Part shown: positions 1 to 64,000 of the stretch, in pieces | Numbering within the stretch: the stretch's first letter is position 1 | Layout: each line of letters opens with the position of its first letter | Assembly: GCA_030041215.1 (NCBI GenBank) | Contig: JASHOH010000037.1 | Coordinates: 1 to 64,000 of the forward strand | Direction: 5' to 3' | From: Candidatus Sulfotelmatobacter sp. | GTDB lineage: Bacteria; Acidobacteriota; Terriglobia; Terriglobales; Acidobacteriaceae | DNA length: 64,000 nucleotides | Notes under the pieces: model-generated | Told to the model about the DNA's origin: nothing | Database searches by the model: none | The model's input: the letters and a program-made list of their open reading frames with translations, nothing else | Made by a program: the position numbers and the translations under genes

Positions 1-2
1 AT

Positions 3-94
3 ACAAGATTTTAGAAACAAGGAGAAAAGTATGGTTTAGCAGATGATGAAGCCACGCGTGAGAACAAGCTTTTAGAAAAAAGGAGAAAAGCATG
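3..94 (+). repeat. Duplicated leader with ribosome binding site
   Basis: A 31-base unit at 3-33 recurs at 64-94 with 28 of 31 bases identical. Each copy carries a Shine-Dalgarno-like GGAGAAAAG directly before an ATG. The first copy opens a two-codon frame (ATG GTT TAG); the second opens the 70-aa ORF at 92. This looks like a tandem duplication of a 5' leader. More copies may lie left of the window. Confidence 0.7.
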
Positions 95-304
95 AATACA
101 CACATGAACAAAGTTGTGCGGCAAGCAGCTCGATTGGTAGACCCCAAACTGTCTCGACACATTTGGCTGGCAGCTAAACGCGCTCGCGACATCTATATAG
201 ACCTAGGGAAGATTCACAAGATGTTGGACTTGGCTTACGACGCGGCTTACGACATGCGCCATTTATCGGCAACAGTTGCGTGCTGCGACGTTTGCGATGT
301 CTAG
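92..304 (+). CDS. Small hypothetical protein of the integrated element
   Basis: A 70-residue basic protein of unknown function. The start is supported by an AGGAGAAAAG ribosome binding site a few bases upstream. The sequence is predicted mostly helical, rich in Arg, Lys and Ala, and ends with three Cys in a short stretch (CCDVCDV). It converges on the minus-strand gene at 301-759 with a 4-base overlap of the ends. It lies next to an integrase, so it is probably an element-borne accessory gene. I recognise no family. Confidence 0.45.
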   Translation: MNTHMNKVVRQAARLVDPKLSRHIWLAAKRARDIYIDLGKIHKMLDLAYDAAYDMRHLSATVACCDVCDV

Positions 305-759
305 GTAAGATAACGGCTGCGAAATCTAGCGTATCGTATCTTCAATCCTTTTGTAGCATCCTTGGCATTAGCAGCTCTACTGGCGTTTATTGGTTCTGCC
401 AGTCGCCCAAAGGCTGTTGCCCGGCTAATTTTCTCTTTTGCGCATAGGTCCTCTACGTCGCGCCAAGTGCAAAATTCCTTCACGGCATCTTGGTATGCCT
501 TAAGCGCGTTGGCGTGGCGACCTCGTTTGGGCGGGACTAAAAGTCGGTCTACGTATTCCTGCACTGCGCGGAGGCATTCGTGCGGGTCTTTGTGCCGTTC
601 GAACAATCGCGCCAACTGGCGGTTTCTTTCCTCCTTGGTTGGCCGGTCAACCCGAGGCGGGTATCCAATCCACCACTCCGGCTTGTCCATTTCCTCCAAC
701 ATCTTTACACCTTGTTCGGCTAATTGCGCCAGTCGAGCGTCTAGTCCTGTCCGCGTCAT
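301..759 (-). CDS. Hypothetical protein cotranscribed with integrase
   Basis: A 152-residue charged, mainly helical protein of unknown function. Its start overlaps the stop of the upstream integrase by 4 bases (ATGA type), so the two genes are probably translationally coupled. Residues around 104-122 (DLCAKEKISRATAFGRLAE) resemble a helix-turn-helix with a recognition helix, which would suit an excisionase-like or regulatory partner of the integrase. That is inference only. There is no signal peptide and no membrane segment. Confidence 0.6.
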   Translation of the reverse strand: MTRTGLDARLAQLAEQGVKMLEEMDKPEWWIGYPPRVDRPTKEERNRQLARLFERHKDPHECLRAVQEYVDRLLVPPKRGRHANALKAYQDAVKEFCTWRDVEDLCAKEKISRATAFGRLAEPINASRAANAKDATKGLKIRYARFRSRYLT

Positions 760-1949
760 TTTCGCCTCCCTGCCGTCAGCAGCATAGCCCGCGCTGCCTT
801 CTTCATACTGTTGCGTACCGGGTCGAGTTGCAGCTGGCTATAAATGGCCGTGGCACCGCTGTTGTCCGCGTGACCCAAGCTTTTGCCGATGATGTGGAGC
901 GACGCGCCTTGCGCCGCCTGCCAGCTGCCCAGCGTGCGCCGTAGATCGTGGAGCCGCACATCTTCGATCTTCGCACGGCGGCGCAGCGTGGTCCAGCCGT
1001 GCTTTGGATCTTGCAAGTGGCCGCTCTTCCCTGCTCCCGGAAACACCCAGGGATTCCCGTCTTTGCGTTCCCGCCGACGTTCGGCCAAGATGCGCAGTGC
1101 CGGAGCTGTCAGAGGTACGTTGTACGGTTCGCCCTTCGGGTCCGGGATGGCCCAGAACTGCTCTCCCGTCGCTGTCATGCAGATTTGCTCCCACCGCATA
1201 CGCGCCAGATCGTTGCGTCGCGCCCCGGTGAACAACGCGAGACTGACGAAGTGTCGAAGATCGTCGCTGGTCTCGGAGCGATTCATCGTCTTAAACAGCC
1301 GCTTCAACTCGTCCGGTTGGAGGTAACGCTTGCGCTTCGGTTCCTTAAAAATTCCGACACCGGCGGCGGGATTATTGCCGCCGAACAATCGCGCGCGCCG
1401 CGCCCAGTTGATTGCGGCCTTCAAATATTGCAACGTCCGATTGGCGGCGAATACTCCGTGCTTCTCCTTCAAGTGGCCGTGGAGCCGGACAACGTCGTCG
1501 CTGCACAGCTGGCTCAGCGGCAACCCACTCCATTGCGCCAGATAGCGCTTACATGCCTCGGCTGCGGCCATTTCGTGGTCCGGGCGCTTGGCTTCGGTGG
1601 CTAGCCACTCCTTAATGTATCGGTCGTAAACCACGCCGAAAGTTATGCCTTCCGGTTCGAACGGGTCGAGGCCCTGGGCCACGCGCGCATTCATTTCGCT
1701 GGCCTTTCCGCGAGCTTGTTCGATGGTGAGGTCTGGGAATGGGCCCAGCGTCCGGAAGGTAGGACGGCGGCGCACTTTCCGGTACCAGACAAAACTGCGC
1801 TCGCCCGACGGGTATACCACGAAGATCAGCCCGCGCTCGCGCGTGTCGTGGTAGATGGCGCGCCCGTCTTCGGCAGACGGAGCCTCTAAGGATTCAAGGC
1901 TGCGTTTCGTGAAGTTCAGAGCCTTTCGCGGACTTTTTTTCCGTTTCAT
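756..1949 (-). CDS. P4-type tyrosine recombinase (integrase)
   Basis: A 397-residue site-specific recombinase that would integrate and excise an element at a tRNA gene. An N-terminal DUF4102-type arm-binding domain occupies about residues 10-100. A SAM-like core-binding domain follows (about 105-200), then the catalytic domain. The catalytic set is visible: Arg244 (TGARR), His334 and Arg337 (HDLRR), His360 (LGH) and nucleophile Tyr370 (AIYSQ). The length is typical and the frame is intact. The gene is read away from a tRNA-Arg 3' fragment 150 bases upstream of its start, the usual position of an attachment site. The 152-aa ORF overlaps its 3' end. Confidence 0.93.
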   Translation of the reverse strand: MKRKKSPRKALNFTKRSLESLEAPSAEDGRAIYHDTRERGLIFVVYPSGERSFVWYRKVRRRPTFRTLGPFPDLTIEQARGKASEMNARVAQGLDPFEPEGITFGVVYDRYIKEWLATEAKRPDHEMAAAEACKRYLAQWSGLPLSQLCSDDVVRLHGHLKEKHGVFAANRTLQYLKAAINWARRARLFGGNNPAAGVGIFKEPKRKRYLQPDELKRLFKTMNRSETSDDLRHFVSLALFTGARRNDLARMRWEQICMTATGEQFWAIPDPKGEPYNVPLTAPALRILAERRRERKDGNPWVFPGAGKSGHLQDPKHGWTTLRRRAKIEDVRLHDLRRTLGSWQAAQGASLHIIGKSLGHADNSGATAIYSQLQLDPVRNSMKKAARAMLLTAGRRK

Positions 1950-1950
1950 A

Positions 1951-2076
1951 AAGTTTACCCTCCGTTTACCGGTGGCGTTAAGTTTACCCTTTTTTCCTTA
2001 AGCGGGGTTAAGCTCCGTCACTTCAATTATACCGCTTAACCATAAGAAAGCAAAGGGTTTCTTAAGAAGCCTTAAG
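1951..2076. repeat. Candidate integrase arm-type repeats
   Basis: AAGTTTACCCT occurs directly repeated at 1951-1961 and 1980-1990, with a third partial GTTTACC at 1964-1970. TTAAGC or GCTTAA motifs follow at about 1997-2003, 2008-2013 and 2034-2039, and CTTAAG/CCTTAAGG at 2060-2076. The position between the integrase start and the tRNA fragment suits arm-type Int or Xis binding sites. This is a positional inference. Confidence 0.4.
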
Positions 2077-2098
2077 GAAGGGAAGGGCCACGACTTGG

Positions 2099-2146
2099 GG
2101 GCTACGAACCAGAAGGTCGGGAGTTCGAATCTCTCAGGGCGCGCCA
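2099..2146 (+). other. tRNA-Arg(ACG) 3' fragment, attachment site
   Basis: This is the 3' part of a tRNA: anticodon loop CTACGAA (anticodon ACG), the 3' anticodon strand CCAGA, the variable loop, a T arm with loop TTCGAAT, the acceptor strand AGGGCGC, the discriminator G and encoded CCA. Upstream of the anticodon loop the sequence no longer matches a tRNA (no matching anticodon 5' strand, D arm or acceptor), so it is a fragment and not a functional gene. A break at the anticodon loop is the classical core of tRNA-targeting integrases. Here it would be the distal end of an element extending left, with the intact gene outside the window. Confidence 0.8.
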
Positions 2147-2602
2147 TTCTTAAGACCTACCCATGCTCGGTTTACGCAGCGTTCGCTGCATCGATCGAAA
2201 CAGCTTTTTGTAGGCCAATGTAGCCCGCTGGAAAACCAAGGCCCGCGCGGTCAGCCCATTCCGCCGCCACGCAAGGTCTTGCTGTGGGCCGTAAAGGTCG
2301 GTCACAGTTGCCTTGGCATGTACATAGGCGCAGCCGTCGCTCGGTTTCTCTCCATGTTGTGTTACTCATTGAGTTATCTCTGGTTGCTGCTAAGTCTTTA
2401 TTGTCGACACGTGCGTGCTAGAGCGACTAGTGAGCTATAAAACGAAGACATGCGAAAAGCGACCTAAATAAGAATTCTGGACGAAACACTCTGCGCATGC
2501 TTAGGGGAGTGATTGAGCGGTAGCCCAGACCCACACTGGGATTTGCGGGCGTTTACGATCCCTGCTCGCGGCAAAATTTGTTCGCCATTCATGCCGAGGG
2601 TC
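2147..2602. other. Intergenic, no supported gene
   Basis: About 450 bases immediately right of the attachment fragment. A minus-strand open frame with some coding character runs through about 2150-2370 but has no recognisable family and no clear start. It may be the tail of a lost gene at the island edge. I see nothing else. Confidence 0.4.
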
Positions 2603-3610
2603 TCACACTTCTTTAAAGCCGAAATGCTTCTCGAGTTTTTCGTACGGCTTGCCATCGACTTCGACGTAGGGGTAGATGAAGTAATTGAGAGCAGGACCAT
2701 CCTGTTTGGGAGTCAGTGGAACGTCGCGCCCGGTGGAGAACTGCACGCGATTGGAGTCAACGCTGCCGAAGAAATAAACCTGCTTCTCCTTGGCTTTCCA
2801 GGCCTCTGAGATGTCGACCGGGATCCAGCCGGTTTTGGAGGCATAGAATTCGGCCCAGCAGTGATAACCAGCGATGTCTCCCTCGTCCTTGTTTTCCGGC
2901 AAAGGAAAACCGATGTCGAACCGGGCCGGAATTCCGTCGGCCCGCAGCATGCCGATGAATGGAGAATGGAAGTCTGTGCAGTTGCCGCGCTTGGAGTCAC
3001 AAGCCCACACCGCGTCCCCGCGTCCCCAGCCTGAGCCGGTCTTGTCGTAGCGCATGTTCGTAAAAAGATAGTCGTAGGCAGCCTTGGCTTTTGCGACCGT
3101 GCCGCTCTGAGTTCCAGTTACCTCTACTGCCAATTCCTTAATCTTGCCATCGATGGGAATCAGGTTGTCCGGCAAAAGCAACCGGCTCATCGAGGCGGGC
3201 ACGACGCCAGCTTTGTGGTCTGTGCGCTCGAGCTGCGCGTAATCCCCTCGGGAGTATTCGCGGCGTGTGATCTTGTACTGGAGAGAGAATTCCTGAGTGG
3301 ACGCAGCAGGATTCTGGATCTCGGCGTACATCATGCGATTGCCGTACTCGGGCTCCTGCATGATTCGCGTTTTAACCGGAGCCTTGATGGCTAGAATGTG
3401 CACAGTCTGATGCTGATCAGTCTGCGGGAGCGGCACCCAGACGCGCACTCGCCTCGCGCCGGAGGGTATGTCCTTCACCGTGAAGGTGTAGGTAAAGCGG
3501 AAGGTGCGGGTTGGCGGGCTAAATTTCTGTGGCTGCGAGTTGGCCTGGGCGGCCAACTGGCATGCAGAAAAAGAGAGGAGCAGCAACGACGAGAGAATGT
3601 GCAACCTCAT
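2603..3610 (-). CDS. Secreted transglutaminase-like protein
   Basis: A 335-residue protein with an N-terminal signal peptide (hydrophobic residues about 5-20, ending near AAQA), so exported to the periplasm or surface. A beta-rich N-terminal region is followed by a transglutaminase-like core with the Cys-His-Asp triad: Cys211 (RGNCTDF), His250 (GYHCWAEF) and Asp266 (WIPVDISEAW). Such domains act as proteases, transglutaminases or peptide-bond enzymes, and the substrate cannot be told. It is the first gene after the attachment fragment. A partial copy of the island operator lies about 120 bases upstream of its start. Confidence 0.85.
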   Translation of the reverse strand: MRLHILSSLLLLSFSACQLAAQANSQPQKFSPPTRTFRFTYTFTVKDIPSGARRVRVWVPLPQTDQHQTVHILAIKAPVKTRIMQEPEYGNRMMYAEIQNPAASTQEFSLQYKITRREYSRGDYAQLERTDHKAGVVPASMSRLLLPDNLIPIDGKIKELAVEVTGTQSGTVAKAKAAYDYLFTNMRYDKTGSGWGRGDAVWACDSKRGNCTDFHSPFIGMLRADGIPARFDIGFPLPENKDEGDIAGYHCWAEFYASKTGWIPVDISEAWKAKEKQVYFFGSVDSNRVQFSTGRDVPLTPKQDGPALNYFIYPYVEVDGKPYEKLEKHFGFKEV

Positions 3611-3730
3611 GGAGATACTCCTTAATCGGCAGACATGGATTGAGATTTTACCAGCAGCGAACGGAAGTGTGCTTACGGCTCGCAGAATGGAGAGGCTGTG
3701 CGGCTAGCGGCGCGGTCTACTCGCGCTCAG

Positions 3731-3755
3731 GTACGTATCAATACCTTCGTCCAAT
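3731..3755. promoter_or_regulatory. Partial copy of island operator (site A)
   Basis: On the minus strand this reads ATTGGACGAAGGTATTG followed by ATACG. It matches one arm and the centre of the operator seen at sites B-G, with a 2-base instead of a 5-base spacer. The CCAAT end points right, away from the transglutaminase gene, and no 17-bp-spaced -10 follows, so its target is uncertain. Confidence 0.45.
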
Positions 3756-3833
3756 ACACTTTCGCATTCGTATATATGGGCCACCTTTTTGAGCGGATTC
3801 ACCTGCTCCCGCGTTTTTTCTATTGCTTCCCGA

Positions 3834-4559
3834 TCACGCTGCCCAGGGAATTGGCAGCGATGCCGGTTGGAGCTTGGTTGCGATCCTTACGAGGTCGGCG
3901 AGTGAATTCGCCTTCATCTTTTGCATAACCTGCCCGCGGTGCGCCTTCACAGTTATTTCGCTAATGCCTAGTTCGCGGCCGACCTGTTTGTTCAACAAGC
4001 CGGAAACCACCAGCGCCATCACTTGCCGTTCTCGACGAGTCAGTGACGAATAATAGTTCCGCAGATCGCTAATCTCCATTTCCCGATCGAGGGCCAGGCG
4101 GCTGCGCTCCAGGCTCTCACGGATTGCGCTCAACAGAACTTCAGTACTGAACGGATTCAGGAGAAAATCGACCGCCCCGGCCTTCATGGCTTGCACCGTT
4201 GTCTGAATGTCTGCGCAGGCCGAAATGACAATAATCGGCGTCTCTGGGCGCTCTCGGGCGATTTGCTTTTGCGCTTCGAGGCCATTCAGATCTGAAGGGG
4301 AGATCACTAAGATCAGACAGTTCGGGACAAGCGGCCGCGGCCTGGCGAGAAATTCTCGAGGCGATTCGAATGACTCGGTCTGCCAGCCTTCGCGAGCGAT
4401 ATGTGATTTCAGCGACTCTCGTTCAGAATTGTCGTTGGTTATAAGAAAGATGGTTGGTATGCCGTTCGAGTTGGGTAGTTCGCCAAGTTTGTGGCTCAAT
4501 AGGTATGCAATCTTCGTGGGGTTGTCCCCAAAGGTTCTTGTTGTTGCAGCCGAAGCCAT
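3834..4559 (-). CDS. FixJ/NarL-type regulator with degenerate receiver
   Basis: A 241-residue DNA-binding regulator: a receiver-like domain (about 35-150), a helical linker and a LuxR-type HTH (about 170-230; LTRRERQVMALV, ISEITVKAHR). The HTH is intact. The receiver has lost every phosphorylation residue. The acidic pair is Thr41-Asn42, the phosphoacceptor Asp is Val85 (CLILVISPSDLNG), the Thr switch position is Ser113, and the Lys of the usual KPF is Asn135 (NPF). It therefore probably works without phosphorylation, sensing another signal or acting constitutively. No histidine kinase is nearby. It is the best in-window candidate to bind the palindromic operators found between 3.7 and 20.2 kb, but that link is unproven. 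Confidence 0.88.
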   Translation of the reverse strand: MASAATTRTFGDNPTKIAYLLSHKLGELPNSNGIPTIFLITNDNSERESLKSHIAREGWQTESFESPREFLARPRPLVPNCLILVISPSDLNGLEAQKQIARERPETPIIVISACADIQTTVQAMKAGAVDFLLNPFSTEVLLSAIRESLERSRLALDREMEISDLRNYYSSLTRRERQVMALVVSGLLNKQVGRELGISEITVKAHRGQVMQKMKANSLADLVRIATKLQPASLPIPWAA

Positions 4560-5120
4560 ATCCCACCTCTCAAGATTTCATCGTTTGTTTTCCCCAGTGA
4601 TCATCCGACCAAACTGCGCTAGTCGGCCGGCAAGTCTAATGTGCCGATAGGACTGCCTTGCAAACCCACTTCTCTTTTTTCAACAAAGTGGCGAGTGAGA
4701 GACGCACGTGCTGGGATCGAGCACGCGAACATGAACTGCCAGCAAAACGAGAAGCATCAGGAAATAGAGAGAACCGCCGCGCAGAATTCTCGTACTTTTC
4801 AGTCCCGCGAGGCGGGCGGGCTTGAATCCAGACCTGCCTTGACGATCTTGGCTGATGGCGAGCGCTGGGTTCATTGCGAACGCGCAAGCGCATCACGACA
4901 CTACGATGGAAGACAACGTAGCCGGCAGCGCGACAGGATGCCCCATTCATCCCCCAGTACGCCCCAGTACGCCCCGTGCCCACATCTTATCGCATTTTGC
5001 TGCTGCCTGTGTTTTCGTCGACGGCGTGACAGCACTCGTCACAGTTTTGGGGGTGAAGCTTCAATTTTCGAGGGATGTGACAGGAACGTTGGAAGTTAGG
5101 CGCGGGCGATCGCTGAGGAC
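4560..5120. other. Intergenic, no supported gene
   Basis: Open frames exist on both strands here but none has a convincing start, family or protein-like composition. A short tandem CCCCAGTACG pair lies near 4960-4980. The region separates the regulator from operator site B and may hold the regulator promoter on the minus strand near 4560-4650, though no clear box is seen. Confidence 0.4.
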
Positions 5121-5188
5121 CCAATACATACTTTGGTACTGGCCGATACGTTCGTCCAATTGATTCGCCCCCGCGCTTCTGGCCTAAT
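5121..5188 (+). promoter_or_regulatory. Operator-promoter (site B)
   Basis: The palindromic operator at 5121-5162 reads GGTACTGGCCGATAC flanked by CATACTTT and TTCGTCCAATTG. TTGATT (5160-5165) overlaps its right end as -35, then exactly 17 bases, then CCTAAT (5183-5188) as -10. Initiation near 5195 means the next gene must start at or after 5205. Confidence 0.65.
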
Positions 5189-5204
5189 CGCGGATGTGCT
5201 TTCA

Positions 5205-5552
5205 ATGCACGAGAAAACGCAAATGACGGTCGCACAGGTCACATGGTCAATGCAAGATAGTGGGTATTCAATGAACGAGCAAGATGAGTTCTCCGATTCG
5301 ATTTATGAGGAGCAGACACAGCTCGCGGAGCGCGAGCTGTCTTCCTACCTTGGTGCGGTGACGAGATTGTACGGACCGGAGCAGGCCAAGCTTGCGGCTG
5401 AGGATTGGCTCGATGAATCGGACCTCATGGATAGCCCACCTCGATCAGAGGCCCGAAATTGGCGCGCGGTCACGATCGCGGCGTCGGCTCGATTGGCAAA
5501 TCGAGTCAACGCCGGAGTGTCGGGTGCGACCGCTCGGCGCGTCAGCAACTGA
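5205..5552 (+). CDS. Small acidic hypothetical protein
   Basis: About 115 residues, acidic in its first half (DEFSDSIYEEQTQLAERELSS) and with no signal peptide. I do not recognise a family. The frame is open from 5133, but operator-promoter B occupies 5121-5188, so an in-frame ATG at 5205, 5223 or 5271 is the realistic start; I use 5205. Its stop codon overlaps operator site C, so this short gene is sandwiched between two copies of the operator and is likely part of the same regulon as the downstream hydrolase. Confidence 0.55.
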   Translation: MHEKTQMTVAQVTWSMQDSGYSMNEQDEFSDSIYEEQTQLAERELSSYLGAVTRLYGPEQAKLAAEDWLDESDLMDSPPRSEARNWRAVTIAASARLANRVNAGVSGATARRVSN

Positions 5553-5588
5553 TCCGAAGGTATTGTCGATACCGTCGTCTAATTGTTT
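5550..5588 (+). promoter_or_regulatory. Operator (site C) upstream of hydrolase
   Basis: The operator reads CGAAGGTATTGTCGATACC then GTCGTCTAATTG, beginning on the stop codon of the preceding gene. TTGTTT at 5583-5588 occupies the -35 position. The -10 expected 17 bases later is poor (CCGGAT), so the operator is clear but the promoter part is weaker than at sites B, D, E and G. Confidence 0.55.
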
Positions 5589-5688
5589 CGGCATTGCTGA
5601 AAATGCCGGATGGAACAAAAAGCGTACGCAGTTTCGAGATTAATCACGGATCTATTATTACTAGATGACAATAAAAGGAGACAATTTC

Positions 5689-6543
5689 ATGGCGACAATC
5701 ACAACTAAAGACGGTGTGGAAATTTTCTATAAGGACTGGGGCCCGAAGGACGCTCAACCCATCGCGTTTCATCACGGCTGGCCCCTTTCGGCGGACGACT
5801 GGGACGCGCAAATGCTGTTTTTCCTTTCCAACGGCTATCGCGTCATTGCGCATGACAGGCGTGGCCACGGCCGCTCTTCGCAAGTGGCCACTGGCCATGA
5901 CATGGATCATTACGCGTCTGACGCCTCGGCTGTAGCCGAGCATCTCAATTTGAGGAATGCTATTCACGTCGGACACTCGACCGGTGGTGGCGAGGTGGCT
6001 CGCTATGTCGCGAAATACGGCCAGCCGCAGGGTCGCGTAGCCAAAGCCGTACTGTTGGCGTCTGTTCCCCCAATTATGGTCAAGACCGAGAAGAACCCAG
6101 GCGGAACTCCAATCGAAGTCTTCGACGGTTTGCGCAAGGCGCTAGCTGCGAACCGGGCGCAGTTTTTTCTCGATCTTCCTTCTGGTCCGTTTTACGGCTT
6201 CAACCGGCCTGGGGCGAAGGCATCGCAGGGAATCATCGAGAATTGGTGGCGGCAGGGAATGATGGGCAGCGCTCTCGCCCACTACGAAGGCATCAAAGCG
6301 TTCTCTGAGACAGACCAAACGGACGATCTGAAAACGATCACGGTGCCGACGCTCGTATTGCAGGGTGACGATGACCAGATCGTACCCTACAAAGACGCTT
6401 CATTGCTGCAAGCCAAACTGCTCAAGAATGCCACGCTGAAAATTTATCCGGGCTATCCCCACGGCTTGATGACCACTCATGCCGACGTGATCAACGCGGA
6501 GATCCTTGCATTCATCAAGGGGGCTGCGGCCAAAGCTGCGTGA
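5689..6543 (+). CDS. Alpha/beta hydrolase, non-heme chloroperoxidase-like
   Basis: A 284-residue single-domain alpha/beta hydrolase of the arylesterase/cofactor-free haloperoxidase branch. The nucleophile is Ser97 in GHSTGG, the acid is Asp near 228 (GDDDQIVP) and His258 (YPHGL) completes the triad. HHGWP near 28-32 is the oxyanion region. The start at 5689 follows AAAGGAGACAATTTC, a good ribosome binding site. An in-frame ATG at 5665 lies upstream of that site and is less likely. There is no signal peptide, so it is cytoplasmic. It is downstream of operator site C and probably a member of the island regulon. Family members hydrolyse esters and can form peracids; the physiological substrate is unknown. 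Confidence 0.88.
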
Positions 6544-6673
6544 CGTGTGTTCTGCCGCTAGCAGGCACATTGGCAGTGAGCGGTGCTTGACCCGCTCTTT
6601 GTATCGGTTCTGTCGACGGCATCAATTCGCGAGCGACCCTGATCCGCTCGCCGAAAAATTGTAAGGAAAACAC

Positions 6674-6924
6674 ATGCCAAAAGTTTCCTTCTCATCGGAT
6701 ATCAAACCCTTGTTTCGTGACGTCGACATTTCACACATGAAGCGGGCGGCGTAGAACTGGACAACTACACCTACATGTCGAATCCGGACAATGCAAACCG
6801 TGTGTTCGCCACGCTCTCGCCGCGGGACGGCAAGCCTCCTATGATGCCCCCTGGAGGACCCTACTGGACCCCGGCTCAGCTAGCTCTATTCAAGCAATGG
6901 CAGAATGACGGATACCACCCGTAA
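6674..6924 (+). pseudogene. Frameshifted small conserved protein (FSSDIKPLFR type)
   Basis: Translation from ATG 6674 (after AAGGAAAACAC) gives MPKVSFSSDIKPLFRDVDIS then a stop at about 6752. Shifting frame near 6743-6752 continues as GVELDNYTYMSNPDNANRVF and ends with KQWQNDGYHP at 6922-6924. The total of 251 bases is not a multiple of three. Together the two parts give one coherent protein of about 83 residues with a PPMMPPGGPYW segment, a family I have the impression accompanies peroxidase or cytochrome loci. Either the gene is inactivated by a single-base indel or the sequence has an error here. Confidence 0.65.
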
Positions 6925-6984
6925 CCTGTTTGCTCAGCGCGCAAAATTTCCCGATTCCATATGTCCGTCACGCCCGCCTGACGA

Positions 6985-7797
6985 TCATTTAGGCTTGCGC
7001 GGCGCAACGAGGGCGACGGCAGATTCTGAGGTGAGATAAAGGAACGTAAACGTTTCCTGCAGGTAAAGGCGAACCTGCTTGTCATTGTGACTCAGATAGC
7101 CGATCGAGGCATCCTGGCCAATGTGAAGATCGAGGTCGCCGCCGCGGGTGGTGACGACGAAGGCGCCGTCAATGGCTGGCGCCCAGACGATTTCGCAATC
7201 ACCCAGGCGTTTGACATGTTCGAGAACCGGATAGCCGTAGTCACTTGTTTCGGCGAGTTCGGTATAAGCATCGGCGCTGAGCAGAATGGAGTAGGGACCG
7301 TTGACCCCGACGAGACGCAACTGGCTTAAGGCCTGCGCGAAGGCCTCAGGGTACTTGCGCACATCAGCGGGGAGGGACTTTTTAGGATTGCTGGTGCCCT
7401 GGCGAACGCCGACGATTCCGGCGGCGGCGTAACCTTCGAAGATAGCGCGGTCTTCCGCGAATGCGAGCTTTCGCGCAGCGTCCTTTGCGGGTTGCCAATC
7501 GGAATCATTTGCGCCGCGCTCTACGTCGTCAATCATCTGGCGCTCAAGCTCGAAGGGAACCCGCAGCTCGACCAAGGCTTTCACTTCGCGCTGTCGGGCT
7601 GTGATGTCGTCTCCGGGCGCGGCGATTGTGCGCAGGTGGCCTGTTCCCACAGCCGAGAGAGCACTACCTGAGGGGCCATGAAAATCCACAACGCGGCGAC
7701 CGGCCAGATAGCGTTTGATCGTGCGCGAGGTTTCTTCCTCGATTTGAGCCCACGCCGCATCAGAAATCGGAGCCAACTCACGATGTAGGTTATTCAC
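6985..7797 (-). CDS. Encapsulin shell protein, family 1 (linocin-M18-like)
   Basis: A 270-residue protein with an HK97-type capsid fold that self-assembles into a protein nanocompartment. The N-terminus (MNNLHRELAPISDAAW, then IKRYLAGRRVVDF) matches the family 1 helix that binds cargo peptides. The middle E-loop and the C-terminal half (residues about 215-265, with YLQETFTFLYLTSESAVAL) are also characteristic. The length is standard. Its start overlaps the end of the DyP peroxidase gene by 8 bases, so shell and cargo are translationally coupled with cargo first. Transcription is predicted from operator-promoter D. Confidence 0.96.
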   Translation of the reverse strand: MNNLHRELAPISDAAWAQIEEETSRTIKRYLAGRRVVDFHGPSGSALSAVGTGHLRTIAAPGDDITARQREVKALVELRVPFELERQMIDDVERGANDSDWQPAKDAARKLAFAEDRAIFEGYAAAGIVGVRQGTSNPKKSLPADVRKYPEAFAQALSQLRLVGVNGPYSILLSADAYTELAETSDYGYPVLEHVKRLGDCEIVWAPAIDGAFVVTTRGGDLDLHIGQDASIGYLSHNDKQVRLYLQETFTFLYLTSESAVALVAPRKPK

Positions 7798-8887
7798 GGG
7801 AATTTTCTCCTTTCAGGGAACCTATGCCGAGCGAACCATCCTTGGATGGCTCGGTCGAGGCGGAAGTTTCAACGGGCGCTGAGCCTGCTGCGGACTGTGA
7901 GCTGGAGGATGACGCGGACTGGTCAGGGGAAACACTGTCGAGAAACGTGGCAGTCGGGATGAAAAACAGGTTTCCCGTAACCGCAGTGCTGAAGTCGAGG
8001 ATGCGATCGTAATTGCCTGGCGGGCGACCGATAAACATGTTTTCGAGCATTTGCTCGATGGTGCGGGGCGAGCGGCTGTAGCCGATGAAATAGGTGCCGA
8101 ACTCGCCGTGGCCGGGGCGGCCGAAAGGCATGTTGTCGCGCAGAATTTTGATTCCCCTGCCGTTTTCTTCGATGGTGGTGAGAGCATTGTGAGCAGACGT
8201 GGGCTTGACGGAGTCGTCGAGTTCGATATCGGAAACTTTTGTGCGGCCGATGATTTTTTCCTGGGCTTCGGTAGGAATCTTGTTCCAGGCGTCGAGATTG
8301 TGAAGATACTTTTGGACGATGACATAGCTCCCTCCGGCGAAAGCGGGATCTTCATCACCAATGAAGACGGCCTCGGCGGCCGCGTTGCCTGTGGGATTTT
8401 CCGTGCCGTCCACGAAGCCGAGGAGATCGCGTTCGTCGAAGTAGCGGAACCCGTGCACTTCGTCGGCGGTGGTGACGGCGCCTTCCAGGCGAGCCATGAT
8501 TTGCGTGGCGAGCTCGAAACAGAGATCCATATGCTTGGCGCGGATGTGAAAAATCAAGTCGCCGGGGGTAGAGACCGCGTGGCGCGGACCAGGGCGAATT
8601 TCACGGAAGGGATGAAGTTCGGTCGGACGTGGCGAACCAAAGAGGCGGTCCCATGCATCAGAGCCGAAACCCATGATGCAGGAGAGAGAGCCTTCGAGGG
8701 CGCGAAAGCCGACAGAGCGCAGAAGCGCGGAGAGATCGGCGCACAGGGAAAGCACTGCGGCGCGATTTTCCTCACCGGAATTGATGGTGACGACGAGAAA
8801 AATTGCAGCGCTAGTGAGCGGAGAGGAAACGGGCTGCGAGACAGTTAACGCGGCCGATGCTTGCGTGGTCAGGGACTCGGATGCCAT
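7790..8887 (-). CDS. DyP-type heme peroxidase, encapsulin cargo
   Basis: A 365-residue dye-decolorizing peroxidase that reduces hydrogen peroxide using heme. Asp160 lies in the signature GFVDGTENP, the proximal heme ligand is His233 (PTSAHN), and distal Arg250 and Asn252 are in ILRDNMPFG. There is no export signal. After the enzyme fold (to about 318) comes a flexible Ser/Ala-rich linker (about 319-350) and then the targeting peptide GSLGIGSLK (351-359), which is known to dock cargo on the inner face of family 1 encapsulin. The shell gene follows with an 8-base overlap. Together they should form a peroxidase-filled nanocompartment for oxidative stress. Operator-promoter D lies 125-190 bases upstream of the start. 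Confidence 0.96.
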   Translation of the reverse strand: MASESLTTQASAALTVSQPVSSPLTSAAIFLVVTINSGEENRAAVLSLCADLSALLRSVGFRALEGSLSCIMGFGSDAWDRLFGSPRPTELHPFREIRPGPRHAVSTPGDLIFHIRAKHMDLCFELATQIMARLEGAVTTADEVHGFRYFDERDLLGFVDGTENPTGNAAAEAVFIGDEDPAFAGGSYVIVQKYLHNLDAWNKIPTEAQEKIIGRTKVSDIELDDSVKPTSAHNALTTIEENGRGIKILRDNMPFGRPGHGEFGTYFIGYSRSPRTIEQMLENMFIGRPPGNYDRILDFSTAVTGNLFFIPTATFLDSVSPDQSASSSSSQSAAGSAPVETSASTEPSKDGSLGIGSLKGENSRE

Positions 8888-9011
8888 GGCAATTCTAGCT
8901 GCGGCAACGGAATGCCGTTAAAACAAACTCTAGCGCAATCTTTCTACTACGTCGGACGCGAGATTCCAAACTTTTTCATCTTGTACACGAGGATCTCAAC
9001 CGCTCATGGGC

Positions 9012-9077
9012 ATTAAGCCAGAAGCCACGTACGGAATCCATTGGACGAAGGTATCGCCGATACCATTGCATCAATGG
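9012..9077 (-). promoter_or_regulatory. Operator-promoter of the encapsulin operon (site D)
   Basis: The operator at 9039-9077 is a palindrome: CATTGGACGAAGGTATCG, CC, GATACCATTGCATCAATGG. On the minus strand its end abuts TGGATT as -35, then exactly 17 bases, then CTTAAT (9017-9012) as -10. The predicted start near 9005 gives a leader of about 118 bases before the DyP gene. Confidence 0.68.
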
Positions 9078-9143
9078 AACGACACGCATCGGACGCCTCC
9101 GCACCGGACCTTTGGCAAAAAACAACTTGTCTGCGTACCCAGA

Positions 9144-9206
9144 CTAATACGAAGGTATTGTCAACACCATCGTCTAATTGTTTTGGGCCCGGCGTAATAG
9201 CCTAAC
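9144..9206 (+). promoter_or_regulatory. Operator-promoter (site E)
   Basis: The operator at 9144-9180 reads ACGAAGGTATTGTCAACACC then ATCGTCTAATTG. TTGTTT (9178-9183) is the -35, followed by 17 bases and CCTAAC (9201-9206) as -10. It lies back to back with site D and points to the gene at 9347. Confidence 0.62.
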
Positions 9207-9346
9207 CAATTTTGTTACGAATACGGTAAACCGGGTTAAGCTTTCATGCGTAAATATCAACTTTGTTCAAAAGAGGGGCTGACGCATACCTTTGCGGTAA
9301 GTTTGGCCTGACCTGTAGATCGAGATAGCAAACCGAAAGGGGAGCT

Positions 9347-9691
9347 ATGTCAATTTCTTCGGCGCGTTCGAATCTGGTGGTCATTGCTCTGGCGTTCGTG
9401 GCTGTCGCGAGCTGGCAGGCCACGTTGGCCCAGGAGGATCTGATCCGCATTGTTTCAGGCATTGTGAAACACGTCGATAAAGATGCCAAGACAATTGTCG
9501 TGAAGGCTGACGACGGTGTGGAACACACGGTGAAGTGGACGGACAAGACGACCTGGGAAGGCATCAAAGACTCCGGCAAAAGCATTAAGGAGGGTTCTAA
9601 GGTCTCTGTGAAATATACCGAAAAGGCCGGGGAGAAAACGGCTGTCGGGGTCAAAGATATTGGGAAAGACACTGCCAAGGGGGTTAAATAG
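9347..9691 (+). CDS. Small secreted protein of unknown function
   Basis: A 114-residue protein with a clear signal peptide (residues about 1-28, ending ATLAQ), so exported. The mature part is short, beta-rich and Lys-rich: a fold with TIVVKADDGVEHTVKW, then a lysine- and glycine-rich tail with repeated KxGxKTAVGVKDIGK-type segments. It resembles small OB- or SH3-like secreted domains but I cannot name a family. GAAAGGGGAGCT before the start serves as ribosome binding site. Operator-promoter E lies upstream, giving a leader of about 134 bases. Confidence 0.7.
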   Translation: MSISSARSNLVVIALAFVAVASWQATLAQEDLIRIVSGIVKHVDKDAKTIVVKADDGVEHTVKWTDKTTWEGIKDSGKSIKEGSKVSVKYTEKAGEKTAVGVKDIGKDTAKGVK

Positions 9692-9948
9692 GAACGTTTA
9701 GGAGAGATCTGTACAACACTTCTCGTTGGTTCGAGAAACGAGGGAATTCCACCTAGATTTCAAACGCTGCTTGTGACGGTCGCGAGCGTTGTTCTTTTCT
9801 TTCTGGAATTTTTCGTTTTGAAGTGGAGCTGCTGAAAAATTCTTGGCCCTCGCACAATTGTGAAACCTTTTGACCGTTCACAGAATCTCAGCTTAGGTAG
9901 TGGAGGTGGGTTATTCCTACAGCCAAGCAGCGTCCGATAAACTTCGTA

Positions 9949-11031
9949 ATGCTTGTGGCGGTCTTTGTTTGGCTTGTCACCGCATCACAGGCCCTCGTGG
10001 TGGCTCAGGATTCCGGCTCACAGTCGCCGGATCAGATTCAGACTGCACCGCCTCCATCGGAGCAATCAGAACCGGAACCGAACCAGGGTGCGTCGGATGA
10101 GGCGCCCTACGCCAAGCTCTCGAAGTCGCAGTTGGAGCGGCTGGTGGCGCCGATTGCGCTGTATCCCGACGCGCTCGTGGCGCAGATTCTGGCTGCTTCT
10201 ACTTTTCCCACTCAAATTACTGACGCCGAGACTTGGCTCCAGACCCATCCCGGGCTGAGTAACGCCGATCTGGGCAAGCAGGTGGATCAGCAGGACTGGG
10301 ACCCGAGTGTAAAAGCGTTGGTGCAATATCCCTCTGTTCTCGCGAACCTCAGCAAGAATCTGGGATGGACTTCGGAACTGGGCGATGCTTATTACAATCA
10401 GCAAGAAGATGTGATGAAGGCCGTGCAGGAAATGCGCAAGAAGGCAAAGAAAGCCGGCAATCTAAAATCAACCCCGCAGCTGAATGTGGAGGAGGAAGAC
10501 GGAAGGATCGACGTTGTACCGGTCGATCCCGAAGTCGTATACGTTCCTGCCTACGACCCATGGATCGTTTATGGCTATCCGATCGCGCCCTGGCCGTACT
10601 GGGTCGAGGTGCCGGGCATCTGGTGGGATGGACCGGGAATTTATTTTGGAATCGGATTTCCGATCGCCCCGTTCTTCGGGTTCGGCTGGGGATGGGGTGC
10701 GTGGGGAGTTGACTGGCATCATTGGGGCGTCTTCTACAATCACGCCCCGTACTATGCGCGAGGGCCGGCATTTTTCGATCGCGGCGCATACTATGGAGGC
10801 CGGCCCGGCTTCGGGTCCCCGTACCGCGGGTCGGTGGGCGATCGCGGCAGCTATCGTGGATACGAAGTTCCACGCGAGGGCTCTGGAGTGAGGTCTGGGG
10901 CATTTAGCGGCATCAATAACGGCGGGCTATCCCGAGGGTTTTCCGCGCGCGGCCAAAGCAGTTTCGGGGGATTCCATGGCGGCGGCTTCGGCGGCGGCGG
11001 CTTCCACGGCGGAGGCGGTGGACGACGCTAG
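9949..11031 (+). CDS. DUF3300 family exported protein
   Basis: A 360-residue exported protein of unknown function. A signal peptide spans about residues 1-20, and the DUF3300 core begins near 53 (SKSQLERLVAPIALYPDALV) and runs to about residue 170. An aromatic, Gly- and Pro-rich stretch and a strongly Gly-rich C-terminus (GGFHGGGFGGGG) follow. The ATG at 9949 has no ribosome binding site. A perfect GGAGGTGG lies at 9902-9909, and an in-frame ATT a few bases later would add Lys/Arg residues before the signal peptide, so the true start may be upstream with a rare codon. It is followed after 51 bases by a DUF2950 gene, its usual partner. Confidence 0.85.
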   Translation: MLVAVFVWLVTASQALVVAQDSGSQSPDQIQTAPPPSEQSEPEPNQGASDEAPYAKLSKSQLERLVAPIALYPDALVAQILAASTFPTQITDAETWLQTHPGLSNADLGKQVDQQDWDPSVKALVQYPSVLANLSKNLGWTSELGDAYYNQQEDVMKAVQEMRKKAKKAGNLKSTPQLNVEEEDGRIDVVPVDPEVVYVPAYDPWIVYGYPIAPWPYWVEVPGIWWDGPGIYFGIGFPIAPFFGFGWGWGAWGVDWHHWGVFYNHAPYYARGPAFFDRGAYYGGRPGFGSPYRGSVGDRGSYRGYEVPREGSGVRSGAFSGINNGGLSRGFSARGQSSFGGFHGGGFGGGGFHGGGGGRR

Positions 11032-11082
11032 CGAGTTCTATGAGGTGGACGGTACAACCCCAGGCGAGAAAAAGGTGCGAGC

Positions 11083-12003
11083 ATGTCACGTAGCGCAACA
11101 GAAATCATTAGACGGGAAGTCAGGCGGGCTGCCGCGTTCTCAGCTATGGCCGTGATCGCACTCACGTTGGCCTGTCTGCCTGCCGGGGCGCAGCTGCCGG
11201 TGTCAACTGCAACATACACTCCCACAGAGCAACCGAAGGGGAAAGCTTTCTCCAAGCCCGAGGATGCGGCTGCCGCAATCTACGCCGCCGCGAAGCGGAA
11301 CGACGAGGCCGAACTGCTCGTCATTCTCGGACCGGATGCCAAAGAGATTGTCCAATGGAGTGACGATCCGGCCGAACGGCGAAAACACAGGGAGATGTTC
11401 GCGCAAAAATATGAACAGATGCATCGCCTGGTGAAAGAGCCGGATAACACGGTTGCGCTATACGTGGGGTCGGAGAACTGGCCAATGCCGATTCCGCTGG
11501 TCGAATACCACGGAGCCTGGTATTTCGACGCGGAACTGGGCCGGCAGGAGATCCGCTACCGCCGTATTGGCAATAACGAGATGGCGGCACTTGAGGTTTG
11601 CCGGACATTAGTGGACGCCGAAAAGGAATACTGGGCGACTGTACACCAGTACACTGCGAAGTTTATTAGCAGCGATGATTCCCATGACGGTCTTTTTTGG
11701 AAGAGCTCAGATGATATAAGAAAGAGCCCAATCGGCCCGTATCTGGCCCATGCAGGCGTCAGTGGACCGGACACGTCCCACTCCCAGCCATTTCACGGTT
11801 ATTACTATCGCATCCTGCTGCAGGGATCGGATGCTTTTGCGATTCTTGCGTTTCCTGCGGAATACCGCTCATCGGGCGTGATGACGTTTCTCGTGAGCCA
11901 GGACGGCAAAGCCTACGAAAAAGACCTTGGGGAGCAAACTGTTGCGTTGGCCAGCCAGATTTCCTCATCTGGCGCTGACAATTCGTGGAAGCAACTGCAA
12001 TAG
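11083..12003 (+). CDS. DUF2950 family exported protein
   Basis: A 306-residue exported protein with a signal peptide (about 1-37, ending AGAQ). The DUF2950 domain covers most of the rest, with segments ENWPMPIPLVEYHGAWYFDA and EVCRTLVDAEKEYW. No catalytic residues are established for this family. Pairing with DUF3300 in one operon is common in Proteobacteria and Acidobacteria, which suggests a shared envelope role. An alternative start at residue 21 would shorten the signal peptide. Confidence 0.85.
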   Translation: MSRSATEIIRREVRRAAAFSAMAVIALTLACLPAGAQLPVSTATYTPTEQPKGKAFSKPEDAAAAIYAAAKRNDEAELLVILGPDAKEIVQWSDDPAERRKHREMFAQKYEQMHRLVKEPDNTVALYVGSENWPMPIPLVEYHGAWYFDAELGRQEIRYRRIGNNEMAALEVCRTLVDAEKEYWATVHQYTAKFISSDDSHDGLFWKSSDDIRKSPIGPYLAHAGVSGPDTSHSQPFHGYYYRILLQGSDAFAILAFPAEYRSSGVMTFLVSQDGKAYEKDLGEQTVALASQISSSGADNSWKQLQ

Positions 12004-12043
12004 CCGTTCCTCCAATTCAGCAGGCGCATTGACTGTAGCGAAA

Positions 12044-12106
12044 TTCATACCAAAGTATTGTCGATACTATCGTCCAATTGTCTTGCCTTAATTCTGCTGG
12101 TCTCAT
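12044..12106 (+). promoter_or_regulatory. Operator-promoter (site F)
   Basis: The operator at 12044-12080 reads ACCAAAGTATTGTCGATACT then ATCGTCCAATTG. TTGTCT (12078-12083), 17 bases, then TCTCAT (12101-12106) fit -35 and -10 spacing. The predicted leader to the DJ-1 family gene is about 35 bases. Confidence 0.58.
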
Positions 12107-12146
12107 TCTTGCAACCGAACCTCAGCACAAGACAAAGGAGGCAAAT

Positions 12147-12836
12147 ATGAAAATCTTGATGGTATTCACGTCGCACGATCAACTCGGTAATACTGGCCGT
12201 CCAACCGGTTTCTGGCTGGAAGAGGGTGCGGCTCCCTACTTTGTTTTCCGAGACGCCGGCGTCCAATTGACTCTCGCCTCGCCCAAGGGCGGTCAGCCGC
12301 CGATCGATCCAAAGAGCGACCTTCCGGAGAATCAGACCCCTGCCATGGCTCGCTTTAAGCGGGATGCGGCGGCGCAGAAAGCGTTCGCCAGCACGCTCAA
12401 GCTCGCAAACGTAAAGGCAGAAGATTACGACACTGTGTTTTATCCGGGCGGGCACGGCCCGATGTGGGATCTTGCGGAGGACCCCGTGTCGATCGCTCTT
12501 CTCGAATCTTTCTACAATTCTGGCAAGCCAATCGCATTGGTCTGCCACTCGCCCGGGGTGCTTCGACATGTTAGGTACCAGGGCGCCCCTCTTGTAAAAG
12601 GAAAACACGTAACCGGCTTTACGAACGGTGAGGAAGAAGAGGTGAAGCTCACAAAGGTTGTGCCATTCCTTGTTGAAGATGAACTGCTGCGGCTCGGTGC
12701 CGTGTTTGAGAAGATGGCGAACTGGCAGCCTTTCTCCATCACGGACGGCCGCCTTATCACTGGACAGAATCCCGGATCATCGACCTCGGCGGCCCAGGCA
12801 CTGCTGAAACTCATGGCTGTGGAAGTCGCGGCTTAG
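12147..12836 (+). CDS. DJ-1/PfpI family protein (Hsp31-like)
   Basis: A 229-residue cytoplasmic protein of the type 1 glutamine amidotransferase-like superfamily. Nucleophile Cys133 sits at the elbow (ALVCHSPGV) followed by His134, with conserved Glu25-Glu26 near the N-terminus (GFWLEE). Hsp31/glyoxalase III-type members detoxify methylglyoxal or act as stress chaperones, and the GFWLEE and YPGGHGPMWDL motifs fit that branch. The start is chosen at 12147 after AAAGGAGGCAAAT. Operator-promoter F lies just upstream, tying it to the same regulon as the encapsulated peroxidase. Confidence 0.9.
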   Translation: MKILMVFTSHDQLGNTGRPTGFWLEEGAAPYFVFRDAGVQLTLASPKGGQPPIDPKSDLPENQTPAMARFKRDAAAQKAFASTLKLANVKAEDYDTVFYPGGHGPMWDLAEDPVSIALLESFYNSGKPIALVCHSPGVLRHVRYQGAPLVKGKHVTGFTNGEEEEVKLTKVVPFLVEDELLRLGAVFEKMANWQPFSITDGRLITGQNPGSSTSAAQALLKLMAVEVAA

Positions 12837-12949
12837 CTTTCTCCCCAATCCGCGACCCTGTCGGTTCGCTTTATCAGGGTTTTTGGCCAGGGCGACGAAA
12901 CCGTTGCCCTGGCATTACCCTCCCGCCAAATTTGGTCTCTGCGGCGTCG

Positions 12950-13067
12950 GGCTTGAACAAGCCGGATTAAGCTAACCGCCAAGGGCTTTGTCGAGGTCAA
13001 TGAACGCCTCGGAACGACTTCGCCCAAAGTCTGGGCGATTGTGCGCGATGTAAGAAAAGCGGCCTGA
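12950..13067 (+). pseudogene. Remnant of pyridine-nucleotide-disulfide oxidoreductase 3' end
   Basis: The plus strand encodes GLEQAG, then after a one-base shift IKLTAKGFVEVNERLGTT and SPKVWAI, ending in a stop at 13065-13067. This is the C-terminal FAD-domain signature of mercuric reductase-like oxidoreductases (GFVxVNERLxTTxPxVWAxGD), truncated and frameshifted. Nothing of the N-terminal part is left. Confidence 0.6.
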
Positions 13068-13087
13068 GTTCAGCATGATTCGCGGAC

Positions 13088-13246
13088 CTACCCAGCTGTG
13101 AGGTAGTGGATCTTTACCCCTTCGACGGTTGCAAATTTTGATTCGATTGGGCTGCTACCTGACTGCGTCTGTGCCACTAGCGGAAAAGACAGGGCAATGA
13201 AAAGTAAGAAAACAACGGCGGTTGCCGGTTTCAGATTGGTTCGCAT
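13088..13246 (-). pseudogene. Truncated secreted alpha/beta hydrolase
   Basis: From ATG 13246, with GGGAGGG upstream, 52 residues are encoded: a good signal peptide (hydrophobic AVVFLLFIALSFPLVAQ) and then FATVEGVKIHYLTAG, the exact opening of an exported alpha/beta hydrolase domain. A stop follows at once and no hydrolase continues. The promoter-proximal part of a deleted gene is preserved. It could still make a short exported peptide. Confidence 0.6.
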
Positions 13247-13294
13247 TTCATCCCTCCCAAAGAGATAGTGGCCGGTTCCGACCGCCTGACGATC

Positions 13295-14704
13295 TTACTG
13301 TTGCCAGCCTCCGCCGAGCGCTTTGTAGAGTTGGACTAAGCTGCGATATTCATCTCCCCGCGCCGCTGCGAGCGTTAGTTCTGCCCCGTAAAGCGAGCGC
13401 TGTCCGTCGAGCACTTCGAGGTAGGTTGTTGTGCCTCCCGTATAGCGAAGCGTAGAAATGCGGACTGTTTCCTGCAGGTCGGCTACCGTATCCTGCTGGC
13501 GAGTTCGTACCTGATGAAATTTCTGGTAGCCGATGAGCGCATTGGAGACATCGCCGAAGGCTCGCTGAATCGCTTGCCGGTATGCGATCAGAGCTTGCTC
13601 GTGTTGCGACTCGGCCAGGTGCAGGTTTCCCTTCAGAGCTCCTCCTGTGAAGATCGGTTGGCTCACCTGAGCGCCGTAAGAATATATGCCAAGCTGCGTC
13701 GTGTTGTGACTTGAGAACAGGCTGTCTCGACCGAAAGAACCGCCGCCGCCCCCGGTCAGAGAGATTTGCGGAAAGAACTGGGCTTTGGCGACTCCAATAT
13801 CGGCATTCGCGGCAACCAGAATTTGCTCGGCTTCACGAATGTCGGGCCGGCGCTCCAGAAGCGAAGAGGTAAGGCCGGGTGGAACTTCCGGCGGAAGAGT
13901 TTGTTGGACGAGCGGAATTCCGCGTGCGATGTCTCTTGGGTAATCGCCCAGGAGGATGCTGATGGCGTCTTCTTCCTGTCCAATCTGTCGCTCGAGATCG
14001 GGAATCTGGGCATTCGCAGTATCGAGGACCTGCTGGGCCTGAAGCACATCCAGCTTCGTGGCAACTCCGTGCTCAAGCCGCAGCTGCGTAAGTTTCACTG
14101 AATCGGTCTGGGTCCTGACCGTGTCATGCGTGATCGCAAGCTGCAGATCGAGTTGCAGCAGCGTGAAGTAGTCGCTCGCCACATCGCTGACCAGGGTGAG
14201 CACGACGACTTGGCGCGCATCTTCAGTCGCTAGCAGTTGCGCGCGAGCTGCTTCGTTGGCGCGGCGTAGTTTGCCGAAGAAATCGAGCTGAAACGCCGCG
14301 TCGGCGGTCAAGGTCAGAAAATTGTATCGGGACTGCTCAACGTTTTCTTTGCCCCCGCTGAAATTGGCATTTCCCGCGACTTGGGGAAACAGGCTCGAAC
14401 GGGTGATGGCGAGCTGAGCCCGGGCAGCATTGATGCGCTCTGTCGCCAGTTGCAAATCGTAGTTCTGCTTCAGTGCGGTGCGAATCAGCTCTTGGAGCTT
14501 GGGATCCTGAAACACCTGCCACCAGGGGAGATCGGCATACGAGGCAGTCTGTGCCTGAAGCTGAGGATTGTCGGCCAGATTTCGAAAAGAATTGGGAGTC
14601 TGAACCGAAGGCCGATGATAGTTCGGGCCTACCATACAAGAGTAGAGGAAACTGGAAAGAAGCACAGCGACAATCAGGAATCCGCTGTTCGTGCGAGAGT
14701 GCAT
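13295..14704 (-). CDS. Outer-membrane efflux lipoprotein (NodT/OprM family)
   Basis: A 469-residue outer-membrane channel of a tripartite efflux pump. The start at 14704 lies one base after the stop of the RND gene. The frame is open further upstream, but that would run deep into the pump gene. A lipoprotein signal ends at LYSC (Cys near residue 23), followed by MVGPNYHRPSV, typical of the NodT family. Two OEP repeats (coiled coil plus beta hairpin) fill about 60-250 and 260-460. It is the last gene of the MFP-RND-OMF operon. Periplasmic coupling to the adaptor is expected. Confidence 0.93.
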   Translation of the reverse strand: MHSRTNSGFLIVAVLLSSFLYSCMVGPNYHRPSVQTPNSFRNLADNPQLQAQTASYADLPWWQVFQDPKLQELIRTALKQNYDLQLATERINAARAQLAITRSSLFPQVAGNANFSGGKENVEQSRYNFLTLTADAAFQLDFFGKLRRANEAARAQLLATEDARQVVVLTLVSDVASDYFTLLQLDLQLAITHDTVRTQTDSVKLTQLRLEHGVATKLDVLQAQQVLDTANAQIPDLERQIGQEEDAISILLGDYPRDIARGIPLVQQTLPPEVPPGLTSSLLERRPDIREAEQILVAANADIGVAKAQFFPQISLTGGGGGSFGRDSLFSSHNTTQLGIYSYGAQVSQPIFTGGALKGNLHLAESQHEQALIAYRQAIQRAFGDVSNALIGYQKFHQVRTRQQDTVADLQETVRISTLRYTGGTTTYLEVLDGQRSLYGAELTLAAARGDEYRSLVQLYKALGGGWQQ

Positions 14705-14705
14705 T

Positions 14706-17700
14706 TCAGTCTCCTGTTGCGGGTGAAGTGGCCGGCAGCGCGCCGGGAGCGGATTCCTTAGCAGAACTGAGCCATCTCTCCACGCCGTAGAAGATTGCCG
14801 GAATAAAGAAGATGCCGATCGCGCTGGAAGCGCACATGCCCCCAATCACGGTGGTCCCCATAATGCGGCGCGCAACCGATCCCGCGCCGCTGGCGGTCCA
14901 CAAGGGAATGCAGCCAAAGACAAAGGCAATGGACGTCATCAAGATTGGCCTCAGCCTCAGTCGCGCGCCTTCCAGTGCGGAATCTACGACCGGCTTGCCC
15001 TTTTCATACTCATCTTTGGCAAACTCGACGATCAGAATCGCGTTCTTCGCTGCCAGCCCGATGAGCATGACCAGACCGATTTGCGAATAAACATCGCCTT
15101 CGATCTGGACGAGGTAAGGCGGGAGAAACCAAGTGCTCACCACACGGCGAAGCCAGAGCATGGCGAACGCTCCAAACACGGCTACGGGTGTGCTAAGCAG
15201 CGCGCTTAACGGCAGCGACCAGCTTTCGTAAAGCGCGGAAAGAATCAAGAACACAAACAACAGAGAAAGTCCGAAGATGGCCGCAGGCGGAACACCTTGC
15301 TTAGCCTTTTGCTCCTGGAACGACATACCGGAGTAGTCAAAGCCCATTTCGCGCGGCATGGTCTGCCTGAATACCTCCTCGATGGCGTTGGTCGCCTGAT
15401 CCGCGCTGTATCCCGGCGCCGCGCTGCCATTGATTTGAGCCGAGCGGTATTCATTAAAGCGCTCGGTGAATTCCGGACCGACGCGCGACTTGATTGTTGT
15501 GAGCGTCGACAGGGGCACGCTCTCTCCCCTGCTGTTGAGAATATAAAATCGCCCCACATTCTCAATGTCGGCACGGTCTTGACTCTCGGCCTCAACGTAC
15601 ACCTGCCATTGGCGGCCGAATCGATTGAAGTAATTGATGAAAAAACCGCCCATGAAGGTCTGAATCGTGTGGTAAACGTCAGCCAGATTCACGCCTTGTT
15701 TCAGGACCTTGTCCCGGTCTACGTCAATATATTTCTGCGGGACACTGGGCAGGAAAGTCGTGCTGAGGCTGCCAATTTCGGGCCGCTTTCGCGCAGCCTC
15801 GAGAAGCGTGTTGAGGTTCTTTGCAAGGAACTGAACGTCACCGCCGGAGCGGTCTTCGAGCATGAACGTAAATCCGCCGGCTGTACCCACGCCGGGAATC
15901 GCCGGAGGGGAGAAACCGAATACAACGGCCTGGGGGAATTTGCTGAATTCCCGATTCAGATTGGCTTTCAGCGTCTGAAATTGCTGGGCCCTCGTCTTGC
16001 GATCATCCCAAGGCTTGAAGGTTACGAAAAAGGTGGCGTTGTAGCTGGTGCGCACAATACTCAGCAAATTAAAGCCAACAAAGTCCGTGGTGTATTGAAC
16101 ACCCGGTGTGTTCATGATGACTTTGTCTATGTCGGCCACTGCCGCAGTGGTTCGTTCCAGCGAGGCTCCGTTCGGAAGTTGCATTGCTACATAGGCATAG
16201 CCCTGATCTTCATCCGGGAGGAAGCTCGTGGGTACGCGATTGGCGAAGAATCCCGCAGCCAGGCCAAATGCAACCAGCAACACAACCACAACTACGGTCT
16301 TCTGGACGAGTACTGTGCTCCAATGGACGTAACCGTCTGTCGCGCGGTCGAACACGTGGTTGAACCAGTCAAAGAATCTGCGCAACAGTCCGTGGCTCGC
16401 CTCCTTCGGACGAAGCAGGAGCGCAGCCAAAGCCGGACTGAGTGTGAGGGCGTTGAACGCAGACAGAATAACGGAGATGGCGATAGTAACCGCGAACTGC
16501 TGGTAAAGGCGTCCGGTGATGCCGGGAATGAACGCCGTCGGTACGAAGACTGCCGATAGAACCAGCGCAATGCCAACTACGGGGCCAGAGAGTTCCTCCA
16601 TTGCCTTCAGTGCGGCGTTTTTCGGGGTCATTCCCTCCTCGATGTGGCGCTCCACTCCCTCGACCACGACGATGGCGTCGTCGACTACAAGGCCGATGGC
16701 TAAAACCAGTCCGAAAAGAGAAAGCGTATTGATTGAGAACCCAAATAACGGGAAGAAAATAAACGTTCCCACCAGAGAAACCGGGACGGCAAGCAAGGGA
16801 ATTAAGGTCGCCCGCCACCCCTGCAAAAAGATGTACACAACCAGAATGACCAACGCCAGGGCGATAAAAAGCGTCACTACGATTTCCTTCATGCCCTGCG
16901 TGACGGAGAGTGTCGTGTCCAGCGCAACCACGTAATTCAGATCATCGGGAAAGCGCTGCTTCATTTGGTCCATCAACTTCCTGACGCCGGCTGCGGCCTG
17001 CACCGCGTTCGATCCCGGCAACTGATAGACAGCCATCACGGCGCTGGGCCGACCGTTAAAACGCCCGGCAACGCTGTAGTCCTGCGAGCCCAATTCGATG
17101 CGCGCCACGTCTTTCACGCGGACGATTCCGCCGTCCGGAGTCTCGCGCAGAACAATCTCTCCAAACGCTTCCGGCGAAGTGAGACGGCCCTGCGCCAGGA
17201 CCGAATAGGTGAATTGCTGCCCTTTCGGTGCAGGCTCGCCGCCGGCTTTTCCTGCCGGATTCACGGTATTTTGCGCCTGGATGGCATTAATGATCTGGGG
17301 GACTGTGATGCCGAGCTTGGCCAGCGTATCGGGCTTGACCCACATGCGCATGGCATACTGGCCGGCGCCAAAAACCTGCACGTTGCCGATTCCGTACGAT
17401 CGCAATGTCGGGTCGACGAGGTTAATGTAGGCATAGTTCGCCAGAAACGTTGCGTCGTAGGTTCCGTGTGGCGAGTAAACCGCAATCAGGAGGAGAGGAC
17501 TAAGCGTAGATTTTCGAACGGTAATCCCGTAATTGTTCACGTCCACCGGCAGCTGCGAGGCGGCTTGCGTTTCGCGCGATTGCGCCAGAATAAAATCGTT
17601 ATTGGGATCAGTCTTCTCATCGAAATCCACGATCTCGGTGGTCGTCGAGTTTGCCGTGGCGTTCAGCGAGTACATGTAGTTCATGTTGTCCACACCGTTC

Positions 17701-17906
17701 ATCTGCTGTTCGAGCGGCGTGGCCACGGACTGTTCCAGTGCTTGAGCATCCGCACCGACATAGGTCGCCAGGATCTGAACCTCGGGCGGAACGATGTTGG
17801 GAAATTGGGCGACTGGCAGGCTGAGGATCGTCAGCGAACCCACGATGACCATCACTATCGAGATCACGATCGCAACGATCGGGCGATTGATGAAGAACTT
17901 TGACAT
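14706..17906 (-). CDS. RND efflux pump permease (AcrB/MexF, HAE1 family)
   Basis: A 1066-residue inner-membrane proton-driven drug exporter. The N-terminus is MSKFFINRPIVAIVISIVMV with the first membrane segment, a periplasmic porter domain follows, then transmembrane bundle 2-6 with the proton-relay acidic pair in GLVVDDAIVVVEGVE, and the pattern repeats with GLAAKNAILIVEFAKD in the second half. The length is normal and the frame intact. It sits 8 bases after the adaptor gene and 1 base before the outer-membrane gene. The substrate range cannot be read from sequence, though hydrophobic drugs or solvents are usual for HAE1. Confidence 0.96.
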   Translation of the reverse strand: MSKFFINRPIVAIVISIVMVIVGSLTILSLPVAQFPNIVPPEVQILATYVGADAQALEQSVATPLEQQMNGVDNMNYMYSLNATANSTTTEIVDFDEKTDPNNDFILAQSRETQAASQLPVDVNNYGITVRKSTLSPLLLIAVYSPHGTYDATFLANYAYINLVDPTLRSYGIGNVQVFGAGQYAMRMWVKPDTLAKLGITVPQIINAIQAQNTVNPAGKAGGEPAPKGQQFTYSVLAQGRLTSPEAFGEIVLRETPDGGIVRVKDVARIELGSQDYSVAGRFNGRPSAVMAVYQLPGSNAVQAAAGVRKLMDQMKQRFPDDLNYVVALDTTLSVTQGMKEIVVTLFIALALVILVVYIFLQGWRATLIPLLAVPVSLVGTFIFFPLFGFSINTLSLFGLVLAIGLVVDDAIVVVEGVERHIEEGMTPKNAALKAMEELSGPVVGIALVLSAVFVPTAFIPGITGRLYQQFAVTIAISVILSAFNALTLSPALAALLLRPKEASHGLLRRFFDWFNHVFDRATDGYVHWSTVLVQKTVVVVVLLVAFGLAAGFFANRVPTSFLPDEDQGYAYVAMQLPNGASLERTTAAVADIDKVIMNTPGVQYTTDFVGFNLLSIVRTSYNATFFVTFKPWDDRKTRAQQFQTLKANLNREFSKFPQAVVFGFSPPAIPGVGTAGGFTFMLEDRSGGDVQFLAKNLNTLLEAARKRPEIGSLSTTFLPSVPQKYIDVDRDKVLKQGVNLADVYHTIQTFMGGFFINYFNRFGRQWQVYVEAESQDRADIENVGRFYILNSRGESVPLSTLTTIKSRVGPEFTERFNEYRSAQINGSAAPGYSADQATNAIEEVFRQTMPREMGFDYSGMSFQEQKAKQGVPPAAIFGLSLLFVFLILSALYESWSLPLSALLSTPVAVFGAFAMLWLRRVVSTWFLPPYLVQIEGDVYSQIGLVMLIGLAAKNAILIVEFAKDEYEKGKPVVDSALEGARLRLRPILMTSIAFVFGCIPLWTASGAGSVARRIMGTTVIGGMCASSAIGIFFIPAIFYGVERWLSSAKESAPGALPATSPATGD

Positions 17907-17914
17907 TCGGTCAC

Positions 17915-19117
17915 CTATTTAGTCGGGCCTGTGTTGAGTGGCTTCGGATTGACCTTCATCCCGTTGCGCACTTTTTGAACTCCTTCGGCAATCACGCGGT
18001 CGCCCGGGTTGAGCCCGCTTGCAATCACCCATCGTGTATCCACCTGCGGCCCTACCCTGACCGGGCGGATGTTCACTTTGTTGTCGCCGTCCACTACGGC
18101 GACCTGATAGCCCCCCTGCAACTCTGAGACTGAGCGTTGCGGCACGAGCAGCGCACCACGCTGAGTCTGGATGACAGTGCGAACTTTGGCATAGCCACCG
18201 GGTCTCAAAATGTTATTTGGATTGGGAAAGAGCCCGGCCAGTCGAATCGCTCCCGTGCTTTCGTTCACCTGACGGTCGGCAAAATAGAATTTTCCTTCGT
18301 GGGAATAAGTGGTGCCGTCCGCTAAAATGAGTTGAAGCCGCAGTTCCTTATCGGCCTCCAGGCGGCTTGCATCCGTTGGATAACGGTTCCTCCATGCTAG
18401 ATACTGAGGCTCGCTCACCGTGAAGTAAGCCTTAATCGGATCAACTGTAGAAACGGATGTAACCACTCCGCTGCCGGGCGTTACCAGCGCGCCAACTTGC
18501 AGCAAGGCCTGACCAGCAATGCCATCGATGGGCGCAACGAGGCGAGTAAAGTCCAGATTGATCTTCGCAGTTTCAACCGCGGCCTCGTATGTCTTGATCT
18601 GGGCCCTGGCGGTTTCTACCGTCGCGATGGCTGCGAGGTTGTTCTGCACAGAATTGTCCAGGTCTTGTTGGCTGGCCGCTTGCTCCTTCGCTAGCGGCGT
18701 GTACCGCTTCACGTCAAGTTCCGTGCGGCCTTGCACCGCTTCGGCGTTCGCAAGAGCAGCCTTGGCCTGAGCGAGCTGGCCTTGGGCTTGATCAAGTGCG
18801 GCCTGAAAAGGCCGTGGGTCGATCTGGAAAAGAAGTTGCCCCTTTTTAACAAAAGAGCCCTCTTGATAGCCTTGAATCAGGAGATAACCGGTGACCTGCG
18901 CCCGGACGTCAGCGTTTACTAGACCGTCAAGTGTGCCAATCCAGTCTCCATAAATCGGAATGTCCTCCTTCTGAACCTGCACCACCTCGACGTCCGGCAT
19001 GCTTGGCGGCGCACCCATGGCGTGCTTGTATGGCCGAACGGCTCCAACAATCAGCGCGAGCACAATCAATCCGAGCACTCCGCCGATCAATAGATAGCGT
19101 TTCTTGATTTGGGTCAT
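17915..19117 (-). CDS. RND periplasmic adaptor (AcrA/MexE-like)
   Basis: A 400-residue membrane fusion protein anchored by an N-terminal membrane segment (KKRYLLIGGVLGLIVLALIV). Barrel-sandwich lipoyl halves flank a coiled-coil hairpin (about 85-150), followed by beta-barrel and membrane-proximal domains (GDRVIAEGVQKVRNGMKV near the end). The start is chosen at 19117 because GGAGGCAAC precedes it; an in-frame ATG 18 bases upstream lacks such a site. It is the first gene of the efflux operon. A divergent local repressor is absent, and the nearest regulator is the sigma factor upstream. Confidence 0.94.
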   Translation of the reverse strand: MTQIKKRYLLIGGVLGLIVLALIVGAVRPYKHAMGAPPSMPDVEVVQVQKEDIPIYGDWIGTLDGLVNADVRAQVTGYLLIQGYQEGSFVKKGQLLFQIDPRPFQAALDQAQGQLAQAKAALANAEAVQGRTELDVKRYTPLAKEQAASQQDLDNSVQNNLAAIATVETARAQIKTYEAAVETAKINLDFTRLVAPIDGIAGQALLQVGALVTPGSGVVTSVSTVDPIKAYFTVSEPQYLAWRNRYPTDASRLEADKELRLQLILADGTTYSHEGKFYFADRQVNESTGAIRLAGLFPNPNNILRPGGYAKVRTVIQTQRGALLVPQRSVSELQGGYQVAVVDGDNKVNIRPVRVGPQVDTRWVIASGLNPGDRVIAEGVQKVRNGMKVNPKPLNTGPTK

Positions 19118-19131
19118 GTTGCCTCCAGCAA

Positions 19132-19323
19132 TCATGTGCTCGCCCGGAAACGCGAACCGCGCACCATTTTTGCGTTAGCGGAACCCGGGGGACGAAGTAG
19201 AACATCGACCTTCGATTGCGACAGCAGGTCGTGAGCCACCTGCCGGCGCAGTGGATCAGGAATATGGATGCGTTTCGACCCCAAAAAGTCGGCATAAAAT
19301 CTATAACGGTTTATGACGCTCAA
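19132..19323 (-). CDS. Possible small protein upstream of efflux operon
   Basis: A 63-residue basic frame ending 14 bases before the adaptor start, with a segment DPLRRQVAHDLLSQSKVDVL that looks protein-like. Its only start is a TTG and no family is recognised. It may be a small operon leader, a gene remnant, or chance. Low support. Confidence 0.25.
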   Translation of the reverse strand: MSVINRYRFYADFLGSKRIHIPDPLRRQVAHDLLSQSKVDVLLRPPGSANAKMVRGSRFRAST

Positions 19324-19355
19324 TCAAGTTCGGGCGAAAGATCTGGTGCGATCTA

Positions 19356-20069
19356 TCATGCTTTCGCAGATTCCTGCGATATCAGCCCACTGACGCCTTG
19401 CCTTGTGACTGGCGTTGGTCTCCGCTTGTGTGTCAGCATCGACTGCGTATATCGCGTCAACTGGACGCGTGCTCGATGCAGCCTCGCCTTCACTGTTCCC
19501 ACAGGCACTTGTAGGAGTCCAGCTGCTTCTGTGACCGACAACTCTTGCGCGCTGTGTAGAAGCAGGACCTCGAGATAGATCGGTCCCAATCTCTGGACTC
19601 CCTTTTCAAGCAGGGCTCGCCCCTCCTTCGACAGGTACTCTTGCTCCGGGTTCGGCCTCGTTTCCACGAGATGAAATTTCGCCCGGGGCGCGCCTTTTTC
19701 ATCCACCTCATCAAGTGATGCTTCCCTTTTCCTCCGGTTCACGCGCAAACGCATCAAGGCCGCGTTCATCGCGATGCGAGTGAGCCATGACGAAAATCGC
19801 GAACGCCCCTCGAAACCCCTCAGATTGCGGAAAGCATCGAGAAATGCGGTCTGGACCGCATCCTCAGCATCTTCTCGATTGCGAAGAATCCGTTGAGTAA
19901 CACGAAGGAGGGCGTCCCAGTGCGGCATGGCAAGACTCTCAAATGCTGCCGAGTCGCCGGCCCTGGCAGACGCCAGGAGGGCTGCCTCTTCGCTTGCGGC
20001 GAATGAAGGTTTGATGTTCGCTGAATCGTCGAGTTCGTAAGCTATCGCGGCCGGCATCGTGTCTCTCAC
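19356..20069 (-). CDS. RNA polymerase sigma factor, ECF/sigma-70 family
   Basis: A 237-residue sigma factor. Region 2 spans about 45-115 (ILRNREDAEDAVQTAFLDAF, with RFSSWLTRIAMNAAL) and region 4 about 160-215 (LLHSAQELSVTEAAGLLQVP, then GTVKARLHRAR). Regions 1 and 3 are absent, as in ECF sigmas. There is no anti-sigma gene next to it. An ATG at residue 5 is an equally good start. Operator-promoter G lies 57-122 bases upstream, so this sigma factor is probably itself controlled by the island regulator, which would make it the second tier of a cascade. Its own targets are unknown; the efflux operon downstream is a candidate. Confidence 0.92.
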   Translation of the reverse strand: MRDTMPAAIAYELDDSANIKPSFAASEEAALLASARAGDSAAFESLAMPHWDALLRVTQRILRNREDAEDAVQTAFLDAFRNLRGFEGRSRFSSWLTRIAMNAALMRLRVNRRKREASLDEVDEKGAPRAKFHLVETRPNPEQEYLSKEGRALLEKGVQRLGPIYLEVLLLHSAQELSVTEAAGLLQVPVGTVKARLHRARVQLTRYTQSMLTHKRRPTPVTRQGVSGLISQESAKA

Positions 20070-20125
20070 TTTCTTGATTTGCCCAAGGGCGATGAAGCTT
20101 GTCGCCGTTAGTGAGTGCAGAAGTG

Positions 20126-20191
20126 ATTAAGCCAGAGCCAACGAGAGGAATCTATTGGACGATAGTATGGATCGATACCTTCGTATCAATT
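20126..20191 (-). promoter_or_regulatory. Operator-promoter of the sigma factor (site G)
   Basis: The operator at 20154-20191 reads ATTGGACGATAGTAT, GGATCG, ATACCTTCGTATCAATT. On the minus strand TAGATT as -35, exactly 17 bases, then CTTAAT (20131-20126) as -10. The flank is also shared with site D: both show ATTAAGCCAGA about 17 bases outside the operator. Confidence 0.66.
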
Positions 20192-20758
20192 CGCGCCGCG
20201 GAACCTGCCAGTCAAACGCGTTTTTGAAGGAGCCACTGATCGTCCCCTTGTACATCAGATTATGCCGCGACTAGCACGACGCTAATGGCAGAAGTCATGC
20301 GATCGATCCATGGCGGATTCTTTTGTCTGAATCTTCTCGAACGAAAATGTTTTGTACTTGGCGGAAGTTTGCGTTGCGATCGTAATCGGTCCTTATCTCC
20401 TGTGCGAACGATATGGTCACAAAGGAAATGACCATTGGGATGAGGGTGTCGGAATCGGCGTCCATAGATGTCCAGTTTTCCGAACAACTTTCGAATGGCT
20501 TAGTCCTTATGGCTAACGCAACGCGCCGTGTGTGGAATTGCCCGTAGCAAACAGAAAACAATGCGGATCATAACATTTGCCGCGCATGGCTCTGTTCCAA
20601 GTTCGTAACAGGATGACGATTTTCCTTGCCATGGAGCGAATACCAAGGTAAAACTTCACACGCTGAATTCGGCTCCCTGCGCCCACTAGCCGAAAGCACG
20701 CTTCACCAGCGCCATTCCGGCTGTACTACCCATTTCACCGAGCAATCAGGAGGGAGTT
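20192..20758. other. Intergenic, no supported gene
   Basis: About 570 bases between the sigma factor promoter and the di-heme oxidoreductase. Frames here are short, out of character and without ribosome binding sites. It probably contains the promoter of the gene at 20759, but no confident -10/-35 pair was identified. Confidence 0.4.
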
Positions 20759-22156
20759 GTGTCTAAGTCGAGATTCGCATCTTTATCTTTGGCGGTGTTG
20801 TTCGTCGCCGGCGCAGTGTCAGCTCAAACCGACCCCGGCGTTCAGAGCGCCAGCCGCGGCACAGGCGCAACCATCATCGATCCGTCGAATGACCCGAACG
20901 GCTTCACTGCGTTTTTCAACGACGGTCTTAACCGTTTTCAGGAGGTGGAAACAGTTTCCAATTCCGCTAACACCGGTCTCGGTCCGCGGTTTAATTCCAA
21001 TCAGTGCAGCTCCTGTCACGCGCAACCCGCGGTTGGTGGATCAGGCGCTGCCGTGAATCCACAATTCCTGCTTATCAGTAGTGGTGTCGCTCCTAGCGAT
21101 ACCATGCCGTCGTTCATCACGGCCAACGGTCCGACTCTAGAGGCTCGGGCTCCGTTTTTTCTCAATTCCTCGGGAGCGGCCAACACCAAAGCTCCCAATG
21201 GCGGTGTCGAAGACCTGTTCACAGTCACGGGCCGTTCTGATGCCGGCAGTTGCAGTTTGGCGCAGCCGAACTTCAACGCCTATCTGGCGGCGAACGATTT
21301 GATCTTCCGCATCCCGACGCCGGTCTTCGGTGCTGGCTTGATCGAGAACCTGGACGATTCGACGCTGTTAGCCAATCAGGCTACGAATCTCACCAACACA
21401 CTTGGCATTGCCGGCACCTTCAACCGCAGTGGCAACGACGGCACCATCACGCGTTTCGGTTGGAAGGCACAGAACAAGTCGCTGCATATCTTCGCGGGTG
21501 AGGCCTACAACGTGGAGATGGGAGTCAGCAATGAGTTGTTCCCCCAAGACAGACCCTTGCCGGAAGAAGAGCAGGCCGCCGGGCTCCCGTCGAATTGTTT
21601 GAACCTCACTGGAACCGGCTACCCGGAAGACACGTCGAATCCAACTCAGACAACAAATGCCGCGGTGCTTGATGATGTGTCGGCATTTGCCAATTTCATG
21701 CGCTTCCTTGCTCCTCCACCAACGAGTTCAGTTGTGCTGAACGGATCGCAGGTCCCTGCCAGCTCGATCGCCACTGGCAGCGCTCTGTTCAGTTCAATTG
21801 GCTGCGCGACCTGCCACAATCCGAGCCCAGGTATGACGCAAGTGTCGAACTTCGCGCCGGCACTCAGCAATGTCCAGGTGAACGCGTTTTCGGACCTTGA
21901 GATCCATAACATGGGTACTCGCCTTGCGGATAACGTTTCGCAAGGCAGCGCTGGTGGCGACCAGTTCCGCACGGCTCCGTTGTGGGGTTTGGGACAACGA
22001 ATCTTCCTGCTGCACGATGGCCGGACCACTGATCTATATACGGCGATCGAAGATCACAAGAGCAGCAAGAGCGAAGCCACGACTGTGATCAACAACTTCA
22101 ACAAGCTCACCACTGCCCAGCAGCAAGATTTGTTGGACTTTCTTCGCTCGTTGTAA
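20759..22156 (+). CDS. Exported di-heme thiol oxidoreductase-like cytochrome
   Basis: A 465-residue exported c-type cytochrome of the DHOR (di-heme oxidoreductase) group, related to cytochrome c peroxidases. The start is GTG at 20759, directly after AGGAGGGAGTT. A signal peptide spans residues 1-22 (ending VSAQ). The first heme site is CSSCH (83-87) and the second CATCHNPSPG near residue 350. The region between them carries an RFGWKAQNKSL segment typical of the family. It acts in the periplasm in electron transfer. It is monocistronic, with a strong hairpin 15 bases after its stop. Confidence 0.9.
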   Translation: MSKSRFASLSLAVLFVAGAVSAQTDPGVQSASRGTGATIIDPSNDPNGFTAFFNDGLNRFQEVETVSNSANTGLGPRFNSNQCSSCHAQPAVGGSGAAVNPQFLLISSGVAPSDTMPSFITANGPTLEARAPFFLNSSGAANTKAPNGGVEDLFTVTGRSDAGSCSLAQPNFNAYLAANDLIFRIPTPVFGAGLIENLDDSTLLANQATNLTNTLGIAGTFNRSGNDGTITRFGWKAQNKSLHIFAGEAYNVEMGVSNELFPQDRPLPEEEQAAGLPSNCLNLTGTGYPEDTSNPTQTTNAAVLDDVSAFANFMRFLAPPPTSSVVLNGSQVPASSIATGSALFSSIGCATCHNPSPGMTQVSNFAPALSNVQVNAFSDLEIHNMGTRLADNVSQGSAGGDQFRTAPLWGLGQRIFLLHDGRTTDLYTAIEDHKSSKSEATTVINNFNKLTTAQQQDLLDFLRSL

Positions 22157-22170
22157 TTGTTTGCGTTTGT

Positions 22171-22207
22171 GGCTGACGAGACGCTCAGCGTCTTGTCAGC
22201 CTTCTTC
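22171..22207 (+). terminator. Rho-independent-like hairpin
   Basis: GGCTGACGAGACGCT at 22171-22185 pairs with AGCGTCTTGTCAGCC at 22187-22201, with one mismatch-type pair and a minimal loop. A short pyrimidine run (TTCTTCT) follows. It sits 15 bases after the di-heme oxidoreductase stop and is probably its terminator. Confidence 0.65.
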
Positions 22208-22280
22208 TAAGTTCTGGAAATCATCTACGGTCAACACCCCGGGCCCACCTGCCTGAAGTTGTTTCAGTTTGAAGGACGAT

Positions 22281-23306
22281 ATGAATCCCCGGTTGCCATA
22301 TTGCCTCTTGCTTGTAGTCTTGTCCGCTTCAGTGGCGGAAAGCCAGGCTCCGAGTCTTGACAGCGGTTCTAAGACCAGTGTGGATTCCTCCGTGAACCGA
22401 CCATCGATCACGAAGGTTCCGGCGGAAACCATCCTGGTGAAAGGTGCGTGGTCGAGCGCCAGTGATTCCGTGACTGCAGTGCCCGAAGCTGCGACCGTCG
22501 CTCAAAATGTTTTCAGTGATCCGTACTTTGGAATTAGCTATACGCTACCCCAGGATTGGACCCAGAAGTATGAAGGCCCACCCTCTTCCGAAAGTGGTCG
22601 TTACGTGCTCGCTCAAATCGGCCCTCCGAAAACGAGAGAGGGACCTACTTCGGCGAGTATGTTGATTACAGCCCAGGATATGTTTTTCACGCCCCTGCCC
22701 GCGGCCAACGCTCTGGAACTCACCGAATACATAAAAGACCATTTGCAGGCGGATTACAAAGTGGAGGCTCCGCCTAGGCTGATTAAAATCGCTGACCGCT
22801 CTTTCAGCTTCTTTGCCTACTGGTCTCCGGTGGCAGAGCTGCATTGGTATGTTCTGGCAGTCCAAATCCGATGCCACACGGTGCAGTTTGTGCTAACCAG
22901 CCGCGACACCAAATTACTGGAGCGCCTGATGCTGGACCTGAACAAAATGAAATTGCCAGCAGAGGTCAGCGCCACAACAGGAGACGGTGGGGGTCCTGTC
23001 GCTGTTTGCACCAAGGATTACGCACGAGATGAAAATGTGATCGCGCGGGTTGATCCGGTGTTTACTGAGCATCGGTTCAATCCGGTTCCGGTCCGGATCA
23101 TCATTGATAAACAGGGCAAGATAAAACACATTCATTTCATTAGTGCCTTTCCCGATCAGGCAAAGGCAATCAGCGATGCGCTGGAGCAATGGAAGTTCAA
23201 ACCGTACGTTAGCGATGGGAAGCCGGCGGAAGTGGAAACAGGAATCCTGTTTGGGCGAGCACCCCACATCACCGCGCCGCACGCGGCGGGATCAGCGGTC
23301 CATTAG
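22281..23306 (+). CDS. Exported protein with TonB-like C-terminal domain
   Basis: About 341 residues. The ATG at 22281 is chosen; an in-frame TTG 12 bases upstream is possible. The signal peptide is MNPRLPYCLLLVVLSASVAE. The middle (about 75-225) is a predicted alpha/beta domain beginning DPYFGISYTLPQDW, of a kind often seen in Acidobacteria secreted proteins. The C-terminus (about 240-330, VPVRIIIDKQGKIKHIHFIS, then ALEQWKFKPY) has the TonB C-terminal fold signature. There is no N-terminal membrane anchor of the TonB kind, so it is not an energy transducer in the classical sense. Role unknown. Confidence 0.75.
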   Translation: MNPRLPYCLLLVVLSASVAESQAPSLDSGSKTSVDSSVNRPSITKVPAETILVKGAWSSASDSVTAVPEAATVAQNVFSDPYFGISYTLPQDWTQKYEGPPSSESGRYVLAQIGPPKTREGPTSASMLITAQDMFFTPLPAANALELTEYIKDHLQADYKVEAPPRLIKIADRSFSFFAYWSPVAELHWYVLAVQIRCHTVQFVLTSRDTKLLERLMLDLNKMKLPAEVSATTGDGGGPVAVCTKDYARDENVIARVDPVFTEHRFNPVPVRIIIDKQGKIKHIHFISAFPDQAKAISDALEQWKFKPYVSDGKPAEVETGILFGRAPHITAPHAAGSAVH

Positions 23307-23345
23307 GACTTCGTCTACGCAGCCCCTCCGCATCGAAGGGAAATT

Positions 23346-23557
23346 ATGCCTGCGATCTTAAGGATTGCGCCGTTCTCAGTTTTACATCGGCGGCAGTCGC
23401 TTCGAACACAATCAAGGGTGCGGTTCGCAACCAAAGCCGCAGCCAGCCCGCCGTGAGCGACAAGGTCATCCTTACTCGACTTGATCAAGGAACGCAAGAG
23501 GGGGAGCAAACGAGAACGAATGCGCTGGGCACATTTTCGCTCGACCGCAGCACCTGA
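23346..23557 (+). pseudogene. Remnant of secreted carboxypeptidase-regulatory-like protein
   Basis: After an ATG at 23346 and a probable one-base shift within the first 30 bases, the plus strand encodes LSFTSAAVASNTIKGAVRNQ, then SQPAVSDKVILTRLDQGTQE and LGTFSLDRST with a stop at 23555. This has the layout of a signal peptide plus an opening carboxypeptidase regulatory-like domain (GxVxN...PAxxDxVxLxxLxQGxQE). The rest of the gene is gone. It ends 54 bases before the second tRNA fragment, at the island edge. Confidence 0.45.
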
Positions 23558-23610
23558 CAAACCATACTTAGCGAACAGCTCTGCAATGCTTTAGGATTTT
23601 TACCCCGACA

Positions 23611-23655
23611 GCTATGAACCAGAACGCCGGGTGTTCGAATCTCTCAGGCGCGCCA
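23611..23655 (+). other. Second, decayed tRNA-Arg 3' fragment
   Basis: Aligned with 2101-2146 and continuing through the following ATTCT, about 45 of 50 positions agree, including GAACCAGAA, the T loop TTCGAATCTCTCAGG and CGCGCCATTCT. One acceptor G is deleted and the anticodon position is changed (TAT for TAC), so it is a non-functional, older copy on the same strand. It is interpreted as the far attachment site of an older island. Confidence 0.7.
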
Positions 23656-23689
23656 TTCTCTTAGAGGTTACTCGAAGCGAGTCTGGGTA

Positions 23690-24547
23690 TTACTGCCCCT
23701 CGCCAGTTCCCGGCACGTGGAAGCTCACGCCGCGCTCGTCGTTGGCTTTTTCTGTAGCGGGAATGTCGAGATCGGAAAGAGGAATTTTCTGCGTGTGCTG
23801 CGGGGCGAAAGTCCACAGGGTTTGTCCGACGATGGCGTAGTTCTGCACTTCTTCTCTATGCTGATCACGGAAGACCAGGACAGTGGCAAGGGTTGTATCA
23901 AGGGTTGTCGAGCGCGTTTGTGATTGCTGTGAATAAGCGCGCTGGTCCTCGGGCGACCTCCACGGAACGACGCCCTGCTCGTTCATCTCGTTGTTGAGGC
24001 CGGTCTGATATTGCGGCCCGGAGTATATGGGGCCGTCACCGTAGGCGGGATCATAAGCATAGTCCGGAGCATATCGCGAGTCGGAGGAATCGCCTTCCCA
24101 CCACCAGTAGGGATCGATTCCGCCCCAGAGGTACGGATAGTAGCCATAGTAGGGGTAACCGTATCCCCAGCCCCAGTATGGGTACGAACGAATTCGCACG
24201 CCTACGCCGGAGTGGTTAATTCCGCTCCTGTTGAGAGATCCGCGCGCGAACGCTGAACCGCGAGAGAAGGAACGTCCAGAAAAACCTGAGGAGCGAGCAC
24301 CGCTGAAGGAGCGGGCGCCGCTGAAAGAATGAGGACTGCTGAAGGAGTGTGGCCCGCTGAAAGCATGCCCTCCGCCAAAACCGCCAGTGTGGCCGCCACT
24401 AAAACCGCCGACATGGCCACCGCCGAAACCGCCACCGGAAAATCCGGCATGCCCGCCACCACTGCCTACATGGCCTCCGCCATGCTGTGCCCACACTCCG
24501 GGCACGAGGCAAATCACCAACGCGGCAATGAACAGCGCGCGCTGCAT
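23690..24547 (-). CDS. Exported Gly/His/Ser-rich protein
   Basis: A 285-residue exported protein with a signal peptide of about 20 residues (ending VWAQ). Residues about 22-75 are tandem GGGH or GGH-type repeats, followed by degenerate FSGAR/SFS repeats (about 65-110) and a Tyr/Trp/Pro-rich stretch (YPYWGWGYGYPYYGYYPY). The C-terminal third is a more ordinary domain (VLVFRDQHREEVQNYAIVGQ) of a type seen in many acidobacterial cell-surface proteins. The His-rich part may bind metal. No catalytic role is claimed. It starts the region right of the second tRNA fragment. Confidence 0.75.
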   Translation of the reverse strand: MQRALFIAALVICLVPGVWAQHGGGHVGSGGGHAGFSGGGFGGGHVGGFSGGHTGGFGGGHAFSGPHSFSSPHSFSGARSFSGARSSGFSGRSFSRGSAFARGSLNRSGINHSGVGVRIRSYPYWGWGYGYPYYGYYPYLWGGIDPYWWWEGDSSDSRYAPDYAYDPAYGDGPIYSGPQYQTGLNNEMNEQGVVPWRSPEDQRAYSQQSQTRSTTLDTTLATVLVFRDQHREEVQNYAIVGQTLWTFAPQHTQKIPLSDLDIPATEKANDERGVSFHVPGTGEGQ

Positions 24548-24639
24548 GGCTATATTATAAGCCAGGTTTGAACAGTCGACCCAGAAATTTGAGCACTGCC
24601 CGGTTTCGCGAAAGATGCCGAAATCGCCGCCGGGAGGAA

Positions 24640-26256
24640 CTACCGCTTTCTGGATTTTCCCTTCTTCTTGGCAGATTTTCTGGGTTTTGCCGGGGTTTTC
24701 GCCGCGCGTTTTGCGGGCTTTGATCGTTTCTTTGCCGGCTGTGCTGATTTCTGCGAAGACGCGGCTGCAGATGCCTTCGCCGTAACTTTTGGAGCCTTGT
24801 GCGCCGCAGGAGCAGACTGGGGTGCCGTCGGCTGCGGGGACGCGGCCGTACTGGCTGCCACAGCGCCCTTAGGCCTACCCTTTGTGCCCTCACCCTTCTT
24901 GCCGGGCACCGCCGCACCGGCCGCTGCAGCTGCGGCTTTGGCTCCGCGCCCCCGTCTGGGTGCCGGTGGCGGGGGCGGCGGAGGCGGGGCAAAGGGCTTC
25001 AAGAATTTTAACGTCTCCGTCCGCGAGCGCAACTTGCCATCCAGCAGCAGCATGAATACGTCATGCGCAATCTTGGGATACTCGGGCAATTGCGGCGTGA
25101 TCAGCAGTTCGGTCATTTCAGGCAGCGGAATTTTCTTCTGGACATCGCGCCATTTCGTCAGGAAATTCTTGATCTTCTGCGCGACCGCTTGCTGACGTGC
25201 GGTTATGGCGAGAAACAAGATCATCTCCGGCCGCGCCGACGACAACAAATTCCACGTGCGCGAGGGCGTGGCTGCCTCTTTCCCCATCAGCCGCTTGGCC
25301 AGCTCTTTCGCATGATCTTCAATATCGCGCCAGGCTTCAACCAAATCCTTGCGTGGCATTACTCGCCGCAGATCCGAAATGTCCTTGTCCGACATTCGCG
25401 CGGTCAGGAAATACATGACTGCGGCAGAGGGATCGACGTTGAACCCGAGGTCCACCATCTGCTGGCGTGTTTTCATCAACTGCGCCAGTCCGTTGGTGTC
25501 GACCTTCGCCGACGTCCAATGGGGATGCAGCACCTTTAGCCAATCTTCGCGTTCCAACGCCTTCAGCACATTGAGCGGATCATCTTCATGCGCCAATTGC
25601 TCGATCTCGTGGCCCACGGCACTGCGTGAAACATACTCGATGTAGTTGTTTTCCTTCGCCGCGTTGTAGCGCTGCTGGGTGCGCTCTTCTAACGGCCAAT
25701 GGAAGCGCGCAGAAAACCGCGTGGCCCGGATAAGCCGCGAAGGCTCTTCTATGAAAGCGTAGTTATGCAAAACCCGCAGAACTTTCGCTTCAATATCGGC
25801 GACCCCATTGAATGGATCGAGCAGCAGCCCGCGCGAGCCTTCATTCAACGAGAGCGCCATCGCATTCACTGTGAAATCGCGCCGGCGCAGATCTTCCTGA
25901 ATGCTGGCCGGTGTGATCACTGGCGGCCGGCCCACTTTTTCATATAGCTCGGTACGCGCCATGCCGATCTCGGCGCGCACATTTCCCGGCAGCAACAGGT
26001 ACAGCGTGCGCGTGTCCTCGTCTTGACCGGCAATGCGCACGCCCGCCCTCTCCAGTTCTTTTTGCAGTTTCAGGGGGTTGCCCTGGATCGTGAAATCCAG
26101 GTCGCGGATTGTAAATCCGCTGATGATGTCCCGAATCGCTCCGCCGGTCAGGTACAGGGTAAACTCAGCCGCGCGGGCCACATCCTGCACCAAGTTGACG
26201 CCTTTCAACTGATCGGGCGTCAACCGGATTTCCATCGTGTAGATGTAGTCAGCCAT
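24640..26256 (-). CDS. tRNA nucleotidyltransferase/poly(A) polymerase with H1-like tail
   Basis: A 538-residue class II nucleotidyltransferase-family enzyme that would add CCA (or A) to RNA 3' ends. The head domain has LTGGAIRD near 35-42 and the catalytic DLDFTI near 52-57, then RRDFTVNAMA (about 129) and the RNA-binding SRLIRATRFSARF (about 187). The N-terminal catalytic part looks complete to about 420. The remaining 118 residues form a low-complexity tail: an eight-Pro run, then Ala/Lys/Pro-rich sequence ending RKSAKKKGKSRKR, like histone H1 tails. No HD domain follows. Known family members lack such a tail; a nucleic-acid tethering role is inferred. Confidence 0.85.
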   Translation of the reverse strand: MADYIYTMEIRLTPDQLKGVNLVQDVARAAEFTLYLTGGAIRDIISGFTIRDLDFTIQGNPLKLQKELERAGVRIAGQDEDTRTLYLLLPGNVRAEIGMARTELYEKVGRPPVITPASIQEDLRRRDFTVNAMALSLNEGSRGLLLDPFNGVADIEAKVLRVLHNYAFIEEPSRLIRATRFSARFHWPLEERTQQRYNAAKENNYIEYVSRSAVGHEIEQLAHEDDPLNVLKALEREDWLKVLHPHWTSAKVDTNGLAQLMKTRQQMVDLGFNVDPSAAVMYFLTARMSDKDISDLRRVMPRKDLVEAWRDIEDHAKELAKRLMGKEAATPSRTWNLLSSARPEMILFLAITARQQAVAQKIKNFLTKWRDVQKKIPLPEMTELLITPQLPEYPKIAHDVFMLLLDGKLRSRTETLKFLKPFAPPPPPPPPAPRRGRGAKAAAAAAGAAVPGKKGEGTKGRPKGAVAASTAASPQPTAPQSAPAAHKAPKVTAKASAAASSQKSAQPAKKRSKPAKRAAKTPAKPRKSAKKKGKSRKR

Positions 26257-26589
26257 TCGTCTTTCAGAAGACCTAGCAGGCTATACAGATGGCCGCAATC
26301 AATTGCGCGTGTAGCTGGCCGAAGCTAGCCAGCCCGTTTTTCCACACTTTTTCCACAGACCATAAAACTGCAAAAGCCATGCACTCCGGGACGAGAGCAC
26401 ACTCAAGCCCTTAACTGCCAATGACTTAGGATGCACTTGAGGTATCCTGACGCAACCTTAAGGAATAACACAACGTTTACATTTTGGCTACTGCCAACGT
26501 GGAGTTGAGCGGATTCCCACGAAATAATGCGAAAATCGCCCATCGGCTGCTAGTATTTAGCCCGCTCGCAGCTTATAGCTTGCCTCTTC
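26257..26589. other. Divergent intergenic region
   Basis: Region between the minus-strand nucleotidyltransferase and the plus-strand gene at 26590. Two direct TTTTTCCACA motifs lie at about 26338-26357. They resemble DnaA boxes by two or three mismatches but are not convincing. The promoters of both flanking genes should be here. Confidence 0.4.
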
Positions 26590-27066
26590 ATGTCTTCGAC
26601 GCACAAAAAGGTGATTGTCCGCAAAATGGACCGCGACTCCATCTCGGGCTACGTTTCGGCCGAGCTTGTCCATGAGGGCAAGCTGGAGTTGCTCAATCTG
26701 GCTGGCAATGTTGTCGCCATCGACCTGCGCGAGATCAAGGGCGTTTACTTTGTGCGCGAGTTTGGAGATTCCGAATCGCTGACCCGCAAAACGTTCACCT
26801 CCCGTCCCCGGTCTGAGGGGCTTTGGGTGCGGCTGCGCTTCAAGGACAACGAAATCCTTGAAGGCCTTATGCCCTCCGATCTCACTCAGAACCTGCCTGA
26901 GGGATATCTGGTCAACCCTCCAGACCAGCGCTCGAACACCCAGCGCATTTTCATACCTCGGAGCGCTCTCGAGTCGCTCACCGTATTGGCTGTCATCGGA
27001 GGTGCGCGCCGCCCCGGCCGCCGCCCTGCCGAAGACCAACGACAGGTGCCGATGTTCGAGGAATAA
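26590..27066 (+). CDS. Conserved hypothetical protein, acidobacterial type
   Basis: A 158-residue cytoplasmic protein, two similar beta-rich halves: KVIVRKMDRDSISGYVSAEL opens the first and LWVRLRFKDNEILEGLMPSD the second, which resembles a duplicated beta-barrel of the Sm/PRC type. The basic tail RRPGRRPAEDQRQV may contact nucleic acid. No signal peptide. It matches a family I recall as widespread in Acidobacteria and of unknown function. It has its own promoter region and no operon partner. Confidence 0.72.
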   Translation: MSSTHKKVIVRKMDRDSISGYVSAELVHEGKLELLNLAGNVVAIDLREIKGVYFVREFGDSESLTRKTFTSRPRSEGLWVRLRFKDNEILEGLMPSDLTQNLPEGYLVNPPDQRSNTQRIFIPRSALESLTVLAVIGGARRPGRRPAEDQRQVPMFEE

Positions 27067-27240
27067 TACATAGGGTAAGTGGGGCTATTTTGAGGTTGCA
27101 ATTCGTCCGCGTTTCAGATAAAAAGCTTGGCTCAAACACGGGATTAACGCGCACCGAGAAACAAACCCGGGTTCCCACCCTTCCCTCTGTCCCGTCCGTT
27201 CTCGGGAAGCACATAGACGTCCCAGGATAGGTGTCGACTC

Positions 27241-30200
27241 ATGATTTCCGCCACGTTGAAGCGCTCACTTGCATTGTCTTCTTTTGCCGCCGCCCTGCTT
27301 ATCGGTCCCCATCCAGCAGTCGCGCAGGCTGCGGATTCCACGGCACAAGGCACGCCGAGCCCACTGATCACGCAACCGATCAATGAATCGCAACTCACGA
27401 TCCTGAAGGGGAATACGCATCCGCTGGCGCGCCCCGAAGTCGACTTGGGCACAGCGCCGGCTTCCCTGCCCATGCAGCGAATGCTGCTGGCGCTAAAACG
27501 CAGCCCCAAACAGGAAGCCGCGCTGCGCAACCTGCTCGACGCGCAGCAAACCAGGTCGTCTGCCAGCTATCACAAGTGGCTCACACCCGAACAGTTCGGC
27601 AAGCAATTCGGCCCCACCAACGCCGACATGCAGACCATCTCGGCATGGCTGCAATCGCATGGCTTTCAAGTAGGCACAACCAAAGGACGGACAGTGCTGG
27701 AATTTTCCGGCACCGCCGGCCAGGTGCAGCAGGCGTTTCACACCACGATCCACAAATATATTGTGAACGGCGAGGAGCACTGGGCCAACGCGAACGACCC
27801 GTCGATTCCCACGGCATTGACGCCGGCCGTTGCCGGTGTGCTGACGCTACATAATTTCCTTAAGAAGCCAGACGTCATATTTTCGAAGCAGCGCGTGGAT
27901 GGAAGGACACGGCCCGGCAAACAGCCTGACCTCACTTTTTCGGACGGCACGCACGGGATCGCGCCACTGGATTTTGCCACGATTTACAACAGCCCGGCCT
28001 ACAATGGCGGCTCCTCGGGCGAGAATGTCACGATTGGCGTGATTGGACGAAGCAACCTTTACAACGGTGGCCAGGACGTTAGTGACTTTCGCTCTTCTGA
28101 GATATTCAACATTTGCTGCGGAGCTTTTAACATCATTCTCGATGGCCCCGATCCGGGCGACCTGGGCGGTGGCGAAGAGGTCGAGGCTACACTGGATTCC
28201 ACGTGGTCGGGCGCGGTTGCTCCCGGTGCAAATATAGACCTTGTCGTTTCAGCCACGACCAATACTACTGATGGTATCGACCTTTCCGAGGTCTTCATCG
28301 TCGAGAATAATCTTGCGGACATCATGACTGAAAGCTTCAGCGGTTGCGAGGCCTTCGCGTCGAGTACGGACGTTACGTTTCATTCTCAGATGGCCGAACA
28401 GGCCGCAGCTCAGGGCATTACTTATTTCGTTTCCACCGGCGACAATGGCGCGGAGGGGTGCGACGATCCAGATTCCGAAACTGTCGCGACCGGTCCGATT
28501 TCTGTAAACCTGCTGGCGTCCACACCCTTCAACATTGCAGTCGGTGGAACGACGTTCAACGATACCGCCGACCCCAGCAAATATTGGAGCGGGACAAACA
28601 CAAATCAGGAGAGCGCCTTATCTTACATTCCTGAGGACGTCTGGAACGACAGCTGCACCTCGGCGACCTGCGGCAGCAACGCCAACATTGTTGCGGGCAG
28701 CGGCGGAGCCAGCACCATCTTCAGCAGACCGCCGTGGCAGGCAGGAGTTAACGGTTCGTTCGACCCCTCGGACATGCGCGACTTGCCTGACGTCTCATTA
28801 ACCGCTTCAGGTTCCCACGATCCCTACGTGCTCTGTCTGGAGGGCTCGTGCGTGCCGAACGAACAAGGTGAGTTTTATATCGCTCTGGTCGGCGGTACCT
28901 CCGCGTCCGCTCCTTCCTTTGCCGGCATTATGGCGCTGGTCGGCGAGCAGTTCGCGATCGCCAGTCCCACACTCGGCCCGCGGCAAGGCATAGCGAACTA
29001 CACGCTGTACAATCTCGCAGCCTCCGAGAACTCAACCTTTTCGCAGTGCAATGGATCGAGCACCACTACTCTGCCAGCCAGCACGTGCATTTTTAACGAT
29101 GTAACCGTCGGTAACAACGCCGTGCCTGGAGAGGCAAATTATGGTTCGCCGACCGCCGACTATCAGGCGGGCGTGGGATATGAGATGGCCAGTGGTCTCG
29201 GCTCGGTCAACATCACAAACTTGGTTGACCAATGGAAGACTAGCTTCACTTCCTCAACCACAACCCTCAGCCTTGCACCGACCACGGGCATCACTCACGG
29301 GCAATCGGTCACTGCCAACATCACCGTGGCGCCCACCTCAGGAACAGGCGCAGCACCAACCGGGGACGTTTCTCTGATTGCTGCCAACCCAACCCCCGCA
29401 AACCCGTCGGGGACGACGGCACTGGCCGGGTTTACGCTGTCTGCTAGCGGCAGTAGCGGAATCGTGACCAGCGCATCGATCACGGATTTACCTGGCGGGA
29501 CTTACGACGTTTATGCATACTATCAGGGAAATCCGACTTATAGCGCGAGTACTTCAACTAACGTTTTGGTTACGGTGACCCCCGAGGCGAGCACTACCAG
29601 CCTTCAAGTGCTCACATTCAGTGCGAGCGGAGTTCAATCAACCTTCACTAACGGCCCGTTCGGCAGCTTTGTTTATCTGCGCGCTAACATCGCAGGCGCA
29701 TCCGGGCACGGCACTCCTACTGGAACAGTGAATTTCACCGACACCTTCGGAATCATTCCCGGCGGTACCAGCTCAGGGCTAAGTCTGCAGCTCAACTCTG
29801 GCGATCAATTCCAGAACGGAGCCAACACTGCCACTCCTAACGGAATACTAGGTTTCAACACCGGCACCCACACCATTTCGGCTGTCTACAGTGGCGACGC
29901 GAGCTTCGATACAAGTACCAGCACAACGCAGTCGTTCACCATTACTCCCGGGTTCTTTGCATCCATCACTTCAAACGCAGCCGTTGTGGTCTCGGCGCCG
30001 GGCGCATCGGGGACAGTACCTTTTTCGGTTTCCTCATCCACCGGATTCAGCGGCACGATCTCTCTCGCCTGCTCACAACTTCCTACCGGAGCGGCTTGCT
30101 CGTTCAGTCCCGCGAGCGTCTCGGCAAACGGTACGCTAACAACGACCTCAGGCACGATCACCGTAATAACCACTGCGTCCACCGCCGCTGCACTCCATTC

Positions 30201-30480
30201 GCCCGATCGTCATCCGTTCCGACATTGGCTCGCGATGGGCAGTTTTGCTTTGTTCTCAATCCTGCTCGTCGGCGCTCCGCGCCGGCATCGTGTGCCTGCA
30301 TTGCTCGCAGTTCTCCTAACGCTCATCCTGCTGGCGCCTGCCTGCGGAGGCGGCGGAAGCAGTACTCCAACTCCGCCCCCGCCGCCACCTTCCACTCCCA
30401 CGGGTTCTTACAACATAACGGTCACTGCTACCAGCGGAGCGACTACGTCCACAACTGGTTTCACGCTGATCGTGCAATAA
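27241..30480 (+). CDS. Secreted S53 peptidase (sedolisin) with Ig-like repeats
   Basis: A 1079-residue secreted acid-active serine-carboxyl protease. Order: signal peptide (about 1-30), pro-kumamolisin activation domain (about 75-205, with [17 protein letters not shown]), S53 catalytic domain (about 235-660), then two or three bacterial Ig-like repeats (about 670-970) and a Ser/Thr-rich linker. Catalytic Glu and Asp sit in [11 protein letters not shown] near 312-318, and the nucleophile Ser in [10 protein letters not shown] near 552. The C-terminus carries a hydrophobic segment ([17 protein letters not shown], then [13 protein letters not shown]) followed by a Gly and Pro spacer and another Ig-like end, so a membrane-inserted sorting tail is likely. 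Confidence 0.93.
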
Positions 30481-30610
30481 ACATTCGGGGACAGCACACA
30501 TTTGGGGAGCCGGAGCGCGCCTACTCCGCCTTTCAATGCACCGTAGGCGAGCTGGCTCGGTCGTCTATAAAAGCGCCACACTGGTGTACGATCTATTCGT
30601 CTCCATTCCC

Positions 30611-31627
30611 ATGAAACTCGCACTGATCGCCTCTGCCCTGAACGGTCGCCTGGACGGCGGCTCGCCTGACATCGAAATCACCGGACTCAACCGCGTTGAG
30701 CGAGCCGGGCCTTCTGAAGTGACCTTCGTCGCCAATTCGAAATACGCCGCCGCGGCGCGGCACACCAAAGCCGCGGCTGTGATCGTTGCCAATGATTTCC
30801 CCGCCATCTCTGCGGCAACGCTGCGCGTTGATGATCCCTATCTCTCGTTTGCCCGCGCTCTCGAACTCTTTCATCCGCCCGAGCGGTACACTCCTGGAAT
30901 TCATCCCACAGCCATCGTCCATCCCAGCGCCAAGATCGGACCGAACGCCCACATCGCCCCTTATGTCGTCGTCAACGAGAATGTTGAAATCGGCGCAGAC
31001 GCCGTTCTGCTGGCCCACGTGGTCATCTACCGTGGCGTCACGATCGGCAACAACTTCTTCGCTCATGCCCACGCGGTCGTGCGCGAAAACTGCCGCATCG
31101 GCAGCAACGTTCTGCTGCACAACGGAGTGGTCATCGGCTCTGACGGATTTGGCTTCGCTAAGACTGCGAAAGGAAGCTGGTACAAAATCCCCCAGCCTGC
31201 GCCAGTGGTCATTGAAGATGATGTGGAAATCCAGGCCAACTCGTGCATCGACCGCGCCAGCGTGGGCGAGACCCGCATTCGCCGCGGCGTGAAGATCGAC
31301 AACTTAGTGCAGGTCGGTCATGGATCGCAGGTGGGCGAAGATGCGCTGCTTGCTGCGCAGGTTGGCCTCGCTGGATCGACCGAAATTGGCAAGCGCGTGA
31401 TTCTCACCGGGCAAGTTGGCGTCGTGGGCCACTGCAAAGTTGGAGAAGGTGCAATCGTTACTCCCCAAAGCGGAGTCGCGGCCGACATTCCCGCCGGCGC
31501 ACTTGTCAGCGGCGCCCCCGCGGTCGATCACAGAGCCTGGCTGAAATATTCCGCCTTGCTCCCAAAATTGCCGGAACTTGTGCGGGCATTGCGCGCCAAG
31601 GTGGGAGAGAAATCTTCAAAGAAATAG
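30611..31627 (+). CDS. lpxD: UDP-3-O-acylglucosamine N-acyltransferase
   Basis: A 338-residue LpxD, which transfers the second acyl chain from acyl-ACP to UDP-3-O-acylglucosamine in lipid A synthesis (cytoplasmic). The N-terminal uridine-binding domain (about 1-100, with [11 protein letters not shown]) is followed by a left-handed beta helix of hexapeptide repeats (about 105-305) with GSDGFGFA and the catalytic His region [11 protein letters not shown]. The short C-terminal helix has [12 protein letters not shown]. The start is at ATG 30611; a frame opening 75 bases earlier gives an N-terminal extension unlike LpxD. No lpx neighbours are present in the window. Confidence 0.96.
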
Positions 31628-31657
31628 GGCAGTCGCCTATGTGCAACTTCCCCCAAA

Positions 31658-33199
31658 TCACTGCCCGAAGACTTCCTTTTCCAGCGCGCTAGTCGCACTT
31701 GCACTTAAACTTTCGCTCACCAAAACGGTGTCGCCGTGCTCTTCAATTACAACCGGCCCGTCGTCAGTGTTCCATTCATGGCGGTCCAGCAGAATCGCGT
31801 ATTTGCGGGTCGGAGGTTCGGCGGCTTGATCGGCCTCCACATTGCCGCTGTCTTTCGCCTGCACTTGCTTGTAGCGCTGCTTGATCGAGTCCGCATAAAT
31901 GGCCGCGAATTCGGCAGCTTTTCCCGAATTCGACCAGCGTGAGACATAGAGCAACCCCAGCGGCGCCGACGGATCGCTCTTCGAACGCGCGGCATAGTAG
32001 TAACCGCCGCGCCACTCCGGATAAAGCCGTTCCGACGCTTTTTTTCCGGCGTATTGCTCGAGCAGCACGGCCACGTCAAACTCGCCCATGGCGCCAATAT
32101 CAAACTTCAAGTAATCCTTGAGGTCTTTCTTGAATTGAGGGACGGCCATGGGAGGAATCGCTTCCCCAGAGATATAGGTTTCCGGCTGCATGATCTGGCG
32201 CTGCGTGTGCGGAGGGTTCAGCAGCACGTCGGCAAACGCCTTTTCTTTGCCGCCGGTTTGCATGAGTTTGATCACAAACTTCAGCCCGTAGCTGTAAGGG
32301 AACGTCAGAGACTCTCTGAGGAAAATGGGAGCGTCTTTGAACACAGTGGAATCGTCAGTGCCGCTGGCCATTTGCGATTCCATGCTTTCAACCAGATCGG
32401 CGGAGTCGGCAATCGAGCGTCCGAGTGGGGCGAGTTCGTAATCGAGCATAACCGCTTCAGCCTGTCCCTCCACAACGGCTTCGCGTGCGTCATCGATCTC
32501 GTCGTTCTCGATGTCCTGCGGCGTGGGATCTTTTTTCATCTCGCCAAGGTCTTTCTCACCCTTCTTCATGAACTTATCGAGATTGATGGTCTGATCTTGC
32601 AGGGCGTGAGTGAGTTCGTGCGCCATCACTCCGGCCTGCTCTTCCGGCGGTACCCAATCAAGCAGGTTTACGGTTTTGGTCTTGGGATCGTAATAACCGG
32701 CGATCTGCTCGCGCAGCAGTGAGACCATAAGTTTTTCGAGATCGTAATCGCGCGGCAGCAGACCGAATTTTTTCAGCACTAACTCGGAACGCTCAAGACG
32801 TTTTACGTCTTCATCCTTCATGTGCTTGGTGAGATAGGCGACGACTTCGTCCCGGCTGGTGAGACGGCGCTTAACTTCTTTTTTAATCGGGAGTCCGGAG
32901 TGCTTGCTGTCGAAAGCCAGAATCTCATCAACCGAGTGGAAGAGTTCCTCAGCCTGACGTGGAGTGATTTTTACGTCGGCCTTCGGCGTAGCGCCCGTGT
33001 CCCCACCAGCGGGGTTTTGATTCTGTGTCGGTTGATCCTGCGCAGAGTGGACACTCTTGTCCGCCGGAGGCTGAGTCTGCTGTTGCTGTGGAGAGGCCTG
33101 ATCTTGCGTTTGTGGCAGCGCCACGCTGCTCGCGAAAACGAGCAGAACAACCGCTGCCAGATATCTCAGGAAAGCGAAAGATCGCTGCGAGTGCTCCAT
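31658..33199 (-). CDS. Exported zinc metalloprotease-like protein (HELTH motif)
   Basis: A 513-residue exported protein. The start is chosen at ATG 33199 because the signal peptide begins there (AFLRYLAAVVLLVFASSVAL), and 33216 is the end of the preceding gene. A Gln-rich linker (about 40-75) precedes the mature domain. The zinc motif GVMAHELTHALQDQ sits near 187-200, with a downstream Glu-rich segment (DEIDDAREAVVEGQAEAV) typical of HExxH peptidases of unassigned family. The C-terminus LLDRHEWNTDDGPVVIEE is not a known catalytic part. The substrate is unknown. Confidence 0.75.
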   Translation of the reverse strand: MEHSQRSFAFLRYLAAVVLLVFASSVALPQTQDQASPQQQQTQPPADKSVHSAQDQPTQNQNPAGGDTGATPKADVKITPRQAEELFHSVDEILAFDSKHSGLPIKKEVKRRLTSRDEVVAYLTKHMKDEDVKRLERSELVLKKFGLLPRDYDLEKLMVSLLREQIAGYYDPKTKTVNLLDWVPPEEQAGVMAHELTHALQDQTINLDKFMKKGEKDLGEMKKDPTPQDIENDEIDDAREAVVEGQAEAVMLDYELAPLGRSIADSADLVESMESQMASGTDDSTVFKDAPIFLRESLTFPYSYGLKFVIKLMQTGGKEKAFADVLLNPPHTQRQIMQPETYISGEAIPPMAVPQFKKDLKDYLKFDIGAMGEFDVAVLLEQYAGKKASERLYPEWRGGYYYAARSKSDPSAPLGLLYVSRWSNSGKAAEFAAIYADSIKQRYKQVQAKDSGNVEADQAAEPPTRKYAILLDRHEWNTDDGPVVIEEHGDTVLVSESLSASATSALEKEVFGQ

Positions 33200-33215
33200 T
33201 AATAACGAGTCTAAA

Positions 33216-34289
33216 CTATTTGCCTGCACGCTCCGCTACCCACTCCCCCGCTTCCCTCGTGCCCAGCGTTCCGCCGATATCCTGCGTACCTTTTTTCTGG
33301 CGCACGGCTTCGAGCACGGCGGCTTCGATTTTTTCGGACTCACGGGTCATTCCCAAATGCGCCAGCATCATGGCTGCCGTCAAAATCGCGCCGAAGGGGT
33401 TCGCAATATCCTTGCCCGCGATTGGCGGAGCCGAGCCGTGCACCGGCTCGAACATCGATGTACGTCCGGGATGAATATTTACGCTGGCCGCCATGCCGAG
33501 GCCGCCCTGCAACCCGGCGGCGAGGTCGGTAATGATGTCCCCAAACATATTATTGGTGACGACGACGTCGAACTGCCGCGGATCGCGTACCATCTGCATG
33601 CAGAGCGCGTCCACGTACAAGTGCTGCGTGGTGATCTGCGGGAATTCGGTGCTCACTTCCTTGAACACGCGCTGCCAGAGCCCGCCCGCGTGAGTCATGG
33701 CGTTTGATTTGTCGCACATCAGTACGCTACGGCGCGGTGAGCCGTCTTGCTTAGTGTGGCGAGCGCAATATTCGAAGGCATAGCGAATGATGCGCTCGAC
33801 GCCCTTGCGCGTGTTGATGTCTTCCTGTGTGGCGATTTCGTCGGGCGTGCCTTTCTTGAAGACGCCGCCGAGATCGCCATAAACGCCTTCGGTATTTTCG
33901 CGGATGACGACGAAATCGACATCTTTAGGCTCGACGCCTTTGAGCGGGCAAAGTGAGGCATCGAGCAGGCGTACGGGACGCACGTTGGCATAGAGATCCA
34001 TCTGAAAACGCATGCCGAGTAGGATTTCTTTGGCGTGGATGTTGGTTTTGACGCGCGGATCGCCGAAGGCCCCGGCAAGGATGGCGTCGTAGTCGCGGGC
34101 AAGCATGGCGAAGCCGTCGGGAGGGAGGGTCGTGCCGTCGCGCAGGTAGCGGTCGGCGCCCCAGTCGAATTCGGTGAATTCCACGGCCGCGCCCGTGGCG
34201 CGAATGACGTTGAGAGCTTGCGGGATGACTTCCTGGCCGATGCCATCTCCGGGAATGACGGCGATGCGCTTCTTTGTTTGCTGGTCCAC
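33216..34289 (-). CDS. Isocitrate/isopropylmalate dehydrogenase family enzyme
   Basis: A 357-residue NAD-dependent beta-decarboxylating dehydrogenase. PGDGIGQEV opens the nucleotide-binding fold (about 13-21). RENTEGVYG (about 130-138), the metal site [12 protein letters not shown] (about 246-257) and [13 protein letters not shown] (about 285-297) are family signatures. LeuB (3-isopropylmalate dehydrogenase) and tartrate/homoisocitrate dehydrogenases share these, and the gene is not next to leuA, leuC or leuD, so I give no symbol. LeuB is my first guess. An in-frame start at 34289 is preceded by no obvious strong site. Confidence 0.87.
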
Positions 34290-34436
34290 GCGAGAAAGCT
34301 AACACAAGCGGGGCGGAAAAGGTCGAATCGCCGGAACCAGACCGTCCCAAAATGGATTTCCACCAGAGAATATCCGCATCCACAGCATCCGCGCTTCGCC
34401 TATTCTGTTATAGTGAACCGCTAAAAGGAGTCTCCC

Positions 34437-34916
34437 ATGGCAGGAAGAAGTCTGAACCGGGTTCAACTCATCGGCAATCTGGGGAAAGATCCAGAAATCA
34501 AATACACGCCTCAGGGCACGCCCGTGGCCAAGCTCGCGATCGCGACCAACGAACGCTACAAAGACAAAAACGGCGAATGGCAGGACCGCACCGAGTGGCA
34601 CAACGTCGTGCTCTGGCAGCGGCAGGCAGAGATTGCGGGAGAGTATCTGAAAAAAGGCAGCAAGGTTTACATCGAGGGCCGTCTGCAAACCCGCTCGTGG
34701 GACGACAAGCAGACGAATCAAAAGCGCTACATGACCGAAGTCGTGGCCAGTGACCTGATCCTGCTAGGCGGGCGCGGCGAAGCGGGCGAAGGCGGCGGAT
34801 ACTCGCGCGGCGCAGCAGCTGGCGGCAACGGCAACAACTTTGACCAGCGCGTGCCCGAGCCAGAACATGCGGCGGCAGCTTCCGGGCCGATTACGGATGA
34901 GGATATTCCGTTCTAG
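34437..34916 (+). CDS. ssb: Single-stranded DNA-binding protein
   Basis: A 159-residue SSB. The OB fold covers about 1-108 (SLNRVQLIGNLGKDPEIKYT, WHNVVLWQRQAEIAGEYLKK), then a flexible Gly-rich spacer and the acidic protein-interaction tip DEDIPF at the very end. AAAAGGAGTCTCCC before the ATG is a strong ribosome binding site. It binds single-stranded DNA and recruits replication and repair partners. It is upstream of the pterin dehydratase gene by 27 bases. Confidence 0.97.
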   Translation: MAGRSLNRVQLIGNLGKDPEIKYTPQGTPVAKLAIATNERYKDKNGEWQDRTEWHNVVLWQRQAEIAGEYLKKGSKVYIEGRLQTRSWDDKQTNQKRYMTEVVASDLILLGGRGEAGEGGGYSRGAAAGGNGNNFDQRVPEPEHAAAASGPITDEDIPF

Positions 34917-34943
34917 GATTCGTCTGCGAGTAAAATTTTGTTC

Positions 34944-35279
34944 ATGGCTGAACAACTTGCCGACAAAAAATGCGTTCCCTGTAAAGGCGGAGTGCCTGCG
35001 CTCAAGGGGAAGGAACTCAAGGCGCTGCACAAATCGGTGCCGCAGTGGAACGTTGTTGACGAGCATCACCTCACCCGGGAATTCAAGTTCCCCGATTTTG
35101 CCGAGGCGCTCGAATTCGTAAATCGAGTCGGCGCGCTGGCCGAAGAACAGGGCCATCACCCGGACATTCTGCTGGCGTGGGGCAAAGCCGAAATCACTCT
35201 GTGGACCCATAAGGTCGACGGGCTCACCGAAAGCGACTTCATTATGGCGGCGAAGATCGACCGGCTGGAGCCGAAGTAA
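34944..35279 (+). CDS. 4a-hydroxytetrahydrobiopterin dehydratase (PCD-like)
   Basis: A 111-residue cytoplasmic pterin-4a-carbinolamine dehydratase family protein. It would dehydrate 4a-hydroxytetrahydrobiopterin during aromatic hydroxylase turnover or act in molybdopterin-related pterin repair. The active-site motif EEQGHHPDILLAWGKAEITL holds the conserved His71-His72. The start is at ATG 34944; another ATG two codons earlier is in frame. The N-terminus has CVPCKGG, an added Cys pair of unknown role. Confidence 0.9.
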   Translation: MAEQLADKKCVPCKGGVPALKGKELKALHKSVPQWNVVDEHHLTREFKFPDFAEALEFVNRVGALAEEQGHHPDILLAWGKAEITLWTHKVDGLTESDFIMAAKIDRLEPK

Positions 35280-35393
35280 GGCGTACTTTGGGCTTCGGCT
35301 TTCGGGCGTCAGGGTGTGTGGAGCGGGCGCCCTCGCCTGCTTGACGTTAAAAGAAAAAAGCCTGGCGTCTTCGAAAACTCTTCCGAGAAAGTC

Positions 35394-35717
35394 TCACCGC
35401 GATCCGGGCAGCCCGTGCGTCGCAACGATCTCATAATGTGCAGCTTCGGCATCGTGCCGCGATAAATACTTCCGCCGCTCCTCAGGAATAATAGAAGTTT
35501 CATAATCTGGGCCGGCGAAGGCGCGAACCGCGTCGATCGAATCCCATAGAATGATCGTGATGAACTCGACTTCGTTGCCGACATTTCTTCTGAGCAGGTA
35601 GCTGCCCCTGTAACCTTTGACCTTACCAATTCCGGGCAGTACTTCGGGTTTGAGCATGGCTTCATAAGCGCCGGCATGCTCAGGGCGCGAGCGGCCATGC
35701 CAGATACGTGCGATCAT
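35394..35717 (-). CDS. ABM/dimeric alpha-beta barrel domain protein
   Basis: A 107-residue small protein of the antibiotic biosynthesis monooxygenase-like dimeric alpha-beta barrel fold, with MIARIWHGRSRPEHAGAYEA opening and GYRGSYLLRRN in the second strand. Members range from heme-degrading and quinol oxygenases to structural proteins, and no catalytic residue is convincing here. The start ATG at 35717 has GGAGGTCGCT directly upstream. It stands alone between pterin dehydratase and an MFS transporter. Confidence 0.75.
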   Translation of the reverse strand: MIARIWHGRSRPEHAGAYEAMLKPEVLPGIGKVKGYRGSYLLRRNVGNEVEFITIILWDSIDAVRAFAGPDYETSIIPEERRKYLSRHDAEAAHYEIVATHGLPGSR

Positions 35718-35857
35718 AGCGACCTCCAAGAATGTATGAGAGCTGAGCAGTAAAAACTTAATAATTATGAGCCAAGCGAAACCTCAACGGCTGGAAGCCA
35801 CGTTCACGCTTGCCACTTAAGCCGGCACGAACGGAACTCGTGCCCTTCTCGGTTGCC

Positions 35858-37189
35858 TCAAGAAACTGCTCGCCAAGGCTTTTCCTCGAGTGGTTCCGTC
35901 TTATTCTGTGAACGTGTCGCGAGGGTCCACAACAGAGCCGGAATCAGCATGACTATTCCTGTGTAGATTGCCACCGAGCGTGCGGAGACTCCGGCATCCA
36001 TGAATTTTCCGCAGACAAAAGCCCCCGCAGCAATGGTAAGCATGGAAAATCCGAGGTCGGCAGAGAAAACGCGTCCGCGAAAGCGATCATCGGTGTGAAG
36101 CTGCAATAACGTGGTCGAGAATACCCAGACCGTGGATCCCCCGGCGTGGGCCAGAAGGGCACAGGCGCTGGCCATCCAGACACTGCGGCTGAAGCCGAGT
36201 GTGGCATATCCAACCGCGATGGTGAGATAGCCGAATAAAATGCCGAGCTGCAAACGGCGGTCGCTGCGACCGGCCCAGCGCGCGGAGATGATCGGGCCGA
36301 ATAGCGCGCCCAGGCCGCGCCCGCCCAGCAGAATACTCATGCCGAGCATCGCCGCGCCCGCCGGATCGACGCCGCGCCAGTGCACCGCGAAATCGTGCGC
36401 TCCCAAGACCGTAAAGATGACCCAGCTTGGGCCGATCATCAGCTCGCCAGCCTTGGCAAACACTGTTGGCAAAATAGTGCGGTGGTTGCGGATGTAGCGG
36501 ATGCCCTCGTGAACCGGCGAGTAATCTACCAGATCACGGGGACGAAACGGCACGGCTGATTCGGCGTGCGGCTCACAAAAATGCATTCCAGAGATGAGAA
36601 TCGCTGAGGCCAGAAATGACACGGCATTCATAATGAACACCGCATCGCGGCCGAAGAAGGCGGCAACCACTCCGCCGACTGAGGCCCCGATTAGCAGATT
36701 TACCGACCATGTTGCCGAAGAAAGCGTGTTCGCGATGATCACTTCATCTTTGGCTGCTATGTTCGGGATCACAGCGTTGCGCGCCGGCTCAAAAAATGCT
36801 GCCATAACAGTCTCGGCCAGCAAAAGTGGATAAACCAGCCACACCATCGACCGCGACCTCACAAGCAGCATGGCCAATACAATCACGCAGCGCGCCAGGT
36901 CGGCGGCAATCATCACGTGCTTGCGGCGCAACCGGTCGTTGACAACGCCCGTCGTAGGACCGACGAATGTCATGGGCAAAACTTGCAGAATCAAAGCCAG
37001 CGCGACTGAACTGGCATGTCCGGTCAGTTCCAGCAGCAGCGTGTAAATCGAGAGCGTGTAAAACCAGTCACCGATCTCGCTGACAATCTGCGCCAGCCAC
37101 AGCTGGCGGAAATTGCGATTGCTCCGCAGCAGGCGCAGATAGGACGCGAGAGATATGGTCGGTGGAGAAAGCTCAGGCTGCGGATCCAT
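35858..37189 (-). CDS. MFS transporter (MFS_3 type)
   Basis: A 443-residue inner-membrane transporter with about 12 membrane segments, of the MFS_3 (enterobactin exporter-like) branch: the N-terminus has NRNFRQLWLAQIVSEIGDWF and the first loop region has RLRRKHVMIAADLARC. The start is set at ATG 37189 since the family begins near MDPQPELSPP; a longer frame is not supported. Direction is probably export. The substrate is unknown. It is divergent from the S9 peptidase gene on the right. Confidence 0.88.
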   Translation of the reverse strand: MDPQPELSPPTISLASYLRLLRSNRNFRQLWLAQIVSEIGDWFYTLSIYTLLLELTGHASSVALALILQVLPMTFVGPTTGVVNDRLRRKHVMIAADLARCVIVLAMLLVRSRSMVWLVYPLLLAETVMAAFFEPARNAVIPNIAAKDEVIIANTLSSATWSVNLLIGASVGGVVAAFFGRDAVFIMNAVSFLASAILISGMHFCEPHAESAVPFRPRDLVDYSPVHEGIRYIRNHRTILPTVFAKAGELMIGPSWVIFTVLGAHDFAVHWRGVDPAGAAMLGMSILLGGRGLGALFGPIISARWAGRSDRRLQLGILFGYLTIAVGYATLGFSRSVWMASACALLAHAGGSTVWVFSTTLLQLHTDDRFRGRVFSADLGFSMLTIAAGAFVCGKFMDAGVSARSVAIYTGIVMLIPALLWTLATRSQNKTEPLEEKPWRAVS

Positions 37190-37423
37190 CGCATGGTTAG
37201 GGTAACAAAAAGAGACAATGGGCTCGGCGTACGATCTCGTCCTCATTCGCAGCGCCGGCCTTCCGCCGACGTAAGGTCCTCTGCGAGCTTCGCAGCCTTG
37301 GGGATGATACCGATCACGCGCCAATCTTTGGTTGACGTAAGTTCGAATGTCCACCTAAGATGCACCTGCGCTTTTGCTAACGGAAAGCGCCCGCACTCAC
37401 GAGAGCCTGAGGAAAAGCCAAAA

Positions 37424-39376
37424 ATGAAGCTACGCATGAAAAGCTTGCGCCTGTTCGCTGTCATTCTTTTCGCCGCTCTTGCCTTCGCGCAGAGCGATGA
37501 GATCGTTCCCAACGAAAACCTGGTTGCCGAGGGCATCCCGAAGATACCGGCTTCGCTGGCCGAGTCGGTCAGCCACTACAGCGAATTTCGCACCGCCGGA
37601 TTTTCCAGTTGGCATCCCACCCGACGCGAAATGCTCATCCAAACCCGTTTTGCCGACACCAGTCAGGTGCATCAGGTGAAATTTCCCGGCGGGGCCCGCA
37701 CGCAGCTCACGTTTTACCCCGACCGTACCAGCGGATCCTGGTATGAACCGGTCCACGGCGATTCGTTCATCTTCGAGAAAGATATTGCCGGCGGCGAATT
37801 TTTCCAGCTCTACCGCTTCGATCTCGCCAGTGGAGATGTCACGCTTCTCACCGATGGCAAGTCGCGCAACACCGGCCCGCTGTGGTCGTATCAGGGCGAT
37901 CGCATCGCTTATGGCTCAACCAAGCGCACAGGAAATGATGTCGACATCTGGGTTGTGAATGCCGGCGATCCCTCGAGCGCACGCATGGTCGCCGAGATGC
38001 AAGGTGGCGGCTGGGGCGTCAGCGACTGGTCGCCGGATGGCAAACAATTGCTGGTCACCGAGTACGTTTCAGCTTCTGAAAGTTATGTCTGGTCACTTGA
38101 TATCGACTCGGGGAAGAAAGATCGCCTCACGCCAAAGACAAAGACGGGGGGCGAAACCGTTGCCTATGGCAACGCCCGTTTCAGCAAGGATGACAAAGGC
38201 GTTTATCTGACCAGCGATCAGGATTCCGAATTCCAGCGCCTGGTTTATCTGGACCTTGCCAGTCGTAAGTTCACGGTGCTTATTCCCTCGCTTAATTGGG
38301 ATGTTGAAGACGTTGCTCTCTCCAGGGACGGCCGCTGGCTCGCCTTCGACGCTAATGAAGATGGAATCAGTGTGCTGCATGTGTTCGATACGAGATCCAA
38401 CAAAGAGGTCAACGTACCGAAGATTCCGGTTGGCGTAATCAATGGCATGGAGTGGCGCAACAACAGCCGTGAACTTGGCTTTTCGCTGAGCACGGCGGGG
38501 CAGCCGTACGACGCGTACTCGCTGGACTTGGCGTCGGGAAAGCTGGAACGCTGGACTTACAGCGAGACTGGCGGCATCAACCCCTCTTCCTTTGCCCAGC
38601 CACAGTTGATTCACTGGAAGACCTGGGATGACCGCTCGATTGCCGGGTTTCTCTACAAGCCTCCGGCAAAGTTTTCGGGCAAGCGCCCGGTTATCATCGC
38701 AATTCATGGCGGGCCCGAAGGGCAGGTTCGTCCGGATTTCTTGGGCCGCGACAATTACTTCATCAATGAGCTGGGCATCGCCATCATCTATCCCAACGTG
38801 CGGGGCTCGACGGGCTACGGCAAGACGATTCAAAGGCTCGATAACGGCTATCTGCGCGAGGGATCGTATAAAGACATAAGCACGCTGCTCGACTGGATTC
38901 AAACGCAGCCCGACTTGGATTCCTCGAAAGTAATGATCACGGGCGGGAGCTACGGCGGATTCATGACGCTGGCTGTAGCGACGAACTACAACGACCGCAT
39001 CTGCTGCTCAGTCGACGTTGTTGGACCGTCGAATCTCGTCACGTTTCTGGAGCACACCTCGGGCTATCGGCAGGATTTGCGGCGCGTGGAATACGGCGAC
39101 GAACGCGACCCGAAGATGCGGGCATTCCTGGAGTCGATTGCACCCGCCAACAAGGCACAGAACATTACCAAGCCGCTGTTCGTGATTGCGGGGCAGAACG
39201 ATCCGCGCGTTCCGGCCAGCGAATCGGCGCAGATGGTCGATGTCGTACGCAAGAACGGAACGCCAGTATGGTGGCTGCTCGCCAAAGACGAAGGCCACGG
39301 CTTCGCCAAGAAGAAAAACCGCGATTTTCAGTTCTATGCGACGGTGATGTTTGTGAAGGAATATCTGCTGAAGTAG
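37424..39376 (+). CDS. Exported prolyl oligopeptidase family protein (S9)
   Basis: A 650-residue exported serine peptidase. The signal peptide is residues 1-24 (RLFAVILFAALAFA). A seven-bladed TolB/WD-like propeller fills about 50-360, followed by the alpha/beta hydrolase catalytic domain (about 400-650). Ser near 508 (GGSYGGFM), Asp near 592 (AGQNDPRVP) and His near 624 (DEGHGF) form the triad. The start is ATG 37424, after TGAGGAAAAGCC; a frame opening at 37016 is a non-coding extension. Acts in the periplasm or outside on short peptides. Confidence 0.92.
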   Translation: MKLRMKSLRLFAVILFAALAFAQSDEIVPNENLVAEGIPKIPASLAESVSHYSEFRTAGFSSWHPTRREMLIQTRFADTSQVHQVKFPGGARTQLTFYPDRTSGSWYEPVHGDSFIFEKDIAGGEFFQLYRFDLASGDVTLLTDGKSRNTGPLWSYQGDRIAYGSTKRTGNDVDIWVVNAGDPSSARMVAEMQGGGWGVSDWSPDGKQLLVTEYVSASESYVWSLDIDSGKKDRLTPKTKTGGETVAYGNARFSKDDKGVYLTSDQDSEFQRLVYLDLASRKFTVLIPSLNWDVEDVALSRDGRWLAFDANEDGISVLHVFDTRSNKEVNVPKIPVGVINGMEWRNNSRELGFSLSTAGQPYDAYSLDLASGKLERWTYSETGGINPSSFAQPQLIHWKTWDDRSIAGFLYKPPAKFSGKRPVIIAIHGGPEGQVRPDFLGRDNYFINELGIAIIYPNVRGSTGYGKTIQRLDNGYLREGSYKDISTLLDWIQTQPDLDSSKVMITGGSYGGFMTLAVATNYNDRICCSVDVVGPSNLVTFLEHTSGYRQDLRRVEYGDERDPKMRAFLESIAPANKAQNITKPLFVIAGQNDPRVPASESAQMVDVVRKNGTPVWWLLAKDEGHGFAKKKNRDFQFYATVMFVKEYLLK

Positions 39377-39420
39377 CTATCAGCTTTCAACCATCAAGCT
39401 ATCAGCTCGTCTCCCGGGTG

Positions 39421-39470
39421 CGGCGGGCGAGACGCCCGCCGGGCTTGCCCTGAGCGCAGCCGAAGGGACG
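39421..39470. repeat. REP-like element
   Basis: A perfect 9-bp hairpin CGGCGGGCG-AGA-CGCCCGCCG is followed by CCCTGAGCGCAGCCGAAGGG. The same layout (GC hairpin plus a CCTGAGCGNAGCCG core) recurs across 39-62 kb, always between genes or at gene edges. Confidence 0.65.
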
Positions 39471-39487
39471 GCGCGCTAAATGATTCA

Positions 39488-40537
39488 TTACGGCCGCAGC
39501 TTCAACTTCAAATCTTCCGCGATCTGCTTCCCGTGGAACCGCCCGTTTTCGATGAATATTTCGTTCGTCCGCGAGCCGGCGACGATCACGCCTGCCACAT
39601 AGATACCGTGAACATTGCTCTCCAGTGAGACCGGGTCGCACACCGGACGGCATTGGTTTTCAGAGAGTTCGATACCCATGCTGCGCAAAAAATCGTAGTC
39701 GGGATGATAGCCAATGAGCGCCAGCACGAAATCGTTTTTCAGACGAACAGTTCCTCGCGGCGTCTTCACGACCACGTGATCGACACCGATTTCTTGCACA
39801 TAACTGTTGAAGTGGGCTTCGATATCCCCGTTCTTGATGCGGTTTTCGAGGTCGGGCTTGATCCAGTACTTGACGTGATGATGCAGTTGCGACCCGCGGT
39901 AGACGAGCGTGACGCGAGCCCCATGCCGCCAGAGATCGAGCGCCGCAATTGCAGCGGAGTTTTTCCCTCCGATCACCAGCACATCAGTGTCGTAGTACGG
40001 GTGCGACTCTCCATAGTAGTGCGAAACCTTCGGCAGGTCCTCGCCAGGAATGCCAAGCTGGTTGGCGAGATCGTAGTATCCGGTCGAGACGATCACTTTA
40101 CGTGCGTGGTAATCATGCGGCCGCCCCGCACGGTCAGTCGCGGTGATGATGAAATTTCCGTCTTCGCCGACCACCGTTTTCACCCACTCATATTGGCGAA
40201 CATCTAGATGGTAGTGCTCGGCGACTTTGCGGTAGTACTCGAGCGCTTCTTCGCGCGTGGGCTTCTGGTTCGCCGTGGTGAAGGGAATCTCGCCAATTTC
40301 GAGCAGTTCGGGAGTCGTGAAAAATACCATGCCCGCGGGATAGTGAAACAGCGAATTCACCAGGCATCCCTTATCGAGAATGATCACCTTCAGCCCGATT
40401 CTCTGCGTTTCGATGGCACAAGCGAGACCGGTGGGCCCTGCGCCGATCACGAGCACATCGGCGCGCATCTGAGGCTCGGCGAGAAGCTGAGGCTTGGCCA
40501 GCGTTTCGATGTCTTCGGCGGTGAGGAAGTCGGGCAT
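39488..40537 (-). CDS. ypdA: YpdA-type NAD(P)H-dependent flavin reductase
   Basis: A 349-residue flavoprotein of the YpdA group (putative bacillithiol disulfide reductase). The FAD Rossmann motif is GAGPTG (about 32-37), the central NAD(P)H Rossmann motif is DVLVIGGKNSAA (about 184), and the group-typical CLVNSLFHYPAGMVFF (about 58-73) replaces the CxxC of thioredoxin reductases. It is cytoplasmic and recycles oxidised bacillithiol in organisms that make it. No bsh genes are seen in the window. Oriented toward the S9 peptidase with a REP-like element between. Confidence 0.87.
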   Translation of the reverse strand: MPDFLTAEDIETLAKPQLLAEPQMRADVLVIGAGPTGLACAIETQRIGLKVIILDKGCLVNSLFHYPAGMVFFTTPELLEIGEIPFTTANQKPTREEALEYYRKVAEHYHLDVRQYEWVKTVVGEDGNFIITATDRAGRPHDYHARKVIVSTGYYDLANQLGIPGEDLPKVSHYYGESHPYYDTDVLVIGGKNSAAIAALDLWRHGARVTLVYRGSQLHHHVKYWIKPDLENRIKNGDIEAHFNSYVQEIGVDHVVVKTPRGTVRLKNDFVLALIGYHPDYDFLRSMGIELSENQCRPVCDPVSLESNVHGIYVAGVIVAGSRTNEIFIENGRFHGKQIAEDLKLKLRP

Positions 40538-40686
40538 TCAGGACCCTATCGGCAAACCAGCACGTGGTCGGAGACCGATGATTCTAGCATGGAGACGTAT
40601 TGTCAGGCCGGCGCGGAGGCATCATCATACCGGAACACGCCCGATGATCTGTGATACAGCGCACACTTCGCTTGGCTGCTGCGCGC

Positions 40687-40732
40687 TATAATCTTTGGTT
40701 GTTTCATCCTTCGCGCTCATTCAGGAGCCTCC
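40687..40732 (+). promoter_or_regulatory. fumC -10 element and ribosome binding site
   Basis: Consensus TATAAT at 40687-40692 lies about 40 bases before the fumC start, with AGGAGCC at 40723-40729 as ribosome binding site. No good -35 is seen at 17 bases, so the promoter may depend on an activator or be extended in another way. Confidence 0.35.
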
Positions 40733-42142
40733 ATGTCCACCGTTGCCGAACCGGCCATCCACACCCGCATTGAATCTGACAGCATGGGGAAAATCGAAGT
40801 CCCATCGAACGTCTATTGGGGCGCGCAGACGCAGCGCTCGCTCCAGCACTTCAACATTGGCCGCGACACCATGCCGCCCGAGCTGATTCGCGCCTTCGGC
40901 ATCCTAAAGAAGGCCTGTGCCCTGGTGAATCAGGACTTGGGCAAGCTGCCGCCCGACAAAGCCAAGCTGATCGTGCAGGCGGCCGACGAGGTGATCTCCG
41001 GTAAGCTGAACGATCAGTTTCCGCTGCGCATCTGGCAGACTGGCAGCGGCACGCAGACCAATATGAATGTGAACGAGGTCATCTCTAACCGCGCCATTGA
41101 AATCGCTGGCGGCGAGATGGGATCGAAGAAGCCAATCCATCCCAACGATCACGTGAACATGTCGCAGTCGTCGAACGATACGTTTCCAGCGGCGATGCAC
41201 ATCGCAGCGGCCGATCGCGTGAAGAATGCGTTGATTCCGGCGGTACGCAGCGTGCGCGACGCAATCGCCGCCAAGGCGAAGGAGTTCGAGAGCATCGTAA
41301 AAATCGGCCGCACCCACTTGCAGGATGCCGTGCCTCTAACTTTTGGGCAGGAATTTGGTGGCTGGGCTGCTCTACTGGATCGCGACATCAAGCGACTCGA
41401 GCAGGCTCTCGACGGCCTGTACGATCTCGCCATTGGCGGAACCGCTGTAGGCACGGGCCTGAACGCGCATCCCGAATTCGCTGAGCGTGCCGCGAAGAAA
41501 ATCGCCGAACTCACCGGATTTCCCTTCCGCTCGCACCCCAACAAATTTGCAGCCCTCTCCGCTCACGACGAAATCGTCTTCGCCCAGGGCGCGCTCGAGA
41601 CGCTGGCTGCATCGTTCATGAAAATTTCCAACGACATTCGCTGGCTGGCTTCCGGCCCGCGTTGCGGCTTGGGCGAGCTTTCGATTCCGGAGAATGAGCC
41701 GGGATCATCGATTATGCCGGGCAAGGTAAATCCCACGCAGTGCGAAGCGATGACCATGGTTTGCGTGCAAGTTCACGGGGCGACTGCTGCTGTGGGCTTC
41801 GGCGGTTCGCAAGGCAATTTCGAATTGAACGTGTTCAAGCCGGTGATCATTTATAACTTCCTGCACTCGGTCACGCTCATCACCGACGCTTGCCACGGAT
41901 ACGTCGAGTACATGATCAAAGGGATAGAAGTTGATCGCGAAAAGGTTGTCTGGTACGTGAAAAACTCTCTGATGCTGGTCACGGCGCTGGCGCCGAAAGT
42001 GGGCTACGACAACGCGGCCAAAATCGCGCACACGGCGCACGTCGAGCGCACCAGCCTGCGCGAAGCGGCGCTAAAACTTGGATATCTTACGGGCGAGGAG
42101 TTTGATCAGTTGGTCAGGCCGGAGAAGATGACGAGGCCGTAA
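40733..42142 (+). CDS. fumC: Class II fumarate hydratase
   Basis: A 469-residue homotetrameric fumarase converting fumarate and malate in the citric acid cycle. Signatures: [18 protein letters not shown] (about 104), the substrate-binding [14 protein letters not shown] (about 142) and the fumarase/aspartase lyase loop [11 protein letters not shown] (about 324). The length is typical of the class and the iron-sulfur class I enzymes are excluded. Cytoplasmic, monocistronic. Confidence 0.97.
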
Positions 42143-42163
42143 GGCAGTTCCAGTTGCCGGTTC

Positions 42164-43135
42164 TCAGTTATCCGCGGATTCGACAACGAGCTTGTCATTT
42201 GCACCGAGCTTTTCGCGCATGGGTGAACATTGTGTTGTTTCTCGCTGAGCAGTCGTGATCACCACCACACTCACCAGCACTAATAGCGTCCCGGCGACGC
42301 TGCGCGCGCCTAGCGATTCCCCGGCCAGAAAATATCCGAGCAGCACGGCGACGACAGGATTGACATATGCGTACGTGCCCACCTTCGTCGGCGACTCGTG
42401 GGCGATCAGCCATATGAATGCCGTAAACGCGATGATCGACCCGGCGACGATCAAATAGATCAAAGCCACCCACGCGCCCCACGAGACAGCGCGGATGTTG
42501 AACCCCTTGAACTCGCCAAGTAGCGCGGCTGTCACGGTGAGCAGAATCCCGCCAACGAGCATCTGCACGCACGAACTCATCACCTTCGACTGCGGCAGTG
42601 GCAGTTTCCGCGTTAAAACCGAACCGAAAGACCAGCCCATTGCTCCCACGATCAGCGCCACAGCGCCCCGGGGATCTACAGCGCGCTGCCCGAATCCTGT
42701 AGGGCTCACAAGCTCCGCTACGCCCGCGATGCCGAGCAGTAGTGCGAACCCAAGCCGCAGCGTCAGCTTCTGCGTTCGCAAGATCAGAATTTCGGCGAGT
42801 GCGGTAAACCCTGGAATCGTTGCCATCATCACGGCCGTAAGCCCTGACGGCACGCGAGTTTCGGCCCAAAAGACGAGACCATAATCAATCACGAAAATCA
42901 GAATCGCCAGCAAAGTAGCCGAGGTCCACTGGCGAAGTTCCGGCCAGGGCTGGCCTTTTCCCAAACTCCACAGAAAGATCGCAGCCCCTGCCGCAATAAA
43001 GCGCATTCCGGCGAACAGGAACGGCGGCAGTTCGCGCACACCAATGCGGATGGCAAGAAAAGTTGAGCCCCAGACCAGGTAAATGATGGCAAAGGCCAAC
43101 AGAGTCTGCCAGCGATGCGGGCGCACCTCGTTCAT
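42164..43135 (-). CDS. EamA family permease (DMT superfamily)
   Basis: A 323-residue membrane protein with ten predicted membrane helices in two EamA repeats (about 10-140 and 160-295; the second opens AVALIVGAMGWSFGSVLTRK). The family exports amino acids, nucleobases or related metabolites, and the substrate is unknown. The last 25 residues are hydrophilic. It converges on fumC with 21 bases between stops. Confidence 0.9.
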   Translation of the reverse strand: MNEVRPHRWQTLLAFAIIYLVWGSTFLAIRIGVRELPPFLFAGMRFIAAGAAIFLWSLGKGQPWPELRQWTSATLLAILIFVIDYGLVFWAETRVPSGLTAVMMATIPGFTALAEILILRTQKLTLRLGFALLLGIAGVAELVSPTGFGQRAVDPRGAVALIVGAMGWSFGSVLTRKLPLPQSKVMSSCVQMLVGGILLTVTAALLGEFKGFNIRAVSWGAWVALIYLIVAGSIIAFTAFIWLIAHESPTKVGTYAYVNPVVAVLLGYFLAGESLGARSVAGTLLVLVSVVVITTAQRETTQCSPMREKLGANDKLVVESADN

Positions 43136-43253
43136 GCAGTAAATTCCAGACCTAGGAAGTGAGAATGCACGTGCTTAGATCAACGCTCGCCTGCCGAGGA
43201 CGCAGACTGTACCTATAAATAATTTCTATGGGAGCTACGGGGGCGGAAGCGGG

Positions 43254-43703
43254 CTATTTCTTCAGCAAACTGGTGTGGCTGGCCACGCACTGCCAGCGAC
43301 CTTCCGTGAATACCCAGGTATCCGTAAAGCGGCCAATGTGCTCGTAGGGCTTGCCTTGATAGGTTCCCTTGGTGTGGTAAATGCCAACGACCACGCCGGC
43401 GTCGCCGTACATGCTGACCTTCAGGTCCTGAATCGTCATCGTTTCCAGGTTGAAACGCGGGTCCCGGATATCGGCCAGGAACTTCGCTTTGCCGCTGACA
43501 TCGCCGTCGTATTCGGTATCGATGAAGTCCGTGGCGATCATGACGTCGAGAGTGCGGGCATCGCGATTCACCTGGGCCTCATTCCACAGGTGTTCCATCA
43601 CCAGCAGCTTAGTTTCCTGCGAATCTTCCTTCACCTTGTGGACAGTGGCCTGTCCCATCGCAGCGAGAGACAGCAGAAAAACACAGCATGTGGTACGAAG
43701 CAT
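43254..43703 (-). CDS. Exported SnoaL/DUF4440-like protein
   Basis: About 149 residues from ATG 43703, chosen because a signal peptide starts there (LRTTCCVFLLSLAAMGQA); longer frames exist. The rest is a single NTF2-like alpha-beta barrel: LLVMEHLWNEAQVNRDARTL, then the strand ending GRWQCVASHTSLL. Such domains bind small ligands or act in polyketide-type chemistry, and no catalytic residue is assigned. Confidence 0.72.
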   Translation of the reverse strand: MLRTTCCVFLLSLAAMGQATVHKVKEDSQETKLLVMEHLWNEAQVNRDARTLDVMIATDFIDTEYDGDVSGKAKFLADIRDPRFNLETMTIQDLKVSMYGDAGVVVGIYHTKGTYQGKPYEHIGRFTDTWVFTEGRWQCVASHTSLLKK

Positions 43704-43824
43704 CGCCTTGCTCACCCGCTCATCCCCACGTGAGGCGGACGCTGTGCGGAAAGATAGCAGCCGCTCGGCATGATGAGTATTCAAATCTGCAGCGGAGTGT
43801 TACGGAGGTCATACAGCAGCGAGG

Positions 43825-44841
43825 CTAATATGCCCATCGCAGCAGTGCCGCGCCAACAGTGAAGCCAGCGCCGACTGACGCCATCAACACCAGACTTCCC
43901 TTCTTCAACTTACCTTCTTCGATGGCCGTATTCATGGCTAACGGAATCGTTCCGGCGGTGGTGTTGCCATAACGATCGATGTTGACGATGACACTTTCCG
44001 GCCGCAAGCCCAGGCGCTCGGCTGTGGCATTGATGATGCGCAGGTTGGCCTGGTGCGGAATGAACGCATCGACATCCGAACCTTTGAGTCCGTTGCGTTC
44101 GAGTAGCTTCAGGCAGGCTTCAGTTTGCTTGCGCACGGCGAACTTGAAGACCTGCTGGCCATCCTGGTGAACGTAGTGCATCTTCTGGTCGACGGTCTCG
44201 TGAGACGACGGGTTGAGGCTCCCGCCGCCAGGCATATGAAGAAAAAATCCGCCCGAGCCATCGATTTCGTGAATGAAATCGATGAGCCCGACCGAATCAT
44301 CTTCGGTTGGCTCGAGGATGACTGCGCCGGCGCCGTCACCGAAAATGACACACGTGGCACGGTCGGTGTAGTCGATAATCGACGACATCACGTCAGCCCC
44401 TATCACGAGCACCCTCTTATGGGTCCCAGTCGCGACGAACTGTGCTCCTGTCTGTACCGCATAAATAAATGCAGAGCAAGCGCCAGAAAGATCGAATCCC
44501 CAAATACCCTGGGCGCCTAATTTGTGCTGCACGAGACAAGCGGTGGAGGGAAAAAACATGTCGGGCGTGACGGTGCCGACGATAATCGCATCGACATCGT
44601 TGGGTTTGAGGCCGCGCTGGGCAAGCGCTCTCTTTGCAGCCTCGACCGCAAGGTCGCTGGTGGCCACGCCTTTGTCGACGATGTGCCGTTCGCGGATACC
44701 GACGCGCTCCATAATCCATTCGTTGCTGGTATCGACCATCCTTTCCAGGTCGGCGTTGGTCAGAAGACGCGGCGGAACATAAGTGCCAAGGGCGCTAATT
44801 TTGACTCTGTGCTTGCGCAGAGAGTTACCCGGTTCGTTCAA
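43825..44841 (-). CDS. fabH: 3-oxoacyl-ACP synthase III
   Basis: A 338-residue KAS III, which starts fatty acid chains by condensing acetyl-CoA with malonyl-ACP. Catalytic Cys122 in GACSAF, His263 in IPHQAN and Asn293 in YGNTTAG are all present. The C-terminal [13 protein letters not shown] completes the fold. It is not in a fab cluster here. An in-frame ATG at 44841 begins the family N-terminus. Confidence 0.96.
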
Positions 44842-44966
44842 TGAGGGCTCCTATGAAAGCGGAACCAGTATTTTGAACGATTGAAGCCGGAATGTCTAAC
44901 TCCGGCTTCGACCACGACTCTTCAAGATTAACCACTACCGACGCTAACGAGCACGAAGGTAAGCGC

Positions 44967-45245
44967 TCACGCCGCAGGACGGTCTCGTTCAATCTGCATC
45001 CACTCGCGAACGAAGTTTGGGCACGCCACAATGTCGAAGTAACGTCCTTCGCCGCTGATGAGATAGCCGAGCGCATCGCGATCGACTTTTTCGAGAGAAA
45101 TCATATTGAGCAGCGGCCACAAGCCGCACTCGATGGCCGACGTAACAAGCTGATTGAGATACAAAATATGCCCTTCAAGCAAGCTGCCGGAAACGTAAAT
45201 GGTGACCGATGGTGAGACTGGATTTTCCGCATAATTCCGAATCAT
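44967..45245 (-). CDS. STAS-like domain protein
   Basis: A 92-residue protein starting at ATG 45245 with GCAGGAGTGGAGCAG upstream. The pattern SVTIYVSGSLLEGHIL, then CGLWPLLNMISLEKVDRDAL and CPNFVREWMQIE, resembles STAS or anti-sigma antagonist domains: a beta-strand, helix, then the LNLxxLxxVD strand. A conserved phosphoserine cannot be assigned with certainty. Possibly a switch protein in a partner-switching circuit whose kinase is elsewhere. Confidence 0.5.
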   Translation of the reverse strand: MIRNYAENPVSPSVTIYVSGSLLEGHILYLNQLVTSAIECGLWPLLNMISLEKVDRDALGYLISGEGRYFDIVACPNFVREWMQIERDRPAA

Positions 45246-45398
45246 TTCTGCTCCACTCCTGCGGTTTTGTTTTGAGGAACTTGATTATTGGACGCGCGGA
45301 CAGGACATTCTTTGCGCAAAGAGTTGTAAGAATTTGTAAATCAGGGTGAGAGAAAATGAACAGCGGTCTCAGGTGCGGAAAAAGCAGGCAGTATTAGC

Positions 45399-45500
45399 CA
45401 GGCACCGGGGACCCACTGCACACGCAAGAGCCCGTTACCGTTGCTTCCTTCCGGACCTGGCGGGGTTGGCGGGAATACGTCGCGTGGGACCGATGCCTGA
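45399..45500 (-). ncRNA. ffs: Signal recognition particle RNA, small bacterial type
   Basis: On the minus strand the segment reads CCAGGTCCGGAAGGAAGCA then ACGGTAACGGG, the universal SRP RNA apical loop with the GGAA-type tetraloop and the flanking symmetric and asymmetric loops. The ends GGCATCGG and CCGGTGCC pair to close a helix, giving about 100 bases, the short form without an Alu domain. It binds Ffh for co-translational targeting, and the partner receptor ftsY is at 56334. Confidence 0.9.
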
Positions 45501-45623
45501 CCTGAATTATTCTAGCAAGACATGATCGGCAACGGAGCGGTCCGCGACGCGGTTGTTGTGGCAAGTCCGGGACCATATCAGGTGCCGGCGTCTTTTGACT
45601 GATGCGCTAAACCCTGATTCCCA

Positions 45624-46274
45624 CTAGAAGTGCCAGACTGCGCCGCCCGCTACAAAGTAGTTATGCTGGCGAGTCTTGCCGGTGTCGGCGAGCGGCAAAT
45701 CCGGAGTGCCCGACCAGAAATCCCGTGCCTCGCCGCGGAATCCAAGATGGCGGAAGCGGCGCTGGAACGGATTCAAGTCCAGCCCCACACCTCCTTGCAG
45801 CACGCCCGAAGTCGTTGAGCCTCCCGGGTTCGTTCCGTAATAGTTCAGGTTGTTACTCTCCGTAAAATGCGCAAAACCCCCGCCAATGCTTACCCATGGA
45901 GAAACCGCCGTGGCAGGAAACAAGTTGAGCCGCAAACCTGGGGTCAGGAAATACTGTTTGTATTCGGAAGGAACCACGTCACCACCCGAGCCGAGCTTTT
46001 CATCTAAATTCAACACCGCGAGGACTTCACCAGAGAGACCGACGATTGGGGTCGTTAGGAGGCGTCGCGAATAGTTAACTTCGAAACTAAGTCCGTGCCC
46101 AGAGCGAACAAAGGGATTAACAGCGGGCGCGTTCGGGCCATGGATGCCTTGGTCGCTGATGAACATGCGCCCGATCATGCCGGTCAATTGGTTTGGCTCA
46201 TCTTGAGCCGCAGCCTGCCCGATGGCGCACAGCGCCAGCATCAGGACTGCAATTATGGCCTGTTTCCCAGACAT
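45624..46274 (-). CDS. Outer-membrane beta-barrel protein
   Basis: A 216-residue exported protein: signal peptide 1-24 (ending AQAAAQ) and then an eight-stranded-barrel pattern of alternating residues (SFEVNYSRRLLTTPIVGLSG). The very last residue is Phe (AGGAVWHF), the sorting signal for barrel assembly. It is of the OmpW/opacity type in length. Function unknown. No operon partner. Confidence 0.7.
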   Translation of the reverse strand: MSGKQAIIAVLMLALCAIGQAAAQDEPNQLTGMIGRMFISDQGIHGPNAPAVNPFVRSGHGLSFEVNYSRRLLTTPIVGLSGEVLAVLNLDEKLGSGGDVVPSEYKQYFLTPGLRLNLFPATAVSPWVSIGGGFAHFTESNNLNYYGTNPGGSTTSGVLQGGVGLDLNPFQRRFRHLGFRGEARDFWSGTPDLPLADTGKTRQHNYFVAGGAVWHF

Positions 46275-46626
46275 TCTTCCTCCAGGATGCGGGACTAAAA
46301 TTTTCTAAGATAAAAGCAGCCTAGCATGAAGACTAACGTTTTCAGTCCCTTGGACTTGTCATCTTGGTGCCTAAAGTCACCTCCCTTACTTGCTCAAATT
46401 CACCGCTTGGTAGTGGCTCAGTTTGAAACTTGAGAGCAATTCTTCTCTCCGTTCTCCGTGGCGTGCCCTGAGCGCAGCCGTTTTTCAGGCGGAGCGAAGG
46501 ATCTCCCTACCCACTGGTCATTGGGTGTGAGATTCCTCGCCCCGCTGGTGAAAGCGCGGGGCCTCGGAATGACACCAACTCGACCGGCGGAATCCCTCCC
46601 TCCGTGACGGGCCAGGGCGCAACGGA
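46275..46626. repeat. Intergenic with REP-like element
   Basis: About 350 bases with no gene. A REP-like core (GCCCTGAGCGCAGCCG, a short insert, then GGCGGAGCGAAGGATCT) lies at 46464-46503, and CTCCGTGGCGTG at about 46456-46467 also recurs elsewhere in the window. The promoter of rimO must be in the right half. Confidence 0.5.
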
Positions 46627-48150
46627 ATGCTAAAATTCATAGATTGCATGCCTGCCCAGAACCTAACTATCTCCCTTCCTGGCCCGGAGAGCTCCGAATC
46701 TGATCTGAACGATCAGATTTCTCCCCAGCATCCGCCGAAGATCGGTTTCGTCAGCCTGGGATGTCCCAAGAATCTCGTCGATAGCGAGGTCATGATGGGG
46801 CTGGTAGCGCGTGCCGGGGCTACCCTTTCGCCGCGCGCCGAAGACGCCGACGTGATCGTGGTGAACACCTGTTCGTTCATCGAGAGTGCGCAGCAGGAAT
46901 CGGTGAACACGATACTGGAAATGGCAGCCCATAAAGCTAAGGGCCGGGCAAAGAAACTCGTTGTTGCTGGCTGCCTTGTAGAACGGTTCCGAGAAGAAAT
47001 CCGCAACCGCATTCCGGAAGTCGATGCGGTCGTAGGAACTGGCGAATTACAAGGTATCCTTGCCGCCACCGGAGTCGCCCCTGCGCCCGCCCCCTCTCCG
47101 CTTGTGGTGCTGCCTTCCCGTCCCGAAGGCGGCGCTCGCGCGGCACAAGGCCGATTTTCGCGTGGCGAATGGGACGGCGCCATCGCCGACCTGCCAAACT
47201 ATCTTTACGACGACGAGACTCCGCGCATTCTCGCCACGCCGAAGTCGACGGCCTACATCAAGATCGCCGAAGGTTGCAATCATCCCTGCACGTTCTGCAT
47301 CATTCCCCAGTTGCGCGGGCAGTTTCGCTCGCGCCGCTTTGAATCCGTCATTGCCGAAGCCGAGCGTTTGGCGCGAAGCGGCGTTCGCGAAATCACCCTC
47401 ATTGGCCAGGACACGACTTGTTACGGCGAAGACTTTGGCCTGAAGGACGGACTCGCACTGCTTCTCGAGAAACTTGCAAAGATCGAAGATCTCGGCTGGA
47501 TTCGCTTCCTCTACACCTATCCAAACAAGATCACGCTAAAGCTGCTGGAAACCATCGCATCGACGAAGAAGATATGTTCTTACATCGACCTGCCCTTACA
47601 GCACGCGTCCGCGACCGTGCTTAAACGCATGAAGCGTGGCGGGGGTACCGATGTATTCTTGCGCTCCATTGAAAAGATGCGCCGCATCGTTCCCCATCTC
47701 ACCTTACGCACGTCGTTCATCGTCGGCTTTCCCGGAGAAACGAAAAGCGAATTTGAAGAGCTGTGCGAATTCGTGCGCGCGGCTCAATTTGATTGGATGG
47801 GAACTTTCTCCTATTCCGATCAGGAGGGAGCCGGCTCCTACGCCCTTGAGAAGAAACTTTCTGCACGCGAAATCGAGGGCCGCCGCAAACACCTGATGGC
47901 AATCCAGCGCAAGATAAGCCGAAAGAAAAAGAAGGCGCTCGTTGGCAAGCGGTTCGATTTGTTGCTCGAAGGAAATTCCGAGGACACTGACTTACTGATA
48001 GAAGGCCGCACCGCCATGCACGCTCCCGAAATCGACGGCAAAGTCTTCGTGAACGATTTCCCTGGCGGGCTTACCCCCGAATTCGGCAGCTTTTATCGCT
48101 GCCAGATCACCGAAGCTTACGACTACGACCTGGTAGCGAGAATCCTTTAG
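46627..48150 (+). CDS. rimO: Ribosomal protein S12 methylthiotransferase
   Basis: A 507-residue radical SAM enzyme that methylthiolates an Asp of ribosomal protein S12. The UPF0004 domain (about 35-150; IGFVSLGCPKNLVDSEVMMG) holds the first cluster, including Cys in NTCSF and AGC. The radical SAM motif is AEGCNHPCTFC near 215-225, and the C-terminal TRAM domain ends at the stop. An insertion at about 155-195 (APAPAPSPLVVLPSRPEG and following) is longer than in most RimO proteins. Start at 46627 or at the second Met, 46648. Confidence 0.95.
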   Translation: MLKFIDCMPAQNLTISLPGPESSESDLNDQISPQHPPKIGFVSLGCPKNLVDSEVMMGLVARAGATLSPRAEDADVIVVNTCSFIESAQQESVNTILEMAAHKAKGRAKKLVVAGCLVERFREEIRNRIPEVDAVVGTGELQGILAATGVAPAPAPSPLVVLPSRPEGGARAAQGRFSRGEWDGAIADLPNYLYDDETPRILATPKSTAYIKIAEGCNHPCTFCIIPQLRGQFRSRRFESVIAEAERLARSGVREITLIGQDTTCYGEDFGLKDGLALLLEKLAKIEDLGWIRFLYTYPNKITLKLLETIASTKKICSYIDLPLQHASATVLKRMKRGGGTDVFLRSIEKMRRIVPHLTLRTSFIVGFPGETKSEFEELCEFVRAAQFDWMGTFSYSDQEGAGSYALEKKLSAREIEGRRKHLMAIQRKISRKKKKALVGKRFDLLLEGNSEDTDLLIEGRTAMHAPEIDGKVFVNDFPGGLTPEFGSFYRCQITEAYDYDLVARIL

Positions 48151-48192
48151 CCCTTCTTCACTCAGCGTAAAATCAAAACTGAGTGTTTTACG

Positions 48193-48399
48193 ATGCCCCG
48201 CAAGCGCACAGTGAAGGTCCGCTGCCCAATCTGCAAGAAAGAAGTGAAGAACAGCGATCCCGAATTTCCCTTCTGCAGCCGGCGCTGCCGCACGCTTGAT
48301 CTCGGCAAATGGGCCAGTGGGGATTATGTGATCGCATCCCCAGTCAAAGACTCGGAAGAACGCATGCAAGATCGGGGCAAAGGATCGGAGGATGTATGA
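48193..48399 (+). CDS. yacG: DNA gyrase inhibitor YacG
   Basis: A 68-residue zinc-binding protein with ligands Cys11, Cys14 (CPIC), Cys28 and Cys32 (FCSRRCR), the YacG arrangement. The C-terminal tail is charged. YacG binds gyrase and blocks its DNA access. It is close downstream of rimO, and the pgpA gene follows after about 90 bases of REP-like sequence. Confidence 0.9.
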   Translation: MPRKRTVKVRCPICKKEVKNSDPEFPFCSRRCRTLDLGKWASGDYVIASPVKDSEERMQDRGKGSEDV

Positions 48400-48412
48400 A
48401 GAACTCATTCGT

Positions 48413-48490
48413 GTGCGGGCGGGACGCCCGCACGACAGCCGCCGAGGACTCTTCGACTTGGCTCAGGGCAGGCGGCGCTACCGATAGCGG
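48413..48490. repeat. REP-like elements next to pgpA
   Basis: Hairpin GTGCGGGCG-GGA-CGCCCGCAC at 48413-48433, then GACTTGGCTCAGGGCAGG at about 48455-48472 (the core in inverse orientation). A further core (GCCCTGAGCCTGCCCAAGG) continues into the start of pgpA near 48555-48574. Confidence 0.6.
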
Positions 48491-48492
48491 CA

Positions 48493-49059
48493 ATGCAAAA
48501 GGCGCCTGACGTGGAAACGCGCAGTGCCAAGCCGCTCGATCGTAGGGCCAGCGCCTGCCCTGAGCCTGCCCAAGGGGCGTCCCGCCCAGCACCACGCTGG
48601 GCTTCAGTGATCGCAACTTTCTTCGGCATCGGCTACCTGCGCCCTGGCCCGGGCACTTGGGCCTCGGCTGCGACAACCCTTCTGTGGGCCGTAGTCGTCC
48701 ACGCAATCGACGCCTCATTCCGCATTCCAATTGCGATCACCCTTTCCATTCTCATAGTACTGATCGGTATTCCCGCTGCCACTAAAATCTCGCGCGCCTC
48801 CGGCAGGAAGGATCCACAAATCGTTGTCATCGACGAAGTCGCCGGTCAACTCATCGCACTCATCGGCGTCCCACTTGCATGGAAGCCTTTTCTCGCAGGC
48901 TTTATACTGTTTCGCCTCTTCGACATCCTCAAACCACCCCCGGTTCGGCAACTGGAGACGCTTCCCGAAGGCGCCGGCATCGTGTTCGACGACGTGGCCG
49001 CTGGCCTCTACGCTTTTGCGATTGTGCATCTCTTGCTCCACTTTGGCCTTCTAAGATAG
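48493..49059 (+). CDS. pgpA: Phosphatidylglycerophosphatase A
   Basis: A 188-residue membrane phosphatase that dephosphorylates phosphatidylglycerophosphate. The fold starts at WASVIATFFGIGYLRPGPGT (about 36-55). Acidic active-site motifs are DPQIVVIDEVAGQLIALIG (about 110) and FDILKPPPVRQLE (about 150), with DDVAAGLYA near 170. The first 35 residues have no counterpart in the family and are translated from a REP-like element (ACPEPAQGA), so the true start may be later or the repeat has been exapted as coding sequence. Confidence 0.92.
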   Translation: MQKAPDVETRSAKPLDRRASACPEPAQGASRPAPRWASVIATFFGIGYLRPGPGTWASAATTLLWAVVVHAIDASFRIPIAITLSILIVLIGIPAATKISRASGRKDPQIVVIDEVAGQLIALIGVPLAWKPFLAGFILFRLFDILKPPPVRQLETLPEGAGIVFDDVAAGLYAFAIVHLLLHFGLLR

Positions 49060-49098
49060 GTTCTTCTAAAATAGCTTCTGCATAGGCGTACTTTCCGC

Positions 49099-50172
49099 AT
49101 GGGATTCTCCGATCGCATCCTCGGCAAGAAAAACGTGAATGGCGGACCGCACATCGAGTCGGTCTCACCCGTATTGGCGCTCGCGGGCGGCGAAGTCCGC
49201 ATTGCCGGCTCGGGCCTGCGCCCGCAGCAATATCAGCGGCCGCGCGTGCGCTTCGGCGACGTGGAAGGCGGGGTCGTGGTCAGCTCAGATTCCTTTCTCG
49301 TTGCGCGCGTTCCTGAGGGAGCAACGTCCGGCCCGGTCGTCGTCGCTACTGACGGGCATGTCAGCAATGCTCAGACAATTCGCGTGGCTGTGCCCATCGC
49401 CGAAAATCTGCATCCCGTGACCAATCCCGCGCTCGATGCGCAGGGCAACATTTACGCAACGTTCTCCGGCGCGCGCGGCCAGAAGGTTCCGGTCGCCGTG
49501 TTCAAGATCGATACCAACTATGCCGTGAAGCCGTTCGTGGCCGACATGATGAACGCAACCGGCATCGCCTTTGATCGATCGGGGCACATGTACGTCTCCT
49601 CCCGCCACGATGGCGCCGTTTACCGCGTGGCCTCCAACGCAACCATGATTACCTACGCCGAGGGCATGGGCATCGCCACAGGAATTGCTTTCGACCGCAA
49701 TCAGAATCTCTACGTCGGCGATCGCAGTGGCACGATTTTCAAAATTGATCGCGACCAGAAGGTCTTCGTCTTCGCCACCCTTGAGCCCAGCGTCTCCGCG
49801 TATCATCTTGCCTTCAATCCTCAAGGCGATCTGTTCGTGACCGGCCCCACCACTTCCAGTTTCGACAGCGTTTATCGCATCGACCCCCACGGCACCGTCA
49901 GCACGTTTTATCGCGGCCTGGGGCGCCCTCAAGGTCTTGCCTTCGATATAGAAGGAAATCTCTACGTTGCCGCATCCCTCGCAGGCAGGCGCGGCATTGT
50001 GAAGATCACGCCGTCAGGGCAGGTCAATTTGGAAGTCGCCGGCCACGGGTTGGTCGGTCTCGCCTTCGCCCCTGGACGCAGCGTGATTCTCGCCACCAAC
50101 GATCCCGCCGGTAACGGCGCGGTGCATCATCTTTCATGGAACGTTCAGGGCCTGCCGCTGTTGCCAGAGTAG
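49099..50172 (+). CDS. IPT/TIG plus NHL-type beta-propeller protein
   Basis: A 357-residue protein with no signal peptide. An IPT/TIG immunoglobulin-like fold (about 15-100; HIESVSPVLALAGGEVRIAG) is followed by a propeller with SMP-30/NHL-type repeats (about 110-350). The repeated GIAFDRxGxMYV and GLAFDIEGNLYVAAS motifs mark four to five blades. Such proteins bind ligands or scaffold; no catalytic residues are seen. The gene lies 39 bases after pgpA and before cinA, with REP-like sequence after it. Confidence 0.75.
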   Translation: MGFSDRILGKKNVNGGPHIESVSPVLALAGGEVRIAGSGLRPQQYQRPRVRFGDVEGGVVVSSDSFLVARVPEGATSGPVVVATDGHVSNAQTIRVAVPIAENLHPVTNPALDAQGNIYATFSGARGQKVPVAVFKIDTNYAVKPFVADMMNATGIAFDRSGHMYVSSRHDGAVYRVASNATMITYAEGMGIATGIAFDRNQNLYVGDRSGTIFKIDRDQKVFVFATLEPSVSAYHLAFNPQGDLFVTGPTTSSFDSVYRIDPHGTVSTFYRGLGRPQGLAFDIEGNLYVAASLAGRRGIVKITPSGQVNLEVAGHGLVGLAFAPGRSVILATNDPAGNGAVHHLSWNVQGLPLLPE

Positions 50173-50207
50173 CGCCGCGGCTCCGTCCATTCCGCGTGAT
50201 GGGCGTC

Positions 50208-50248
50208 ATCCTGAGCGCAGCCGTTTTCCAGGCGGAGCGAAGGATCTT
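50208..50248. repeat. REP-like element
   Basis: ATCCTGAGCGCAGCCG, a short insert, then GGCGGAGCGAAGGATCTTTA, nearly identical to the element at 46464-46503. It sits between the propeller gene and cinA. Confidence 0.55.
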
Positions 50249-50325
50249 TAAGACATCTCTACGAATGGGAAGCTACAGTTCAGCTTTCAGCCGCGACTGC
50301 TTCCGTTTCATTTACACTTCTACCC

Positions 50326-51570
50326 GTGAACGCCGAAATCATTGCTGTCGGCTCCGAACTGCTGACGCCTTTCCGAACTGACACAAACTCTCTCTATCTC
50401 ACCGATCAGCTCAATCAACTCGGAGTCGAGGTCATCTTCAAAAGCGTCGTGGGAGATGATCTCAAGCGCCTCGTCGCTGCCGCGCAGCACGCATTATTTC
50501 GTTCGGAAATAATCATTTTCAGCGGCGGCCTCGGGCCCACTGAAGACGACCTTACCCGCGAAGCCGTGGCCGAGGCTCTCGGTATTCCGTTGCGCCGCGA
50601 CCCAGAAGTCCTTACTGCAATCGAGCGCCGCTTCGCATCGCGAGGCTGGAAGATGTCTGCCAACAACGCCAAGCAAGCCGACATTCTGGAAGGCGCCACG
50701 GTTCTCCCCAACGCCAACGGCACCGCGCCCGGACAGTGGCTCAGCGGCAAGGTCGAAGGCCGCGAGCGCATCATCATTCTTTTGCCCGGCCCTCCTCACG
50801 AACTGAAAGCTTTGTTCGAAGCCGAATGCCGCGAGCGCCTGCGCGCGAAGGTGCCCCCAGCTCACATTGCCACACGCACCTTGAAAGTGGCCATGCTGGG
50901 TGAATCTCACGTCGATGCGCGCATCGCTCCCATTTACAAAAGATACAGCAGCGTGCAGACCACGATCCTGGCCGGCGCGGGAGAAATTGAAGTGCATTTC
51001 AAATCTCGCGGCGAGACCTTGGACGCCGCGCAAGCGGCAGTGGATGAAGTCGCCGATGCTATCGAAGACGAGCTTGGCGACGCCGTTTACTCGCGTGACG
51101 GGCAGTCGCTTGAGCAGATCGTCGGCTATTGGTTGCAGATGCGCGGCGCAACTCTTGCCGTCGCAGAATCCTGCAGCGGCGGCCTTCTCGCCGAACGCAT
51201 AACATCGGTCAGCGGCAGCTCGCGTTATTTCGTCGGTGGGGCAGTGGTTTATTCTAATCCGTTGAAAACCGAACTCGCCGGCGTTCCCGCCGACATGATC
51301 GAGCGCCACGGCGCCGTCAGCCGCGAAGTCGCCGCGGCCCTGGCCGAAGGCATTCGCTATCGCTGCGAAGCAACGCTTGGCGTTGGCATCACCGGCGTGG
51401 CCGGACCTACGGGCGGAACCGCCACGAAGCCCGTTGGTCTCGTCTACCACGCACTCGCCAGCGACAGCGGAACGGAAGTGATCGAGCGCAACTTCCCCGG
51501 CGACCGCAAACGCATTCGCCGCTTCGCCAGCGCCATGGCACTGGATATGGTGAGGAAAAAGCTGATGTGA
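50326..51570 (+). CDS. cinA: Competence/damage-inducible protein CinA
   Basis: A 414-residue CinA: an N-terminal molybdopterin-binding/COG1058 domain (about 1-170; IIAVGSELLTPFRTDTNSLY, then FSGGLGPTEDDLTREAV) with ADP-ribose pyrophosphatase activity in homologues, and a C-terminal nicotinamide-nucleotide amidase domain (about 255-410; AVAESCSGGLLAERITSVSG). The start is GTG 50326 because homology begins there and no ATG precedes it in frame. It recycles NMN and may contribute to transformation. Followed by thpR. Confidence 0.95.
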   Translation: MNAEIIAVGSELLTPFRTDTNSLYLTDQLNQLGVEVIFKSVVGDDLKRLVAAAQHALFRSEIIIFSGGLGPTEDDLTREAVAEALGIPLRRDPEVLTAIERRFASRGWKMSANNAKQADILEGATVLPNANGTAPGQWLSGKVEGRERIIILLPGPPHELKALFEAECRERLRAKVPPAHIATRTLKVAMLGESHVDARIAPIYKRYSSVQTTILAGAGEIEVHFKSRGETLDAAQAAVDEVADAIEDELGDAVYSRDGQSLEQIVGYWLQMRGATLAVAESCSGGLLAERITSVSGSSRYFVGGAVVYSNPLKTELAGVPADMIERHGAVSREVAAALAEGIRYRCEATLGVGITGVAGPTGGTATKPVGLVYHALASDSGTEVIERNFPGDRKRIRRFASAMALDMVRKKLM

Positions 51571-51581
51571 ACGCAGCTTCT

Positions 51582-51712
51582 GGCTTTTAGCGTTTAGCTG
51601 TTAGCTTGTGAACTTGAGATTCGAGCAGCACGAATTAACTCCGAGAGCCGGGCATCGAATCAATCCCGGATTCGCGCCATAGCCAAGAGCTAAAAACTAA
51701 TAGCTAAGAGCC
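51582..51712. repeat. Imperfect inverted repeat
   Basis: GGCTTTTAGCGTTTAGCTG and following bases at 51582-51607 are complementary to the right arm at 51685-51712 (AAGAGCTAAAAACTAATAGC and following bases), with a spacer of about 75 bases. This TAGC/AGCTA-rich repeat fills the gap between cinA and thpR and may form a long stem. Confidence 0.5.
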
Positions 51713-51719
51713 GATTCCC

Positions 51720-52307
51720 ATGCGCCTCTTTGTTGCCCTCGACATCACTGACGACATTCGCGAGCGTATCGCTCGCTTTCTCGACGGTGTGCGCGAATTT
51801 GCTCCCGATGCCCGCTGGGTGCGCCCGGAATCCTTACATATCACTTTGAAGTTTATTGGAGAGAAGCCCGATGCTTTCGTCGATCAGATCAAAAAGGCGT
51901 TGTCCAGCATCGAAGCGGCGGCAATCGAAATGAATTTTGGCGGCTGTGGCTTCTTCCCCACTGCGAAAGCGCCACGGGTTTTCTGGATCGGCGTCGAAGC
52001 AGGGCCGAATTTAAACGCATTGGTCGGTCTCGCAGATGAGAAACTTGCCCAAGTCGGTATTCCAAAAGAAACGCACGCCTATAGCCCGCATCTCACGTTG
52101 GCGCGTGCGGCGGGCGGGTCGGGATCGCCGCGATGGCGGAAGGGCGACAAACCCAACCGTGCCTTCCAGCGGCTCCAGGAAAAATTGGCGGCCCTGCCGG
52201 TTCCGGAGTTTGGTACCATGATCGCCCGCGAGTTTTTTCTGTACCAGAGCCAGCTAGGCCGTGGAGGCTCGAAGTACACGAAGCTGGTGCAATTTGCTTT
52301 GCAGTAG
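51720..52307 (+). CDS. thpR: RNA 2',3'-cyclic phosphodiesterase
   Basis: A 195-residue 2H phosphoesterase that opens RNA 2',3'-cyclic phosphates. Two HxT motifs are the catalytic pair: HITLKF near 40-45 and HLTLAR near 124-129. The N-terminus MRLFVALDITDDIRERI is a family signature. Cytoplasmic. It is downstream of cinA with an inverted repeat in between. Confidence 0.92.
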   Translation: MRLFVALDITDDIRERIARFLDGVREFAPDARWVRPESLHITLKFIGEKPDAFVDQIKKALSSIEAAAIEMNFGGCGFFPTAKAPRVFWIGVEAGPNLNALVGLADEKLAQVGIPKETHAYSPHLTLARAAGGSGSPRWRKGDKPNRAFQRLQEKLAALPVPEFGTMIAREFFLYQSQLGRGGSKYTKLVQFALQ

Positions 52308-52460
52308 TTATTCGGAAGTTTGCGGCAGTGGACTTGGCTTCCCCGGCGAAACCTCGGCGGCTTTTCTTCACGATCTTTGCGGTAAAGAAGCTTTTGAACG
52401 CAAAGTGCATAAAGAGATGCCGCGAAGAAAGCAAAGGAAACCTCTGATAATTACTCTGCT

Positions 52461-53105
52461 GTGTTCGTTACCATAAGCTTCACCTTGCCGACGCTAATCA
52501 TCATCGCCGCCTCGAGCTACCTGCTGGGATCTATTCCCTTCGGCTATCTCTTGGTCCGACTTTTCCGTGGCGAAGACGTGCGTCTGAGCGGCAGCGGAAA
52601 CATCGGGGCCACCAATGTCTCCCGCAAATCGCCGATGTTGGGAGTCGTAACCCTGATATTCGATGCCTTGAAGGGAGCGGCGGCCGTCACCCTGGCATTT
52701 CGTTTGTGCAGTTCGACTTCCTCGAGCACGCGAATTTCTGTCGCATCGCTCGCCGCGCTGTGCGCCGTGGCCGGCCACATTTTTCCCATCTGGCTGAAAT
52801 TTCGCGGTGGCAAGGGAGTCGCAACCGGTCTCGGCTCTTTTCTTCTAATCGCTCCTAAAGCAGTAGTGATCGCGGCAGGGATTTTCGTTGCCGTCCTGTT
52901 CATTTTCCGTTATGTCTCACTGGCATCGATGATCGCTGTCGGCTGTTTTCCTTTGATTGTCTTTGCGATGCATATGTACGGCGATGCGCCCCCTGCCTTG
53001 GCGTTCATCGCCGCCACTTCCCTTCTCATCATCGCCCGGCACTATGCAAACATCCGCCGCCTTGTTGCCGGAACCGAATGTCGCTTTGGAGTTCGGCGCC
53101 CATGA
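52461..53105 (+). CDS. plsY: Glycerol-3-phosphate acyltransferase PlsY
   Basis: A 214-residue inner-membrane acyl-phosphate:glycerol-3-phosphate acyltransferase, the first step of phospholipid synthesis. The signature loops are present: LLGSIPFGYLLVR (about 21), SGSGNIGATNVSRKS (about 44-58) and KFRGGKGVATGLGSF (about 113). The start is GTG 52461. It ends in an ATGA overlap with gpsA, which makes its substrate, so the two genes are coupled. Confidence 0.94.
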   Translation: MFVTISFTLPTLIIIAASSYLLGSIPFGYLLVRLFRGEDVRLSGSGNIGATNVSRKSPMLGVVTLIFDALKGAAAVTLAFRLCSSTSSSTRISVASLAALCAVAGHIFPIWLKFRGGKGVATGLGSFLLIAPKAVVIAAGIFVAVLFIFRYVSLASMIAVGCFPLIVFAMHMYGDAPPALAFIAATSLLIIARHYANIRRLVAGTECRFGVRRP

Positions 53106-54124
53106 GCCGGATTGCCCTCATTGGCGCAGGAGCCTGGGGCACGGCATTGTCGATCCTGCTCGGGCGTAAAGGCACGCACCAGGTTCGGCTATGGGCATAC
53201 GAAAAAGAAGTGTGTGAATCGATCGCCCAGCGCCGCGAGAACACAGCGTTTCTTCCCGGGCAACGAATTCCGCCTGCCGTGGCGCCCTGTAACGATCTTG
53301 GCGAAGCGCTGGCGGGTGCAGAAATCGTGCTGAGCGTAATGCCCTCACAGCATTGCCGCCGGCTGTTTCAGCAGATGCTCCCGCATCTTGGCCCGGAAAG
53401 CATGATCGTCAGCGCAACTAAGGGACTGGAAGAAAATTCTCTGCTCCGCATGACGGAGGTAATCGCAGAAGCGCTCAGAGACAATAGCAAACCGAAACCC
53501 CGCATTGCCGCGCTCAGTGGCCCCTCGTTCGCCGTCGAAGTTGCACGAGGAGATCCCACGGCAGTCACGGTTGCTACCCAGGACCCTGAACTCGGGCGCC
53601 TCATTCAAAAAGAATTCAGCGACGCCAGCTTTCGTGTCTACACGAGTGACGACCCCATCGGCGTGGAACTGGGTGGCGCACTAAAAAACAGTGTAGCCAT
53701 CGCTGCCGGAATTTGTGCTGGACTCGGCCTCGGCCACAACTCGATCGCCGCCCTGATCACTCGCGGCCTGGCCGAAATTACGCGCCTCGTCATTGCCTGC
53801 GGAGGCAAAGCCGAAACTATGGCTGGCCTTGCGGGCTTGGGAGATCTAGTGCTTACGTGCACCGGCGGCCTGTCACGCAACCGCAGCGTTGGCGTGGAAC
53901 TGGGCAAGGGCCGCAAGTTGACCGAAATTCTTGCCGGCATGCATGGCGCCGTTGCCGAAGGAGTTTTCACTACCACTGCCGCCGTCGGACTGGCTTGCGC
54001 GCACGGAGTTGAGATGCCGATTATTGAGCAGATTTATGCTATCCTGCACGACGGCAAAGCTCCACGGGATGCAATCTCCGAACTGATGGCGCGCACCGGC
54101 AAAAGCGAGGCGCTCCGCCAGTAA
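53102..54124 (+). CDS. gpsA: NAD(P)H-dependent glycerol-3-phosphate dehydrogenase
   Basis: A 340-residue cytoplasmic dehydrogenase giving sn-glycerol-3-phosphate for PlsY. The Rossmann motif is GAGAWGTALSILLGRKG (about 8-24), the catalytic Lys is in GGALKNSVAIAAG near 194, and EITRLVIACGG marks the C-terminal domain. The start codon overlaps the plsY stop by 4 bases. Well conserved, nothing unusual. Confidence 0.96.
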   Translation: MSRIALIGAGAWGTALSILLGRKGTHQVRLWAYEKEVCESIAQRRENTAFLPGQRIPPAVAPCNDLGEALAGAEIVLSVMPSQHCRRLFQQMLPHLGPESMIVSATKGLEENSLLRMTEVIAEALRDNSKPKPRIAALSGPSFAVEVARGDPTAVTVATQDPELGRLIQKEFSDASFRVYTSDDPIGVELGGALKNSVAIAAGICAGLGLGHNSIAALITRGLAEITRLVIACGGKAETMAGLAGLGDLVLTCTGGLSRNRSVGVELGKGRKLTEILAGMHGAVAEGVFTTTAAVGLACAHGVEMPIIEQIYAILHDGKAPRDAISELMARTGKSEALRQ

Positions 54125-54264
54125 CCAGCGCTTGTAACTTGAGTGCGCGGTTATTTAGCGTCAATGCTCACCCGCCAGTTTAGGTTCAGGACACTTTGGT
54201 AATGACGCATTTTCCGCTTTTCACCTCAGCGAACTCGCGCCCCAATTAAAATTTCATAGATACC

Positions 54265-56169
54265 GTGAAAACCGCCGCCACTACGATCTCCGGTGCTCCT
54301 GCATCGACGCCAGGGAACAACTTGTCGTTAAAGACCGCTTCACCCGCGCGCATACCAATTTTGTACGTGATGCTCGGCGTCCTCTTGGTGATCAGTACTG
54401 TCCCCATGTATTTCTACTCTGCGCAAGTCGAGGCCAATAACCGCGACCGCCTGAAAACCAACGAAAGGTTGCTGCAGAACACGATCACGCGGTCGCTGGC
54501 CGATGATCTCTCACAGCATGAGCGCTCGCTGCGCATGATGCTCACCAACCTTTCTTCTGCAGTTCAGGTAGCCAGCGGCGGCGACATTGGCGCAAAGAAC
54601 ATCGAGGCTCCGGAACTTCGCGCCCTCCTGGAAAATTTTGTTTCTTCCTCCGATGACGTGGCCTACGCGACCTTGTTGAACTCCGAAGCCAAGGGAATCA
54701 CGGCTGGTCGCATTGCACCCGATGCGTTTCTTCAGCGTGAGCTGCAACATGCCTATGATGCCGCCCGGGATGGCCGCGCTTACAATGGCCAGGCATTGCA
54801 GGTGGAAGATGGAAAACTACCGCATACTGTAGTGCTGGTAAGCACCCCGGTGAGCTACGGTGGACGCTTTTTGGGCATGATCGGCGCCGTAGTCGACCTG
54901 CAATTCTTGATTCGCCACCTGCAAGAGGCCAGCGGAGGCGGACTTATTCCTTATGTCGTTGACTCTCAGGGACGCCTGGTAGCCGCCGGGACTACCAAGT
55001 ACGTGACCGGGCAGGACATGAAAAACCTGGAAATTGTCCGCAATTTTGTCGATCAGGGCGGCAAAGCACAGTTGGCTGCAACCAAAGAATTCGAAGTTCA
55101 TGAAGGTAAAAACAATATTCAGATGCTGGGTACGTACAGCCCAGTTACTACGCTCGACTGGGCTGTTGTGGTGCAGAAGCCGCAAGACGAGGCCTACCGC
55201 GACGTCATCGAGATGCAGCGCAAAGGTCGGCTTCTCGCCTTATTGGCGGTGCTGGTAAGCATTTTCGTGAGTATTGTCGCCGCCCGCCGAATCACGAATC
55301 CCTTGCAAATCCTCGCGCAAGCCGGGCGAGCCCTGGCGCGAGGCGATTTCTCACAGCGCGTCCACCTGCGCAGCCGCACCGAAATCGGCGAACTGGCCGA
55401 GACTTTCAACACCATGTCGAGCGAACTCGAGCAGTTCGTCGAAGACCTGAAACGGGCTGCTGAAGAGAATCGTGCGCTGTTCTTAGGGTCGATCCAGATG
55501 CTGGCTGGGGCGGTCGACGAAAAAGACCCTTACACTCGGGGCCACTCCGACCGCGTAACCCGCTACTCGTTGATGATCGCCAAAGAGATGAACCTGTCTC
55601 CTGAGTTTCTGGAAACCCTGCAGATTTCCGCTCAGCTTCATGATGTGGGAAAGATCGGTATCGAAGACCACATCCTGAAAAAGCCCGGCGCCCTGACCAC
55701 CGAAGAATTCGAGGTCATGAAGACCCACACAACCAAGGGCGCAAACATTCTGCGCCCCGTCACTCAGCTCGCCGAAATGCTTCCAGGCATCGAGCTTCAT
55801 CACGAATCTCTCGACGGCCGCGGATATCCATACGGCCTCAAAGCAGACCAAATTCCGCTGCTCGCTCGCGTTATCGCGGTCGCCGATACTTTCGATGCCT
55901 TGACCACGAATCGCCCCTACCAGCATGCTCACACGCCCGAAGAAGCTTTGAAGATCATTCAGAATCTTGCGGGAAAACGGCTCGATCCTGTGCCAGTAGC
56001 CGCGTTGTTGGCGGTCTATGCGCGGGGCGAAATTCGCATCCAGCGTGTCGGCTCGATTAAGCGTGTTGTTGCCCCGCAATCGGTTCCTGCCGCGCCCCAG
56101 CCCACACCTGCAACCGCTCCGGTATTGGCGGAAGCGGAAGATCCCAGCCTCGAACGCACACGCGTATAG
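54265..56169 (+). CDS. Cache-HAMP-HD-GYP cyclic-di-GMP phosphodiesterase
   Basis: A 634-residue membrane sensor that degrades c-di-GMP. The start is GTG 54265. Order: cytoplasmic N-terminus, TM1 (about 31-52), periplasmic double-Cache domain (about 55-320), TM2 (about 322-342), HAMP (about 343-396), a short coiled-coil linker, and the HD-GYP domain (about 410-600). Motif residues are His459-Asp460 (LHDVGKIGI) and RGYPYG near 519-524. The last 35 residues are Pro/Ala-rich. It should couple an extracellular signal to c-di-GMP; no cyclase gene is adjacent, but a PilZ receptor gene lies at 62695. Confidence 0.94.
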   Translation: MKTAATTISGAPASTPGNNLSLKTASPARIPILYVMLGVLLVISTVPMYFYSAQVEANNRDRLKTNERLLQNTITRSLADDLSQHERSLRMMLTNLSSAVQVASGGDIGAKNIEAPELRALLENFVSSSDDVAYATLLNSEAKGITAGRIAPDAFLQRELQHAYDAARDGRAYNGQALQVEDGKLPHTVVLVSTPVSYGGRFLGMIGAVVDLQFLIRHLQEASGGGLIPYVVDSQGRLVAAGTTKYVTGQDMKNLEIVRNFVDQGGKAQLAATKEFEVHEGKNNIQMLGTYSPVTTLDWAVVVQKPQDEAYRDVIEMQRKGRLLALLAVLVSIFVSIVAARRITNPLQILAQAGRALARGDFSQRVHLRSRTEIGELAETFNTMSSELEQFVEDLKRAAEENRALFLGSIQMLAGAVDEKDPYTRGHSDRVTRYSLMIAKEMNLSPEFLETLQISAQLHDVGKIGIEDHILKKPGALTTEEFEVMKTHTTKGANILRPVTQLAEMLPGIELHHESLDGRGYPYGLKADQIPLLARVIAVADTFDALTTNRPYQHAHTPEEALKIIQNLAGKRLDPVPVAALLAVYARGEIRIQRVGSIKRVVAPQSVPAAPQPTPATAPVLAEAEDPSLERTRV

Positions 56170-56184
56170 CCTGTGGCCGCGTGG

Positions 56185-56256
56185 CGCGGGCACTCTGCCC
56201 GCGATGCATGATGTTGCGCCTGCAGCCTGCCCTGAACGAAGCCGAAGGATCCCGAC
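56185..56256. repeat. REP-like element
   Basis: Hairpin CGCGGGCA-CTC-TGCCCGCG at 56185-56203, then GCCCTGAACGAAGCCGAAGG at about 56229-56248. It separates the sensor gene from ftsY. Confidence 0.58.
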
Positions 56257-56333
56257 GGCTGTCGAGCCCGCATCTCGTGCGCATCAGCGTTGCCTCACCT
56301 GACGCCGCTATAATCGAACTTTTGGGATTCTCC

Positions 56334-57290
56334 ATGATTCAAACCCTATTCGGCAGCCTCGAAGATCAAAAGAGACCCGGTCTGTTCGAGCGCATGAAGC
56401 AGGCGGTCACGCGCACGCGCGAGAACCTGGCCGAGCGCATCGACGAGGTCGTCTCCTTCGGCAAAGAAATCGACCGCAACACCCTCGACGATCTTGAGGC
56501 CACATTGATCGGTGCCGATCTGGGGACAACAACAACGCAAGAGGTGTTAAACAAGCTCCGCGATAAAGCGGATCGCAAGCAGATCAAAGATGTTCAGGAA
56601 CTGAAACGTCTTCTGAAAGAAGAACTGCTCGCTATTCTCAATGCCGCCAATACTCAACCTGTGCGCCGCGTCGATGGCATGCCGGAAGTGATTCTGGTCG
56701 TAGGAGTGAATGGAACGGGCAAGACCACGACCATCGGCAAGCTCTCGCAAGTATTCCGCTCTGAGGGCAAGACTGTGCTGCTTTGCGCCGCCGACACATT
56801 TCGCGCGGCCGCCATCGAACAACTGGAAATCTGGGGCCAGCGCACAGGGACAGAAGTAATAAAGACAAAACCGGGCGGTGATCCTGCCGCCGTCTTGTTT
56901 GACGCTTTGCAGGCTGCAACCGCACGAAAAACCGACTACGTGATCGTCGACACAGCCGGCCGCCTGCACACAAAAACCAGCCTGATGGCCGAATTGGAGA
57001 AGATGCGGCGTACCGCACAACGCATCATTCCCGGCGCTCCGCACGAAACATTGCTTGTCATGGATGCGACCACAGGGCAGAATGGACTCCAACAGGCGCG
57101 ACTATTCACGCAGTCGGCGGGCGTGACCGGTATCGTGCTCACTAAGCTTGACGGCACTGCCAAGGGTGGCGTTGTCGTGGCGATCTCGCGCGAATTGGGT
57201 CTTCCGGTGCGCTTCGTCGGCGTGGGCGAGAAAGTTGGCGACCTGCTGCCATTCGATCCCAAAGAGTTTGTCGATTCGTTATTCGAGTAG
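56334..57290 (+). CDS. ftsY: Signal recognition particle receptor FtsY
   Basis: A 318-residue SRP receptor GTPase without an extended acidic A domain. The N domain (about 10-100, [20 protein letters not shown]) precedes the G domain: P-loop [14 protein letters not shown] (about 125), [11 protein letters not shown] (about 146), DTAGRLHTK (about 205) and [10 protein letters not shown] (about 270). The start ATG is at 56334; the frame opens earlier but that part overlaps a REP-like repeat. Partner of ffs at 45399. A TATAAT hexamer lies at 56309-56314 upstream. Confidence 0.95.
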
Positions 57291-57300
57291 GAGCTTCGCT

Positions 57301-57423
57301 ATGGAAAAAACGGGAGACAAACGTTCGCGCTGGAAAATGCTGCTTGAATTCCTGCGCCGCCACTTCGGGCGCAAGCCGCCATCTTCTCCCGCTGATCGTT
57401 ATGCCTACGTTTGGCTTCCTTGA
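57301..57423 (+). CDS. Small basic hypothetical protein
   Basis: A 40-residue peptide, basic (KRSRWKMLLEFLRRHFGRK) with a short amphipathic helix, starting at an ATG 10 bases after ftsY and preceded by TAGGAG. It could be a real small protein co-transcribed with ftsY or a chance frame; the good ribosome binding site and the position favour reality. Function unknown. Confidence 0.4.
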   Translation: MEKTGDKRSRWKMLLEFLRRHFGRKPPSSPADRYAYVWLP

Positions 57424-57557
57424 GGGGCGATCCCAAAGGCCGCAGCGGCGCGGGCGTGGCTGAAATCGAAGATGACTCGTTTCGAGCCTTTTCTCCGCCG
57501 ACAGCTATCATAGCTGCCTCTCCATGCTTTCGCCTCTCCGTGGTAGATTTTCACTTC

Positions 57558-58712
57558 ATGTCAAGCCAGTCCGCTGACGAGCAGTTCCTCCGCCGCGCTC
57601 TCGTATTAGCGCGTCAGGGCATCGCACTCACCTCTCCCAATCCTCACGTCGGCGCCGTCATCGTCGATTCAAAAGGAAACGTCGTCGGTGAAGCATTTCA
57701 CACTTATGAAGGCGTAAAGCATGCCGAGATACTCACACTAGACCAAGCTGGCCAACGCGCCCGCGGCGGAACTCTGTATATCAATCTCGAACCCCACTGC
57801 TACCAGTCGCGCACACCGCCATGTACGGACGCATTGATCGCGGCGGGGATCAAGCGTGTAGTCGCATCCATGCCAGACCCGAATCCGAAAGTTAGCGGAC
57901 GCGGTTTCGAGCAGCTTCGCGGGGCCGGCATTTCGGTCGAGGTGGGAGGACTCCACGCAGAAGCCCGCCGTCTAAACGAAGCCTTTGCGCGTTACATTCG
58001 CCACCGCGTTCCTTTTGTGACGCTGAAGTCGGCGATGACCCTTGATGCCAAAATCGGCGTGCCACGAACAGGGGAACTCCAACGCACCCCGGGTATTCCC
58101 ACTGGAGGATGGATTACCGGCGAAGCCGCTCGCGCCAACGCCCAGCAGCAGCGCCATCAAAGCGATGCCATCCTCGTGGGCGTGGGCACGATTCTGGCGG
58201 ATGACCCGCTCCTCACCGATCGCACTGGCAAGCCTCGCCGCCGTCCGTTGCTGCGAGTCATTCTGGACTCGCGCCTGCGACTGCCACTAGATTCCCGAAT
58301 CGTTCAGAGCGCCGTCAACGAGGGGGCCGCAACAGGTGATGTGCTGATCTTCTGCTCGTCCGCTGACGAAGGCAAAAAGCATGAACTGCAAGCACGCGGC
58401 GTTCGCGTGGAGCAATTACCTGCCGATTCACAAGACCGTCCGGATATCCACGCCGTTTTGCGCCGTTTGGGCGAGCTTGAAATCACTAGCTTGCTGATCG
58501 AAGCCGGGTCAACCGTAAACGCGATTACGCTTGGCTCCGCTGCGGTGGATAAAGTTCTTTTCTATTACGCGCCCATAATCCTCGGTTCGGACGCTGTTCC
58601 TTTCTCGGGCGATGCTCAAGGATCTCCTCTTGGCGTGACCGACACTCGAATTCACCGCTTCGGCAACGACTTCGCCGTCGAAGGATACCTGCGCGATCCG
58701 TACGAAAGCTAG
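57558..58712 (+). CDS. ribD: Bifunctional riboflavin deaminase/reductase RibD
   Basis: A 384-residue enzyme: an N-terminal zinc deaminase domain (about 1-145) and a C-terminal reductase domain (about 150-380; FVTLKSAMTLDAKI, DAILVGVGTILADDP). It catalyses two steps of riboflavin synthesis. His55-Ala-Glu57 provides the zinc ligand and general acid/base. The usual PC...PPC pair is altered: the sequence reads EPHCYQSRTPPC with His80, Cys81 and Cys89, a shifted first cysteine. The start is ATG 57558. ribE follows 2 kb later but the two are not adjacent. Confidence 0.94.
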   Translation: MSSQSADEQFLRRALVLARQGIALTSPNPHVGAVIVDSKGNVVGEAFHTYEGVKHAEILTLDQAGQRARGGTLYINLEPHCYQSRTPPCTDALIAAGIKRVVASMPDPNPKVSGRGFEQLRGAGISVEVGGLHAEARRLNEAFARYIRHRVPFVTLKSAMTLDAKIGVPRTGELQRTPGIPTGGWITGEAARANAQQQRHQSDAILVGVGTILADDPLLTDRTGKPRRRPLLRVILDSRLRLPLDSRIVQSAVNEGAATGDVLIFCSSADEGKKHELQARGVRVEQLPADSQDRPDIHAVLRRLGELEITSLLIEAGSTVNAITLGSAAVDKVLFYYAPIILGSDAVPFSGDAQGSPLGVTDTRIHRFGNDFAVEGYLRDPYES

Positions 58713-58873
58713 GCGCTTGCCGAACGCGGGCGGGACACGGATCTATCTCATGAAAATTCTTTGAAAATCGTTGCGGGTGCGGATGTAATTTCCGGCTTGC
58801 CCGTCATCCTTCCACAACGTCAACTCGCGTCTTCCCCGAATCCGACTTCTGGATCGCTTGGCAGTTTGGGCCC

Positions 58874-58907
58874 TTGACAAATCTCTTAAAAAGAACGAAT
58901 ATTCGTT
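58874..58907 (+). promoter_or_regulatory. TetR promoter with palindromic operator
   Basis: -35 TTGACA at 58874-58879. The perfect 14-bp palindrome AACGAATATTCGTT at 58894-58907 covers the -10 region (GAATAT at 17-bp spacing). It ends 4 bases before the repressor ATG, so transcription would begin at or almost at the start codon and give a leaderless mRNA. Typical layout of an autorepressed TetR gene. Confidence 0.65.
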
Positions 58908-58911
58908 TTGT

Positions 58912-59475
58912 ATGCCGAAAGTAACTGCCACACATCGTCTTCGCCGCCGAGAACAAATTTTGAAAGCCGCCATTCGTTGCTTTTCACGTCGTGGCTTTCA
59001 CGGCACATCCATGAAGGATGTCTGTCACCAGGCCAAATTGAGTCCCGGCGCCGTATATCTCTATTTCCGAAGCAAAGAAAGCATCATTCAGGCGTTGGCT
59101 GAAATTGGCCGGGGGCAGACAGCGGAGTGGCTCGGTCAATGCACGGACTTATCGCAAGTGGTGGATCTAATGCTGCAGCAGTTAAACCCGCCAGAGGCAC
59201 AACAGATTTTTCAACTGGACGTTCAACTCTGGGCTGAGGCAATTCACACACCGAAACTCGCTGCCCTGTTCCAGCAGTCGGAAGCGGTTTTGCTGGACGG
59301 CCTCGCCCAGATCGCAAAAAGAGCGTCACCCAAACGCACAGATCAGCAAGCACAAACTATTGCACGGCTACTGATCGCCGTGATGACTGGACTTGAGTTG
59401 CAAAAAGCCATGAAGCCGAACGTAGATTTGGGGCCCATCGGGGCGCTTCTCAAGTCCACACTGCAAAAAGTCTGA
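58912..59475 (+). CDS. TetR/AcrR family repressor
   Basis: A 187-residue repressor. The N-terminal HTH (about 10-57) includes RRREQILKAAIRCFSRRGFH and SPGAVYLYFRSKESI. The C-terminal helical domain binds an unknown ligand. The ATG at 58912 begins almost directly after the palindrome, and no other start fits. It probably represses itself and the downstream CPBP protease, which is 18 bases away and has its own ribosome binding site (CGGAGGAAAC). Confidence 0.92.
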   Translation: MPKVTATHRLRRREQILKAAIRCFSRRGFHGTSMKDVCHQAKLSPGAVYLYFRSKESIIQALAEIGRGQTAEWLGQCTDLSQVVDLMLQQLNPPEAQQIFQLDVQLWAEAIHTPKLAALFQQSEAVLLDGLAQIAKRASPKRTDQQAQTIARLLIAVMTGLELQKAMKPNVDLGPIGALLKSTLQKV

Positions 59476-59493
59476 AGCATCGGAGGAAACGAC

Positions 59494-60432
59494 ATGTTCG
59501 AGACAACCGTGGCACCACCTACAGGCGTCAAGGCACAGGTCGCTTTGTACTTTTGTCTGGCACTGGGCATCTCCTGGGCGGGATGGATTCCGTATGCTGC
59601 ACAACTCGCAGGTGTGGTTCACTGGCGTTGGCAGATTCCCGACTCCATACCTTTGTTCGCACAATATGGGCCACTGCTGGCTGCGATCATCCTCACTACT
59701 ATTGATGGAGGAGCCAGTGGACTAGGGAAATTCCTCGCGAGCTTCGTCAAGCCCCGTGTTCGTTGGCGATGGTACGCGGTCCCATTGTTTCTTCCGCCTG
59801 TGATTGGTGCGATTCTGATCAGCCTTCATGCATTGCTGGGCCATCCCCTTCCCCCGCTGTCGAGTCTGGCCGGCTGGAACATCCGTTTTGCCGAGCAACT
59901 CAGCGCGTCTTTGCATTCCTCTGCCGGGATCAGTTTGTTTCTGGCGCAGTCGGCATTGAAAGGCGGATGGCAGGCCGGATTGGTTTTCGCAGGCCTGGCA
60001 ATCGCGAATGGCGGCCTGTCCGAAGAGCCGGGCTGGCGAGGATATGCTCTGCCCAGGCTATGCCTCGGCCACAGACCTCTCTTTGCGGGTCTATGGGTGG
60101 GTTTGCTATGGGGACTGTGGCACACCGGGCCTGATTTCTGGATGGCGCTCTTCACGGGGCACTGGGCCGGACTTTTTCTTCCGATCAGTTACCTCGCGGG
60201 AACGCTACCGCTGTCCGTGCTGTTCACCTGGGTCTTCATCCGTTCCGAGTGCAGCTTGCTTCCAGTGATGCTGTTCCACGCTTCACATAACGCGACGCTG
60301 TTGTTCCTGGCAGCCGTCTGGATGCCAGCGAAGCCGCTTGTGTCTATCCCAGAATGGCTCGCAGCGTTTTATGTATCTGCACTGCTGGCCATCATTGTTG
60401 GGCGAAGATCGTTGCTTGCCCCTCGCAGGTGA
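59494..60432 (+). CDS. CPBP family membrane metalloprotease
   Basis: A 312-residue inner-membrane protein with eight or so membrane helices of the CPBP/Abi (CAAX-like) group. Motif 1 is GLSEEPGWRGYALPRL with Glu176-Glu177 near 173-188; His210 in WHTGPDFW and His near 263-266 in FHASHNATL complete the putative active site. Family members act as intramembrane proteases or in bacteriocin self-immunity. The preceding TetR gene suggests a ligand-induced protease. Confidence 0.88.
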   Translation: MFETTVAPPTGVKAQVALYFCLALGISWAGWIPYAAQLAGVVHWRWQIPDSIPLFAQYGPLLAAIILTTIDGGASGLGKFLASFVKPRVRWRWYAVPLFLPPVIGAILISLHALLGHPLPPLSSLAGWNIRFAEQLSASLHSSAGISLFLAQSALKGGWQAGLVFAGLAIANGGLSEEPGWRGYALPRLCLGHRPLFAGLWVGLLWGLWHTGPDFWMALFTGHWAGLFLPISYLAGTLPLSVLFTWVFIRSECSLLPVMLFHASHNATLLFLAAVWMPAKPLVSIPEWLAAFYVSALLAIIVGRRSLLAPRR

Positions 60433-60755
60433 GCGCAACAACTGTCTCGGAACGACTCTCGATCCCCGGAACTCACGTTTCAGCTTCGGGCCGAGATTTC
60501 CCCTACATTGGTCGGCCAGGTCTAATCCATCAAAATACGCTCTTGAATGCAGCAGTTTAGTTCGGCTAGGGACTGCTGCGGTTGAGAGAAACACGAACGA
60601 GAGCATTCTGGTTGCATCCTCGGCAAACCGGAAATTGTGGCCAGAATCTCCTATGGTCCCACGGATTTATGAGATGGTTCTAGAACCTATTTTTCTCTCT
60701 GTCTCTGTTCCTCCGTGGTGAATTATCATTTGTCTGTTCTTATTGAGAGGCCATC
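60433..60755. other. Intergenic, no supported gene
   Basis: About 320 bases. Frames on both strands lack start signals and family likeness. CCTCCGTGGTGAATTATCA at about 60710-60728 resembles CCTCTCCGTGGTAGATTTTC ahead of ribD (about 57533-57552), a dispersed leader-like repeat. No FMN riboswitch fold was recognised. Confidence 0.4.
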
Positions 60756-61400
60756 ATGTTCACTGGAATCATCGAAGAAGTCGGACGCATCACTCGCATC
60801 GAACAGCGCGGTGAAAATCGCCGCATCACTATAGCCGCAAAGAACACGCCCAAAGAATTGAAGACCGGCAACAGCGTCGCCGTGAGCGGCGTCTGCCTCA
60901 CCGCTCTCGACATCAGACCCGGATCATTCTGCGCCGATCTCGCTCCGGAAACCTGGGTGCGCACATCATTTTCTCGAATTCACGAAGGAGCCCTCGTCAA
61001 TCTCGAGTTGCCCATGAAAGCCGACGGCCGCTTCGGAGGCCACATCGTTCAAGGCCACGTCGACGGCGTCGGCAAATTCTTGGCCCTCGAGCGCATTGAA
61101 GACTCAGAAAATTTCTGGCTTCGCATCGAGTTGCCTCGTGATGTCGAAAAATACACGGTGTACAAAGGTTCAATTTCCGTTGAAGGCATAAGCCTGACGG
61201 TGGCCAGGCTAGAAGGCTTAACCTGCACAATTGCCATCATCCCCCACACGGTCGAGATGACAAACCTGAATTCGCTCCAGCCCGGCGACCCCGTCAATCT
61301 AGAAGCCGATTTGATTGCGAAGTATGTGGAGAAGATGATGACTCGTGAAGAACCCGGGGGTTCGCTGACGGTAGAAGAGTTGGTGCAGCAGGGATTTTGA
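60756..61400 (+). CDS. ribE: Riboflavin synthase alpha chain
   Basis: A 214-residue enzyme converting two 6,7-dimethyl-8-ribityllumazines to riboflavin. Two lumazine-binding barrel repeats cover about 1-97 and 98-200; the first opens MFTGIIEEVGRITRIEQRG and the second has FGGHIVQGHVDGVGKF. Length and frame are normal. Its stop overlaps the start of a small zinc-ribbon-like gene by one TTGA overlap. Confidence 0.95.
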   Translation: MFTGIIEEVGRITRIEQRGENRRITIAAKNTPKELKTGNSVAVSGVCLTALDIRPGSFCADLAPETWVRTSFSRIHEGALVNLELPMKADGRFGGHIVQGHVDGVGKFLALERIEDSENFWLRIELPRDVEKYTVYKGSISVEGISLTVARLEGLTCTIAIIPHTVEMTNLNSLQPGDPVNLEADLIAKYVEKMMTREEPGGSLTVEELVQQGF

Positions 61401-61597
61401 AATCAGAGCTGAAAGCGACGGCTGCGAGTGCGCCCGGCCTGTGCGCAAACTGCATCCACGCGCGCCTCATTACCTCCAGCCGCAACTCCACATTCCTCCA
61501 ATGCCAGCTTTCATTCACTGACAAGCGATTTCCAAAATATCCGCGTCTGCCGGTCCTAAGCTGTCAAGGATATTCAGAAAAACTGAAGGAAAAGTAG
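61397..61597 (+). CDS. Small Cys-rich protein coupled to ribE
   Basis: A 66-residue protein, starting at TTG 61397 that overlaps the ribE stop codon (TTGA), with no other start available in frame. Cys16 and Cys19 (CANC), Cys36 (LQCQLS) and Cys56 (LSCQGY) form a plausible zinc or metal site, and the tail FPKYPRLPVLSCQGY looks conserved in character. I have an impression of similar short proteins in Acidobacteria. Unknown function. Confidence 0.55.
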   Translation: MKSELKATAASAPGLCANCIHARLITSSRNSTFLQCQLSFTDKRFPKYPRLPVLSCQGYSEKLKEK

Positions 61598-61638
61598 GGC
61601 GGCTTCTATTTCGCGGAGTCTCGTCCGAGCTTAGTGGC

Positions 61639-61706
61639 GCCGGCCTCTGGGCCGGCTGCTTGTCCTGAGGCGAACGCCGAAAGATCCTGGCGGCGTCTCG
61701 CCGCCA
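61639..61706. repeat. REP-like element
   Basis: Hairpin GCCGGC-CTCTG-GGCCGGC at 61639-61655, the core TGTCCTGAGGCGAACGCCGA at 61660-61680, and a second hairpin GGCGGCG-TCT-CGCCGCC at about 61690-61706. Confidence 0.5.
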
Positions 61707-61841
61707 CCGCCGCGCAAGACCCTACTACTTGCACTCCAACTGCAACTCATCAAGCTGCAAAAACTCCTGCACAATCGGTCGATACCGATTGCGCGGACGC
61801 TGGCGGCACGTCCGGAGTGTATTTTGTATGACGAGTGAGCT

Positions 61842-62438
61842 TTAGCCTCTGCGGTTTGCTATCTTCACTTCCTCGAGGGTGTTCAGATTGCGGAACATGG
61901 CTTCTGAAAATCCCGCCAACTCCAATTCTCGCTGATCGACGACCCGAGTGGTCGTAACCTCAAACAAGGGATCGATTTTGTATCGCCCGCCACGCAACGC
62001 TTTCTCCGCCTCCGTCGCAAGCTCTCGCCGATAAATCGCGCACAGGGGCTGCCATCCAGCCGCTGCGCGCGGAACTGTCACGTAAGCCTCGCGTGCCTCT
62101 CGCGCCGACTCGATTAAATACTGCAAAAATGCCGGCATCACAAACGGCATATCTATAGCCAATATCAAGTTAAGATCGGTCGAAGAAGCCCGCAGCGCCG
62201 CATGGATTCCCCCCAGCGGCCCGCAACCGCGAAACACATCTTCCACGATTGGAGCATACGCTGCAAACTTGTCGTGGCTTCCTACAATGCGCACGTCTGC
62301 CGTTACCGACCCCGCCAATTCGAGCGCCCGCTCCAGTAACGTCCGTCCGTCAAACTCCACGAACGCCTTATCGCGGCCCATCCGGGTGCTCTGTCCGCCA
62401 GCCAGGATGAAAGCGCTCACATCTTCCCTTCGATCCAT
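61842..62438 (-). CDS. mobA: Molybdenum cofactor guanylyltransferase
   Basis: A 198-residue nucleotidyltransferase that joins GMP to molybdopterin. The N-terminal signature LAGGQSTRMGRDKAF (about 12-26) binds GTP, and DMPF near 102-105 is the metal motif. No other moa, mob or moe genes are nearby. The start ATG at 62438 gives the standard length. Confidence 0.9.
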   Translation of the reverse strand: MDRREDVSAFILAGGQSTRMGRDKAFVEFDGRTLLERALELAGSVTADVRIVGSHDKFAAYAPIVEDVFRGCGPLGGIHAALRASSTDLNLILAIDMPFVMPAFLQYLIESAREAREAYVTVPRAAAGWQPLCAIYRRELATEAEKALRGGRYKIDPLFEVTTTRVVDQRELELAGFSEAMFRNLNTLEEVKIANRRG

Positions 62439-62694
62439 TTAGCGATGATACATGCGAATCCGCATCGACTTTTCAACGGACATCGCCACAGCTTGATGTC
62501 GGTCTGCTTCCGATGAACTTTTCTGAGAGCCGAACGTACCGGCCCCATCACCTCTTTATATCCACAAGCTAATGACTTGAATCTATGGAACTTACCTATT
62601 TCCGCATGGAAGCCCTGCACGGAAGTAACCTACCCAAGATTCCCTCTTCGCGGGATGATGAAGGTCGGGTGCTCCAAGGGGCCCGGAAGTAACC

Positions 62695-63261
62695 ATGCCG
62701 CAAAAGAAACTCATGGATGTTTTTATGCTTGGCCGCTGTTCTCACGAGTTTTCCTGGCCACGTCGCGGCGCTGATGGCGACTACTATCAGGTCTGTCTGC
62801 TGTGCGCCGCAGAATACAAGTACGATTGGGCCACCATGCGCCGCACCGAGCGCGTGGAGCACGCCAAGCCTGATACCGTTGTCCGCCGCGGCCATAAGCG
62901 AGAAAAACGTCCCTCGTGGACGCCGCGCGCCCGCCGCCTGAAGCTCGATGTGCCGGTCCGCTACCGCGTGAACAATACCAGCACCTGGTTCGAGGGCCAG
63001 ATCGATAACCTCAGCCAGACCGGATTGCTGTTTCGTGGTCCCCAGGTCTTGCCCCAGAACGCGCTAATTGAGCTCATATTTGAGATGCCGGAGGAGATTT
63101 CCGGGCAAAAGAATCGCAATGTGCTCTGCCAGGGACGCGTGATCCGTTGCAAAGAGGCGCAAGATCCGAAACACAAATCTGAAACGCAACCCGACGGGCC
63201 AGTTTCGGAAAACGGTCACCTCCTAGCCGCCTCAATCGTCGACTACAAATTCATTCACTAG
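62695..63261 (+). CDS. PilZ protein with N-terminal zinc-ribbon-like motif
   Basis: A 188-residue protein with a probable PilZ domain (about 75-170): the arginine-rich WTPRARRLKLDVPVRYRV segment and NLSQTGLLFRG stand for the RxxxR and D/NxSxxG motifs that bind c-di-GMP. Ahead of it, Cys15-x-His17 and Cys34-x2-Cys37 (CSHEFSWPRR, CLLC) form a possible zinc site. The combination is an unusual fusion. It could be the output receptor for the HD-GYP enzyme at 54265. Confidence 0.75.
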   Translation: MPQKKLMDVFMLGRCSHEFSWPRRGADGDYYQVCLLCAAEYKYDWATMRRTERVEHAKPDTVVRRGHKREKRPSWTPRARRLKLDVPVRYRVNNTSTWFEGQIDNLSQTGLLFRGPQVLPQNALIELIFEMPEEISGQKNRNVLCQGRVIRCKEAQDPKHKSETQPDGPVSENGHLLAASIVDYKFIH

Positions 63262-63477
63262 CTACCCGGGTAAGCAACGCTAGAGGTTTTTCTCTGCGAT
63301 CTTAGCGGCAGTTCTCTGCGACCTTTGCGCTCAAAGCTTTTTAGCGCAACGCGAGTGAAGGAATCGCAAAGGGCGTAAAAAACTCCCAAGCCAATCTACT
63401 CTTTGAAAAGCGCAGGTCTGCTCTTTTCCTTTCCCGATTCCTTTGTCGTACACTCGGAAAACGCGGCGATTCCCCTC

Positions 63478-63963
63478 ATGCCTCCCTTCACGGCGCTGCT
63501 GCATACCAATAACGACGCCCTCCGCCTGGGCCGCACGCTCGAAATGTTGCTTCCCTGCTCAGAAATCCTGATCGTCGACCATCACTCCTCGGACGCTACC
63601 CTGCGCATCGCCCGCGAATACGGAGCCCGCATTGTGATGGTCGATAGTGCGCTCACAGCCGGTCTTTATCTCGAGTTCGCACGCAACCACTGGACTTTCT
63701 GCATCCAGCCCGGCGAGTCGATTACCGAAACTTTGCAGTCCACTCTTTTTGAGTGGAATACGTTGGCACACGAAGACGTTGCAGGCCGCGGCTACTCTGT
63801 TTTCGTGCGAGAGCAGGCAACTGACATGAATTGGCATCGCTTACCGGAACCCGAAACCCGCCTCATCCAGCGCAACTGGAACCACTGGCGTGGAAATCTC
63901 CCGGCTGCCAAACCGTCCGCTACCGTTCTCGAAGGTGAACTGTTGCGTTTCGCCCAGCCCTGA
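63478..63963 (+). CDS. Glycosyltransferase family 2-like protein, short
   Basis: About 161 residues from ATG 63478; a TTG start at 63403 is in frame. The N-terminal segment LLHTNNDALRLGRTLEMLLP, then EILIVDHHSSDATLRIAREY, is the GT-A nucleotide-binding opening of glycosyltransferase family 2. The usual DxD and the rest of the fold are not evident and the protein is shorter than the family (about 250 or more), so it may be a truncated or divergent member. Confidence 0.6.
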   Translation: MPPFTALLHTNNDALRLGRTLEMLLPCSEILIVDHHSSDATLRIAREYGARIVMVDSALTAGLYLEFARNHWTFCIQPGESITETLQSTLFEWNTLAHEDVAGRGYSVFVREQATDMNWHRLPEPETRLIQRNWNHWRGNLPAAKPSATVLEGELLRFAQP

Positions 63964-64000
63964 GATCGTCCTTCCGGACAGTGACTTCAGTACCTTAGTC

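Follow-up and report, generated by a model that had tools for sequence, protein, structure and literature searches.

Close to the start of a 64,000-nucleotide stretch of DNA from the soil acidobacterium Candidatus Sulfotelmatobacter sp. (here called the window), a DyP-type heme peroxidase gene ends in a short peptide of the kind that docks cargo in encapsulin shells, and a shell gene follows it. The locus raises the question of whether these two genes encode a peroxidase nanocompartment of a known type, how the cargo would be held inside it, and what sets the transcription of the pair.

The cargo protein and its targeting peptide

The features of the two-gene operon are as follows.

7790–8887, minus strand: DyP-type heme peroxidase of 365 aa, the encapsulin cargo (Pfam and structure matches)
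7838–7939, minus strand: Ser/Ala/Pro linker of 34 residues (residues 317–350)
7811–7837, minus strand: targeting peptide GSLGIGSLK (residues 351–359; consensus GSLxIGSLK, PMC10960027)
7790–7797, minus strand: 8 bases shared by the end of the DyP gene and the beginning of the shell gene (GTGAATAA)
6985–7797, minus strand: Family 1 encapsulin shell protein of 270 aa, GTG start, with R34, D38 and D229 present

The product of 8887–7790 matches both Dyp_perox_N and Dyp_perox_C in Pfam, and the solved proteins closest to it are DyPs associated with encapsulins (8u4z with 474 bits; 9e4r and 9e5e with 467 bits). Both proteins of the operon align to solved homologues over their full length. The heme-site residues Asp160 (in GFVDG), His233 and Arg250 are kept and are identical in the 8u4z alignment; from the roles of their counterparts in B-type DyPs, we take them to be the catalytic residues. 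The Ser/Ala-rich linker DSVSPDQSASSSSSQSAAGSAPVETSASTEPSKD joins the conserved end of the DyP fold (...FIPTATFL) to the peptide. The earlier note had estimated this linker at about 32 residues; a long Ser/Ala linker is indeed present, but its length is 34. The peptide was found exactly where the note had placed it, at residues 351–359 of the 365-aa open reading frame, and is followed by GENSRE, so that it stands six residues from the C-terminus.

The motif GSLxIGSLK is the DyP targeting peptide and is restricted to encapsulin-associated DyPs (PMC10960027). Judged by its frame, its length of nine residues, its position at the C-terminus of a DyP and its place beside a shell gene, the match is no chance event. 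The sequence features that mark a DyP as encapsulin cargo, namely the fold domains with their heme-site residues, a C-terminal GSLxIGSLK and an adjoining Family 1 shell gene, are all found here.

The shell protein and the gene overlap

The product of the second gene matches Linocin_M18 at 315 bits (Pfam) and is assigned by NCBIfam to encap_f1, the family 1 encapsulin nanocompartment shell protein, at 340.4 bits against a cut-off of 100. Its closest solved shells, in end-to-end alignment, are encapsulin 9i8d (379 bits) and Cfp29 (368 bits). In the Klebsiella shell the peptide is contacted by Arg34, Asp38 and Asp229 (PMC10960027). All three residues occur at the same positions in the window shell, the numbering being common to both because the alignment with 8u50 runs from 1–264 to 1–264. 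The reading of the locus as cargo, docking peptide and shell, proposed from the letters alone, is therefore backed by the sequence evidence of families, peptide and contact residues.

It had also been claimed that the cargo gene comes first and overlaps the shell gene by 8 bases. This is exact (7790–7797), with the GTG start of the shell gene lying within the last bases of the DyP gene. The overlap has this length because the DyP frame ends at a TAA stop codon supplied by the conserved shell start ATGAATAAC (MNN); where that start has ATG, the window carries GTG. About 5 kb from the operon, a tyrosine-recombinase-like integrase (756–1949, named by eye) is accompanied by a small ORF at 301–759.

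Recurrence of the arrangement in relatives

Eighty related DyP loci were taken from GTDB genomes. A shell gene was found in 69 of them, and all 69 carry the peptide (L102 in the form DSLGIGSLK). For the 70 loci in which the search expression picked up the peptide, the linker measures 23–42 residues, with a median of 33. Of the 69 shell-bearing loci, 52 have an overlap of 8 bases and most of the rest one of 4; among family-level relatives it is 8 bases in ten out of ten. The same linker length, usually with the same overlap, recurs in dozens of loci from Acidobacteriota and Pseudomonadota. Linker and overlap, which had been presented as if new, thus turn out to be the standard build.

Neither shell nor peptide was found for seven DyPs of 68–76% identity (L065, L076, L091, L094, L108, L110 and L113) with 0.8–3 kb searched downstream, and these proteins stop before or inside the linker. 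Since the peptide is present in 69/69 shell-bearing loci and absent from the seven shell-less DyPs, the DyP tail is, by this comparison, a module retained together with the shell. One DyP (L106, 3001–4095) has a targeting peptide, GSLGVGSLR, yet no shell gene within 3 kb downstream. Three further loci (L054, L062 and L109) are cut at or near contig ends and are uninformative on the pairing of peptide and shell. The protein families, the peptide, the overlap, the contact residues and the co-occurrence of peptide and shell in relatives are established here.

Two observations concern the shells of other members of the family. In four relatives of one genus (g4; L023/L028, L024, L025 and L026) the shell genes are split or truncated, which suggests frequent loss. 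A second shell of genome G139 (L027, 1477–3777) bears a 35-residue N-terminal extension with DDLLGIETLKE, a decayed peptide-like sequence, and the DyP there lies on the opposite strand.

Family 1 shells above the cut-off were detected in 25 of 396 genomes drawn across Acidobacteriota and in 14 of 61 close relatives, the window genome included. Peroxidase nanocompartments had been described as rarely documented in Acidobacteria; they are scarce in the searched literature, but at these counts the shells themselves are not rare. The literature search returned nothing relevant on the regulation of DyP encapsulins, on encapsulins in Acidobacteriota or Sulfotelmatobacter, or on a P460 two-component system. 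No DyP lies within about 1.5 kb on either side of 13 shells outside the nearest family (L010–L022, phylum sample), so these shells have other cargo. In the DyP tree the window groups with Candidatus Sulfotelmatobacter and Acidiferrales (100/97). The DyPs of Acidobacteriota show at least three label changes on well-supported branches of this tree; such changes fit transfer or loss and prove neither.

An operator-like element near the operon

The upstream region of the DyP gene and other parts of the window contain copies of an operator-like element.

9037–9072, minus strand: element facing the DyP gene (38.9 bits; 14.6 when scored toward 9347)
9146–9181, plus strand: element facing the divergent gene 9347 (52.2 bits)
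5551–5586, plus strand: element before the alpha/beta hydrolase gene 5665 (46.0 bits)
12046–12081, plus strand: element before the DJ-1/PfpI gene (53.1 bits)
9347–9691, plus strand: divergent 114-aa protein with a signal-like N-terminus, no Pfam match
5665–6543, plus strand: alpha/beta hydrolase
12078–12836, plus strand: DJ-1/PfpI family protein, true start probably an internal ATG

The aligned sites give a directional element of 34–36 bp, GATACSAAGGTATCGNCRATACCATCGTCCAATTG, with four copies in the window and one elsewhere in the genome. Across the whole genome the motif was sought with pattern searches. The sequence GGTRTYGNCRAYACC was found four times in these 5.03 Mb, and three of the four places fall within the window. 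A longer pattern with up to three mismatches finds five places (5554, 9045, 9149, 12049 and C202:26348) and its reversed control none. The element is present in 17 of 61 genomes, the window genome included (reversed control 0/61); two of these genomes belong to other genera, and their matches resemble chance and fall in coding sequence. The element is confined mostly to the genus Candidatus Sulfotelmatobacter. In readable loci the next gene on the same strand encodes cytochrome P460, a DUF6582 protein, epoxide hydrolase, alpha/beta hydrolase, DJ-1/PfpI or YceI, and also an enoyl-CoA hydratase or a DUF4331 protein, the last two named by eye from sequence. A possible fifth copy in the window (GGTACTGGCCGATACGTTCGTCCAATTG), with a spacer longer by one base, was seen at 5131–5165, at the start of a small ORF (5133–5552).

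A 36-bp matrix was built from 28 relatives' sites, with the window sites left out. The training sites score 48.6–63.1, values that are high by construction, and a score of 5 or more was reached in none of 20 random first-order Markov windows. The copy at 9037–9072, which ends 150 bp from the DyP start codon, is the weakest of the four in the window and scores below every training site. The idea that both this copy and that at 9146–9181 face 9347 was dropped, as matrix scoring turns 9037–9072 toward DyP.

Both elements between DyP and 9347 could nevertheless serve 9347 only, with the DyP operon transcribed from a separate promoter of its own. We regard this as a serious contender, its chances somewhat below even. 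The lower score of the DyP-facing copy speaks for it, as does the lack of the element in the closest DyP relatives: none was found upstream of the seven nearest (L034–L040, 80–89% identical; 3 kb searched in six, 0.3 kb in L037), and in L034, the nearest, the upstream sequence resembles that of the window for approximately the first 110 bp and then diverges, without the element. A sigma-70-like match at 8921–8892 on the DyP strand points the same way, such matches being near chance level. On the other hand, the 9037–9072 copy scores 38.9 facing DyP versus 14.6 facing 9347, and elsewhere the orientation of the element points to its following gene.

In one more relative, L045, a strong copy stands 1.7 kb upstream of the DyP–shell pair, and genes for P460 and a cupin-like protein lie in between. 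The association of element and nanocompartment thus amounts to two cases with two layouts, and it is absent in most relatives. The operon had been described as lying under a stress operator. A weaker copy of a real genus-wide element does face DyP, but the closest DyP relatives are without the element directly upstream. Control of DyP by the element is plausible, and the "stress" label comes from the kinds of genes that the element precedes.

Two other upstream sequences deserve mention. In some Acidobacteriaceae (L003–L006) TGCGATACTC occurs upstream of DyP and was considered as a half-site; it was dropped, as it could be a promoter −10 region. In L035–L043 a GGTAAGCT/TTAAGCT-like stretch, perhaps a −10 region, recurs about 60–130 bp upstream of DyP; it was not seen upstream of DyP in the window or L034.

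A candidate regulator

The window also encodes a possible reader of the element.

3834–4559, minus strand: FixJ-type response regulator (receiver and LuxR-type helix-turn-helix)

Among genomes of the genus, the element occurs in 10/10 that have a regulator at least 55% identical to that of the window versus 5/27 that do not (Fisher p ~9e-6, with related genomes counted as independent). In G427, G084 and G407 the regulator gene is divergent from an element copy, and in G427 and G084 a PAS histidine kinase (named by eye) lies near the regulator. A FixJ-type response regulator is the probable reader of the candidate operator. The window protein has the receiver and LuxR-type DNA-binding domain of the FixJ family, members of which stand beside the element in relatives. 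It differs from the family in lacking the phospho-acceptor Asp, which is replaced by Val, and its conserved Lys is replaced by Asn, so it does not qualify as a normal receiver, a point against the proposed control. A paralogue on contig C116 retains both residues. No sensor gene was seen beside either the window regulator or this paralogue in the window genome. Relatives of the window regulator in L150 and L148/L188 are also without the Asp, and others retain it. The searched literature yielded no description of the target element.

Comparison with known DyP encapsulins

In the DyP encapsulin of Klebsiella pneumoniae (8u4z for DyP, 8u50 for the shell; PMC10960027) the cargo gene is likewise beside the shell gene and the cargo ends in a C-terminal peptide, GSLNIGSLK there; both that shell and the window shell have the contact residues. 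The Klebsiella genes mostly form a four-gene operon with a formate dehydrogenase, an RpoH-like gene and flanking transposases (PMC10960027), whereas the window has two genes and a different promoter region. The mycobacterial and Brevibacterium DyP encapsulins (Cfp29, Linocin-M18) combine a Family 1 shell with a DyP cargo, as in the window, but mycobacterial operons commonly include accessory genes for a cupin and a short-chain oxidoreductase (PMC8346489), and neither is found beside the window operon. The nearest relatives, Candidatus Sulfotelmatobacter MAGs (L034–L037; 84–89% DyP identity), have the same tail and the same 8-base overlap and differ in having no operator-like element upstream. 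By its sequence, the window operon encodes a standard DyP encapsulin and is an ordinary representative of the most common class of encapsulins.

For Mycobacterium tuberculosis, a further cargo has been proposed, a bacterioferritin whose gene lies outside the operon (PMC8346489). By the same token the window shell might also take cargo encoded elsewhere, DyP being one of several, which we consider unlikely.

Proposed mechanism and its meaning

The best explanation, in which we have high confidence, is that the two genes form a Family 1 DyP encapsulin operon with a tail-docked cargo. The DyP would be made first, and the 8-base overlap probably couples its translation to that of the shell gene. 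The DyP is probably a hexamer, and its flexible Ser/Ala tail would allow GSLGIGSLK to extend to a pocket in the inner surface of the shell protomer. There, L353, I355 and L358 would occupy the hydrophobic pocket, K359 would meet shell D38, and shell R34 and D229 would contact the peptide backbone. By enclosing the DyP, the shell would create a peroxide-dependent oxidising nanocompartment. Shell assembly, DyP loading and peroxidase activity are expected by analogy with the solved homologues. Less firmly than these, the directional element 150 bp upstream may set part of the transcription. It would belong to a regulon of redox, aldehyde and xenobiotic genes that spans the genus, with a FixJ-type response regulator as the probable reader of the element. 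That the operon is a relic, intact in sequence but without expression or assembly, is very improbable: four relatives in the family (G155, G337, G094 and G163) have split or truncated shell genes, but both window genes are full length with contact and catalytic residues retained, and close neighbours (86–91% shell identity) have intact genes wherever the contig covers them in full.

The window system is one more DyP encapsulin, in a phylum with scant encapsulin literature. What it adds is a comparative test that pairs linker and peptide with the shell as a module, together with a candidate operator and regulator, which would give one testable case for what DyP encapsulins do in the cell and how they are controlled. 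We propose, tentatively, that the DyP nanocompartment of this lineage may be under an undescribed FixJ-type two-component regulon with a directional 34–36 bp operator, which would also drive cytochrome P460, DJ-1/PfpI, glyoxalase, epoxide hydrolase and enoyl-CoA hydratase genes. If true, a peroxidase encapsulin would become part of a defined signal-response circuit.
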